A stretch of 64,000 nt of DNA from Parapristionchus giblindavisi (taxonomy: Eukaryota; Nematoda; Chromadorea; Rhabditida; Diplogasteridae), in the NCBI GenBank assembly GCA_943737045.1, contig CALSFV010000027.1, positions 558,001 to 622,000 on the forward strand. The letters run 5' to 3'. This document shows, piece by piece, positions 1-64,000 of the stretch. Position numbers and translations under genes: made by a program. Each line of letters opens with the position of its first letter. Positions within the stretch are counted from its first letter, which is position 1. The notes under the pieces were generated by a model. The model was not told where the DNA came from. It did no database searches and was given only the letters and a program-made list of their open reading frames with translations.

Positions 1-2270
1 TTGTACAAGGAGCAACCCTCGGTGGAGACTTGCGCCACCCAGAGAAAGTTCCCTGCAGCATAGCAATCAAGAATACTGTGGCAGAGCATTTGGTGATTGT
101 GGTCTCAAGACTATACTAGACGTGGTGGGCATGTCCAAACCGAAAAGATACACATCGTGCACTAGGTCGGATGCGAACCATCGAAAGATAACCGACTGGT
201 TGAGAACATATGCAAATAGTTCTCATTCAATCGGTTCTCATTCTAGGGTAGCCGTTGCGCAAGCGTTATCGTATTCACCGTGCACTCTTCCCAAACCTTG
301 CCACTCTCTCGTCATTTCCCCGCAAGAGAGAAGAGAGATGAGACTCATTCCATGGTAATCATCCGATTAAGTGCCAACACGTCGTACCACACCCTCGACA
401 ACGTTCGTTGCACTATATCAGTGCGAACTTTTGATCGATATTGCATATCAGAGAAATGTGCACTATACATTCCCGTTTATGCGCCAATTCTTTTTTTTTT
501 CAGGAACACTAATCAACGCCAAAGAGCAGACATCTTTGGTTAAGTAACTGTACCAAGCTATCGAAGCTCTATCGAGCACATGTGAGCTCTATCGTGCATG
601 GTTTTGAATAAGTTTGACCTAATAGTGTAGTAAGCAGCGAACATGAAGCGACGAGATGCAACGCTGCTGCGCTAATAATTTTATACATCGAAAATCGAAC
701 TCTCTGGCATTTTTCGCTCACATGTCCCGGTGCCAAACCCCACCAACTGGCAGCGCATTGAGCACCACGGCGTTTGCTCCACGGGCTTTGCTGTCCACCT
801 CGCGGACTACACTATCTTTCCGAAGCTTGGTGTACGCTGTTTTCTCGCCCGCGGTGTACGACACGAGTACCACTGTTGCTATATTTTTTTAAATACTCCA
901 AAAAGAGCTTTCGATGTATACAAGAAGGAGTGTGCACAGGGCAGGGGGTTCAAATTGTCTCGATAGAACACTTGAAATGCTCTAAAAGGCACAAAACAGG
1001 CGAGAAATTCATCTTAATTGAAGAACAACGCATAAGATGAATAGCGAGTATAGCAATTAGGAATGAAGATGCAACGGGAAAGGGAACTTTCCCTTGGGCT
1101 CAAATCAAGGACACTCAAGGGGGATGTAATGATCAAGTGATATCGACTAATTTCCTAGTCTCCACTTATAATAAATTGTGCGGTGTTACATTTTGCCTTG
1201 CGTACTTCCGTTTCGAACGGGATTTTGGCATAAATGCGATGAAGTATACCGTACCGTTCGAAATTTACACTCAGTAAAGTTTACGTGAACGTTTCCGTAG
1301 TGGTGGCGGAGGTTGCATTAAACAGGATTAGCTAGACTTTGCGGGAGCAAATTTTACGTTAGTGTAAGAGCTATTAAACATCAGGTATCAAACAAAACAA
1401 ATTAATAAAATACAGTAACAAGAAGGATGAAGCGAAATACAAAAAAAATCTCATTCAACAATTATTAATGAATTATATTTTTTTAGAAATAACAAGGACT
1501 AATAGCAATCATAGGGATAATAATGACAATCATTCAAACTATGAAGGAATGCAATTGATAACACATACACATATGGAACAGGATCGAGACTGATCGCAAT
1601 ATCCTCCCCACAGTGTCCCCGGTACGCTCCGCTCCCCCTCGATAGTCTCTGCTCCGCTCCCCCCCCCCTGCTTAGGCTCCTCTCACTCTCAAATCGAGAT
1701 TGAAGGAATTTCCAGCAGCGCGCAAATCTGGTTATGATAACGACACAGACACACAGAGATCGGCCTCTATCAAACGTCGGCGTCCCGCAACGCACCACCC
1801 GCACCACGTCAGCACACCACATTATTGCGGGCCACTATATAACGCCTGAGGGATGGAGGAAAATCGAAATGACCAGGAACTTAACCAAGACGATAATGGA
1901 TGAGTCATAGCGAACAAACGATTTGGAGTAATCAATTTCGAGATATCGGGGAAACTTCCTATCGATTGAGAAATAGAAAATAGATAGATAGAGGAGATCG
2001 AGAGAGATAGTGTGATAGGAGGTTCAAAACAGTATGCGAGCTAGAGCAGTACGAAATGGTATGCGAGAGTTGTAGTTTTCGCTGCGAGAGTTGTAGTTGT
2101 TCACTTCATTCTTCACTTCATTATGAAAGCCAGAACTACTGCTCAACATAGAAACTATCTCAAAATTCTTACTCGTCAATCCGCCTCAAAGAAAAATGTC
2201 TTACATAAGAATAGTGTGATTGGAGAGAACAGAAATGATTAGGAACAGAATAATAAATATCACAATTTAA

Positions 2271-2382
2271 AGGAATGCCCCATGGTAATTTTACTCTCCG
2301 CATTGGCATACTTTCTCGTAGACGGAGAAAGCGAGATAGTGCGGCCAGATCGGAGAGTTTCAAATTAGCTCGGGGTATGGCA
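2271..2382. mobile_element. MITE family A copy (palindrome, TTAA-flanked)
   Basis: A palindrome of about 112 bp with the family A core: arms containing CTCCGCATTGG / CCAGATCGGAGAG and the outer AGCTAATTT-type sequence. TTAA lies immediately outside at 2267-2270 and 2383-2386, as expected for a TTAA target-site duplication. Confidence 0.85.
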
Positions 2383-4140
2383 TTAATCTAGGTCAAATGT
2401 TCGAAAAGAGAAGTACACAAAATTTTAATATTGATAAGTATTTATTTTCACATGAAAACAAATATCTTAAATCATCTGAAAGAACAAATTAGCATGATGT
2501 TTGATTCCAAAAAGAAGTGTGGACTACATCCTGAATTATAAAGACGATCAGGATGTTTCAGGATTTTAAGTGTTACGATCTAAGCGGAGATATTGATCTA
2601 GCTTTCGACAATTCCCATCGAAAGAAAGGTTGAAATTCGCCCCCACAGGTACTACGAAAAGGACGCAATTTTCTAGAACAAAAATGTACAAAGATTGAAT
2701 GGATTGCGCTTTGAAGGTTGGATTGAGAATATTTTAACCTTAATGTTCTGACCTTTCAATTCCAACCTTTCTTTGCCTGTGAGCACTTATATGCTTTCAA
2801 ATACATAAAAGAGATAAATAATAAAGCAAATCAAGCAATAATCAATACTGAAAATGACTAATTGCGTATAAATCACGCAATGAAAAGTACTATCCAATAC
2901 TGTGTAGTAAGTTGCAACGATATAATACCCTAATCGGGGGCGTACCCTTTAAGGTGTCCCCGCAAGGTCAGTATAGATAGTACTCGAATATAAAGTCGTC
3001 AATGATCGGATCGGATGCAATCGGGTTCAAGGACACGAGAGATTAGAGATTACGAAGGAGGAATTGATCCAGCCAGCCACGAGGTTTGGTGGAATGCACG
3101 AACTATAGTGATGAGATTGGATCGAGGAAAACCTGTGTCTAGTTCATTTTACATTCCTTTCGTTGACCAGTGATGAGTGTCACCTGCCTAGCAGTGATTT
3201 GAATAGACCGCTCACATCTGGGAGATCATGCCAGAATGATCTTCCTCATTATCCTTGCATCGAGACTTCAACTGAAAGGGATATTCAACCGTCTATCAAA
3301 CTCATTCGTACATCGCGATATCCCATAGGTTCGATCAAACGCCTATCGAGAAAGACGATTCACCCCAATCAATCCACCATTCGCCTATGGGAAATATCTC
3401 TAGTGATTTCCCGTCAGACATCGTGTGCCTTGAATAACGAGATTTACCTTTACCTTATTTTACCTCGTTGACCTTTGTCTGCGAGATAGCATTGGAGAAA
3501 CGCACGAATGAAGTCGTGAATAAATGTATAATTTATATTTAATAAATGTATACGATACAAGTACAATTACCTTTTTTCATGCACATTAGATTTAAAAATG
3601 TAAGATGTGAACTTTATTAAAGCAATAATTGTGCTTCGTAAATTATAAATTTGATATATGAAAACACATTTATTATTTTTGGTTAATTTGTAATTTCGCG
3701 GACAATCGAGGAACCTAAAACAGGTTTTATCTGAAAATAAGGTGTGTAGATCGGCCGCATGGTACGCCCTGGATTGGATGTTTTAAGAACAACATTTGGT
3801 TTATAACATTATGGTGCCAAATGATTAAATTTTTAAAAATTGTTGAATTATTATTGATTGAATTATAGTTTTCAAGAAAATAGATATTCTTTTTTACTTA
3901 TTAATACCCTTATTAATACCCTAATTTTTGACATTTTAGTCATTAAAAGTCCTGAAGCACATTTTAACAACTCGACCAAGCCGTACTTCAGTGTTCCTGT
4001 TCCCTGACCCTTGTACAATCTCAGATCTTTCGGAAGGATTGAACAACAGTGAACTCTCCGCTTCAAAATTTCATTGTTTGTCTAACAGTTAGCTTTATCC
4101 ACTTCACAGAGTGGAAAATTAAGAGTGGGAGAGGGAGGAG

Positions 4141-4145
4141 GAGAA

Positions 4146-4207
<62 letters not shown>

Positions 4208-4236
4208 GAGAGAGAGAGAGAGGAAAAGAGAGATGG
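4141..4236. repeat. (GA)n microsatellite
   Basis: Nearly uninterrupted GA dinucleotides, continuing in a looser purine-rich flank to about 4250. The open reading on either strand here is low-complexity sequence, not a gene. Confidence 0.95.
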
Positions 4237-4489
4237 AGAGCGAGGGGAGGAGTTCAATCTACAGCAGGCCATTATTATGGTTTACTGATTTAGCTCAGAA
4301 TTTGCGTTCGTTTTATTTATTTATCATACATCCAATAAAGATGTGACAACATTTGAAACGAAGAAAAAAAAAAAAAAAAAAAAAAAAGAGTTTTGATCGT
4401 CTTGTGTCTGTGGAAGCACAGTATATTCCCCTTGTCATATACCCTCTCTCATTTTCCTCCCTTCTTTTCTTGTCTATCCTGTGTTCGAT

Positions 4490-4560
4490 AGCCAAACTCT
4501 CTCGCAAAAAAATAAAATGAGATACTGCCAAAGCGGAGAGTTTTAAATTGTATCGGAGAG
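4490..4560. mobile_element. MITE family A fragment
   Basis: Carries the right-arm signature GCCAAAGCGGAGAGTTTTAA after a disrupted left arm. No clear terminal TTAA on the left, so it looks truncated. Confidence 0.5.
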
Positions 4561-4639
4561 TGTTAAATATGTTTCAGACGTTATTTATATACCTACTCCT
4601 TCATATATTCATTGTTTTCAAATTCAAATTCATTTATCA

Positions 4640-4995
4640 TATCAGACAGACTTAGGTCAGATGAGTAATGACGCGATTAGCGTCATCCATTGGTATAGAC
4701 CACCAGAACGATCCCATAACTCTTCTCACTTCATCTCGCCAACGTAGAGGAGGTTGTCCAGGCTGTCTCCTTTTAATATGGTTGTAAGGTATCCATGTAG
4801 TCAACTTCCTAGCCCATCTTTGTTCTTCCATATTCCTCAATTTCATTGCCCATCTGCATTTTCTTCTCTTCGCTTCCTTCTCCCAATCCCGAACACCAGT
4901 CTTCAATCTAACTCTTAAATTCGTCCATCAATCAAGTCTCGTTATTCCGATCATTCTTCTCTCCATCATTGTTTTCAAAAAGAATGTTATTATAT
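4640..4995 (-). mobile_element. RTE-like non-LTR retrotransposon, 3' end fragment
   Basis: Minus-strand translation gives a basic segment with paired tryptophans (WARKLTTWIP, then GQPPLRWRDEVRRV, then a run ending in NRVITHLT and a stop). This is the pattern at the extreme C-terminus of RTE/CR1-type reverse transcriptases, after the catalytic domain. Upstream on the same strand the sequence resembles the preceding ERRMIGITRLD segment but has an in-frame stop, so the copy is dead and 5'-truncated. A second copy of the same 3' end lies at 8680-8935 on the plus strand. Confidence 0.75.
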
Positions 4996-5412
4996 CACTA
5001 TAATTATTACTTAATTATCACTAGCGGAGACTTCTCGCAAGACCACATTTGCCTTGAATAACGGGTTGTACCTTTGCATTTGCTTTTCTTCTATCTAAGA
5101 CAATAATTAAGGGAAGATACCTTCAAAGGGTTATCAGTTCTCCATTTCCCTATTCTTTTCGCTCCTCCCCCCTTTGGGACCTTAGTCTTGTCAACTGGTC
5201 TTAGACGTACTATTGCTACCTTGTTAGTCTTAACCATTTGCGTCATCATCTTCTCCCTTAATGAACATTTTCCATGTCAATGTTCGTGTGAGGATCACAT
5301 TTGAAAGACTATTAAGGCGAATTAAGCACTGAATATATTTCTAGTAAACATGTTGACCATAGTTTTGGTCATAGTTCATGCTTCCTTGTTTCTTGGTGCT
5401 CGAAGAATTACA

Positions 5413-5518
5413 GTAACACCCCGGTCTTATTTGAAACTCTCTGCTCTGGCTTTCTTAACTTTCCTTGTCTATTAGAGAGCATTGCAATGTGGAGAGTGAA
5501 ATTAGCCCGAGTGAGCCT
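5413..5518. mobile_element. MITE family A copy
   Basis: Diverged palindrome containing GAAACTCTCTGCTCTGGC and GGAGAGTGAAATTAGCCCG. The right flank is CCTTTAAG (TTAA at 5519-5522); the left TTAA is eroded. Confidence 0.7.
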
Positions 5519-5968
5519 TTAAGAAACAGTTGATCTTTGTCTCGTAAAACATAATTTATGCATGAATCTCTCCTGCGCATACTTTGACTCTGAAAACTAA
5601 TTTACCTAAAATATCTTGCGATTTCTCCCTCCAAAATCTCGCACATCCCTGTTGTGCGGATATATTACGTTTTCTAACAAATGAACCGTTGAGATCAAAC
5701 GAAATGTTTCCTAAAGATATGATTGGCACAATCTTGTTTCATGAAGCCAATCAGCTTGGAGAAAGTACATCTTTGATGCAATAACGCAATCTTTGTGAAC
5801 TTTCTGAAGTGCTACATCTTCAAAGACAAATAAATCGTTGAGTTTAACTTACAGTAAATTTAAATTAATGATAATTAAATGATACAAATATAGTCTTGCA
5901 TGCACATTACTGTTAAAATTAATTTTTTTAAGCAATCAACACCAAACTGACAACCAAGTAGTGTTCCA

Positions 5969-7014
5969 CACTCAGAAAAAAGGTGTAAAATGAACAGGTG
6001 TAATTTTGTAGAACTCCTCGGAGAGTTTTGGGGAAGACGTAGGGGTGTCCTAATTTACACCTTTTAAAGTGCTCTTTTGAACACATGAAAAGATGTCCAG
6101 TTTTACAGGTTTCAGCTTCACGTTCAAAGTTTCGAGTCTCTGATTTACACCTCTTTATGTGCTCAGTGTGTTTAAACCGAACCACCGCGCGTTTTAGGAA
6201 CCCCTAATTCGCAGATCCGGAATTATTTTTGTTTCTTCAAAATTTTGTAGTTTCATGAATGTATTTCGCTTAAATCTTTGATGAGGGTGAACACTGAAAC
6301 AATATAAATTGTATTGGAAAAAATAGAGAAGAAATAAGAGTATTGGTAATACGAAGTTTGCTAAATGCAGTGAAAAGTCCTATCTAAAATCTCTGTGAAT
6401 ACAATTTTTATTAACATTTTACATATTCAAATATCTTGCAGACCTATAGTTCCGCCTAATTTGATGACAACAGCTTTCAGCTAGTTCTCACGACTACGAA
6501 ATTAATTTTTTTGTGCATTTATTCAGTACGATTTTTTGCTAATTTACGAATATTTTTGAAAATTCCGCCTCTAGAGTTGCGTTTCTGCATTTAGCAATGC
6601 CGCCTAATACCGTAGTTTTTTTAAAACTTTGATGTGCATGTGGCAAAAGGGGCGTACGTCCTTTTGGCTTGTGTGTCCCGTCCGTGATGCACATGCCATC
6701 AAGCGATTGTTAAATCTCTTGTTATTATAATTGAAAGATATGACTGTGACACGCAAATGTGTTGTCACTCACAAATTTTTGACAGTCAGTACAATATTGA
6801 CAAAGTGGTCGGAGTCTAAAGATATGTGCAGAGCTAATGAATGAAAAGGGGTGACCGCGCCATTCAAAAAGGTGTAGTTTTTACACCTCGAGGTGTTCAT
6901 TTTTACACCTTTTCATGTGTTGAAAAGTACACTTTTTAGGCTGTGAATGTTACACACAGAGTCTGATCCAATGAACATGAAAAGGTGTTATATTTTACAC
7001 TTTTTTTCTGAGTG
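5969..7014. mobile_element. Non-autonomous TIR DNA transposon, CACTCAG ends
   Basis: The left end begins CACTCAGAAAAAAGGTGTAA and the right end is its inverted repeat, finishing CTTTTTTTCTGAGTG. The terminal inverted repeat is about 25 bp, and copies of an AGGTGTAAA/TTTACACCT motif recur inside both ends (for example 6050-6065 and 6868-6915), as subterminal transposase-binding repeats would. The 1.05-kb interior has no transposase reading frame. No convincing target-site duplication is visible. The superfamily is not assigned. Confidence 0.8.
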
Positions 7015-7430
7015 CAAGCTAAAGCTTCTGTAAGCATTTATCAACAAAAACAGGAAGTAAAGACGACAGATAGCTAAGTCCTAAGAATTCAATTGATTCG
7101 AAAGTTTTTTCTCTTTTGCTCAAATCTGAACGTCATCTTCTCCACTATCACGATCAACAACTTCCCATCACTCATGATTGATTCGCCTCATCGACGCTGT
7201 TTTCAAGCTGTCGTCGTTCCTCACACTTTCTAGGATTTTCATCATCGAATATTGATTTTTCCATTTGAATTCATTGTTTGATGATTAATTTGAAGTCGAT
7301 GCCTGGAGTTTAGAAAGATACAGATCGAAGACATTCACTATCAATACAATCACATCAACACTAATTATATCAACAGTAGCATTATTGCAACTTTTTACGA
7401 AATACTCCTCACTTTAGGCGATTTTATAAG

Positions 7431-7525
7431 TCCCCGATCAAATTTTTTTCTCCGCTCTGGCAACACTATCGTAGACGCGGAGAGCGAGAGAGTATAGCCA
7501 GATCGGAGAGCTTTAAATTTGCGCC
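7431..7525. mobile_element. MITE family A copy
   Basis: Arms TTCTCCGCTCTGGCAACAC and GCCAGATCGGAGAGCTTT flank a CGTAGACGCGGAGAGCGAG centre. The outer ends are decayed and no TTAA pair remains. Confidence 0.65.
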
Positions 7526-7687
7526 TTCAAACCCCCTTAATTCTCCCATCATCCCAATTTGAACTCTTGCTGGCAGGTGGCAACGAGCAGTTTGTTATGA
7601 AACAACTGACTCTCTTCCTTTAAGGATTAACTCTCGATCCCTTACGGCAACCATCCTCTCTCACTATCTGTCCAATGAAAATCTTCC

Positions 7688-7778
7688 CTTATGCATCGTT
7701 ACATTTGACTTACGTGCCTACGCCGTAGCCCCCCTCCGCCGCGTCGGACACGCGGCAAATGTAACGACGCATTACAAA
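7688..7778. repeat. Short inverted repeat (hairpin)
   Basis: ATGCATCGTTACATTTG is followed about 50 bp later by CAAATGTAACGACGCAT. It could be a small fold-back element remnant; there is no further context. Confidence 0.5.
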
Positions 7779-8097
7779 CACTCATTTGAACCACATAAAA
7801 GCATTGCTTCAATCATAAATGTATTTATTGGTACCTTTTTTTCTTTCTACCATGGCGTGGATATATTATTTATAATTGCCTCTGGGAGGCTAGATTTCTC
7901 TTACAATCACGATCGGAAACTTATTCTAGTCATGCCATCTAGTTAGCTTGATGGTGCGACATCCAGTGTATTCAATGATCCATTAGCTTGGCATCTGTTG
8001 TTTTCGCACTATCGAATTGCACTATCATTACGAAACGCCAAAGTGTCGTAGTCACTATGGAATGTTAAGAATGTTGCAGTCGTGTCTGGTCCGTCAA

Positions 8098-8290
8098 GCT
8101 CTACCTCTGTCTCTCTCTACCTCTACCTCTGCCTCTACCTCTGCCTCTACCTCTGTCTCTCTACCTCTACCTCTACCTCTAGCTCTGCCTCTACCTCTGT
8201 CTCTCTACCTCTACCTCTACCTCTTCCTCTACCTCCACCTCCACCTCTACCTCTACCTCTACCTCTTCCTCTTCCTCTACCACTCTCCCT
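8098..8290. repeat. Imperfect CTCTAC hexamer array
   Basis: Degenerate tandem copies of CTCTAC with CTCTGC and CTCTTC variants. The same hexamer recurs on the same strand near 9384 and, far cleaner, at 60157. The long leucine/serine open readings are repeat artefacts. Confidence 0.9.
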
Positions 8291-8679
8291 ATCTCTCCCA
8301 CTTCCGATTGTAACACTAAGACTGCAGTGGGAAGAGAGTCATTGTGATGACGTGTAATTTGTCATCCACTTCGCACTTTTGAATATCAAAGAATGCCCAA
8401 ACACTAGATGATCTAGCTCTTTAAGGAACACTTCAATCTCGCTCTCCACTTTGATTGCACTTTCGAGCGGGAAAAAAGAAATATGCCTTTTCAAGGAAGA
8501 TATTCAAATAACAACGTTATTTTCCTGGTAACTTCGAACCTAATGGATTACAGTCTTTGTATGGACGCAACATTTATGGTCCAAGAAGATCATGGTCTCG
8601 TAGGAGCGCCAGATCAATGTGTTGCTTATTTTATATTTCCTATTGTTCTTTATTATCTTTTAATTAAATGATAGACACA

Positions 8680-8935
8680 CCTCCACTACCATGGCGAGAT
8701 GAACTGAGAAGAGAAGGAATTTTCTGACAGTCTTGGCCTATAGAAGATGCTAATCGCATCATTACTCATCTGACTTAACTCTGATATGGAACACTATTTG
8801 AATTACACGTCCATTCATCCATCTTCATATGCTTGGCGAATGATCTCTCGTTTCTGCTTCTCATTTTACTGTTGAATTATATGTTTGACTAATTATGGTG
8901 AATAAATAATTATTATTATGCTGGTTACTCATCCA
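8680..8935 (+). mobile_element. RTE-like non-LTR retrotransposon, 3' end fragment
   Basis: Plus-strand match to the 3' end seen at 4640-4995 on the other strand. It shares the CTACxxTGGCGAGATGAA segment and the TCATTACTCATCTGAC segment with its stop, followed by a 3' UTR ending in AATAAATAATTATTATTATG. The coding part has an extra stop and is degenerate. The (ATT)n-like tail is typical of RTE elements. Confidence 0.65.
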
Positions 8936-9383
8936 ATCTCTGTTCAATAGTGTCGTGCGAGGTGTGAAAAATATTGTGACTGCCTCTTTTTTTTATAATC
9001 ATAAGACGTCGCGAGCAGCCGAGTATCAACAGAAATTGATACTCGTTGAATATCCTCTATCCCTCTCATCCATATTTCCTGTGGAAGTGATTTCACTTAC
9101 TCTGTCGCTGTTCTCTCCACCAACGAGTGAGAAATTAGACGGTAAACTCAGATTTCCGACTCTTGCAGTTTTCCTTGTTTTCTCTAGTGCAAATATAGCA
9201 ATATTTCTCACTCATATAAAAACTGTGGACACAAAAAAGATTAAAAAACACGAAGCTGAGTGCGCTTTCTTTAGTAGACTTCAGCTTAATAGATTTGTTC
9301 TTGAAGAGCCTGTCGCGAAAATTGAGCAGGCGTGAAAGACAGAGGCTCTTGTTAAAATTCAGCTGATCCGTTGTATTCCTTAG

Positions 9384-9505
9384 TCCTCGCCCTCTACCTC
9401 TCCTTCAGCCTCTACCTCTACCTCTCCCTCTACCTCTCCTTCTCCCTCTCCCTCTACCCCTCCCTCTACCCCTCCCTCTCCCTCAACCTCTACCTCTTCC
9501 TCTCC
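9384..9505. repeat. Imperfect CTCTAC/CTCCCT array
   Basis: A second decayed array of the CTCTAC hexamer, mixed with CTCCCT units. Only repeat-derived open frames are present. Confidence 0.85.
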
Positions 9506-10867
9506 AATTCGCAAGGATCCGTCAACACGTAGTATTACACGAACTCTCGTCGCTTCTCTCCCGTGCATTTTATTATCCCATTGTCTTTTACTTTTATACT
9601 GCTTTATCGACTGATTCACACATTTCAACACACAGTTTCTTATTTTTCTTATAATTTAACTGGTGCTTATTGTTAACCCGCTTTTCTTTGCACTATGTTG
9701 TTTTAGCCAATTTCCCAGTGGAGTAGACTCAGATTCTTTATTATTTAGATATATTATAATTTCGTTGAGAGTCCTTTGAAGGAAAAATCTATTAGACTTA
9801 TTTTCAAAGCTTTACGAATTATCGTTCCGAGTTACACGATAATCTGTCTGATTCATATTGCAATCTGAGTGATTGAACGCGGTACAAGATTATCCGGTCG
9901 TATAGAGCCGTGGATTAGGGAGATTTATTTAATGGAGTACTGTGTATTAGTACTGTATTCTGTAGTTTTCTTAGTGCACTTTATAATACAATACAATGAC
10001 CTTTATCATGCACAAAACCCATGGGAGGGAACGGTTACCACGAAATGACTGATTATTCTAGGCGTGAATCAATGGTCATTTACATCTTGAATGGCATTTC
10101 TTGGTAATTAGTCAACTGATTAGAGCGAAAGGTGTTGCGATAATGAAGTTTGTCGTAGATCTGTTCACATCTGACGTAGTTTCACCATATCTAATTATTA
10201 TTCTTTTTTATAAGGTTCCTATTGTCATCATAACCGTGATATCCCTGGATAATTACACCCTCATTACATTGTCAAATCGAAATTATTTAATTTCAATTGC
10301 TGTCGCGCCTCGGGCGTTGATAAAATATCATTATTTTGATTCTGCAGGAGTTAAGAACGTTGATCTCTGTCCCGTAAAACACTCATGATACATTATTCAT
10401 GATAGAGCAGCTCTTCGACACTAAAGATTAATCCGTCTAACATCTTGCGATTTGTCCAATCGTAGAATATTCTATAAGATTTGATTCTCAATTTAACTCG
10501 AAGCTTTCTCTATCTCTCTACTTTCACCTCTATCTTTCCCTAATTGTCCGTTTCCTCCACGTAACTATCAATCTGTTGTCAATATAAATTCTAGATTCAC
10601 AGCGGTTCATATTTCACAACCGTTAAAACGTTCTTAGTGAGTCAGATGAATCCCCAGCGGTCTCATCCGTGCGCTTTCATATTTGGCGACCGGAATACAA
10701 ACCGGGAAATAGCATGTGAAATGGAGAGTCCGTTCTGCCTGTTATAAAATCCACCGGATAATCTTGAGAACTCTGGCCTCATCTTTCTAAGTAGCCACTG
10801 ACGTTTTATTTCTTCCTAGTCCTCGTGCAACCATAAACAGCTTGAGGGATTATGCCCGAATATTAAA

Positions 10868-10915
10868 ATGGGCGGGGCCAAGGCCAAGAAGCCCTCAACA
10901 TACGGCGAAGTCTTG
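10868..10915 (+). CDS. Possible alternative first coding exon of cal-1
   Basis: An ATG opens 16 codons (translation starts MGGAKAKKPSTYGEVL) and ends at a plausible donor, TTG|GTAACT, in phase 0. That is the same phase as the supported first exon at 11038, so it would splice in frame to exon 2 at 20373. Its position 120 bp upstream of the main start and its lysine-rich content fit an alternative amino terminus. The evidence is only the open frame and the donor; it may equally be 5' UTR. Confidence 0.3.
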
Positions 10916-11037
10916 GTAACTAGTAGCTACCAAATTGTGAGAGTAGGAGTTTGCTTGACTACTTAACGGATACGCGGAAGAGTCTAGTTGACGGCTCCGG
11001 ATTCGATTTGACGGTTACGGATCGCTAATCAGTGAAG

Positions 11038-14028
11038 ATGTTTCGGATGATACCAAGATCGGGCAACTCGGGGCAGGGAACGGCGAGATCGAGAATGACG
11101 GTATGAGTAAATGATTTGGTTTCGTGCCTTAAAAGCGTAGCTTTATTTCAATTTTTTCTACATTTCGAGAGCTAGCGATCAAAATATTTTCAATGTTTGG
11201 GACAATAATATTTAATGGAAACTTGTTATCAACGGGTTCTTAACTTCGCACTATTATCACTGATCAAAATAGTTTTAAAACCCACCAGCTGTACTACGCA
11301 GTACACGATGTAGTTGTTAACATTTTTTAACTGTTACTTTTTGAGCTATAGTTTCATTTTACACTTATTCCTCGGGGTCTAGTTGCTATTGAGCATAAAA
11401 CAATTCGCGATTTAAAATTTCTATAATATACAATTTCTAACCCATTATTTATATTTTTTTTGCAAATTAATTTCATATCTCGTCCAAAATTTCTGGTAAT
11501 GCCAATATATCCCGCATTATAAAACTCATCTTCTCAATAAAATAGTTGAGATGGCCACTCCTGCACAACACGACAGTAGTGTTCATCATGATATCCTATA
11601 CGTTCGTTGTATTGTCAGGGCTCAGAGTCATATCTCAATCCCACTCACAATAATACTAGTAATATTGATCCTGTCAGCATATTATAGAGGTGGCCAAAGC
11701 AGGGGGAAGCTTCCTGAACTGATTTTTTTAAATATTTTAAATCCACACCCCAAGCTAATTTTACGCTCCACATTGGTAATACTCTCTCGTACACAAGCAA
11801 AGAGAGATAGAATGAGAAGCGGAGAGTTTCAAATTAGCTTGGGGCGTAGCTTTAAGTTTGCAATTAAATTGTAAGAAATATTTATTTATTTATTTATTTA
11901 TTATTATTTATCCTTTCGTATCTGAGAGAATCGGAATTCCAGAATATGTCCGCATATGAGCCTTGATTAGATCTCGCTCATTTCTTTCACAACTCTCTCG
12001 AATTTATCTTTCTCTCGAATTCTCTACTATATGCCGGCTTCTGCCTCCGGCTTGCCAATAAATTTCTCATAATCCAGTAGTTGATGAAATAGAAATTTTT
12101 AATCAACACATGAAATTTTTGAGGGGTATTGATTTCACAGTGACTGCTAAAATAATATATCGAATTTGTTGTTAAGAAAAAAGCATGGTCATAATAATGA
12201 TAATAATATTTATTAACATCGAGCGATCAGAGAAAAGTATCTATGGAGCTAGTGAAGTCGTTGCATTAGTCTTACTCCACCATGTCTGCCAGATAATTCC
12301 TGTCAAATCATCCCTGTATCATGAATAGTCTTAAAGAAGGGGAACCAGGAGATTGGGGTGCGCTATTGGCATGAAGAACGTGGGAGACCTTATATTCTCT
12401 ATTCGAATTGAGAGGTTCAGAGAGAAGCGTGTATACCTAAGTGGTTACATGGGAGCGTTTGTAACCGTGCCACGCGGGTTCGATTCCCGTTTACAATTTT
12501 CTATATATTTTCAAAAACTAGCGCCTTTCCCTGGACATGAACGAACTTTAATCCCGTGCTTACGGTATTCCGGGTCATATAAAATTTTAGAGAAAATTGT
12601 TTTTGTATTCAGGGAGATGTGATCTATAGTTCTGCCTGGCCAGTTTAGTCACGAAAAAACTCGAGGGTCCCCTTCTTTAACCACCAAATTATTGACTCAA
12701 CTTAACAGTGGGGCTTGTCTGGTAGCCAAATTTTAACTCGAGGAAAATTTATCGCTGATTAAAAATAAATGTTTAAAAAAAGATCTATGTGTAATTGTTG
12801 AAGATCTGGGGTGATTCACAGCCATTGACTGATATCCGTTTGTGTTATGTTTCACAAAGTCTCACTCTCTCTTCTTATCCCACACTCCGGCGACATGAAC
12901 ACCTGATACTCTCTCATCTTCGTCTTATCTCTCCCCACTCTCTGACCACCACTCTCTCAATATCATGCAGTCTCTCGCCGGTCTCTGACCACCTGCACTC
13001 TCTCATGCGCTCTCACTCTCTCACCACTCTCCATCACGAACCCTCTCATATTCGCACGCTCTCTCGTCGCTCACACTAACTGCCTCTCCACTCTCTCATA
13101 TCTGCTCAGTGTCTGATGAAACTCAAGCACTCTGGACCCTCCTCGATTCGTGTGCTCTCTAGCCTGTCTCTGGCCCTGTCTCTCATGCTTTGCAGTGCTC
13201 TCTCGTTGACGGGTGGGGGGGGGGGGGACTCGGGGAGTCATCGACCTCCGCAATCGCCCTCTGGCGAAGCAAAAGATTTCTGCTGCTGCTCACACCTCGC
13301 ACTCTTTATTGTTCCCTCTTGTCTTCGTCACGGTTAATAAGTTTTCCCTATGACTTATGCTATTTTACTCTACATTACTGTATTTTACTCTCTACTCTGG
13401 CCACACTATCTCGCTTTATTTGTCTACGAGAGAGCTGGATGTGCCTTTAAACAGGCACCACAGCTTGAGATCAGATGTATCACAATCTTTTCCTACACTA
13501 TATTGAACGTTTCAACGCTCCATAAACCTGAAAATAGTAATTTTATCCATTGACGCATTTGAATTGGCACTTTCCTGAATGGGCTTACATAGAGGTGAAA
13601 GGTGGCTTTGTTTCGCCCTTTGTTTTTGTTCAACCTTTTGTTACCTACTGCGAATCCTTTGTTACTACTGTGAATGTGGCATTTTCATCTATCCTCCATA
13701 TTCGGCTATATAAAGGGAACGAATCAACCCGGCGAGGTACACTGTTTGCGCAGCTTTCAAGTTATATTTAGAAATTTCAGTTTCCGTAAACTTCTGAAAA
13801 AATATCTTTGCCAGCACTTTTGGCATCATTGCGAAGTGTGCGCTTCAGGCTTTATATTCACCTTTAAAACAACTTTATCTGCTGGTTTAGTTGTGTCACA
13901 GTTCGATTGCCACGATAATTCACAATTTCATGCGATCGAGACTTGAAGGAACTGAAGGTTTTCGTCTAAGAAACTAATATATTATCACCCACTCTCTACC
14001 CCTCTAGTCACTCTCACAGTATCTTATT

Positions 14029-14091
<63 letters not shown>

Positions 14092-17000
14092 TTAACTTTA
14101 TTATGCTGGTACGTAATGTAATCCATGTTTCTCTGAAAGCCATACAAGCGAGAGAGTCCTAATTTTGAGAGAGTATGTATATTCTTATTGGCCGTTTTGG
14201 ATTCCAAAATCTACAGAATACTTTGCTCTTACCACCCACTCTTTTCTGGTCCTCGGTTCATTCTCTAAGTGTTTCTCTGAGCTCTCTCATTCAGCCTCTC
14301 GAGATCTGTCAAAATCGTTTCTTTTTACTTCATCTGTTTTGCCTCCGTCTCTCTGTTGGTTTAGATATATTTTGAGTGTCGATAGGGATAGATTTAGAGA
14401 GGGACAGAGAGATAGAGAGTTATAGGGAGAGGGAGAGTGAGAGAGTTGTAGAGAGAGGGAGAGAGAGATAGAGGTAAAGAGATAGGGTAAGGAGGGGAGC
14501 AACGGTTGTTCTCGGAAGTTTGCGAGAGACAGATAGCGAGTTAGGAGTGAGATAAATGGAGAGATATTAGGGGATAAGTATAGGGAGTTAGGGAGAGAAT
14601 GAGAGGGTGATGGAAGTGATAGATACAGATTGGTAGAGATGGAGAGAAGAGAGAGAGAGGGGGAGAGAGAGGAGAGAGGCGAGAAGGAGAGAGATGGAGA
14701 GAGAGAGAGAGCGAGAGAGAGAGAGAGAGATCGACACAGACACAGAAAGAGTTACAGAAAGGTTGCACAGAAGTCAAAGACTATTTCCCCTTATCTCCTC
14801 GGAGAGACAGTTCGCTATTCTTCATCTTCATATTTTCACTTAACGGTAGCATAACTCTATATCATTATTAACACTATCTCTCGTTGGTGTGTTGAGCATT
14901 TCACAGCTAATTAGAATTCACGCGACGTCGCTAGTTTTGCTCTCGACAAAAAAACGATAATTTTTGAAATATTTAAAATTATCTTAACATTAATGTTGTT
15001 TCAAAATTCCCGGGTGTTTTGATGGTAACTGCCCTGTTAATGAAACGCTTGCAGCTGTTCATTAAAGGGAGCGTTACCTCTCTCAATGGCCTCTTCATTG
15101 TGCACACTATTTCTCTGTTCTCTAACAACGAGAGAGCACTGCGCGTCGAAGAGACCATTGAGACAGGTAACGCTTCCTTTAAATGAAATCTCCTCAGTGA
15201 CACCTTCGTTTCTGCTATTTCATAACCTGTTGAATAATAAATCTGCATAAGCTCCTCTGACTCATAATTGCACGTTGTCTTAGCGATATTTCATAATATC
15301 CAGACATTTCCAAGCTGGTCCTTATAGACTCACTCCGAGCTGATTTCGCTCTCCGCTCTGACAATACAAAGCCTTTGAACTCGTGTTCCATAGATTTTGT
15401 CTCTCCCGCTTTTTTAGTCGTTTCACTCTTTCTTTGAACGTTAAATTTTAATTTACAAAAAAAACCCCTCAAAACTTTCAAAAACTTCAAATAGTTGTTC
15501 GATCTCTACTCCTCTATTCCAGAACTCTAATTTCGTCCCATCTCGCTGCTGTTGATTCTTGAATCTGCTAAGTCTCCTACATTAGCGCACGTTCGAAATT
15601 CTAATTCCTCCGGAAATCTCCTTTGCTGACATCATTCCAGACACTCTAATCTGATGGTGAAGTCTATTTTTGCGTGCTTCAAGAAACATCATTTCGGGTG
15701 CTAAAACAGTATTCTTATTTAAGCCATTTTTCTTTTAAAGCCATGCAGATGAAAGTCCATTAAAGGCACAACCCAAGCTAAATTTACTCTCCGCATTGGC
15801 AATGCTCTCTCGTAGACAAAGAGAGTGAGAGAGTGTGGCCAGAGCGGAGAGTTTCAAATTAGCTTGGGGTGTCGCTTTAAGGCGAGGTAATTTGTTCGTG
15901 AGCGTTCGTTTTTTGATTGAAAGTATTAAAAGTACACCCGAGTTAATTTGAAACTCTCCGCCCTTTCAATACTCTCTCGCTTTCTTTATCTGCGAGAAAG
16001 TATTGTCTATGCGGAGAGTCAAATTAGATCGAGAGTGCTTTTAATAATACCGTCTAGAGAGCGTAGAGCGTTATATCCCGTCTAAATCCCGGGAAATGAA
16101 GTTTTAATAATAGTCGTTCTATGTTACTTCTACAGTATTCGTGTGAGATTACTATTAATCTATGGATTGATGAAGCAGATGTCTGAGGCATTCCTAGTTC
16201 AGTAGACATGCGTGACTAGACCAGAACCAAGAGCGTTATATCCCGCCTAAATACCGGGAAATGAAGTTCTTACAGGATATATTTCATATGTATATATTCA
16301 CGGTTGCTATGACATTGCTGACGGGTTTCATAGCATGACTACGATATAATAGGGAGACTGCCAAAAAATTTAATTTCCCGTTTCAATCCCCTTTCTGGGA
16401 AAATCAGAGAGGGCTGCTTTAGAGGCACACCCCAACCTAAATTTACTCTCCTCATTGGCAACTCACGTAGACAAAGAAAGCGAGAGTGGTCAGAGCGGTG
16501 ATTTTTAAATGAGCTTGGTTTGTCACTTTAAGACAAATATAACCGCAATCACAATGCAGCGCCACTGTGACTGTGGAAGTGTTTGTTCTTTTCGAAATCG
16601 GAATATGTTTCACATCTAAGTAAAATATCTTTAGATTTTTATAAGAGCAATCTGCCTTGCGCGAACAGCTTAACAAAAAAAAAAAAAAAAAATTGTAAAG
16701 CAAAAAATAATCTGAAAAGTGAAATCCCAATGACGTCACAGTCGTGTCAGATCCAGACCTAATTTGCAGTTAAGAATAGTCTTCATGCAGGATAAAAATA
16801 TTGTAGAATTAATGTGACGAAAAAAATACATTAAGATATAGTGTATATATTGACCAACGGACATGCTCTTGTAGATTATTATTATGTTAGAGTAGCAGTT
16901 CTCTGAAATTCTAAGCTTGAGCACGATCTTGAACGTTTTTGTCACATTTGGCACAAAGAAAAGGAACGCTTCTTTTCTATATCTTTTCTGTGCATCATAA

Positions 17001-18444
17001 ACCGAAGGATATTACTTGAGAATATGAATATACCCCATGTTTTGACCCCCTCTGCATACTATATGCTGAAAGGATGAAGTATTGTATTATATTATTTTTG
17101 TGCCAGAGAGATCGAACTTGCAAGTGGTACATAAATGTGCCAGAAACACCTGTAGTTCGAAGTTTGTAGCCCGTAATCTCTCTTAACTACTGTCAGGACT
17201 CCGTAAAGTAGCATTTTACACTCCTTGCCCATGTGTTGGAGTTCCTGAAGGGTTTAGAAATAGTTCGAAATTACTTTAATTCCGCGTTTAGTTCTATATT
17301 TATGGAAATTATATTACGTTATTTGGCCAAGCAGAGATTCCCCGCTTGACTTCGTGTGCATTTAATAACGCGATTTATTTTCGCCATTTATATATTTGCT
17401 TCAAAGTTGTGTCGGTATCGGTTCCAAAACGGTTTTAGTTCAACCAAAATCTGGTCCAAAATGTTTGTCCAGGCCATATCACCGCTTCTTATCACACCGA
17501 ATGATATAACAATAGCAATCTTTGATTGCTTAGAAGAGATGGTTGGGGAAACGTGGGCGACGACCCGTGAGAAGGATCGTGATGATTATAAAGATGGCTG
17601 ATAAGCGGTTGATTGATTCATTAGTCATATCATACAGTGAGAATGGTGAGATTACGACTACCGAGGATGCGGATTACGGTATGTTCTTTTGGCATCCTTT
17701 AAGGGTTTGAAGTAATCTACCCAAAATCCTACGAATTTTGGTCTGCGATAGATTACCAGTGATAATAGCAAAACTTGCTCAGGAGACTGTATGGGGATAA
17801 AGCGGCAAAACAAGGAAATGTTTTCAAACCACTTACTTATTTTCTAACAACAATGTGATTACTTTTGAACCAAACAAAAGAGAGACCATTTATCGGTCGC
17901 TTTTAGTTCGCAAATACTAATAACGCCCTGAGGTTGTTGTTCACAATTGCCTTTTGTTCGCTAAAACCAGGAATTCACCGGTAAACCCAGAAAGCCCACA
18001 ATTGTGCACTAAAACCAGGAAGTCGATCACCTCTCATTCTCTGTCTCTCTCACGGAATTTAATCATTGAACTACTGCTTGGGCCATATGTCCGCTCGGCG
18101 GAAATATAATGTACTTTAATTCCTCCTCCCTTCTCCCGGGAGTTCTTAATCGTTGCTATAAACCGGTCCTGATCTACGGTCTCAAGATCTCTCAATTTCT
18201 GCCTGGTAATTTCCCCTGATATTTCAAGCCCTCAATCTTCCTCCTAGTCGACTTTGTCGTTCTTGAATCTCTGAATTCTAACCTGCTCGTTTCTCAATAA
18301 TAATGCTCCACGTTTCATGGCACTTCACTCAAGTGCAGAGCTATCCAAACATTTCAATGATATCCTATGTTGGATGAAATATAGCCTCAGGGTGTGCAGG
18401 GAGATAGAAGGAGAGGCAGAGGGAGGAGTGGATGGAGAACTATG

Positions 18445-18502
<58 letters not shown>

Positions 18503-21500
18503 TAGAGAGGGAGAGGGGGATTGGAACGAAGAGAGGAAGAAAATCTTGAGGTGAAAAGAGAGCAATCAGTGACGACATACCTATCAGTTTGCAGGATGTG
18601 TTTCTGAGAGAGTTGAACGCGGAGAGTTAAACTCAGCAAACCCTAGGTTTACTTCTCCAAAGTTGTTTTGCTTCGATAATGATTAGTTTTGCCGTTCATT
18701 GATTCAATAGTTATCATTTTTCTCACTTCTTCACGGAATCAAACTCTCTACTTCACCGTGTAGTTCCTGAAAAAAGGATCAGATAAGAGTGTTATTATGC
18801 AATTATCAAAGGCCCTGATCTCCGTAGGACTTCTCGTGCCTTGAACAACGGGATTTTCCTTTTGATATAACAAAAACTAGCCATTATTGTGTAACGTTCG
18901 AATGGCTCAATGTCTACCTCGTTTTGGACTCCCCCTCACTTGCTTTATTATGAATGGATATGAACATCATCCAGTGGTGATCTTTCCTCTCCAACACTAC
19001 CCTCTCCCTCTCTCTCTCTCCTTTACCTCTCCTTCTCTCTCTCTCTCCCTCTCCCTCATCCTGCCCCTCTCCCTCCTCCCTCCAATCATCCATTCATTCG
19101 CAATAGCAACACTTGCCTGGCAACCTTATGAAACGGATGAATGCATGATGTGTTTTATGATTGAGAGATTGGCTTTTTGCGTCTAGAGTTGAAGCCAATT
19201 TCATATCTATCTTCAAGTTCCTCACTTCTTTTCACTGTCCTCCCTCTACCTCTCTATCCCTCTCCCTCTCCCTCTCCATCTCTACCTCTCTACAACTCTC
19301 CATCCCTCTGCTTCTCTGTTCGCCACCGAGAGCTTATACAATCGAAATACCGAATGAACTTGAACATGTTTCTGAAGCCCACCTAAAGCAATTATTAATT
19401 AAACATCATCTACATCTTTCCAACAAAAATTAAATTTTCTCCGACGTTCCTTCTTCACTTTTATTAACGTTACAATGATTGCGCTGCGCATCAAATTGTT
19501 CCTAAGAATGCGTCTTCAAATTGTTTATATTTGAAAAATGTTGGATCCATACAACAATCATGATTATGAGATTATTTAGGATACTGTAGTGCTATACGAT
19601 TATTATTATTATTATTATTATTATACTGTACTACGGTTGTACTATGTATATGACACGTTGTAGTAAATATTATTGTGATAATTATTATTATTATTCCCGT
19701 GTTATTCGTACATGTTACCAATGTTTTATGGTCTCTCGCTAACAAGCGCTAAATAAGTTGTAAGTAAATGCGTCGAGTTGCCGCATCAAGAATAATGGTT
19801 CAGCAGACAATTAGCATGAGAAAGTAGCTTCAATTATAGTTTCAAACATCGGCCTTGTTCCTTGACATTTCCATTTTCCTTGAAAGGCATACCCCAAGCT
19901 AATTTTACTCTCCGCATTGGCAATACTCTCTGGTAGACAAAGAATGCGAGAGAGTGTGGCCAGAGCGGATAGTTTCAAATTAGCTTGGGGTGTGCATTTG
20001 AATCAGTTGTTATTCAACGAAATTTTGGATTAGAATCTCAAAGAGAACATGGAGACAAACTGTCTTACTAATTTCTAAGTGCTTTCACTGATGATGGAAA
20101 AGCAGCGATTTATCTTCCCACCCTCTCTACCTCTCCGTCTCTACCTCTCCCTCTTGATTCCCCACCTCCCCGCCTCTTTTCTTATCCTCTCCTCACTCAT
20201 AGGAGAGGGCTCGAATTTCCTACAGCAGCCAGCCACTTCGTTTTACTTCCATCCTATACCCTAGTCGCCTTACCTGAATCTTTAGTCTGGCTATAATGCG
20301 TTGTTAAATTAATCAATAAATTGCCCCTACCGTAACCTCGGAGTTTCCGTTCAAGACGCTTTCTGTTTGCAGACACCGAGAATGACGCAAGCTAACATTA
20401 TGCAGTTTTCCGAGGACGTCATCAAACAGGTACTTATCACATAAATAATCAGTGATCGACATAAGCCTTATAATTAGATACTCACAGGATTATGAAAAGC
20501 TAATTACCAATCTTTGCTCAGCGGAAATTCTCACGTAGTGAATTGAGACATTTGATATGATTTTCTAATTATCTGAGAATGTTTATTTAGATCTTAAAGG
20601 CAAACCCTATAAATTGAAACTCTCCGCTGTGGCAATCGGAACACGCTTTATTTGTCTGTGTGAGAGTGTGACCAGAGCGGAGAGTCAAATTATATGGGGC
20701 CGTGCCTTTATGTGACTATAATAAAATTCCTTGAATAAACAGTATTAATTAAGTCCAATCTTAACTTGTTGGTACTTAAGTTGACGCCGGAAGAGATCGA
20801 CGAGTTTCGTGAGGCGTTCATGATGTTCGACAAGGACGGCAACGGCACGATATCCACGAAGGAATTGGGCATCGCCATGCGGTCACTCGGACAGAACCCC
20901 ACCGAGCAGGTACCGTATCTCATAAATATCCTACCGTAATCACACCGTAACCCACAGAATTGTACTGAACACTCCATAGAGTTCTTTCGTAACTCTGAAA
21001 TCTTATGTATTTATCCCGGATGCTGAAAACCCTGAAAACCCTAATGAATAGAAAGCGCGTGTCATTCTGAGGTTCGGTAGCCAATAATACGATACCTTGC
21101 GTTACTGGTCGCATTCGGTACTAATAAAGGTATTCTTGACTTCTCTTTGGTCTCAATATCTCCAGACAAAGAATCAACTAATTTGTATTACCGCTATCAT
21201 TGTCGCTAGTTGGGAAAAAGCAACTGATTCCGGTGAAGCCAGAGAATATTCAAGTGAATTCGTGGGAATTCCAAATGCATTATGGCTAAAGTCTATTCAG
21301 AATGCCAAATCTGGCACGCACGCAATATGTTCTATGTATATCGAGCATACACCCGGACCATAATACTTGAAAACAGGAAGTTAAATTGCTTATTGACATG
21401 TACTGGATAGGTTCCGAAAAAAGTATGACGGCTATTTGTCTCTTTTTCCCTTTGAAATAAGCTCGAACTTTTTCTAAAGCGGTAAACCATTATCGAGTAA

Positions 21501-24500
21501 GCCCATTGAACAAGGAACTATTGTGTGAAATAAGCAGAACTTTCACGGGGGTTGCCTAAAATACTTAATTGTAAGATAAAATAAGCTACTTTTAAAGGGG
21601 CTAACACCTATGTCAACGGTCTTTTCAACGCTCTACGCTCTCTCGTTGTTAGGGAACAGAGAAATAGTGTGCGCGATGAAGAGGCCATTGAGAGAGGTGA
21701 CGCTCCCTTTAAGATAATATAACCCACTTTTAAGATATAAAATGAAAGATAAGATATGATGCACGTTTTAGCCAGTACGTTCAGGTGTTGAGTGCATTTG
21801 CATCGGCTGGCTGTCAAACTAAGAACACTGCTCCTGATTATTCTGTGAAATTCCCTTGTTATTGAGCGTATAAAAATCACTTGTTATATTTGTAGAAGAG
21901 ACTATTTCTTCTTTTGTATGGTTCAGAAACTATGCCGATCTCTTTTATATAACACATAGCGCGCGGCGAAGGTCAGTCGGGTTAGTGAGATGCAGCGGAG
22001 AGACAATCGAGAGGCGGGGCGAGATCTAGCCAAGATCGCTCATTATCAGACGATATAGCTCGCTCAGACTTCCGTTCTTTAGAGCATAGTGTCATTTTAT
22101 TATGCAAGTACATTTTATACGCACAATATTACTAGTGGTTCACAGTGGATCGTTGTTCAAAGGCTATGTGTACACAGCTCTTGTGATTTACGAGCCGAGA
22201 GGCGCGGGGGAATTTCCGTTGACAAACACCTCTCAGTTTACACATATTTTGCAATTTTAAACTTTCGAATCACATGGTTGGCCCAATTTAGAGTCCTCAC
22301 GCAGATCTTCGTTGGTTAATTTCTTTTTATGGTGTGGATGTGCCAATGATGGGCTGGCAAAAAAAATTAAATGAGACTGCATGTAGGACGTGATAAGCTC
22401 AGCTCATTAAAGGGACCGGGAAACGAAAAACAAGTTGATCTCATATAAAAGAACTTGAAATTCTGTTTCGAAATATATACATCTTATATCATAAGAATTC
22501 TCTGGTAAGGAGAACGGCGCAGTTAAAAAACTACAGTCTGCTCCAGATAGCGGGAGCCTTTTCCCAATTGCCACACCAACTCTTTGGATGCGACTTGAAA
22601 TTGAATATTTTGAAGATAATTCTATCCGCAGTGGAGAATTATGAAGAATAAAACTCAATAATGGGTTATTTTGAGCTTTTCGATGGAGTTAGCATACTGT
22701 AGTTCGGAAACCTCGTCCGTGGTGTGGAGCAGGCTACAGTAATTCAACTTCTTACCAGAGCGTCTTTTCAAACTTTCAAATACATATTTCTGAATAGTTC
22801 TTTGAGCTTATCAACATGAGATCAACTATTTTAACTATTTCGAATCGAAATTTTTGGATGCCAGGTGCCTTTAAGCGATTATGAGGAGCGTCAAGTGCCT
22901 TTTTTCAAAATGCAAATATGGGCCTCATGAGGCCAATTTGGGCCCTGCAGGGGGTAATTGAACCCACTCATATCTATTAGCTATTGGCTTCCTGCTTCTA
23001 GTGTTTTACACATGATTATGGTGAATGAAACGTGCGATTTCAGTGATACTGGCTGATAATCCCTTCCCTAAACCAATCTTCCTAGAAAACAGGCACACAA
23101 ATATCTTATATCATATCTTCAAAATCCTAATCCTAATATCCTATAGATAGACTGACCGGTTATAAATAGATTGTAGGCAGGATAGTGCAAAGTAATGTGA
23201 GAACACGCCGCCTAAACCCCAAAATATCGCCGTTACTTCCGGGACTAAATACTTAATTCTTTACTAGACTTGCTCATATTTTTAAAAAAATAATAAATTA
23301 ATATTTTCACACTTTTATGAAAAAAGATTGATATCTGTCTCCTGCCATCAACAGAAGGCTGTCAAAAAGGTATCAGGATCGCTGCAAAAGCGATGGCGGA
23401 ATGATATCCAACTTCCCTGTGTTACACCGCGCTTGTTGCGGACAGCTGTGACCCCTCGCTGAGGCTGCCCCGGGCACTATACTTTAGTCGTTCTTTCTTA
23501 TCATATCTGGGCTGCACACTTGACTAACGTCATCTGCCGTTTCCATGATGGGTGACAATCCGTTTGCCTGCACGTCACAGGCGTAGGGGAGGATTTTTTG
23601 TTGCTGCCTCCTCCAATGGTTCTGGCGTCACGTTTGTCGGTAAACGGTTTGCCAACCTTCATGGATACTAATTCTTATTTGACGATATTTTGTGGGGACT
23701 CATTCGCGTATTACCCACTTATCAAGAGTTCTATTGGCCTAGGGCTCTGATGCACCCGATGTTCCATTCTTGATCTTGGCTTCGCCTACAATGCTAGCTA
23801 CAACACTTGCTTTTTCTCGATATAATCAAACACGAACACCGAGAATTTTGCGCAAATCTCACGGTTTACAATATATTAGTGTGCGAATTTTCCGGAAATT
23901 GATAACAACATGTATGAGAAAATTAAATGTAATGAAAATATTAAATATATTAATTAATTCCAGGAGATACTGGAGATGATTAATGAAGTCGATATCGACG
24001 GTAACGGACAGATCGAATTTCCTGAGTAAGTTTAAAAATATTTTTTATTGCGTCTCTTGTTAATATTCACTGTAATGCAAGCCAAAACGGGACAAATAAG
24101 GTGCTCGTGAAACCTATACAAAACAATGCAAAAATGCACTAGAATGAGAAAATTGGGAAACGTCGTCGGTACATACACCACTCTTGCAGATTCTGCGTGA
24201 TGATGAAGAGAATGATGAAGGAGACGGACTCGGAGATGATCAGAGAGGCCTTCCGCGTCTTCGACAAGGACGGCAACGGCGTCATCACTGCACAGGAATT
24301 CAGATATTTTATGGTAAGTGGGAGACGTCGCATCGATAGATGCACGCCACGCACCACCATCTACACCATAATTTGTTCCAGGTTCACATGGGCATGCAGT
24401 TCTCCGAGGACGAAGTCGATGAGATGATCAAGGAAGTCGACGTTGATGGTGAGTGTGGTGTGCTCGTTTAGGAAACGTCGCCTGTCGATTTTTTGAGCAA

Positions 24501-24579
24501 ATATGATATTGATAATCGTCGTTCAGGTGATGGTGAAATCGACTACGAGGAGTTCGTCAAGATGATGTCCAATCAATAA
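11038..24579 (+). CDS. cal-1: Calmodulin-like EF-hand protein CAL-1 (7 exons)
   Basis: Coding exons: 11038-11100, 20373-20429, 20781-20909, 23964-24025, 24190-24313, 24382-24448, 24527-24579; 184 residues. Four canonical EF-hand loops lie at residues 57-68 ([12 protein letters not shown]), 93-104 ([12 protein letters not shown]), 129-140 ([12 protein letters not shown]) and 165-176 ([12 protein letters not shown]), each with acidic residues at positions 1, 3 and 12. All four should therefore bind calcium. A 40-residue N-terminal extension and a body starting [20 protein letters not shown] distinguish it from true calmodulin; the body matches nematode CAL-1 as I remember it. It is an intracellular calcium sensor with unknown targets. 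Every junction is GT..AG and all frames join. The 9.3-kb first intron is packed with MITEs and simple repeats. Start choice: first ATG of the open first exon; another ATG lies in exon 2. Confidence 0.93.
11741..11851. mobile_element. MITE family A copy (intact TTAA flanks)
   Basis: A palindrome of about 111 bp in cal-1 intron 1. TTAA occurs at 11737-11740 and 11852-11855; the arms carry CCCCAAGCTAATTTTACGCT and its inverse AAATTAGCTTGGGG. Confidence 0.9.
12331..12680 (+). mobile_element. SINE-like element with TTAA-type inverted ends
   Basis: The ends are inverted repeats: TTAAAGAAGGGGA on the left and TCCCCTTCTTTAA on the right. The interior includes an exact pol III B-box (GGTTCGATTCC at about 12478) preceded by a weaker A-box-like TAAGTGGTTACATGG. 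A second, more diverged copy of the internal and right part lies at 32036-32312. It therefore combines a tRNA-like internal promoter with DNA-transposon-like termini. Whether it moved by retrotransposition or as a TIR element is unresolved. Confidence 0.75.
13215..13227. repeat. Poly(G) run
   Basis: Thirteen consecutive G residues inside a CT-rich low-complexity stretch (about 12860-13230) made of scattered CACTCTCTC words. Confidence 0.95.
13382..13457. mobile_element. MITE family A fragment
   Basis: Contains CTCTACTCTGGCCACAC and a TCTACGAGAGAGC centre and ends GTGCCTTTAAA, but the right inner arm is missing. Confidence 0.55.
14030..14092. repeat. (TAA)n microsatellite
   Basis: About twenty ATA/TAA trinucleotides in cal-1 intron 1. 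Such tracts can be the tails of RTE retrotransposons, but no upstream element is recognisable. Confidence 0.95.
14640..14732. repeat. GA-rich microsatellite
   Basis: Interrupted GA dinucleotides, with looser purine-rich flanks from about 14390. Confidence 0.9.
15066..15178. mobile_element. MITE family B copy (TTAA-flanked)
   Basis: The ends AGGGAGCGTTACCTCTCTCA and its inverse are flanked by TTAA at 15062-15065 and 15179-15182. The inner arms read AATGGCCTCTTC / GAAGAGACCATT around a CTAACAACGAGAGAGC centre. Two further copies lie at 21596-21718 and 46055-46117. Confidence 0.88.
15764..15876. mobile_element. MITE family A copy (near-consensus)
   Basis: One of the best preserved copies: AGGCACAACCCAAGC at the left end, CAATGCTCTCTCGTAGAC in the middle, GGCCAGAGCGGAGAG on the right arm. 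TTAA lies at 15760-15763 and 15877-15880. Confidence 0.92.
15930..16040. mobile_element. MITE family A copy
   Basis: Only about 50 bp from the previous copy, a clustered insertion. TTAA is present at 15926-15929 and 16041-16044. The arms read GAAACTCTCCGCC and ATGCGGAGAGTC. Confidence 0.9.
16432..16527. mobile_element. MITE family A copy, internally deleted
   Basis: The left end AGGCACACCCCAACC and the right end GTTTGTCACT are retained, but the centre is shortened to about 95 bp. Right TTAA at 16528-16531; the left has mutated to TTAG. Confidence 0.8.
18450..18505. repeat. (GA)n microsatellite
   Basis: GA dinucleotides with AAAG interruptions in cal-1 intron 1. Confidence 0.93.
19000..19080. 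repeat. CT-rich microsatellite
   Basis: CTCTCC/CTCTCT units; a similar tract lies at 19235-19315. Both generate long but meaningless open frames. Confidence 0.85.
19885..19995. mobile_element. MITE family A copy
   Basis: Well preserved: AGGCATACCCCAAGC to GCTTGGGGTGTGCAT. The flanking tetranucleotide is TGAA on both sides rather than TTAA, suggesting that the target can deviate from TTAA. Confidence 0.85.
20598..20708. mobile_element. MITE family A copy in cal-1 intron 2
   Basis: Left TTAA at 20594-20597; right flank CCTTTATG. The arms read AACTCTCCGCTGTGGC and ACCAGAGCGGAGAGTC. It sits 72 bp upstream of exon 3. Confidence 0.87.
21596..21718. mobile_element. MITE family B copy
   Basis: TTAA at 21592-21595 and 21719-21722. 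The right arm GAGAGGTGACGCTCCCT is nearly identical to the copy at 15066; the left arm is more diverged. Confidence 0.85.
21862..22126. mobile_element. MITE family C copy 1 (TA-flanked TIR)
   Basis: The left end TTGAGCGTATAAAAATCACT and the right end ACATTTTATACGCACAA are inverted repeats immediately flanked by TA. The 265-bp interior, GC-rich around GAGGCGGGGCGAGATC, is found in inverted orientation in copy 2 at 25827-26083. TA flanks are typical of Tc1/mariner-type movement. Confidence 0.88.
23525..23690. mobile_element. Possible fold-back fragment
   Basis: GCACGTCACAGGCGTAGGGG and a later CCTCCTCCAATGG..GGCGTCACGTTTG form an imperfect inverted pair. Similar words (GTAGGCGGAGG, GTGACGTCA, GTTTGCCAAAGTT) occur at 46505-46615. 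I take this as an old element, with low certainty. Confidence 0.35.
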
Positions 24580-24738
24580 TCGATCGCCTACCGTACCCTT
24601 CCCATTCCAGTGAGAACACGGGATATTTTAATGTTGGTTTAACTTTTTTTTATGAGTACCCTATATTTATACAATTTTTCTTCTTCTGTTAACTACCTCG
24701 AAAATGCGCGCCAATCTATTTAAATCAGTTCGGTTTAA

Positions 24739-24848
24739 AGTGACAGTTAATTTGAAATTCGCCGCTTTGGCCACACTCTCTCGTTTTCTGTGTCTACGCG
24801 AGAGCGTTGCCAGAGCGGAAAGTTCAATGAACTCGTGGTGTGTTCACC
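24739..24848. mobile_element. MITE family A copy in cal-1 3' region
   Basis: TTAA at 24735-24738; arms ATTCGCCGCTTTGGCC and GCCAGAGCGGAAAG. It lies 160 bp after the stop codon and would be inside the 3' UTR if the poly(A) signal at 25347 is used. Confidence 0.82.
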
Positions 24849-25008
24849 GTAAATCTAACACTGTTAATTTCAGATTCTTCTCAGCGGACCTCTTCCGTAC
24901 TGATACTCAGCCAATCCTTTCGTCACTATTACTATATGTACAGCTAACAAGCCTCGTTTACATTATCCTTACATACTTTTGTACTGCCTCGCGCCAATTT
25001 TCAATAAC

Positions 25009-25098
25009 CATAGCCCCGCCCCCAATTATCTATGACTGTAGCCCCGCCCACAATTATCTATGACTGTAGCCCCGCCCATAATTACTGTAGCCCCGCCC
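25009..25098. repeat. Tandem 26-27-bp repeat with CCCCGCCC core
   Basis: Four successive TAGCCCCGCCC cores, the first three joined by AATTATCTATGACTG spacers and the last shortened. It lies about 430 bp after the cal-1 stop and probably in its 3' UTR. Confidence 0.85.
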
Positions 25099-25346
25099 TC
25101 TACCCCTTTTCCATACATACAATGTCACAGTCATCTCTCCGCACAATTCCCTCGCCAACACTCCACAACCCGCACAACCATGAGACTTATGTACATACAC
25201 TTGCTAGTCTCTGGCTCCGGTTTTGATCCCGGTCGCCGGACCTGGTCCCTGCTCTTATCTCGTCCTATCTATCGTTTTTATGCTACTAAGTATATATATA
25301 TATTATTGTGGTCTAGTACACTGTAAATATACACGTGTGTTAAAGA

Positions 25347-25352
25347 AATAAA
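25347..25352 (+). promoter_or_regulatory. Candidate poly(A) signal for cal-1
   Basis: An AATAAA hexamer 768 bp downstream of the cal-1 stop codon, in an AT-rich setting. No closer exact AATAAA was noticed on the plus strand. A 3' UTR this long would be unusual for a nematode, so a variant signal nearer the stop may be used instead. Confidence 0.4.
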
Positions 25353-25826
25353 TCATGTACTAAATCGTGTGATCATCATTACATTTACATTAAATTACAG
25401 CATGTTTATCAGCAAATTAGCGTGTTTAAAAAAAATGCATATTTATCGTTTCTTACAATTTACAAATCAAATTAAAAGTGAAATCATTGATAGTGCGGGC
25501 GATAAAATAAGAAGAAACGAAAAGAACGGCAACAGCAAAGTCACAGTATTACATTACGAATATGAGAATTAAAAAGCACAGAGTTTTGCAAAGTTAGGTG
25601 GTGTTACATTTTTTCCTCCGCCGCGTCTCCGTCGTTACGGCGTGCGCACGTTTTGAAAAATGGAACACCACCTTTCAGTTGAATTTTCTAGGGAGCTTGT
25701 TATGTCAGCTGGGTCGCCATCAAGATTCTCCAAAGAATTCGATCGTCATTACATCAATACATGTAATAAATCATACGATGTTGACTGTCGCTAAATGTAG
25801 GAAGAGTCTTGCTTGACGTCTTACTA

Positions 25827-26083
25827 TTGTGCGTATAAAATGTACTTGCATAAGAAAATGACACTATGCTCTAAAGAACGGAAGTCTGAGCGAACTAGAT
25901 CGTCTGAACGAGCTAGGCTAGATCTCGCCCCGCCTCTCGATTGTCTCTCCCCAGCCTCTCCCTAACCCGGTTGACCTTCGCCGCGCGCTATATGATATAA
26001 AAGAGATCGGCATAGTTTATGAACCATACAAAACAAGAAATTGTCTCTTCTACAAATAAAACAAGTGAATTTTATACGCTCAA
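25827..26083. mobile_element. MITE family C copy 2 (TA-flanked, inverted to copy 1)
   Basis: Begins TTGTGCGTATAAAATGTACT and ends TGAATTTTATACGCTCAA, with TA on each side. It is collinear with the reverse complement of 21862-22126, so the two copies form a 4-kb spaced inverted pair around cal-1 exons 4-7. Confidence 0.88.
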
Positions 26084-26967
26084 TAGACCTGACCGCAAAG
26101 ACGTGCAAACATTGAGTGTTGGGCAAGTGTTTTATTGAACAGCGGTAGGGGTGAATATCTAGATATGCGAAATAGTAAAAGACATATTAATTAATTAATT
26201 TATTTATTTATTTTATCCAATTTATTTATTTTATCCATTTTATTTTAATATTCTAATAAAGTTACTGTAGCGACTACCTTCATTCATAATTAGTTCACTC
26301 TGCAATAATACTATTCAAATTGGTATAAACCAATTACCTATCATTCATAATATTATCTCACTAGTGTATAAGACCATTCCATCGCCAACCACATCACCCA
26401 ATTATTTGTATTATAAATAAATATATTGAATATAATCCTTTGTATTACACACTACCATTGTACCAAATAAGGGCAAGGGTAGTTCTTTATTTTTTTTATT
26501 TTTTTATTTGATACACACGTGACAGGTGAGACAGCAAATACAGAAACGATGAGAAAAATAATTATCATAATGATAGAAAGGACTTGAGGAAGGTGACAGG
26601 GGTTTATCGATAGCTATCAAATCGCCAGTGATCCAGTTTGAGTGAGGTGGACGAGGTCTCAGAACGGGAAGGGGACCGTTCAGATCCATGTGAGGGATTG
26701 GATCATAATGGAATCACCGGGATAGACAACTAAAGATTGAGTACTTCGACTTGTAAAGTATGGGGAATTTGGGGATGGCGAAATAGATGAAATTTGATAG
26801 ATTGAATTGACAACAGTGGATTACAGATACGATGTAAATTACACAAAAAACGAGTAGTACGATGTGCAAATGAGCTACGAAGATTCTCTCTTTTAGCAAT
26901 TGGAATGTGAATAGAGAATGCATTGTGACGAGAATTACAATTTCGTAAAGCATTGTAATCAGACATA

Positions 26968-27663
26968 CAGTAGCGCCCATAAGTCTGAATACACTTTTTA
27001 ATTCTCTTGTAATTTTTGGGTCAGTTGAGATATCAAGCTGTAATGTGGACATTATGTACCCAATGTATGTATGTATTCGATACCCTTATAAGGTCTCACG
27101 GGCCTTTCTGGTTATTGCATAGCGATGACGCAACCGAGCAATACTTTTTCGAAAATTCATTATTCTTTCAATGATTTTTTCGTACTTGTCAAACTTCGTG
27201 AGCATTGAGAGAACTACAAGGCCTATCCAGAAAAGAAGTTTTAGGTTGCTGCGAATTCGGGTATTGGCTGCAGACTTGCTGCAATTTCGCGGTCGCAAAA
27301 TCATATCTCGGCTTCTAGAATAGCTTTAAAGGAGTTCAAAGCTGCAAACTGATTCTCTTGGTCATTCCTGATAATCCTGTAAGTTTGGTAGCGGTAGCTC
27401 ATCCTCATGGATCGAAAAAGTCACTTTTTTACAAGACCCAACTTTGAAGGTTCACAATTCTGAGGGCGGACCTTGTAAAAATCTGGTTTTTGGATAGGAA
27501 TGTAGAAAATATATTACTTAATCGATACCCCGCTTTTTAGAGCGAGTGCTAATCTTTCTTGCCTGCGGCAGTCGATTATCTGAAGGATAGTGGTTTAGGC
27601 CGCGCTCCCTTCTCATCTCGCAACCCGTACACATCTCTAAGCTTTTCACACTGCTCAACGAGC
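26968..27663 (+). repeat. Left terminal inverted repeat of the 6.2-kb element
   Basis: Matches the reverse complement of 32452-33145 along nearly its full length, with scattered substitutions. The subterminal GATGACGCAACCGAGCAATA lies about 155 bp from the end and is also present, slightly changed, in the fold-back element at 62531. Confidence 0.9.
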
Positions 27664-28069
27664 TTTGATAGATGAAATCATTCTAAAACGTATTCTCGCT
27701 AATCCTGAACATCATAGTCTATAAAAGAAAGCGTTTTTGATCTTCTTTGATCGAATGAAACAACTTTTCGTTATTAATTCGTTATAAAATTACGGACGCC
27801 TCGGTTGGCATACTGTAAGTAAAAAAGTTGGCGTTCAGGTTGCGATAGCCTTACATTCGCTTCGTGCGGCTCTTTCCGCTATTCTTTTTCATTTTTTCTG
27901 TTATTATTTAGTTATCTTTATGTTATTCTGTAGTTTACTACTTCATTCGTGTTCGGTAGTCCTTTTTGTTATCAATACATTCTCGGTAACTTTCAATTTC
28001 TCGAGGAAAAAGCTTGGTTTGTGATTTCGAAAAAAAGTAGTTTATATTGAATAACCGAAACAAACTATA

Positions 28070-28075
28070 TTTATT
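28070..28075 (-). promoter_or_regulatory. Poly(A) signal of the transposase gene
   Basis: AATAAA on the minus strand 32 bp beyond the transposase stop codon. Confidence 0.6.
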
Positions 28076-28106
28076 CAACGAAATTAGGTATATAACGTGA
28101 ATAAGA

Positions 28107-30798
28107 TTAATCCGCGTCATCCTCCGTGTCATCTTCTGTATCCATATCCTCCATCATTGATCCAATCAGCAGATGCAGCTGGTTATGCGTGCCAGATCGA
28201 GCGAGAAGTGAGGCATCAAGATCTTCTTCATCTTCTTCTTCCTCAGGTAATTCAGCTTCTAGATTAGTGTCCACAGGGTGAGCACACACTGGGCGGGTTT
28301 GATCCTCCCATAGTTTCTAAATTACGAAATGTTTTAGTGTGATTAAAATTAAATTTACCTTCATTCTTTCGTGTTCATCCTTCGCCATCTTCTCAGTTGC
28401 ATACGGGGTCAAAGACATATTAGCCCTCTCCTATTTTTATGCATAATCAATTCGAATTAGTATGCATATAGTCGAATACCTCATAAACTTGGTCCTTTAT
28501 CTGCTTGCGCCACTTGAAAGTAGCTGGAGTCTTGGCATTCCGATATAGAATCATCTTTCGCGTGTTATTATGGTATCTTTTCTTTGATTCCTGTATAATA
28601 TTACAATTAAAATCGTAACAATTAATATTTTGATATTTGCCGACCACTATTCTTGTTCCTTCTCTCTCTTCCTCCTTTAATTCATTCCAGTGAATTACAG
28701 TTAGTTCAGTTCGAAGTTCATGTCCCTCTCTTAAACATTTCGGTTAAAAACGCTCTTTTTATCAATGATTCTGACCTCGAGAAGTAATTCTCCTTTGTGG
28801 CATAACGCCATGCCATTGCATTCACCGACTCGACCTGGCTTGTCACTAGGAACCAGCAAACAGATTTGATGTCCTCTATGTTCTTAGCGGTGAATATTAT
28901 AGTCTTCAAACGCTTATAAGCTGGATCACCAATATCTATGTATTCAGGTCCTTCGGTGGCATGTGGTGCCGAGTGTACACACTTGGGGAATCGGGATAGT
29001 TCAGGATACTGTAATTGTTATGCATTTGCATAAATGGAAATTTATTGATCGATAAATAAATTGATTCTTACAGAGGAGAAATCATGCACTCCCGCAATAC
29101 AAAGGAGGCTGGCTTGAAACATTTGAGAGGCAAGCTCTCCATCACCAGCCGATGATGTCACAGCATGGTACGCTTTATTTATTAACGTCCGGATCCAGGT
29201 CCTCACCACACTCATGTAGTTGGGGCTCGAAATCTAAGAAGAGAAAATCGATATTCTCGTATATGCGGATACAGTACCTTCATTAGGTTTATCACCATGT
29301 TGCGAAAGAAATGCCATGGGTCATAGAAATGTGTGATAGTGGGAAAGTCCTTCATCATCATACAACAGCTTTATGTCTATCTGTCACAATACAGTCTATG
29401 TGCTGTATTCCTCCAATCTTAGCTCCCAACTCTTCCAGGCCTTTCTGTAATGCACGGACCTAAATATCGATTTATTTGATTATTGATTTTTTGCATGACT
29501 AATATCTCACTTCCAAAGTTCCAGAAGAACCTGTCTCTTTCTTGTGCATGAGCACGTGATGGAGAACATCTCCAGTATCAGCATCCATCAAGAAATATCT
29601 ACACCACATGGCCGAATGACCACGTGAATCGAAGGAACCATCACCAGCTAACTTCAGCTTGCCTCCCTGTAAGCGCATGTTTATAATCTATCGATCGATA
29701 CTGTGCATGATTATCGATTATCGATTGATTCTTACATTTGATAGTTTCTCCTTCAGTCGCTCGAATATTCCATCTTGTACTTTCACAAACTGTTTATGAA
29801 CAGCCGGAACTACGTATGATCTCTTGATCCGGTTAAAAGATGACTTTGATAGTCGATTCATACCGAAAGTTGAGACAAACTGATTGGCCTTCTGTAATTC
29901 AATCGATAATGCGCGTTACCGTAATCCCGCTCACTAACCGTGTAACCTACAGCGGTTACGGTAGCAGCCGTTACCACGTCTACATTGACCTTCTTCAACT
30001 TCTCATTGTTGGAAGCATTGGCTGTTTGTAATATTTTGCTATTTGACCACGTCCATTTGTTTCCACAAGTATTACAATTTCCCCTGCATGTAATGGCCAA
30101 CTGCTCCTGATGGAATGCGAGAGAGTTCTCTCCATTAGAGCACTTGGTACAGGGACGGAGCATATTTATCATGGCACCCGTTTCTATGATAACATAGTCA
30201 GTTGAGGGGGCACCAGTAGTGGTAGGCTTAGGGGGTGTCCAGTTTGGATCATTATGAAGATCATTCACCTGATATATTCACATTTTGACGAATATTGATT
30301 AGTGCAATATCCTAATAATCGATTTACTTACAGTATCGGAGCGGAAGTTACAGAGACGACAAGGAGGATGTACTGGAGAGAAGAAATGAGATGGAGATGG
30401 AGGGAGAAGAGGTTGTAGAGGAGGGTGAGGAAGAACAGGGGTTGGTGGAGGTGAGTGAGTAGGATCGATGTCCTCTCTCTGTAACAGGTGATTCGTTTTT
30501 GTACTCATTTTTATTTTATTTTGATAAAGAATATTGATTTAATAAATACCTGATTGATTGGTACTGCATCCGGACGGAGAATATGTGTAGTGGGGGTATT
30601 GATGAATGATGAAGGTTCGAAATGACTCTCACATATGCGTGGGCGATTGCGAGCATTGAGACGACATTCTAGGCTTTCCTTTTCTTGATCATTCTTAGAC
30701 AAATTATCGATCCATTTTTCGCGCAATCCTCTCTTTACTGTAAACGACACTAACTCTTTTCGAAGAGTTAGTTTGAGACAATATGCACATGTTTCCAT
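28107..30798 (-). pseudogene. THAP-domain DDE transposase, two frameshifts
   Basis: Eleven minus-strand exons: 30798-30550, 30478-30332, 30268-29939, 29891-29736, 29666-29511, 29459-29278, 29233-29072, 29008-28648, 28590-28480, 28430-28359, 28316-28107. Exon 1 is a THAP zinc finger (C4, C7, W29, C56, H59, DAVP at 77-80). A proline-rich linker follows, then a four-cysteine segment (C172, C175, C197, C200). The catalytic signature comes next: GDGSFDSRGHSA (D about 303), VTDRH (D about 373) and TSQVES (E about 521). The tail is acidic. This layout is that of THAP-containing cut-and-paste transposases. One base is missing near 29355-29365 and one is extra in the CCC run near 28724, so continuous reading needs two corrections; the copy is probably inactive unless these are assembly errors. 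The exon 3 donor could also be 12 bp earlier, in frame. It lies 126 bp downstream of the P2X7-like gene. Confidence 0.85.
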
Positions 30799-30924
30799 CT
30801 ACAATAGAGGCGATATACAGAAGGGTTACTGTATCAGAAGGGTTGCATGTATCACGTATCGATTATTGACAGATTTCACACACATACATTGATCAATTAA
30901 GTCAATAAAAGCTTTATCGGCATT

Positions 30925-31617
30925 TTAAGAAATATCAAAACATTCGATGTTCTTAAATCCGGAGTATACGGTAGATGGCCACTTCTTCCGGATTGAGTAG
31001 ACCACACAAGCGGGTAGGCGAATCCGTCTTCCTTTGCCCATTGGTCCGATAGTTTTTGCGATCAGGACTCGATAAGCTCCGTACCGTTTTCTCCTAACAA
31101 GTATGATCAATTTCATTACAGTATTCCAGCCATTTATGAATTGCATACTCTATCAGTTATAGTGAATGTTAGAAAAGACTTACTTATTTTCATCTTCCTC
31201 GTAACAACTTCCGATGTACAGTGAATGGAGTTCCGCTGATGTCGATGCTATCTGTGATGCGAAAATATAGATCAAAGATCACAAATCAGAGAATGAGCGT
31301 ACCTTATCATCCAGTATGTAATCGATAAAGAAGGCATCAGAGCAGATACATTCGTGAGACTGCCCCAATTTTTTCTCCACGCCCTCCTTGTGTAGTTTGC
31401 CCTTCTTATTAAGAGCCAAGGAGAAGAGGGATTGACAACAGTAATCGTTCTCATATCGTTCATCAATCGATGGACACATATTACACTTACATAGAGCTGT
31501 TTCATCCTTATCTACTCCTTTTGCAAATAGTTCCATCTCTCGATCATCTTTTTCTTTCATCTTTTTCAGAGCTTTTGATGTCTCCGAGCGAGATGGCAGA
31601 AAATCATCATAATCCAT
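30925..31617 (-). CDS. P2X7 receptor ballast-domain-like zinc protein
   Basis: Three exons (31617-31303, 31251-31184, 31093-30925) give 183 residues. The N-terminal half has the cysteine cluster CKCNMCPS (43-50) and DYCC (58-61), then HECICSDAFFID (88-99). The C-terminal half has YGAYRVLIAK, GKGRRIRLPACVVYSIRKKWP (147-167) and YSGF (171-174). That order (CxC..C, CC, then YR..GKG.R..iP.C...IR..fP....Y.GF) is the pattern of the intracellular ballast domain of vertebrate P2X7, which binds zinc and guanine nucleotide; in invertebrates it occurs without the channel. No membrane segment is present, so it is likely intracellular. It lies inside the transposon, upstream of the transposase on the same strand. 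Its role there is unknown. The start is the first ATG, directly after a CTGTAG acceptor-like sequence. Confidence 0.82.
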
Positions 31618-32035
31618 CTACAGTATATGTATATATCACTTGAAAACACATGAAATCAGAATTACACCAAAAAATAACGTAAGCAAGAGTTGAAAATTTA
31701 AAAAAATGAAGACTACGCGTCTCCTCTCGCTCTCATATGCAAATTTATGCAAATTTATCTCTCAGAGTCATATCGATTGATTTGAGTGAAACAAGGACCA
31801 GTGATCTACCAGACACTTCTCTTGAATTGAACTATACCTAAATTAGCTTGCTTCTGGTTATTTAATTCCACTTGACTTTTTCTGAACATTTATCCCAATG
31901 CATTATTTTACCGTAATATTGAGAAAAAGAGAGTGAGAGCGGAAAGTAACGATAAATCAAGAGGGAGAGAGAACAACTCTCTTGTATTCCATTCCCTATC
32001 GGTAGAAAGATCTAATGGATTTGAGAAGACCAGAC

Positions 32036-32312
32036 CGTGGCATGTGTGGTGCATTGGCTAGTTGCCAGCTCTTGTAACCGCGCCTCACGTGTTCTATTCC
32101 CTTTGGCTGTTCAATCTTTTGTGAATCGTTTTCATTCAGATTCAAAATCTCGCGCCTTTACCCTGGACTTGGATAAGACTTTCCTCCATGATTACAGTAT
32201 TTCAAAGCTCTTATTATTTTTATGGAAAATTGTTTTTGCATACAAGGAGATGTGATCTATAGTTCTGCCTGAACAGTTTAGTCACGAAAAAACTCGAGGG
32301 TCCCCTTCTTTA
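32036..32312 (+). mobile_element. SINE-like element, second copy
   Basis: Matches the interior and right end of 12331-12680, sharing GGAGATGTGATCTATAGTTC, CACGAAAAAACTCGAGGG and TCCCCTTCTTTAA. The B-box is degenerate (TGTTCTATTCC) and no matching left inverted end is found. It lies between the P2X7-like gene start and the right TIR, so it inserted into the 6.2-kb transposon or belongs to its 5' flank. Confidence 0.7.
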
Positions 32313-32451
32313 AGCAAAATCTGACGAAAAACGAGCAAAGATCAAAGATCAAGTATCGAAAACACAAAGATCACAGACCAAAAACTGGATTCATACAGTG
32401 TCTCTCTATTCTGACTAATCAAATCACTAAAACCGGCTAAATCGTCATTGA

Positions 32452-33145
32452 GCAGTGTGAAAAGCCTAGAGATGTGTACTGGTCGCGAGATGAGAAGAGA
32501 GCGCGGCCTAAACGACTATCCTTCAGATAATCGACTGCCGCAGGCAAGAAAGATCAGCAATCGCTCTAAAAAGCGGGGAATCGATTATTTAATATATTTT
32601 CTACATTCCTATCCAAAAACCAGATTTTTACAATGTCCGCACTCAGAATTGTGATTTTTCAAAGTTGGGTCTTGTAAAAAAGTGACTTTTTCGATCCATG
32701 AAGATGAATGATGAGCTACCGCTACCAAACTTACAGGATTATCAGGAATGACCAAGAGAATCAGTTTGCAGCTTTGAACTCCTTTAAAGCTATTCTAGAA
32801 GTCGAGATATGATTTTGCGACCGCGATATTGCAGCAAGTCTGCAGCCAATACCCGAATTCGCAGCAACCTGAAACTTCTTTTCTGGATAGGCCTTGTAGT
32901 TCTCTCAATGCTCACGAAGTTTGATGAGTACGAAAAAATCCCTGAAAGAATAATGAATTTTCGAAAAAGTATTGTTCGGTAGCGTCACCACTATGCAATA
33001 ACCAGAAAGGCCCGTGAGACCTTATAAGGGTATTGAATACACACATACATTGGGTACATAATGTCCACATTACAGCTGGAACTCTCAACTGACCCAAAAA
33101 TTACAACAGAAATAAAAAGTGTAGTCAGACTTTTGGGCGCTACTG
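32452..33145 (-). repeat. Right terminal inverted repeat of the 6.2-kb element
   Basis: Inverse partner of 26968-27663; ends GGGCGCTACTG and is followed by TA. Confidence 0.9.
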
Positions 33146-33780
33146 TATGTACATCGACAAGTGAGCGAGTTCTCCTCCGTTGTATGTATACCATAAGTCA
33201 AACAACACTCCCGTCGGGAGTCGTTACAGTTACATGTGCAAAAGTTTCATTGAATGGAGATGAATTCTCTTAAAGATGAAAGGATCGATCTTGTGGATAA
33301 GAAGATTCCCCATGTTTTGGCCAAATTCATATGAAATGCTGACACGATAAATATTAGTATTATTATTATGATAGTAGCTAAAGTCCGCAGAATGCTGGAT
33401 AAGAGAAAAGATAAAGAAATGATTATTAAAGACCAAAGATCAAAGAGTACACCGTGGACAAAAATAGTGAATTGGGAAAGAAATAATACGAAAATGAAAT
33501 AGTAAATAAAATTTGAATATTCGAGAGAAGTGAAGAACGTATTCATCATTTACAATTATTGCCTAAATCATTTCGTACTGCGAGATGTTTCCTGATCGGT
33601 TGGTTGCGCATATTGTTAATTTCGAATATACATACATATTCATTCCCTCCATAATATAAATCGATAATTTTCACTGGCTCCTCTCAGGGTTGGTTTCCTT
33701 GATTTCGCATTGAACATCAAAACGATATATTCCTATTTACTTTTTTTTATCGTCTTTGAAAAAATTTATTTTAAAAAAAT

Positions 33781-35838
33781 ATGAAAAAATATGCCGTTTT
33801 AAGGGCTGTAATGTTGGGTATCGTGCTGTTTATGGCGCTGCACCATACTGTAGTTGGCGATGCAGTGGGTAAGCAAAAACAGTATTTTTAATTTAAATTT
33901 TTTTTTTATTATTATTAATATTTAGAAGATGACGGCGTTATACTGATCTTCCCTGAGCACTTCCCCGAAGACGTGACAGTGAACGACTCCCTACCCACCA
34001 CGACCTCCGGAACACCAAAAGGAACAGCGAAGAAAGCAACAGAGTGAGAATAGTTGAAAAGCCCGTTGGTTGAAAACTCTCCGCTCTTACCACACTCTTT
34101 CTCTCGCTTTCTTTGTCTGTCAGAGAGTGTTGTTGGAGCGGAGATTCCAATTAGCTTGGAGTGTGCCTTTAATATAGTTTTAACTATTAAAATAATAAAA
34201 AAATATATATGTTTTTATCTAAATTGATTGAAAATTGAAAAATATTTTGTCTAAATACAGGAAAGCCAAATCGTTGATTGACTACAGCAAGTGCGGCGGT
34301 GTTTCGGTGAGCGATCAAATCAATTTTTTAAATTAATTAATATAATAAAATTAATAAAAATAATAATAATAAAATTAATAATTACCAATAATTGATCGTT
34401 CAGGTGTGCTTCCTCGATGAAAGTTGTCTTTATGAATTATCTTACGAAAATAGGGTTGGTAAACTTTCGCTTACAAGATGTTCCGTTCTAATTGAAACAA
34501 CTTGACTGCTTAGAACAGAACATCATAAATAGAATTTCTTACTTGTCAAGATGATTTTTTTCGCAGATACATAAAGAAAGCGCAAAGTACGAAAATATAA
34601 ATAGAAGTATATTTTATGTGCGAGTATATACAGACACCGCATTTGTTCAGGCTCTCATGCACTTCGATTCATCCAAGAAGAAGACTATTCGGACCGTTTG
34701 CACCGCGCTAACTGTCACGTGAGTGGAACAGTTTTTTTTTTATTTGGAACGCCCGTCGTTAACTTGCAACTCTGCGTGTTATGATTGCTGACAGTTGCAC
34801 ATTTTCCTGTGGTAGCTTCTATGAAGCGTTTCAAGCCTGTTGCGACATCACTAGCGAAACCTCACTTTTTTTTTGGCAAACCTCACTTTTGGTGGCAAAC
34901 GGTGATCACGCTTCATGCTATACTGGTTGGTTTGCTGTTGCGCACAGCGTTCCTGGAGATGTAACAGACAAATTGTACAGCTGAAGAGACAATGTACAAA
35001 AGTGAAATTGCACAGAAGGTTAAAATACACCATGGTGCACCAACCTGTGAATTTTTGGCATTTTTCCAAGTTTTCAATAATTGCTGTCCTTTTGCCAGCG
35101 AAAGGCCATGTCGGTTGTAGCGCTCTTATTTGCAGTCCACACAGTCAACGAGAATGGGAAATCGAAGTACAGTTTCGTGAAGCCGGTATTGATCATAAAG
35201 GCGGAGTTACACTTTCTGAGAATTTCGTGAGAAATCAATACTACACTGTGTTTTTTTCTGAAGTTTTCATTATTTATATGATCCATAAGGTATATTTCTA
35301 AGGAATGGCCGTTGTTCGACTGCTTCATGAAGGACGGTAACGTCACATTTAGACCATCTCCTGACCATCTCGAGGAGAAGCGATGTAAGATCGATTTTCG
35401 ATATCCGATTCCTATTTTTTTAAAATAATATTATTATTGATCATTTCTTATTTCTTAATTTCTGGATTACTTTATGAGACAGATGTTTAAAAAGACATTC
35501 TTGACGCTCGTGCTTTCATAACTAATTCAAGAAAAGAGGCCATACTCCGGTTTTGCAGGGTGATATTATAGTAAGTAGCACGAAAAAGAAACTTACTTTA
35601 TACTTACTTTTTCTGTTTTTCATGAGAATATAGTGAAAAAGTAAGTTACTTTTGCGCGCTTACTATGATATTACCCTGCAGAACCGAAGTAGACGACAAA
35701 ACTTTCTTGGTACTGTGCCAGCATAATGATAAGCATTCAGTCACTTTCGAGATAGGACAAGAGAGCACCGCACTGCCTGGACTTCTTTATTGCAAAGTGT
35801 ATATGAAGACGAATGACACAACCACTGTAACAGCATAA
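33781..35838 (+). CDS. Secreted protein of unknown family (8 exons)
   Basis: Exons: 33781-33868, 33926-34043, 34261-34306, 34404-34454, 34567-34718, 35136-35226, 35303-35384, 35693-35838; 257 residues, all frames continuous. Residues 1-27 form a clear signal peptide (basic MKKYAVLRA, then VMLGIVLFMALHHTVVG). The mature part starts with an acidic/threonine-rich stretch. It then has paired cysteines (CGGVSVCFLDESC) and a beta-rich-looking region with W-E-I-E-V-Q-F, CFMKDGNVTF, and LVLCQHND..YCKVYMKT near the end. There is no membrane anchor or GPI signal, so I infer an extracellular protein. I do not recognise the family. Intron 2 contains a family A MITE, and a TA-flanked palindrome ends two bases before the last exon's acceptor G. 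A second small gene starts 45 bp after the stop. Confidence 0.72.
34057..34168. mobile_element. MITE family A copy in an intron of the secreted gene
   Basis: Arms ACTCTCCGCTCTTACC and TTGGAGCGGAGATTCC; right TTAA at 34169-34172, left TTGA. Confidence 0.82.
35545..35689. mobile_element. TA-flanked palindromic MITE at a splice acceptor
   Basis: The ends CTCCGGTTTTGCAGGGTGAT and its inverse (finishing ATTACCCTGCAGAACCGAAG) pair over about 32 bp and are flanked by TA at 35543-35544 and 35690-35691. The second TA is the TA of the TAG acceptor of the last exon (exon starts at 35693). The interior repeats AGTAAGT/ACTTACT words. Removing the element and one TA leaves CCATAG|ACGAC, so the same acceptor would have existed before insertion. 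Confidence 0.85.
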
Positions 35839-35883
35839 ATATTTTTATGAACATAATTATTAATATAAATATACAAAATAATT

Positions 35884-36429
35884 ATGTTTATTTACTTGCA
35901 AAGGGAAAAGGAGAGACGGATGGATGGAAAATGCATGATATTTGATGTTTTAAAGATTCTGGAGCAATTGGGCGACCAGAGAATTCGGATGTACTCTGCC
36001 AATAATGTCTTTACTATCGTCAGCGATAGCTTCAAGGAATTGATATGGGATACGGAGCAAGGTCAGACCAAATTTTATCAATTCTTTGGTAATTCTCAAA
36101 TCAAGTTCAATCAATTCAATTTTCTCAAGTAAAAATGCCAATTTTGTAATAAGGAATCGATGTGACGAAAAATTATAGCCGTTTGGTCTAATACATTATA
36201 TACATTTAAATGTTAAATTACAGTAGGATACATGAAAATATTTTTTCAGATCTCATGGAACCCCTCTGGACGCTGCTATTTCTCTACTACGCACTTGTTA
36301 TCATAATTTTGGGGGTAATTTTTAAAAAATATTTTTAAAAAATAATCTATTTAATTTTAGATGATCCTAACCGTCTCGGTCTGGTACACGAATATCATGC
36401 TCAAGTACAGTGGCAAGCCCAAGAATTAA
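35884..36429 (+). CDS. Small membrane protein of unknown family (3 exons)
   Basis: Exons 35884-36061, 36250-36314 and 36361-36429 give 103 residues. The first 55 residues look soluble and amphipathic (FDVLKILEQLGDQRIRMYS). A hydrophobic stretch from about residue 66 to 90 (TLLFLYYALVIIILGMILTV) is a single membrane span, followed by a short basic tail ending SGKPKN. Splice sites are G|GTCAGA..TTTCAG and GGG|GTAATT..TTTTAG. There is no signal peptide, so the orientation is unclear. A later ATG (MDGKCM, about 35923) is another possible start. I recognise no family. It starts 45 bp after the preceding gene's stop, so the two could share a promoter. Confidence 0.62.
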
Positions 36430-36530
36430 GAGGATGCTATCATAGATCAAAGATCAACATTGAGAGATCAGAGAGATTTTCCCCATGCCCAGTCTAGTGC
36501 GAACTTTCATCCAGCTCGCAAGTCTAACCT

Positions 36531-36536
36531 AATAAA
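36531..36536 (+). promoter_or_regulatory. Poly(A) signal of the small membrane protein gene
   Basis: AATAAA about 100 bp after the stop at 36429, followed within 25 bp by GT-rich sequence (GTTCTGGTTGTGATTGTG). Confidence 0.65.
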
Positions 36537-36814
36537 GTTCTGGTTGTGATTGTGCTCTAAACACCTGATTTACTGGCTTGGTTTTTTTGTTCCATGTTTT
36601 CTTCATATCCATGTTGCAGATCTTTATAAAATTTTATTAGTTTTTTTTGTAATGAAGACTGTTCAAGGCTATTCACAAAGCCATTGAACAAAACCAAACA
36701 TTTATGCATTTATTTTTCATGTATGAAAACAATTTCAAATAAATATTGAAATTATTTATCACAGAGAGGTATCATGAGGTATCACAACAGAATAATAAGT
36801 AACGAGGGATATGT

Positions 36815-36820
36815 TTTATT
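36815..36820 (-). promoter_or_regulatory. Poly(A) signal of the TIL gene
   Basis: AATAAA on the minus strand 34 bp beyond the TIL gene stop at 36854-36856. Confidence 0.65.
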
Positions 36821-36853
36821 AGAGTAATTGACCAAATTCTGGGCTCGTTTAAG

Positions 36854-37654
36854 TTACGACAAAGTACTATTGCTTCCATGGAGGAGACTCGCTACTTTGC
36901 AGTCCTTTTGCAGAATGCAAATTCCCGCTGGTGATCGTACGAAACCGTCCTCACAAGCACAACCCGGCTCGCATTTTCTGTTGCAAGTCTGGAAATTTCT
37001 GTCTTATCGTTGAATGAATTTGTGAGATACCACTGCTAGATAGGTCATCTGAAGGATGTCCGTCGTAAAGGCGACTAAAGAAGTAATAGCTTAGTTATTA
37101 CCTTGGCATTATTTGTTTGGTCGCAAGTATTCTCGCATGGATGACACTTATGCCAAGCCTCGTTGGCCTTGCATCCAGCGGCTGCAATGCGAAGATTTCC
37201 ATCAACAAGGTAAATTTCCCATGACAATTATTGGTTTAAAAATTGCTCATTTCCAAAATTGGTCGGCTACAATATTTTCGCTGGCAATGTTTTTTTCGCT
37301 TCCTTTCTCTGCGAGAGAGCATTGCCAGAGCGGAGAGTTTGCAAATAGCACCGGTTGTGTCTTTAAAGGAACTTACTTATCCAGCATCTCGAATTCATCA
37401 CACAGTGTCCTTGGACGTTCCTCTTGTGCTTGTTTCTGCACACACAACCGGGCATACACGTTGCGTTGGTGGCCGGTTCTATGATCTCCGCATCGCACTA
37501 AAAACACAGGTGTTACTGTTTACAGTTCAGTTTATTTAGTATTTACGAATACATAAATAAATAAATATAACTAACGACATGAATGCCTCTGCAGGTGGCC
37601 TGACACTTGGGCAGGCACTCGGTGAACTCTTCTCCTTTACCGCAACCATTCTCG
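36854..37654 (-). other. C-terminal two TIL domains (exons 50-53)
   Basis: Exons 37654-37577 and 37497-37377 form one TIL (CGKGEEFTECLPKCQATC, later CMPGCVCRNKHKR). Exons 37181-37102 and 36988-36854 form the last (CKANEAWHKCHPCENTC, then CEPGCACEDGFVRSPAGICI), ending ..STLS and a stop. As in the N-terminal array, each domain is split by a phase-0 intron. Exon 50 starts right at the edge of a family A MITE. Confidence 0.8.
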
Positions 37655-40600
37655 TCCTTAAAGTGATACCCCGAGCTAATTTGAACCTCGTCGATGTGAC
37701 CACACTTTCTCGCAGACAGAGAAAGCGAGAGAGTGATGCCAGAGCGGTGAGTTTTAAATTAGCTCGGGTGCGCCTTCAAAGGCAGGAACATCTCACTGAA
37801 CCAAAATTATTTCGAAAAAAAAAAACAAAATTACGGATTATTAAATAAAACACTGATATACCGTTAAAACGAAAGAAAACGACACAAGTAGGAGATTGTA
37901 CGGAATTTTAGGAGATTTTTCCATATTTGTCATTATTTTTCAATTTTACAACTTTCTGTGTTGATTTTCATGGAAAATGACATTGGAGTTTCATTCGGAG
38001 GTGGCTCACCAACTAAATTAAGAAAGAATAATCAAATTTGAAATTCAATGAAAAAGTTGGATTTTCTGGTAAAGTTGCCTTTTTGATGGAGAGATGGGTC
38101 TATGTTTGGAAGAGCAATTTTGAGTAAAATTAGATACGGAATTTAGATCCTGAATCCAACATAGACCAAAGTGGAATGGTTGGTAGATTCCATAGCCCAA
38201 AATTCATATAATTTGGAATAACGGTCAAGGAAATATAACTGATCCATATGCTGAAAAGTATGGAAAAATAGGAGATTTTTCCGTATAATCTCCCACTTGT
38301 GTCCTTTTCTCTCGTTTTGACGGTATGTACACAAGAAAGTAAATAAAGTAAGAAAACAAGAAAAAAATTGCACGACTCACCAACTGCCTGATACCACTGC
38401 CTGAAATGGGACACACATGGACATTCACATATCAAGGACACAAGACATGAGGGGCAGTAATTGAGTTCTGCGAAACACAAAGAGGGAAATAATACAAATA
38501 ACCCTAGTAGTCATGATGCTTCTTGCTTCAAAATGCAACGGTTTTATGAAGCACGTCTAGGTATTTCTCTCTCTGTTTAACACTGATTATGTAAAACGTA
38601 CCGTCGGATACGCATTTGGGTCCATCGGCACCATCAACACATTGGCCTGAGCATCGAATGTTTGCGCATGTGATCGGGGAAGAGTTCTGAAGGTTTCTCA
38701 ATTACTTCTAACACTCACTTATTTTAGATTTATGACAAAAATATTATTTTTAATGTAGTTGAGCGAGTGATTTAGAAATTTTAGAAATTCCTTACGTTTT
38801 TCTCAACAGATTCGTTATATTCGAGGGGATAGCAGCCTTCTCCTGAAATTAAAAAAATAATTACAATGTTCACAATTAGAGAATCATGCGATCCCTAAAA
38901 ATGTTTTTTTTAAAGTTATGAGACGGAATTCATGCCATACAAGAATACAATACAATATTAATCAGGTTTACACTTTGCTTTTGCTGGGATCTGGTTCGAT
39001 TTTGTACCATTCTGCAGGTCAGTAAACATGTTATGGAGTGTGATTTATTGTTAATTTTGCGTCAGAAGTTCTATTTAGCGATATATCTGATCGATTGGCT
39101 AGGATGTTCATTCGTGCCGTATCTTCGCCTAAAATTGTGGATAATCGTACCATTCGGGCCGTCTCTGCATTCCTCATAGGTTCGACATTTGATGTGCAGG
39201 CACTTCGACGTTGCGACAGGAACGCATTTCGCAACCTTATCACAGGGAGGCACGAAGCATTGAACCTGCATCAGGTCTTTTAAAAAAATTCTTTAATTAA
39301 AAAAATGTATTTCTTTATTATTTGGTGATTTTTATTTATAAATTTTGAATTCTCGGAACATACATTATGCAGGAATTGTGCTGAGAATATTTATTTTCTG
39401 TTACATTTGAGCCATTTTCTAAATGATCACAACAGCAACAAAACGGCACTGACCTCCTCCACAACGCATTCATTACCGGCGCCGCATTTGGCTAGCATGC
39501 ACGGGTTGAGCTGTTCTGGCGTCTGAAAATATTCAAGAACTCAGCGATATCCTTAAATTAATGGCGTGAATACTTTGCTACATGTGTTTCAACAAAAAAA
39601 CTCCGAAATTCACGAATACAATTCTTACTGGGCATACAGCATTTATATCAGCGAGCATCAAAAAGTGTAAACATACCAAGCACTGTTGAGATTTTAAAGT
39701 ATTCGGGTAGTTCAAGGTCAATACTATAATTCTCACTCTGCATACGGCTCCTGTCGGAGTATCAATGCAGGTTGAACCGGATCGGCAGTCGAGAAGAGCA
39801 CATGTAGTGAGAGGCTCACAGTTCGGAATTGGAGGGCATGGTGCTTTGATGCATTGGACCTAAAATGTGATTTTTTGCATACAAAATTGAATTTGATTTT
39901 TAATTGAAAATAATTGCACAAATATTCATTGATAGATAACGAAGAATTCATGAATATTGAAAAAGAAGATGCTAAAAGGATATTTTCAATATGGAAATAA
40001 GAACGCCAAAAAAAGGAAGAATACACAATGTCCCATACCAGTAGCATACAAAAACTGTGGCCAAGTGTCAGAAAAAAACTCATATTTATACAATGTAAGA
40101 TAAATAAATAAATATACAGATTGAATACAATAAATTTTAAAAATACTCACATTCATAGGTCGGCATACTTCTCCTTTGGGGCATCTGTGGTCGGCGCAAA
40201 CGTCCGCTTTGCACACTGCAGTCTTCTTGCACGGAGGCACAAGGCATTGCTGCTGAAAAGCGAGTATAGCTTCCGAGAGTCTTTTCGGCAGTAAGAACGA
40301 GGGGGTGAGAGAAAAATCTAGTGCGTTTTTCAGAAGCCAAAAAAGGGGCTTAAAACGCGAATGGGATTCTGATGACCTAGCTTTTCGGGATCCTTGCCCC
40401 ATGAAGATTTACGTCAAGGTATCAAAATTAGAGAATTTTGTGGTATGGTTAAATAGTTCCCTTGTGAGGCGTACTCCAGACAGGTTCGGTGCTTACCTCA
40501 ACGACGGTGCATTGGGTGCCGGCTTGACATTTCATGACCATACACGGATTGAGTTCTTCAGGCGTCTTAAAAAATAAAATTCGCTGTGATCCAGAAATTC

Positions 40601-43600
40601 CAGTTATCCCTTATTGCTAAAACTCTGATTCCACCTTTCGAATGTTTCTGGCATTTTTTGTTTGCGAGTGGGAGTGGCCAGAGTGGAGAGTAAGCTTAGC
40701 GTGGGATATGTCTAATTTCATAGTCTTCGTTCTAGTAAAGCTATTTCGCTTTCTTTGTCTACAAGAAAGCGTTGGAAGAGCGGAGACATGTATGGAAAGA
40801 TAGATGAATGAATTAACGAATAGATAAGCTTAGCTCAAGGACAATACTGTAATTCTCACTTGACATACGGCTCCTGTGGGAGTGTTAACACATTTGGAAC
40901 CGGATCGGCAGTCGAGAAGTGCACATGTCATCAATGGTTTGCAGTCGGGCACCGGATCACAAGGAGCCGTGATGCATTGGACCTGCGATAGAAAGTTATT
41001 GATATACTGAAGAATACAGTGACGCAATCTTAATCAATTCTTTTGAGAATGAAATTTTGATGAAGTTCTTTATAAATTTTTGAAAAATTTTTCAGAATTT
41101 TTGTTTATTGGCAATGAAAAGTGTGAAAGCGTCTTGAGAGCACATCAAATTTGCTTGGCAAGCAAATGGCCAACTGCGTTGCAAATTAGCTACTATTGAC
41201 CTCTTTTGGATAGCAGATCTCTCCTTCAGGGCAATTATGTCCGGCGCACACGTCCTTCACGATGGGATAGCAGCCTTCGCCTGATATGGTATCACTTCGA
41301 TTAATGTTTTTTTTGAAAAGTCCCCGAAAAGTTCTAGTTCATTCCCTCGAAGTATCATCATCTTCTTCCGTAAATATAGTAGCACAGCCGGATGTTCTCA
41401 CCATTGGGACCGTCTCTGCATTCATGTCCGGCGGAGCACTTGATGTGCAGACATTGCGAGAGTGGAACGCACTGTGCCTTCTTCTCACACGGTGGAACGA
41501 GACATTTTACCTGAATCAGGTTGAAATGTTTCAAACTAGTTTGGAATATCAATATAGCCAGAAATATAACAATAAAACAGCATGAACTTTAGGTGGGGAG
41601 GGGTGACATATATGCAAATGGGCAGAACTTATCAGTAACACTATCACTGCGCACAATTACACCCCAATAGGACAACAACCAGCTGAACTGTAGCTTGTCG
41701 AAATGCCGTTGCCGAATTATCACCCCCACCCCGAATTCTTGTTAATAGGAAATAAAATATTTGAAAAAATCGTACTTCTTTGAGTTCACATCGAGTATTC
41801 ATTGCACAGAGCATCGCAACACATGGGTCAAAATCAACTACAGTTCTGCACACGGCGTTTCTCTTGCATGGGGCGACCAGGCATTGTTCCTGAAATAAAC
41901 GTGAAATTCTACTTCGCAGCACAATCCTGGCTTGGTCCTTACTTCCTCCACAACGCAGTTAGTACCGGCGGAGCATTTGTGTAGCATGCACGGGTTGAGC
42001 TCTTCAGGCGTCTGGAAAAATCGAGAGCTCCACAAAGTGACCTTAATCCCATGGCAGAAAAACATTTGATTTGATTCCCACCTGGCATATGCCTCCTTTT
42101 GGCGTGTCAATACAGGTCGAGCCCGATCGACAGTCCATAGTTTCACATTTGATCAGTGGTTTGCAGTCGGGAATGGGATCGCAAGGGGTAGTGATGCATT
42201 GGACCTGCAAGTTATTGAACAAAAATCAAATGGCGCAATCGATCCGAGAATATACTCGAAATGCCTCCAAAATTGCTATTGTTTTTGTAAGATTTGCATA
42301 GTCTTCTGATATATTCTTTGAGAGCCATAAAACCGAGAAAGCATTAATCTATGGAGCACTTTTGGAAATTTTCATGCGCGCGCTTGTAAGAGAAAAAAAT
42401 GGAGCTTACATCCTTTCCATAGCAAACTTCGCCCTTGGGGCAGGTGTGGTTGGAACAAATTTCGTCCTCGAGCATCAATCTGGAGTAGCATTTGGCGCCT
42501 TTCTCGGTTTCTCGGCACTCCGTTCCCGCCAGGCACGATGTTGACGCGCATGTGGGCTTGGAAACACACTGAGCCATGTTAGGGCAGTTTCCGATCAGAC
42601 AGTTCACCTGAATTTCGATTTTTAAGGGAGACCTCGAGCTAAACTCTCTGCTCTGGCAGCGCTCTCTCGCAAATGAAGAAAGCGAGAGAGTGCGGCTAGA
42701 GCGGAGATGTTCAAATTAGCTCGGGATGTGCCTTTTCAAAGATAATGTTTAGAATTCAGCAAGCAAGGAAATCAAAGAATTGAGGAACATTGAAGTTATC
42801 ACTTTTAGCATTTCCTTGAAACATATTTCAGAATCCGCGAACTTACCAAAACGATTTCGCACATTTCTCCCTCTGCGCAGGCGTGATTGGCGCATGGGTT
42901 AATCTCCACTAAAGCTCTGCACACCGCGTTTCTCTTGCATGGAGCCACCAGACACTGTTCCTGAAATAAACGGGATATTCTACTTCGAAGCACAATCCTG
43001 GTTCGGTCCTTACCTCCTCCACAACGCAGTGAGTACCGGGAGAGCATCTGTGTAACATGCACGGGTTGAGCTCTTCTTGCGTCTGGAAAAAAATTGAGAG
43101 CTCCACAAAGTGACCTTAATCCGATGGCAGAAAAACATTTGATTTGATTCTCACCTGGCATATGCCTCCTTTAGGCGTGTCAATACAGGTCGAGCCCGAT
43201 CGACAGTCCATAGTTTCACATTTGGTCAGTGGTTTACAATCGGGAATGGGATCACACGGTGTTGTGATGCATTGAACCTGCAATATGAAGATATTGATAT
43301 ATTGAACAAAAACACAATGCACAATCGTGAGTTGTCCGAGAATAGATTCGAAATATCTCCAAAATTGCTATTTTTTGTAAGATTTGTACAGTATTCTGGT
43401 ACATTCTTTGAAATCCATAAAACCGAGAAAGCGTTAATTTATGGAGTATTTTTGGCATCTTTCCAAATTTTCAGTGATGTTAGCACTGTTTGTTTGTTCC
43501 TAATCTCGAGAGCGATTGAGCTTACATCCTTTCCATAGCAAACTTCGCCCTTGGGGCAGGTGTGGTTGGAACAAATTTCGTCCTCGATCATCAATCTGGA

Positions 43601-46600
43601 GTAGCATCTGGCGCCTTTCTCGGTTTCTCGGCACTCCGTTCCCGCCAGGCACGATGTTGACGCGCATGTGGGCTTGGGAACACACTGAGCCATATTTGGG
43701 CAGTTTCCGATCAGACAGTTCACCTGAATTTCGATTTTTAAGGGAGACCTCGAGCTAAACTCTCTGCTCTGGCAGCGCTCTTTCGCAAACGAAGAAAGCG
43801 AGAGAGTGTGGCCAGAGCGGAGGGTTCAAAATAAAACGGAATGTGCCTTTAAAGATAATGTTTAGAATTCAGCAAGCAAGGAAATCAAAGAATTGAGGAA
43901 CATTGAAGTTTTTACTTTTAGCATTTCCTTGAAACATATTTCAGAATCCGCGAACTTACCAAAACGATTTCGCACATTTCTCCCTCTGCGCAAGTGTGAT
44001 TGGCGCACACATCGTTGTTGTTAGCTCCCTTTCCTGAAATATCTATCAAATTAATCAATATTCATATTAAAACCATTTCCTCTCGCGTCAATTGTTTGCG
44101 TACGTTTAAAGGTGGACTCCCGCAAATATTTTCGTGAATAAACTGTGAAGACAGAAAGTTAGCAAAAGTTATGTTACATACTGTACACTATTTATTTTAT
44201 GCTAATTCAACTTATTGATTGCTAGAATCATGAATGAATCATGGGCAAAGGCGCGCTTTTTGAAAATAGGAAAGTTCGGCAATAGGATTCGAACCACAAC
44301 ATCCCAGCTAATTGAAACTTTCCGCTCTGCCAATGCTCTCTCGCATTCTTTGTCTACAAGAGTATATTTCCAGAGCAAAGAGTAAAATTAGCTAGGGACG
44401 TACATTAAAATTATAATGCATGTGATTATGTAATTATTGTTGGTTGATGTTATTAAATACGGTTTTTTTTATTTGGCCACAAGCCATTTACCGGTCGAGC
44501 CGGAATAGTCAATATAGCCACAAGCTATTTACCAGAGCAGTCGGTTGGTAGAACACAGTGGGTGGTCACCGGATCCCTCACGAAGCCGGAGCTGCATTGG
44601 CAGTTGGATGGACCACACACAGCGGGGCAGATACGATGTCCGGCCTGGTGATATTAGAAATATATTACGAAAAGGTAAAGTGCAACCAACACGTTATTCA
44701 AAGCTCACAAAGTCATAATGGGAATTTTGGAATTTTTCGCGTATACAAATTAATGAATTTTAATTTAAAAGAAAAAAAAACATTCGAAATGATGACTTCC
44801 AAATCCTCGAGCTCCTAATGCTTGAAATTCGAGAAGCTAGTTCTGATTGAGATATTTTAGCCTCACTAACCGGCTCTTTCTGTCCACACTGTGACTCGCT
44901 GCACGGATTAGAGCATTCCGTGAAGGTTTCGTTCTTTGGGCATTCTCCTTGAGGCTCTGAATAAGGAGAATAGGACTTCTTCGGTTTCTGCCCACTCGCC
45001 CCCCCCCCCCCCCCGCTCAACCCCCTATCCCCTATCTCGATCGAATGGAGGGGTCGTCCCTCACTGCGAGGAGATTTCTTACAGGAATATACCATGCTAA
45101 AAAATATAAAATTTTGAAAAAGTACTATATTTACCGTATGACGGACACGCGGTCTGTGTAATGCACGTTCCATTTTCGGCCCTCGCGTAACCCTTCGAGC
45201 ACTCGCACGCAGGTTCACCGCAAACTTGAGCGCAAGCCATCTGAATTTTCAGAATTTCACTACCATTTTCAGTTTTCAAGAAGCAAGCGAAGAATTATTT
45301 TTATAACATCGACGCTTAACCATTCCATCTGAAGTTTTCCCGCGTTCTCTCCTCAATTTAAATTGGCAACCAGCTAGATGTTGAAATACTCGCCTTGTAA
45401 TATTGTCATAGCGTAGATACACTTTTTATTTTATTTTATTGCTATGTCCAGGCATTTACATAAGAAATTTAAAAAAAATAACCTTGTTCATTGATTTCTT
45501 GCACTTTGGCTCGGCGCACTTGTTTGAGCACTCTTTCCAAGTCTCATTCTCAGGGCAAGTAGAGTTTGAGGAGCCTAAAATTCCAATAGTAACGACGTTT
45601 TTTTTGCTGATCCCGATATGACGTCAAACATATTTTTTTTACAAATTATTACCTACCTTATAATATTATATATTTTTTTGCATTTAATGTGCATGCAAAC
45701 CTATACATCCACTAGTAGTATTATTTTCATATGTTCTTACTTGGGGAGCAATCATTGGCCAGCACGCACTTGGCAGTAACCGGATCTCGAACGAATCCCT
45801 TGGAGCATTGGCACTTAGCTGGACCGCATACTGCCGCGCAAACGCGGTTTTCCTGAAAAATTCAATATTGATTTGAACTAGACATACTGCGCTCATAAAT
45901 TTCAGCTTTTCTCTCATAACTTATTCAATCCCAAATCACATGATTTATAAATTAAAAAGTTCCACACCGAGCTATTTTGACTCTCCGCCGCTCTGGCAAC
46001 GTTCTCTAGTTGGCAAAGAAAGCGAGAGCGGGTGGTCAGAGAGCAGAGTTTTAAAGGGAGAGCAACCTCACTCAATGGTCTCTTCAACGCGCAATGCTCT
46101 CTCGTTGTGCGCTCCCTTTAAATATTGGCTTGATGGCATCGAAAAAGTAGATATTTACCGATTGGTCCTGTCCGCATTTGAATTCGCTACATGGATTGGA
46201 GCATTCAGTAAACGTCTCGTTCTTGGAGCACTCGGTGATGTTGTGAGGTGCTGGAATAGTTGTTTTTTGTGGAAGAAAACCATTTGATTCCATATTTGCA
46301 ATAGTGCTAGCAAACGCAGGATATCAGCCTCTTTTGCAAATCCATTTCAATCGCCACCAATAAATTTACACATAATTTTTCCCTATCATTATTTTTCTCG
46401 TTTCGTGAATATACACGTTGATATGTGCTGAAGAAAAATCATCCGAGGGTATCCTATATTTTATCCACTTGGTTCTTCGAGCGTTGGACAACAGTACATC
46501 AGTATAGGTATCCAAGAACGTTGGCAAACGTGACTTGACAGCCGTAGGCGGAGGTGTTTGCCAGAGATCCTCCACCTACGCTTGTGACGTCATGTTTGCC

Positions 46601-49600
46601 AAAGTTCATGCATACGGCCTCAGATAAGTCTGGAATTTACAAGAGTATAGCAAATGACTCACGAGGATCGACGATCATGATAGGCGTGCAGTCTTCACGC
46701 TTCACGCATCCCTTCTCACCGTCTCTGACGAAGCCTCTGTCGCACTCGCAAGCGGGAGCACCGCATGACGCCGGGCAGAGCTTGACCTGAACCAGATTGC
46801 ATTTAAAGGGAGACTATCGAAAATTGAAACTCTCCGCTCTGGTAATACTATCTCACTTTGTTTCTCTACGAGAGAGCGTGACCAGTGCGGAGAGTGAAAT
46901 TGACTCGGGAATAAAGAGAGTGAATAAAGGGTAACTAGAAAATAATTTAGAATGTGCCCGTTCTGGTAGAACTCTCTTGTACCCAAATAAAGCGAGAGAT
47001 GATGGCCAGATAAGGAAGCTGGTTTGACCCTTTATGCATCAGTCCAAAACCTACTCCAGCCGTTTCGTCTCCGCAGAAAGCCTCTTGACACTTGCTAGAG
47101 CACTCCTTGTACACCTCGTTGAGCCCACACTTTGTTGGATCTAAATTGTCAAGTTCTGTGCTAATCATTGTTTGTGTTTTCGTTATTCACGCATTTGGGC
47201 AAGTTGTATTTTTTAATTATTCTATGGATAATCAATAATTTAATTTAATTTAATTTAATATCAATGTATTTCAATGCATTTCAGTTGATATATATCGTAC
47301 ATGCAACGAATCCAACCCATTATAATTTACTGCAAAATAATTTTGAACATTTACAAACATGATTTGGACATGTTTTTATTTGTAATTTAAAAAAAATCAT
47401 TAATCTTACTATGTTTCTCATGATTAATTACCTACTGCCACAAATGAACCCAAAAATAACAACTCTTGAATGATGACTACATACTCATACTCATCAGTGT
47501 CAGAAAAAAGTCATCGCAACTCTCTCATTCCATCAATTAATAAAATTTACATCGCTTATTGCTAATATAGAATATATATAAACATTTAAAAATCAATAGA
47601 TAATCTGCTTACCGTATGACGGGCACGCCGTCTCCTTTACGCAAGTTCCATTCACCTCCCTAGCGTAGCCCTTCGAGCACTCACATCGAGGAGGACCGCA
47701 CACTTGGGGACACTCCATCTGAAGGTAAAAGGTAAATGCTATCCCGTTACTCAAGCACGAAGAGAGATCATTGCTAGGCTAGTGATAATTACCATATAAA
47801 CCATCTGAACTTCCACTTTTCATTCCCATCATTTCCCAAGAAGCTAACGACATTTTTCTTATAATATCAATGCTTGACCGTGTAAAATAATCATTTTACT
47901 AGTGAGGGCTAAAGAGACATTCCAAGCTAATTTCACTCTCCGCTCTGGCAATGCTCTCTCGCTTTCCTTATCTACGAGAGAGCATTGCCAGACGGAGAGT
48001 AAAAATAGCTCGGGTGTGTCCCAATAAGGAAATTCAAATGACCTTGTTCAGTGTTTTCTGGCACTTGGCCTCCGCGCAACTATTTGAGCAGTTATTCAGT
48101 GTCTCATTCTCGGGGCAAGTAGAGTTGGTGGAATCTGAAATTTTTTTATCATACAAATTTTCACGTTGGGCGGAGATGAACAACACCGCGTGGGTCGGGA
48201 CTGAGAAAGCAATTCGTGAACATGTGATAAACATAATATTTTGTTTATAGTATAATATAATAATATTACTACACGATTTTATCGTCATTTTGTCGGCGAC
48301 AGTTTGTGAATCATGCTTCGTATAGTCCGTATAATTCGTATATTCAGTAAACGCAGGTGATGGAGTGAATCGTGCATTGTGGATGTGGATCCACCTTTTT
48401 TTGATAAACGTCTCCACGTTATTACGTCTGTCTCCAAAATCCGGAGTGCATTATTTCATGAATTCTACACCTAGAGCAAACAAAAAAAAATGATATAACG
48501 CGAAATGAGAGCAGTGGAGGGACTTTTCTGCGGTGTTATGCTTTGGGAATTGATGTAATGATCACAGAAAATCTTTGATCTTTTGAGAATGCCTACTTCA
48601 GTTGCCACTGGCCAGACGATTACTTTCTTTTGGTGTTTTCGTCATAACTTTCTCAAACTCAGCCGATCGAGTCCAGATTCCCAGGGATTATTTTGAGAGT
48701 GTTTATGTGTGTCTTGCACAAAAATCACAGATTTTTTCCATTGTCCGAGGTGTGCGTTCGAGAGAAAAGATGAATTATCTGAGTGTGGCCAGGGCGGAGA
48801 GCTTCGGAGTGTCACTTTAAAGGGCTCCACTGCGACCTGAAACACCATCCCAAAAGCAACCATTCCCATGGACAGCCGACAGACAAGTTTATAAACATGC
48901 ATAACTTTATCACCGAAGCTCACTAGAACCGTTACAATTAAAGCTGTACCATCCCTGGCATAACGTGAAAATAAAAATAAAACGAGAATCAAGACTGTTA
49001 AGGGGAGATTTATGGTGGAAAACAAGGAAATGAGATTTTACGGACGGGAAATGTGCTAAAATTGTTTATAGCGTAGTACCGGATCCACAGTCAGCGATGG
49101 CCACACATTTTCCACTGGAATGACGTTGGTAGCCGGCCGCGCATTTGCACGAGGTTGGACCACAGATCGCGGTACACATGAGCGGCTGAATGTCATATTT
49201 TATTGGGGCTGTTAGGAAAAATTTTTTTTTTTAAATATTTAATTTTTAATTTTTTTGAAAAATTAGGATTCCAGACACAGTTACTGTTCCTGTTGTAGTT
49301 CGATTCAAATACTATATTTTTCAGATTACCACTCACATATAATAGGTACCATATAATAGGCTGAATATCATATTTTATTGGGTCTGGTAGAAATTTTTTT
49401 TTAAATATTTAATTTTTAAATATTTTTTTTCTAATATTTCTTTCTGATTACCACTCACATTAGGATCCTGTCCGCACATTGTCTCTGAGCACGAATTCGT
49501 GCACTCCTTGAGCACCTCGTTGGCGGGACAATCCTTGACTGGACCGACTGAATTATAGAACATTTAATATTTTAAGGTACTTGGGGAAGTATTATTAACA

Positions 49601-50989
49601 ATTGTGAATCAAATTGAAAACAAGATACTGTAATATCGCAATTCAAACGAAAACTGGTTGGTATAACGAAAGTAGGGTCAAGGTAATTCAATAATAGGCG
49701 TTGTGTAGAATGCATACCGGGACAATCGTTGGAAGCGACGCATTGTCCGTTGGGGTGACGTTGGAATCCGTCCTTGCACTTGCAGAGAGTGGGACCGCAC
49801 ATCATGGTACAGGGACGAATGGCCTATAATTAATCGATTTTTCAGTAACTAGTAGTACTCCTTGTATGGGTCATCAGCAGGACAAGACTATTCAGTCGTT
49901 TTGATAATTTAATTTGTTTTGATAAGATAATTGATGAAATACAACAGTTTCTACGCATTTAATTTGGGATAATTTTAATTTTAATGAAAAGGCATAGCTC
50001 ACCTTTGGATCCTCTCCACATTCGAACTCTGAGCATGAATTCGTGCACTCCTTCAAAATCTCGTTGACGGGACATTCCTTGGGAGTGACTGGAATTGAGA
50101 AACTATTAATTTTTACGGAATTAGGAAAAGAAGAAAGGCAACAAGCGCTAAAAATAAAAGAGGTTGTTGTTTTGGAAGAAAAATGTGATAATATTTTTTT
50201 TGGAGTTAAACTATACCGCTGTGTCGCAGTGTTAGCGCCTCCAATCTATTGGCTGAGAGGGCCTATCCTGGTCTGAAGGACCAGTGGCCATGACCTATGA
50301 TCAAACTGTGTTTGGAGCTCACAGTGGAGCTCACAGTATATTCAACATTATTGGCACCATAAGTTATGTTGGCAACATTAGGAATTATCCGTACAAATAA
50401 ATGATTTCTCAGAAGCAGTACCGGGTGCTCCACAATCGGCAGTAGCCACGCATTGTCCGTTGGGGTGACGTTGGAATCCATCTTTGCACTTGCAGAGGGT
50501 GGGACCGCAGATCATTGGACAAGCACGAAGGGCCTAAATTCGATTTCATGTTTTTTTTTAATTTTTCAAAATTTTATTTTAGGTAAAAGGTAAGGTTGTT
50601 AGGCTTTTAAGTAGGTATTTTTTTAGGTATTTTTTTTAGGTATTTTAGATAAAATAAATGACAAAAAAGCGCGTACATTAGGATCCTCGCCGCAGTTTGT
50701 CTCCGAGCAGACACTGGTGCACGTTCTGAGTACTTCGTTGGCCGGGCACTCCCCGTTCGTTGGGGCTGCTGAAATGAGATTTAAAATTAAATAAAATTAA
50801 ATATAATAAAATTGATAAAATTATGAGATTTAATTTAAGAATTATAATTCAGTTCAATAAACTTCAATTCGATCAATATAAATGCCTAGTCCATCACGCT
50901 TTCTGAAGGAGGTACGTGAATGCGAAAGAATATCAAAATATATTTATACTCTATTTATAATATATTTATACTTAAAATATATTTATTTA

Positions 50990-51077
<88 letters not shown>

Positions 51078-54000
51078 TCACGTGAAGAGACCGTGACGCA
51101 TCGCGGACGTCCGTCGACCATCTTACAGAACATACCGGGGATACAGTCGAAGGAAGCGCAAGTGAGTATTGGACGAGGTCCGCCGGTGCCTGAGGTATTG
51201 ACCGTATAATATACACTTTTTTAATTTGGTACGAGAGTAGCCAACCATTGCCACAATGCATTTCTATGTTTAGAGAGAGAGCACCGGTGAGAGAGTAGGT
51301 AGATCAGAGAGAGCGAGGAAGGAAAGGAGGAAAGAGTGGGGAGTTATTCGATAGCTCTTCCTCTGTTTAGCAGCAGTAGCAACGCAATTATGCAAGTGCA
51401 TTTTATACGGACAATATATCATGCTCACCCGAAACGCGTCTGACCGATAAACTAGATGACCCAACTCTTCGTTTAACCTATGGCATAACCAAGGTCAATA
51501 CTAACATACTATTCCACCCAATGAAGATAACTCAGTATAACCATTTCGATCAATTATATCATGGTCAGTGACTGGTGTAACGGTTCAATGCACTGATTGC
51601 AAACTCGCTCATATTTGAGCTTTCTATTAAGTTAGCTTACTCCAGCTCCGTTACTACTATGAGAGAGTCTAACATGCGATAAGGGCAAACCAGAACTATT
51701 TGAAACCCTACGCTCCGGCAATGCTCTCTCGCTTTCTTATTCTATGAGAGAGCGTTGCCACAGCGGAGAGTGAAATTCGCACGGGGTGTGCCTTTGCGAG
51801 AGCTTGCAATATGCTAATTTATTAATTTATGAATATTTGGGCATGCTATCAGGAATAAAGTGTGAGGGCATCTTTTTACATCTATACATGAAAAAATCAT
51901 ATGCAGTGAGTAACAGTGTTTCTTTTACGTGTAAAAGATTACGGAGACAAAATCGACATGACCATTTCGTGCTGTATGATAGTGCACTGACAAGGGGATG
52001 GTCGCAACTGGTCCTGGCCGTATGAGATGGCAATAACATGACTAGGATCAGTTTTCGATGCTGATTACGAATCCGTTTTCAGAATGTGCCTAATCGACCT
52101 GATTTTCGAGAAAATCGATATTTTAATTCGGAAATTCGTGTGGTTTCATGCGCAAACCGTTCGGGTGGGCTGGTGAACTTATCTATAAACTCTCGCAATA
52201 GTTTAATTTACATTGCCGAATCTTTCCGATGCAATCCAGATAGTTTGTGAAGGAAACTACACGACTTTTCGAATTAACAAGCCAAACTTCAGTACCGATT
52301 TTCTCGAAAATCAGGTCGATTAGGCACTTTCTGAAAACGGATTTGTAATCAGCATCGAAAACTGATCCTAGTCATGTTATTGCCACCTCATATGGCCAGG
52401 ACCAGTTGCGACCATCCCCTTGTGAGAGCAAACTTACCCAAATATGGGTAATAGATTTGCCTACTTACGATACTTGTGTACACGATTTGCCCACATTCGG
52501 GCAAATGGTAGCCCAAAAACCACCGATTTGCCCATATACAGGCTAGCATTTGTCTGAATACGGGCAAATCGTTCTCCAACTAACGGCATTCGGGTAAATT
52601 TAATCTCTGTGTGCTAGTGAAACGTAAATGAACAGTGAAGTGAACAGTGAATGTGGTATTAGTTTTGGACAAACGGACAACGGCGGACAAAGACATTTAT
52701 TAGTTAGACATGCACAAATCGATTAGTGTGATAGGTATGGCGGTTACTAAAACGGACAATTAATTAACTTCAACAAGAAGTGCATCTTAAAGTCGCACCA
52801 TGGGATAATTTGAAACTCTACTCTCTGGCAACGTTCTCTCGCAGATAAAGAAAGCGAGAATTTACCAGATCGGAGAGTTAAATTAGCTCGGGGTGCGCCT
52901 ATAAGTGATTATTTAATAATATTAATACGATATTCTGTGAACAGTGAAATAAGGTTCGAAGGTGCTGGACTTATCGTAGAAGAAGAACGGCTTACAGGTC
53001 AGTGCGGTCGGTGGTATCCGTCACTGAAGTCGCATTAACATTCATAAAAACCAGCAAGAGTGAAGAAGCAAAATCATAGATCAAGCGTTTATTAAAAAGT
53101 ATAAACCAAAAAAAGCATGGACAAAGATTCGGAACGAGAGCAACATCACAGTGTACAGGACAAGTATTGAGTGCAACACAGAAGTTAGAGCAACCTTTGT
53201 CAACAATTTTTAGCGTGTTTAAAATACAACGTCAAAAGTATTGATCCCGTTAAGCGATAGCGTGTGGACGCTCAATTTAGGACTGAAATACGGTACAGGC
53301 GATTGGTTACGGTACCGTTTTGTGGGCACTGTGGCAGGTAGATGCAATTTCCGTTATCACGACCGTAGCCGACCTTGCACTGGCACTTGGGAGGACCGCA
53401 CATTTCCACGCAAGCCTGGAAAATTGATTAAATATACTCTTACAGTATGTTAGTATGTACCCTTAGGTATCCCAGTAGTTAAGTAAGTATTAATTATCTT
53501 TAAATACCCTAATAGTAAAGTATTAAGTACCCTTAAGTGCCCTAGTAGTTAAGTAAGTAATATATACCCTTGCTACCTTGACTCTTCTCTCTGACAACAC
53601 TGTCGTCTGTGAGAGTATTGTCATAGCGTCCTAAAAGGCCTATAGTCTACACTACTAACCGGATGTCTGTCCGCACAAGTAGGCTCGCACATGGTCGAAC
53701 AATTGACGAATTGCTCGTTGGGAGAGTCGCAAAGGAACTCTTCTGAAACAAACGCACATATCATTATTTTGAATAGATGCAGTTCACAATTTCACGAGGA
53801 GTGCTTATTTTAAAGGCACACCCCTAGCTCTCTGGCCACGCTCTCGCGCATCCAAAAAGTGAGAGAATGCGACTAGTGCGGAGTGTTTCAAATTAGTATG
53901 TGGTCTAGAAATGTAACAAAAACAATATCACATGGAATAGAAAATGGCTAACTTTGAATATTGTATCTTACGATAATAGTTTTAAAAAAACCCACTAGGA

Positions 54001-57000
54001 CAGTCATCCTGCTTTACGCATTTGTAATCATCGTCTCTGACATATCCTGGAGCACAGGTGCACATTGCTATGCCGCAAGCCTTGTTGCAGAACATCTTAA
54101 AATTGAAAAAAATCGATAAATAATACTCTTAATTTATTTAATTTTAGTGCATTTTTGTTAAAATTTAAATTTAGATTTAAATTTCACTCTACCTCTTCCT
54201 TGTCTTTTCCACGGAAAATGCGGCAGGTCTTCTCGGGGCAGTTAGACGGGCACTTGTTCCAGATCTCGTTGATGTTTTCGCAGGCTGAAAATGGGAAGCG
54301 CTGCCAATTTCATTTGGACAAATCTATTGGGGCGAAAATTGGAAACAAGTTAAATTAATGGGAAGTCGGATTGGGTGGTATACGGTAACAGTAACCCACT
54401 CGGATCGGGACACTCCGTCTTGGCGATGCATGTGCCGTTGTGGCGCACGAAACCGGCCTTGCACTCGCAAGCACCCTTGCCGCATCGTACGTCGTTGCAG
54501 ATCTGAATAACATCCATACTTTGATCAGTATTGATCAGACTGTTGTAATTATTTTAAATAAGTATATCACACGGGATCTAATCATAGGGACTTCTAGTGA
54601 TGCTCAAAGGTTTTCTTGATAAAGGCACATTCCAATCTTACTTTATCCCTGCTCTGGCTAGACTTTCTCGCAAGCAATGAAAGGTAGTGGGTGTTGCCAG
54701 AGCAGAGGGTTTCAATTTAGCTCGGATCTTCCTTTAATACTATGTACTTACCGGATAAGCGTCAGTGCAGGTGGGCTCGCATGGTCCAGTCAGTGAACAC
54801 TCATTGTACTCTTCATTTGTCTCACACTGAATTAAAAAAATAATAATATCGATTTTATTGATTGGGTGAGATCTAGATACCGTATACCTTGGGATACTTG
54901 ACGCACTCGGGTACGGGATAGCATGGAGCGGTGATGCAAGTGACTTGTCTAAAAAGATGAATGTCTTCATAGAATATGTTATTGTTTAATGCAAAAAAAT
55001 GAAAAATATAAATTTTCAATGTACAATTATGGTACAATTAATCAAAATATCAGTATATCTTTGATGTCTTCCACCATCATTCTCATCGTCTTTTGGTGGC
55101 AAAATTCCCCCCCCCCCCAATTGTTATGTGCTTGATTTATAGTCATTGTACTGAATAAATTGTCGAAGCTTACTTCAGGACGCAAGTCTCGTCATCTTTG
55201 CACTTGTGCTGGTCACAAGTTGAATCTGAATATACAACTTTTTTTTAAAATTATTATTATTTAAGAAAAATAAATATCGAATCAATAAATCCAAACTCAC
55301 TCTGGGGAACGCATACGGGCATTCTAGGGCACGGAGAGACGAGGCAGTTGGTCATCACCTACAAAAATATTTTACACATTTCCCTTTATTTTTATTTTTT
55401 TCCTTTTTATATTTTACTTTTTTTTAAATATTAAAAATATTTACATAAATTTACTTATTTTTACTTATAGTATACCCACAAATATTTCCCGAATTAAGTT
55501 AACAAAAATGTGAAATACAATACATACCTGCATTCTGCAGACGAGTCCCGACGCGCAGTCTATCGTATCGCATGGTGATCCTGATAATTATCGATTGATT
55601 TTGTGCTGATCATTGACCCATATATGGTAATACACAGAATAGCTTACAGTAGTATCTACGGAATCATGTTGAATAAAACAAAAAAAAGCGAAAGAGTAAT
55701 CCTCTTTCTGTATTCTTTATATAGCACGTAGACACGTAAAAAATAATCCACATTTATTACTATCCCCATTTATTCTATATTTTTTTTATTTCTAGAGTGA
55801 ATAGAGTGAATTCTAGGTTATTTTTTTATTTCTAGAGTGAGTTTCTAGAGTGAACGTTGTGAATATGAAAATCAACAATGTTTTTGCCCCAGCTGCTATG
55901 ATATCCTGACATGATATAGCATTTTTAATAATGTTATTTATGTCCCCGAACGGAGCCAATAGGTAAATAGGAACATTTGCCCAGCTGCACTCGGAATCTT
56001 TCTGTCGAGGGGGAGTGGAAACTATTGTCAATGTTTCTTCTCAAATTGATCCAACTAAAGGTCGATCCAATTTTGCAACAATTATTCCGCAGTCTATACA
56101 ACATGTAGAATTTTCTATACTGTGCAGGAGATTTGCCAAAACATGACAATTATAATACCACGATTATCAAAGGCATGACTGATCACTAGGCATTGGTACT
56201 CACATAAAGGAGGGGTGTTTTCATTGATACGTTCTTACTCATACAATGTCTGAACAACACGTATTTTGCAGATATTACACGTGCCAAACGAATCATCCAT
56301 CATAAATTGCTCATCGCCACAAAGGAGTAATCTTCTCGCATAGCTCTCGCTCGATCAAATCAAATCAAATCCCTCATTTAATTGATCCTAATCCAACCTA
56401 TGAATCACACTAACCGCAGACATGACACCAATGCAGACTGTACATCACGCAAAGTACAGTAATCTAATGCGCTTTAGAACTTTGCAGCATAGAACGCAAA
56501 GTACAGTAACGTGGTATGCTTTAATAATATGCTTACATATTTGTTGGGAAAGACAAAAACATGATTACAACTTTGCTTACTAGCAATAAACTATTTATTA
56601 TTGAGATGGTTTACTTTATCTTGATAGATTGACTTCGGTTCCAGTGAGAAGATTCGGTCAAGGCCCACTACATATCAAGAGATCAGTAGATCAAGGGTTC
56701 TAACGCAACGTGGTACTAGATATTAACCTACTACCAGTTATAGTTGATGCGATGACTCATAGCGGTATATATTTCGAAGAGACAAAAGATCAACATGTAC
56801 TCTAACAAGATAATGTTTTACTACAGAATTAGGGTCGCTAGCGCAGCTTAGCGTACTTTAATATTAGTTGACAATTGATTGATTTCAAAAAATCTCATTG
56901 CACAAGCACTCGGATAAGGAGCGTCATATTATTCATTCATTGGATGAAGAACTTTTGTGAATGGAGAACAAATCTCACATTGTTAGAGATAGAAAAATAT

Positions 57001-57132
57001 TTGTGCGCAATTTCCGCTATGCTCTTGACTTGCTGTGTTGATTAGTTCAATATGTTGTGCGTGAAGAGAAGGCTATTCCCTATTCCGACTCCATACTCAT
57101 TGAGTCATCGATCATCATCTCTGATCGCTATA

Positions 57133-57167
<35 letters not shown>

Positions 57168-57848
57168 TCTCTCTTCTACTGATAGGAAGTGGTCAAATCC
57201 ATAGATCCCTGGATGAATGCAGGAATATTGCTCTATTTTTCTATCGGGATAAGAAGTTAGCGCTTAAAGAAACAAACAAAACAACCATTTATATTCTCTG
57301 AATGGGACCTCAGCACGCCAAGACTAATCGCTTGTCATCCGTTATCTACCTAACGGTTATGGATTTGAGAAAGGTATTGTGTACTTGTGGTCTCTTGAAT
57401 ATTCTGCACACAGAAGGTGTCTAAGTGCCTGTGGTCAGTTATTTTCCCATTCTTATGGGTAGAGGGACAATATTTGTGTCCAAGCAACCGTGTTCTATTC
57501 GAGAAAACGTATAGTGCAAATAGATAATAATGAAGAACGGGGAAGTTAGTGCTGACAATGAGTGAGTGGTCACTATGAACTCTTATGTTTGCTAGATTTC
57601 AGAGGAATGAAAAATTGATAATTGCCGTACCTTGCGCAGCTATCGCCGCAGCAGAGGCGAGTAGAATCTTAAAATTATAACATTTTTATTTTTGAATTTA
57701 TAAACTCAAGAGTTGTCTACTTTGATGCTATCCACTCTGGCCACACTCTACACAGGCAAGGGAAGCGAGTGAGTATGGTCAGAGTGGAGAGTTTGAAAGT
57801 AGGCGGGGTTTAAATTTTTAGAAAAGATCAACTTACCAAGAACTTCAT
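36854..57848 (-). CDS. Giant secreted multi-TIL cysteine-rich protein (53 exons)
   Basis: One minus-strand gene of 53 coding exons and 1656 residues. The exon lengths I read sum to 4971 bases, and every junction is GT..AG with matching phase. Residues 1-16 (MKFLILLASAAAIAAQ) form the signal peptide, encoded by exons 57848-57837 and 57667-57631. Four short cysteine modules follow (55580-55528, 55358-55301, 55225-55174, 54948-54888), then eleven TIL domains, a long array of other short cysteine modules and two C-terminal TIL domains. TIL domains are five-disulfide folds, usually canonical serine-protease inhibitors; several here keep the CNxx..E..C..C..C / CxCxxGF(V/Q)R pattern. No membrane segment is visible, so the product should be extracellular, in cuticle, body cavity or gland secretion. 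Introns carry many family A MITEs. Which TILs inhibit proteases cannot be told from sequence alone. Expression may use the TATA box at 57885. Confidence 0.85.
37240..37362. mobile_element. MITE family A copy in the TIL gene
   Basis: The right arm GCCAGAGCGGAGAGTTTGC and TTAA at 37363-37366 are clear; the left outer end is eroded. It lies about 10 bp inside the intron from the donor of the exon ending at 37377. Confidence 0.75.
37660..37775. mobile_element. MITE family A copy abutting TIL exon 50
   Basis: Left TTAA at 37656-37659, right TCAA. Read on the minus strand, the flanking TTAA plus the next base forms TTAAG, and the last AG is the splice acceptor of exon 50 (exon starts at 37654). 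There is no other acceptor in phase nearby. Confidence 0.85.
40640..40790. mobile_element. Two MITE family A fragments
   Basis: GTGGCCAGAGTGGAGAGTAA near 40674 is a right arm; CTTTGTCTACAAGAAAGCG and AGAGCGGAGAC near 40757-40787 belong to a second copy. Neither keeps both ends. Confidence 0.6.
42626..42734. mobile_element. MITE family A copy (duplicated with host block, copy 2)
   Basis: TTAA at 42622-42625. AGGGAGACCTCGAGCTAAAC on the left and TCGGGATGTGCC on the right. Shares private differences with 43742-43848. Confidence 0.9.
43742..43848. mobile_element. MITE family A copy (duplicated with host block, copy 1)
   Basis: TTAA at 43738-43741 and 43849-43852. The left end AGGGAGACCTCGAGCTAAAC is identical to that of the copy at 42626; the right end has diverged (AAAACGGAATGTGCCT). 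Confidence 0.9.
44106..44290 (-). mobile_element. tRNA-derived SINE, head-truncated copy
   Basis: Matches the body of the SINE at 59675-59923: TTTTCGTGAATAAACTGTGA, TGCTAGAATCATGAATGAAT, AAAGGCGCG..TTTGAAAATAGG. It retains the B-box (GGTTCGAATCC on the minus strand) but not the tRNA 5' half. A family A MITE follows directly. Confidence 0.8.
44296..44404. mobile_element. MITE family A copy
   Basis: AACTTTCCGCTCTGCC and a decayed right arm (CCAGAGCAAAGAG); right TTAA at 44405-44408. Confidence 0.8.
44999..45014. repeat. Poly(C) run
   Basis: Sixteen consecutive C residues in a TIL-gene intron; another C run lies near 55109. Confidence 0.95.
45956..46050. mobile_element. MITE family A copy joined to a family B copy
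   Basis: TTAA at 45952-45955; its right end runs into TTAA at 46051-46054, which is also the left TTAA of a family B element. The two families therefore share one TTAA. Confidence 0.8.
46055..46117. mobile_element. MITE family B copy, short form
   Basis: AGGGAGAGCAACCTCACTCA to TGTGCGCTCCCT, TTAA at 46051-46054 and 46118-46121. About half the length of the other two copies, from deletion of the right inner arm. Confidence 0.82.
46505..46615. repeat. Imperfect hairpin in a TIL-gene intron
   Basis: AACGTTGGCAAACGTGACTT and AAGTTTGGCAAACATGACGT-type words pair around a GTAGGCGGAGG / CCTCCACCTACG inner stem with a 14-bp loop. Possibly the same element type as 23525-23690. Confidence 0.55.
46807..46912. 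mobile_element. MITE family A copy
   Basis: TTAA at 46803-46806, 20 bp from exon 46786-46663. Arms AACTCTCCGCTCTGG and CCAGTGCGGAGAGTG. A further half copy follows at about 46953-47025. Confidence 0.82.
47914..48023. mobile_element. MITE family A copy
   Basis: Very clean inner palindrome: CTCTGGCAATGCTCTCTCGC and GAGAGAGCATTGCCAGA. It ends 20 bp from the donor of exon 48134-48043. No intact TTAA. Confidence 0.85.
48775..48816. mobile_element. MITE family A right-end fragment
   Basis: GTGTGGCCAGGGCGGAGAGC followed by GTGTCACTTTAAAG; only the right arm remains. Confidence 0.65.
50993..51076. repeat. (TA)n microsatellite fused to a splice donor
   Basis: About 42 TA dinucleotides. On the minus strand the donor of exon 51189-51082 reads GTGAGT and runs without a gap into the TA repeat. 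Confidence 0.95.
51198..51414. mobile_element. MITE family C copy 3, 7 bp from an acceptor
   Basis: The ends TTGACCGTATAATATACACT and TGCATTTTATACGGACAA are flanked by TA at 51196-51197 and 51415-51416. The interior differs from copies 1 and 2. On the minus strand the element is the sequence directly before CCTCAG, the acceptor of exon 51189-51082, so it supplies the branch/pyrimidine region of that intron. Confidence 0.83.
51682..51793. mobile_element. MITE family A copy
   Basis: Inner palindrome CCGGCAATGCTCTCTCGC / GAGAGAGCGTTGCC; ends GGGCAAACC and GGGGTGTGCCT. The outer TTAA has mutated. Confidence 0.82.
51991..52422. mobile_element. Fold-back element with TGA flanks
   Basis: Arms of about 135 bp: CAAGGGGATGGTCGCAACTG at the left and its inverse CAGTTGCGACCATCCCCTTG at the right, continuing inward through TGACTAGGATCAGTTTTCGA. 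TGA is repeated on both sides (51988-51990, 52423-52425), a possible 3-bp target duplication. The centre is 160-170 bp with no reading frame. It lies in the 2.1-kb intron between exons 53415-53316 and 51189-51082. Confidence 0.8.
52430..52610. repeat. ATTTGCCCxxATTCGGGCAAAT-type repeat cluster
   Basis: Five or six related words such as TTGCCCACATTCGGGCAAAT and its halves in direct and inverted order, directly abutting the fold-back. I cannot assign it. Confidence 0.6.
52791..52900. mobile_element. MITE family A copy
   Basis: TTAA at 52787-52790, right end GGGGTGCGCCT followed by ATAA. Arms AACTCTACTCTCTGGC and ACCAGATCGGAGAG. Confidence 0.83.
53814..53906. mobile_element. MITE family A copy, shortened
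   Basis: AGGCACACCCCTAGC at the left with TTAA at 53810-53813; the left arm has lost the CTCCGC word. The right arm reads GACTAGTGCGGAGTG. Confidence 0.75.
54622..54733. mobile_element. MITE family A copy
   Basis: AGGCACATTCCAATC to CGGATCTTCCT; right TTAA at 54734-54737. It ends 18 bp from the donor of exon 54826-54752. Confidence 0.8.
55581..57630 (-). other. TIL gene intron 2 (2 kb)
   Basis: Between exons 57667-57631 and 55580-55528. It holds a CT microsatellite at 57137-57176 and a pair of direct repeats containing CGCAAAGTACAGTAA (about 56447 and 56498). No other feature is recognised. Confidence 0.65.
57137..57176. repeat. (CT)n microsatellite
   Basis: About twenty CT dinucleotides with one CCCT interruption. 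Confidence 0.93.
57722..57809. mobile_element. MITE family A copy in TIL gene intron 1
   Basis: Arms ATCCACTCTGGCCACAC and TGGTCAGAGTGGAGAGTT; right TTAA at 57810-57813. It occupies most of the 169-bp intron and ends 27 bp from the donor of the 12-bp first exon. Confidence 0.8.
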
Positions 57849-57884
57849 GATTCGGCTCGATGAGAAAGAATCCCATCGCCCGAT

Positions 57885-57893
57885 CCTTTTATA
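57885..57893 (-). promoter_or_regulatory. TATA box of the TIL gene
   Basis: TATAAAAGG on the minus strand, about 37-45 bp upstream of the ATG at 57848. Spacing would put transcription start some 10-20 bp before the ATG, giving a very short leader, as expected for a highly expressed secreted protein. Confidence 0.7.
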
Positions 57894-59674
57894 CTCCCTA
57901 ACCCTAGCCGACGAGAGAGCAGTAAAGGGCGAGAGAACACCAGACTGCGAGAGAGTTCGACGAGAGATAACGAGATCTTGAGAGCGCCCAGACGACGAGA
58001 GTGAGGGTGAGAGACGCAGTGAAAGCGATAGAGCACGTGGTGAAAGTGCTTGCTTCTTGGATCATTCAGAAGCAATCTTAATGTAGTCGTAACTTCGAAT
58101 GATCGAAGGCTATTTTGTAGAACAGACTAGAAGATTCGATTGGAAAAGATCAAAGATCGCAAAATCGTGGCAACAATATTATCATCTATGCATCGAAGAG
58201 TAATACATACCAAAAATGAATGGAACAAAGACAGATTAGGCAAAATACGAGGCCACAGCAGTAAAGCCAAGAATAATTAATCGTGATATTTTTAGAAACT
58301 TGTGATTTTTCGAAAATTAATTATTTGACAATCTAGCTCTCCGTTTTGATTTCTTACAATTAGATGTATACAATGCAATACAATATATTATACTACAATG
58401 ATCTTTATCAAATACAAAACTACGGGAATTGTGTCATTAAAAGACTGATTTGTCTGGACGTATTGAGGCCCCTGCTCGCGAAGGTTGCTGCGGTTGCGCT
58501 GATTTTTCTCACATAATGCATCCTGAAACCACCTAATTATTATTACAAATCTATTATGATTCATTGTCAAAGACCATGCAGCTGTTCCTCAAACCTTCCA
58601 AAACACATACATATTGATGATGTTAGTGTACGTAGTAGTGTATTGCTAATTGTTTGCTCTCCAGTATGTACACTTTCTCGTATACAAAGTAATGTGGTCT
58701 CCGTCTGAACACTCTTACAATTAGTCACTCCTAATGATATGTTCAGGTGTAATCATTCATAAATATTCGATGTTAGACTGCGCTGATTGTGATTAATTGT
58801 TATCAATATTCTAATCATTTATCAATATTCTAATCATAATCAATAATCATAATCAATACTCATCAAATTAATAATCATCAATAATCATATTCAATAATCA
58901 ACAATAATCAATATTCGTTATTTTGTCCAGGGTGCCCATTTTCGTGCTATGTATGTAGATTTTTTGTGAAGTTTGCCAGCGCAAATCGGATAATGGCTGT
59001 TGCGGGACGAGGTAAGGTTGTGAAGCAGTAAAAGTTGAAGTGTAATGGCTTCTTTGAAATTGAAATTTGATCACTGTTGTTCATCTTAAAGCACATCTTG
59101 AACTAATTTGACACTATCCGCAATGGAAATGCTCCGTCGCTTTCTTTTAGAGTCTTGTAAACGCACTTCTGAACCTCACTTTTGGTCTATTTTTGACCAT
59201 TTTCCAGCTTTGCTATCATCTTTATCCTTCGTTATCCACCTTGTGTCGATCATTTGTGCCAACCCTGTGCACTGCGGTGCTCGCTGATCGACTGAACTAC
59301 ATATCCACGTTCAGTTATGGCTCATAAACTAGATACAGAAGGGGAGGGAGAAATATCGTTTGGAGGAGCATTATGATCGATCTAGACACAGTTTACGTTC
59401 GTTTGCATTGTGTTATGATCGAAATGCATTTTGCAGTGCAATGCAAATCGATCAAAGATCATGGATCAAATCATCGATGAAAGCTCTTTACTTCTTGATT
59501 CTTTTGGTGCATTATAATTAAATAAATCAATATTGCTCAATCATTATTGCTGATGGAAACGTGGCTTTTACTCAACGTTCTCTACACTTTTTTGAGTTTT
59601 CAGTCAAGCTGACAATGAGTGTGCTGGGCGAATAACAATTGATCGTGCGATCTCTAACCGTTCCGCTCCCTTAA
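57894..59674. other. Upstream flank of the TIL gene
   Basis: No coding region is supported. It contains a half copy of MITE family A and AT-rich AATCATAATCA-type stretches (58790-58920). Regulatory sites for the TIL gene beyond the TATA box are probably here but none can be named. Confidence 0.55.
59090..59157. mobile_element. MITE family A half copy
   Basis: TTAA at 59086-59089, AGCACATCTTGAACTAATTT and TATCCGCAATGG, then the palindrome stops at CGTCGCTTTCTTTT. Confidence 0.65.
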
Positions 59675-59923
59675 AGGTGGTGTCCGGGCAATATTTTCGT
59701 GAACAAACTGTGAAGACAGAAAGATAGCAAAAGTTATTCTGCATACCTTACATAAATTAGTTTATGCTAATTTAGCCTATTGATCGCTAGAATCATGAAT
59801 GAATCCATGCTTGATGTACAGGCAAAGGCGCGAAATTTTGAAAATAGGAGAGTTCAGCAATAGGTTTCGAACCCGCGACGTTACGCTTACTAGTGAGCAC
59901 TTTAACCACTGCGCTACGGGATT
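59675..59923 (-). mobile_element. tRNA-derived SINE (full-length copy)
   Basis: On the minus strand it begins CCCGTAGCGCAGTGGTTAAA, with an A-box (TAGCGCAGTGG) and an exact B-box (GGTTCGAAACC) spaced as in a tRNA. The would-be acceptor 3' half is not complementary to the 5' half, so this is not a working tRNA. A 170-bp unrelated body follows, ending near TTTCGTGAAC..GCCCGGACACC. A second copy lies at 44106-44290. Confidence 0.82.
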
Positions 59924-60156
59924 GATGAATGATCGTGCTAATTTCTTGCATATCACTTGTCCTTGCATAATAGATATATTATATATTTGCATAGACATTC
60001 GAGGGCCTCCATCTTTAAAGGGATTGTATGATGTGATAGAACGAAAAATGCTAGACAGGTTAAAAGAGCAATCAACACTGATCGATGAGTCACCATTCAT
60101 ACACATTGTGTTCGCTCTTTTGATCTCTTTGTCTGGTGAGAGCATACGAGATATTT

Positions 60157-60360
60157 AACCTCTACCTCTACCTCTACCTCTACCTCTACCTCTACCTCTA
60201 CCTCTACCTCTACCTCTACCTCTACCTCTACCTCTACCTCTGCCTCTACCTCTACCTCTACCTCTGGCTCTGCCTCTACCTCTACCTCTACCTCTACCTC
60301 TACCTCTACCTCTACCTCTACCTCTACCTCTACCTCTACCTCTACCTCTACCTCTACCTC
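60157..60360. repeat. CTCTAC hexamer array (~34 units)
   Basis: Near-perfect tandem CTCTAC units over 204 bp with only a short interrupted block (TGCCTC, TGGCTC) around 60240-60272. It is not the nematode telomere repeat (TTAGGC). Six-base periodicity yields long (LY)n open frames without meaning. Confidence 0.95.
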
Positions 60361-60926
60361 AAACCTTATCCTACTCTCTCCTACACTACTTTCATATATA
60401 TCAGCCTGTTAATCGCTCTTCATGTAGTATAATCATGGTAGGGATGGTGAAAGATTCGCTTTAGTATAGGGAATGAGAATCACAATAGCAAAAACATGTG
60501 GGAATCCATAATCATAATCAATCATAATCATTAGCAAACCTCTAAATACTAGGGTAAGAAACCCTTGCATATAAGGTTTTGAACCATTAGGACTTGAAAT
60601 CGTTGAATGTAAGGGTTTTTCTCTCATAGTCAGTGTAGTAGCTTCTTCATCTCACGCTCTATTTCTCTGAATGAGGGTGTTTTGAACAATAATGGAGGAG
60701 ACCTGTAAATAAGGGATGAACTTTTGATCCCAAAACTCTAATCCTTAAGGCAGTTATCCCCGAACTCTGGAACGTGTAGACGTGACTGATGTTCGAGTGT
60801 AATGTTCAGTGTAAGGTAGGGAAAATTGAAGACGTGACTGAAACAGAAATGTGATCGTTAAAGGCCCAACAGTGCTGCCTGACATGTGTGCTTAGTTTGA
60901 TCGTTGAGGATACTTTCAGCGATTAA

Positions 60927-61215
60927 AGAAGGGGACCCATGAGTTGGCATGACCGACTCCCGCCACGATAAGCATGTTGGCTATTGTTTATATTATATGG
61001 TAATTGGCGTAAGAGATAATGAGAAAATGAGAGAGCAAGTATGCAAATCGGAAGGGCACTCTCTACATGCCTTGAAAGTTGTTTTTTTCAATGCGCATAG
61101 TGAGCTTTAAACATATCGGGAATCAATATCAGATATGTCGTTCGATTCGTCTGATGAATCTCTATCATGCTATCCGAACAGTCTTATTACGAAAAAAACT
61201 CGTGGGTCTCCATCT
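60927..61215. mobile_element. TTAA-ended TIR element related to the SINE-like family
   Basis: The left end AGAAGGGGACCCATGAG and the right end CTCGTGGGTCTCCATCT are inverted repeats flanked by TTAA (60923-60926, 61216-61219). The right end also shares CGAAAAAAACTCG with the elements at 12331 and 32036, but no B-box is present inside. Confidence 0.75.
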
Positions 61216-61430
61216 TTAAACTAATACAAGCAGTCTCTAGAGCCAACAGAGCTGACACCTGCAGCGACCGCATTCATTACTGTAGTTCTATGATTATATT
61301 AACTACTGAATTCTCAGCAAACCAAACCATCCCCCTTTCAATCTGAACGATCAACTCGACAGTAGCGAAGACTTGGTGACCAGCAGCTAGAGCGAGAGAT
61401 CTATGATATTAACTTGCTGGAAAGCGGCAT

Positions 61431-61512
61431 GGTGAGATGGCCGAGCGGTCTAAGGCGCTGGTTTAAGGCACCAGTCTCTTCGGAGGCGTGGGTTCGAATC
61501 CCACTCTCATCA
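61431..61512 (+). tRNA. tRNA-Leu (anticodon AAG)
   Basis: 82 nt with a long variable arm, as in class II tRNAs. Acceptor GGTGAGA pairs with TCTCATC (one G-T), discriminator A. The anticodon stem CTGGT/ACCAG encloses loop TTAAGGC, so the anticodon is AAG, reading CTT codons. The A-box (TGGCCGAGCGG) and B-box (GGTTCGAATCC) are exact, and a TTTTT terminator follows at about 61516. Confidence 0.96.
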
Positions 61513-62237
61513 GAAATTTTTGCTGACTTTACCTGTTGTAAGATTAATGTACTGAACGGTTCCATAAAAGAAATAAAGTTCAATATCTAGAGTTTCATAC
61601 GTGAGGCACAGTTGGTCTTTAAGAAGAGTAGAGAATAAATCATATCTTTATCATCTGAAATAAGAATAAAGACGAAGGAATTTTCGTAAATGATCAACCC
61701 TACCTTTTTTATTCTAAAGATCGATCAGTACAGGAATATTATCGATTAGAAATGAATGAATAGGAACAAATCTCTGTCCGAATGTTAGATGACGATCAAA
61801 AGGAGGAGAAATGGTAGAAGTGGAAAGATATAAAATAGGTAAAGATACAACCGTTATTCAAAGCACACGAAGTCCTGCGGGTGATCACTGCTAGGTCAGT
61901 GATAATTCAAGGCCAGTTCAGTCCGGAGGGCCTAATCTCTGTAAACAAGTGTATTTTATTCTGTCAATAGACGGATTCGTGTATTTTACTGATGATCTAT
62001 AATACAATAACAGAGTAATTCGAAGCCCACATTAATCTTATAATGTGAAAATTTAAATTTTATTACAAGTACTGATAACTGCTTTTAAACAGAAAAAAAA
62101 TATCCCTAAAACTCAAGTGATTCTTCTGTGAGTGTACCAACAATAAGTGTTCCTTGTTCTCTTATACCGCGAATGAGGACGTCATATCCCCTATCCGTCT
62201 TCTCTCTCTAATGCTCACTCGTACTATCTCTACCATC
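61513..62237. other. Intergenic spacer between tRNA genes
   Basis: No coding or structured feature seen apart from the pol III terminator just after tRNA-Leu. Confidence 0.6.
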
Positions 62238-62309
62238 GGTCCCGTAGTGTAGCGGTTAGCACTTTGGACTTTGAATCCAGCAGCGGGAGTTCGAATCTCC
62301 CCGGGACCT
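62238..62309 (+). tRNA. tRNA-Gln (anticodon TTG)
   Basis: 72 nt. Acceptor GGTCCCG pairs exactly with CGGGACC; discriminator T. The anticodon stem TTGGA/TCCAG (one T-G pair) encloses CTTTGAA, giving anticodon TTG. B-box GGAGTTCGAATCTCC, and a TTTT terminator at 62313. Confidence 0.95.
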
Positions 62310-62530
62310 CGCCTTTTGCACAATTTTATCTTACTTATAAGGAGCATGCACGCATTCTTTTTTTTCTTTTAATTTTTTAAAAAATAAATAAGCCCTATTC
62401 ACAATTAGCCAACCGTTATCGCTAGTCCTGTGCAACGCGCTCATGATTCTGAACAGAGCAAAAGTAATGTCGCTCTCGTACAAAGAAAACAAGAGATTTT
62501 TATGCCCCCAACAATTTTTTTCAAATCATA

Positions 62531-63966
62531 CAGTATAGGTCAAAAGTCATGGGACACTTTTTCATTTTTTTATAACTTTTGAACCAGGAAAGCAATCAAG
62601 CTGATCTTTTGAGGCAATGTACAGAATTTATCAAGGAATACAACCATGATGTGGTGGTGTAATTAAATCAGTTCACTGCTGCGTAGTGATGACGCAATCG
62701 AGGTACACTTTTTTGAAAATTTTTATTTCTTTAGTGAAAAGTCCTGTTCTTCTGAAGCATTGTGAGAGTGGAGACACACACTAGGGCTGCACAGTCACAC
62801 AATCCGGAATGGCTCCGACTACGATTTCAGGCTGCAGCAGGGTCGCAACTTGGACCCCGAAAATTTACAACTCAGCTTCTAGATGTGCTAACGACTCGTT
62901 CTAAGTGCTGAAATGATGCTAGTGGCGAGTAATGTTTATCCCCAGATTATGGTAGTCATAGCTCGCCATTAGCCCTCAGGGCATAAAATAAATTTTTTTG
63001 GGGAGGACCGATTTTGAGACCCTACCGTTCAGAGGGCGGGTCTTCTAAAATTATGGTTCCTGTGCAAGCAGCTTTGTAATGTATCATATATGTATTTCCC
63101 TTATTTTGGTTAAGTTCCGATTCCTTTCAAACCCGCAGCAAACTTTATGCTGAGGTCTACTCGGTGCGCGCTCTTTCGCTTTCTCTGTTACTGCCCTCGC
63201 CCCTGACCCTCTATTGATGAAATCTCTTAGTTTCAAAGTACCAATGCATGTTAGAGATGTTCACAAAAGTTTTTGCACTAGTTCTGAACTTTGATCTTTG
63301 ATCTTTGTATTTTGATCTTTAGTCGCTACAACCGAGTAGATCTCAGCAGAGCGTTTGCTGCGGGTCTGAAAGGAATCTGAACTTAACCAAAATAAGGGAA
63401 ATACATATATGATACATTACAAAGCTGCTTGCACAGGAACCATAATTTTAGAAGACCCGCCCTTTGAACGGTAGGGTCTCAAAATCGGTCCTCCCCAAAA
63501 AAATTTATTTTATGCCCTGAGGGCAAATGGCGAGCCATGACTACCGTAATCTGGGGATAAACATTACTCGCCACTAGCATCATTTCAGCACTTAGAACGT
63601 ATTGTTAGCACATCTAGAAGCTGAGTTATAAATTTTGGGGTTCAAAGTTGCGACCCTGCTACAGCTTGAAATCGGAGTCGGAGCCATTCCGGATTGTTTG
63701 ACTGTACAGCCCTAGTGGGGGTCTCCACTCTCACAGTGTTCCTGAAGAGCAGGGCTTTTCACTAAAGAAATGGGAATTTTCAAAAGAAGTGTACTTCGGT
63801 TGCGTCATCACTACGCATCAGTGAACTAATTTAATTACACCAACACATCATGGTATTATTCCTTGATAAATTCTGTACATTGTCTCAAAAGATGAGCTTG
63901 ATTGCTTTCCTGGATCAAAAGTTATAAAAAAATGAAAAAGTGTCCCATGACTATTGACCTATACTG
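62531..63966. mobile_element. 1.4-kb fold-back DNA transposon (TA-flanked)
   Basis: Inverted arms of about 640 bp (62531 to about 63165, about 63315 to 63966) separated by about 150 bp. The ends read CAGTATAGGTCAAAAGTCAT and are flanked by TA at 62529-62530 and 63967-63968. No coding frame is present. Both the CAGTA..GTC..ACACTTTTT ends and the subterminal GTGATGACGCAATCGAGGTA resemble the 6.2-kb element at 26968, so it looks like a non-autonomous relative. Confidence 0.88.
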
Positions 63967-64000
63967 TAGATTTATTCATGATTTTGACAATTATCTGAAA

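Follow-up and report, generated by a model that had tools for sequence, protein, structure and literature searches.

A left-truncated Kolobok0-lineage transposon with a P2X7-ballast gene, very probably nested in a short palindromic TA/CAGT element of a nematode

We analyzed a 64,000-nucleotide stretch of the Parapristionchus giblindavisi genome (hereafter the window), in which positions 26968..33145 very probably (about 94%) consist of two nested elements: an inner DNA transposon of the Kolobok0 lineage and, around the TTAA at which it inserted, a copy of a short palindromic TA/CAGT element unrelated to it. We observed directly that there are two kinds of ends, that 32 other outer copies are uninterrupted at the site, that relatives are bounded by TTAA, that both genes are present and that the inner left end is absent. 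The genome holds 351 exact copies of the 22-nt nematode SL1 leader (80 forward and 271 reverse, against none in either direction for the reversed-pattern control), as expected for a nematode. The original prediction had described a single transposon, and several of its observations hold: the CAGT ends are flanked by TA (26966-26967 and 33146-33147), the arms are inverted (26963-27403 with 32710-33150 at 95%, and 27399-27661 with 32445-32707 at 94%), and both genes were found, on a shared strand. The outer element comprises the following features.

26966..26967, no strand: left TA target-site copy, read from the letters and from copies with TA on both sides
26968..27774, plus strand: left half of the near-palindromic element, with the CAGTAGCGCCCA end; about 95% match to 10 copies up to 27661-27774, joint continuous in 32/32 copies
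32314..33145, plus strand: right half; match to the other copies, with the same continuous joint in 32/32
33146..33147, no strand: right TA target-site copy, from the letters and comparison with copies

The outer element is near-palindromic, 1.65 kb long, with CAGT ends and a TA target. A search of the 251-Mb genome with its left arm gave at least 45 matches; the best 40 of 720 candidates were scored, which makes this copy number a lower bound. The 32 copies that we fetched are the best left-arm matches rather than a random sample. One pair of ends was found in 30 of them, L061 (composite) and L062 (one end) being excluded from the end count. TA stands on both sides in 29 of these 30 copies (the exception is L057), the right CAGT end itself is altered in L043, and length is 1616-1665 bp in 29 copies and 1139 bp in the remaining one. 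In all 32 copies, sequence up to window position 27774 joins, via 7-8 bp, sequence from window position 32314. The commonest joint is GATTTTGA, and three copies (L036, L039 and L060) read GATTTTAA, which contains the TTAA of the window's right junction. Since the outer copies run uninterrupted over the insertion point, the window holds one such element plus an insert of about 4.5 kb.

None of the 32 outer copies gave a ballast or transposase protein match (E ≤ 0.01) or a match to inner-element DNA (E ≤ 0.001), and their longest stop-to-stop frame is 147 aa. With its TA target, its CAGT ends, frames of at most 147 aa and no match to the inner genes, the outer element can be classed by sequence as a palindromic TA/CAGT MITE. 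PALTA elements are palindromic repeats of C. elegans with a TA target, and would resemble the outer element in these two features; a literature search on them returned nothing relevant.

We further investigated the relatives of the inner element. Sixteen ballast matches in the genome correspond to eight loci, namely the window, C229, C391, C509 and four on C341, and transposase matches are present at the first four. In C229, C391 and C509, homology to the window ends at 32313/32314, the flanks differ, and no CAGT-repeat match was found. C229 is 99% identical to the window over 3 kb at the right end, and C391 and C509 are 73-74% identical over the last 0.7 kb. Both ends are seen in C391 and C509: TTAA is followed by AGAAGG, then G or A, then GACCCTAGAG at one end, and GTGGGTCCCCATCT is followed by TTAA at the other. 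TTAA also stands at both ends of two short derivatives, L069 and L071. When the 124-bp inner right end was used as query, the best 40 of 1645 candidates were scored as matches, so that short relatives seem numerous; related inner copies would have yielded many such derivatives.

These two sets of copies separate what the original prediction had joined. It had assigned the 0.7-kb inverted repeats and the TA target to the gene-carrying transposon, as a single element; the repeats and TA instead belong to a separate short element, and the inner ends are TTAA. In a single element, the genes should always lie inside the repeats; they are missing from 32/32 other fetched copies of the repeats, and 3/3 other gene-bearing copies show no match to the repeats. 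Repeat copies lacking the ballast gene, which the prediction had itself named as speaking against it, thus account for all 32 fetched copies. One could still propose that an autonomous element, bounded by the inverted CAGT repeats of 0.7 kb and encoding the ballast protein and THAP transposase, mobilizes the 1.65-kb palindromes as its deletion derivatives, given that the CAGT repeats stand on both sides of the genes and are about 95% identical to the short copies. However, independent deletions would vary, whereas the 32 short copies have one common breakpoint, located at the inner right end, and retain none of the inner element's DNA; the three other ballast/transposase copies have this right end in common and show no match to the CAGT repeats. 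We consider such an autonomous element highly improbable. A single 6.2-kb element was accordingly rejected on the common breakpoint, and the TTAA ends of relatives led us to reject a TA target for the ballast/THAP transposon. Nesting of two elements removes a spurious "new" element architecture.

The inner element was delimited by comparison with its relatives.

27775..27785, no strand: 11-bp filler replacing the inner left terminus (about 40 bp and the TTAA are gone), from comparison with the left parts of C391, C509 and C86
27786..32309, minus strand: inner Kolobok0-type element, left-truncated, genes running right to left; homology from 27786 in C86 and from 27806 in C391/C509, right end common to C229, C391, C509 and C86
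32285..32309, minus strand: surviving terminal inverted repeat, minus-strand reading AGAAGGGGACCCTCGAG...; first 25 bp of the C391 left end against the right ends of six relatives, 92-96%
32310..32313, no strand: TTAA target site at the right end; TTAA is at both ends of 4/4 two-ended relatives

The element is about 4.5 kb long, with its right end at window position 32309, followed by TTAA. In the window copy, the right end and right TTAA alone are readable, and the target-site duplication is visible on one side. With the left end absent and the transposase frame broken, this copy looks dead and would no longer be able to move itself. Its relatives are also damaged. Over about 3.05 kb, 15 substitutions and five indels separate the window from C229, whose homology stops at window position 29263 and which has its own break in ballast exon 3. 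In C391 and C509, the central portion of the transposase and the greater part of ballast exons 1-2 are missing, and C86 has THAP-region matches and no ballast match. Each copy being defective, none of the five copies read (window, C229, C391, C509 and C86) is complete.

The second gene had been predicted to encode a THAP-domain DDE transposase, and profile searches agree (THAP, 2.8e-7; Mutator-like transposase, 1.2e-9). We modeled it as follows.

30550..30798, minus strand: exon 1, THAP zinc finger (PF05485, 1.6e-8 for exon 1 alone)
30332..30478, minus strand: exon 2, splice model
29939..30268, minus strand: exon 3, splice model
29736..29891, minus strand: exon 4, splice model
29511..29666, minus strand: exon 5, likely first catalytic Asp (GDGSFDS); splice model, with PF20700 over residues 159-334 of exons 1-6 joined
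29364..29459, minus strand: exon 6, likely second Asp (IVTDRH), frame breaking at its end; splice model and comparison with C229
29278..29352, minus strand: exon 7, DPWH (C/DxxH signature), start approximate; splice model and relatives' matches
29072..29233, minus strand: exon 8; splice model and relatives' matches
28776..29008, minus strand: exon 9, possible zinc-finger C-x-H (KCVH) and likely catalytic Glu (QVESVNA); splice model, end from splice-site reading
28107..28735, minus strand: last exons, approximate splicing, acidic C-terminus; open reading frames, with query residues 541-599 matching C391 and C509

The D, D, DPWH and E residues (TDRH, DPWH, QVESVNA) were read by eye in these exons, as was a candidate zinc finger, C-x4-H...KCVH, between C/DxxH and E; exons 8 and 9 have no profile match. 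The reading frame is interrupted near 29365, where exon 6 ends. Comparisons of the THAP exon gave dN of 0.08-0.50 and dS of 0.45-1.57, values that are noisier than those of ballast exon 3 and come from broken frames. An intact THAP-DDE transposase of this kind would bind the element ends and cut and paste the element into TTAA.

The ballast (KolX) gene has three exons and an open frame of 183 aa.

31303..31617, minus strand: exon 1, start codon at 31617; splice model and P2RX7_C
31184..31251, minus strand: exon 2; splice model and corresponding introns in the C341 genes
30925..31093, minus strand: exon 3 with stop; splice model, matched in C391 and C509

The proposed identity of the 183-residue protein as a P2X7 ballast is supported by P2RX7_C (PF20478) at 1.8e-7, scoring 31.7 bits where the cut-off is 23.5. 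A PDB sequence search returned P2X7 at E 0.061-0.52, ranking below histone H2B at E 0.047-0.048, a match that we take as chance. A protein database search with KolX gave 28 candidates, none at E ≤ 0.001, and structure prediction from the single sequence reached a mean pLDDT of 38, too poor for fold comparison. Between the window and C391 or C509, ballast exon 3 has dN 0.134 and dS 2.20 (42 codons) or dN 0.157 and dS 1.56 (46 codons), dS being near saturation and the copies decayed; C391 and C86 each gave one additional match of 12-13 codons, which we attributed to chance and left out. The ballast protein thus seems, from these substitutions, to have been held by constraint while the lineages split, and this apparent constraint in relatives supports KolX as a working transposon part. 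With its zinc cluster, KolX would be an accessory factor of transposition, with the transposase, its complex with DNA or a host factor as binding partner.

Four further ballast genes lie in tandem on C341; the first is broken and the other three are intact, and their two introns are positioned as in the window gene. Seven clustered cysteines (C43, C45, C48, C60, C61, C90 and C92) are common to the window protein and the C341 proteins. At the positions aligned with P2X7 Arg546 and Arg578, which are described as guanosine-nucleotide contacts (PMC7016195), the window protein has Arg/Arg and the C341 proteins have Ser/Glu, as read by eye. Pairwise dN/dS among the three intact genes is 0.13, 0.08 and 0.09, from 2-3 amino-acid changes in 8-13 substitutions; substitutions are few, and gene conversion can keep tandem copies alike.

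Around this array, no transposase match (E ≤ 0.01) was found in 37 kb, as might be expected if the ballast were a host gene that the inner element captured once. Capture is nevertheless very unlikely, as C229, C391 and C509 all carry the ballast upstream of THAP, two of them having diverged to 68-74% identity where the ballast matches, and KolX has been published for Kolobok0 families (PMC9587614). Intron positions common to the C341 genes and the window ballast, and motifs resembling Kolobok ends, with up to 3 mismatches, at C341 positions 64333, 67523, 74815 and 75470, also stand against it; together they hint at flow from transposon to host. It is possible, though doubtful, that KolX was domesticated independently in this nematode, the C341 array being probably Kolobok-born, with the zinc cysteines kept, Ser/Glu at the Arg546/Arg578 positions and purifying selection. 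We treat this as a lead and not a result, because gene conversion is possible and substitutions are few. If true, it would be a counterpart to the way in which P2X7 and Nanor arose in vertebrates, and the array could represent a second path by which a transposon accessory protein becomes a host gene.

Kolobok elements are characterized by TTAA targets, 5'-RR/YY-3' termini and C/DxxH (Kojima and Bao 2022, PMC9587614). Here, TTAA is duplicated around all four two-ended relatives (C391, C509, L069 and L071), the termini are AG...CT in C391 and C509 (the window offering its right end alone), and the DDE residues, assigned by eye, have C/DxxH between the second D and E. In Kolobok0 (Kol0), the second protein, KolX, has the P2X7 ballast fold, and the P2X7 tail is stated to derive from it (Kojima and Bao 2022, PMC9587614); in the inner element, KolX is recognized by sequence, with PF20478 above its cut-off. 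On this sequence evidence, the inner element is very probably a further example of the Kolobok0 lineage, a kind already described. The prediction that ballast proteins and a transposase move together is borne out here and had been published in 2022 for Kolobok0 KolX (PMC9587614). Its suggestion of a transposon accessory protein was right in kind but not new, as the occurrence of KolX next to the transposase has been published as a trait of Kolobok0 (PMC9587614). Our search of the open literature found one paper joining Kolobok with KolX and none joining Kolobok, nematode and THAP.

Compared with known systems, the inner element resembles Kolobok0 as described in PMC9587614 in its TTAA, its 5'-AG...CT-3' ends (here in relatives), its DDE with DxxH and its second protein with the P2X7 ballast signature; it differs in that the present copy is from a nematode, left-truncated, frame-broken and nested. 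With the XKol/Kolobok elements of Xenopus, reported to have TTAA, AG- ends and THAP (PMC6004289), it has in common TTAA, AG termini, THAP plus DDE and related short elements. The Xenopus elements are longer (6.8-13.9 kb in Table 5 of PMC6004289, against about 4.5 kb here), and the main text on them does not mention KolX. Ballast proteins are reported across animals, two nematodes included (PMC7016195), and KolX resembles the P2X7 cytosolic ballast and ZCD proteins of that study in its zinc-cysteine cluster and AYR...P.C block, whereas here it has no channel part and is transposon-encoded. The P2X7 ballast has been proposed to derive from the Kolobok0 transposon lineage, of which the inner element provides an example in a nematode.

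Stand-alone ballast genes were found in the genome of the window (G000), where four lie in tandem on contig C341 (G000:C341:69170-85926; stretches L026-L028). Three of the four are intact, with a low dN/dS when the intact genes are compared, and no transposase matches surround the array in the 37 kb examined. End motifs resembling those of the Kolobok transposon occur at C341:64333, 67523, 74815 and 75470.

Close to the further ballast-THAP Kolobok copy on contig C229 lies a different palindromic element (L025 7216-8773), with termini TACAGTGGTGGCC and arms 97% identical; it is TA/CAGT-like, as is the outer element. Two stretches with copies of the outer element itself were also noted. In L046 (C530:43950-46150), the termini are CTGT/ACAG in place of CAGT/ACTG, and the flanks likewise form an inverted repeat. 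L061 (C22:980800-984800) contains two adjoining outer elements, one of them rearranged, that have one TA in common.

Two arrays were also observed: an ACCTCT hexamer array in the window (60158-60360; ~34 units, 96%) and a long array of SL1 leader copies (G000:C145:26449-82876), spaced mostly ~1.17 kb apart among the matches listed.
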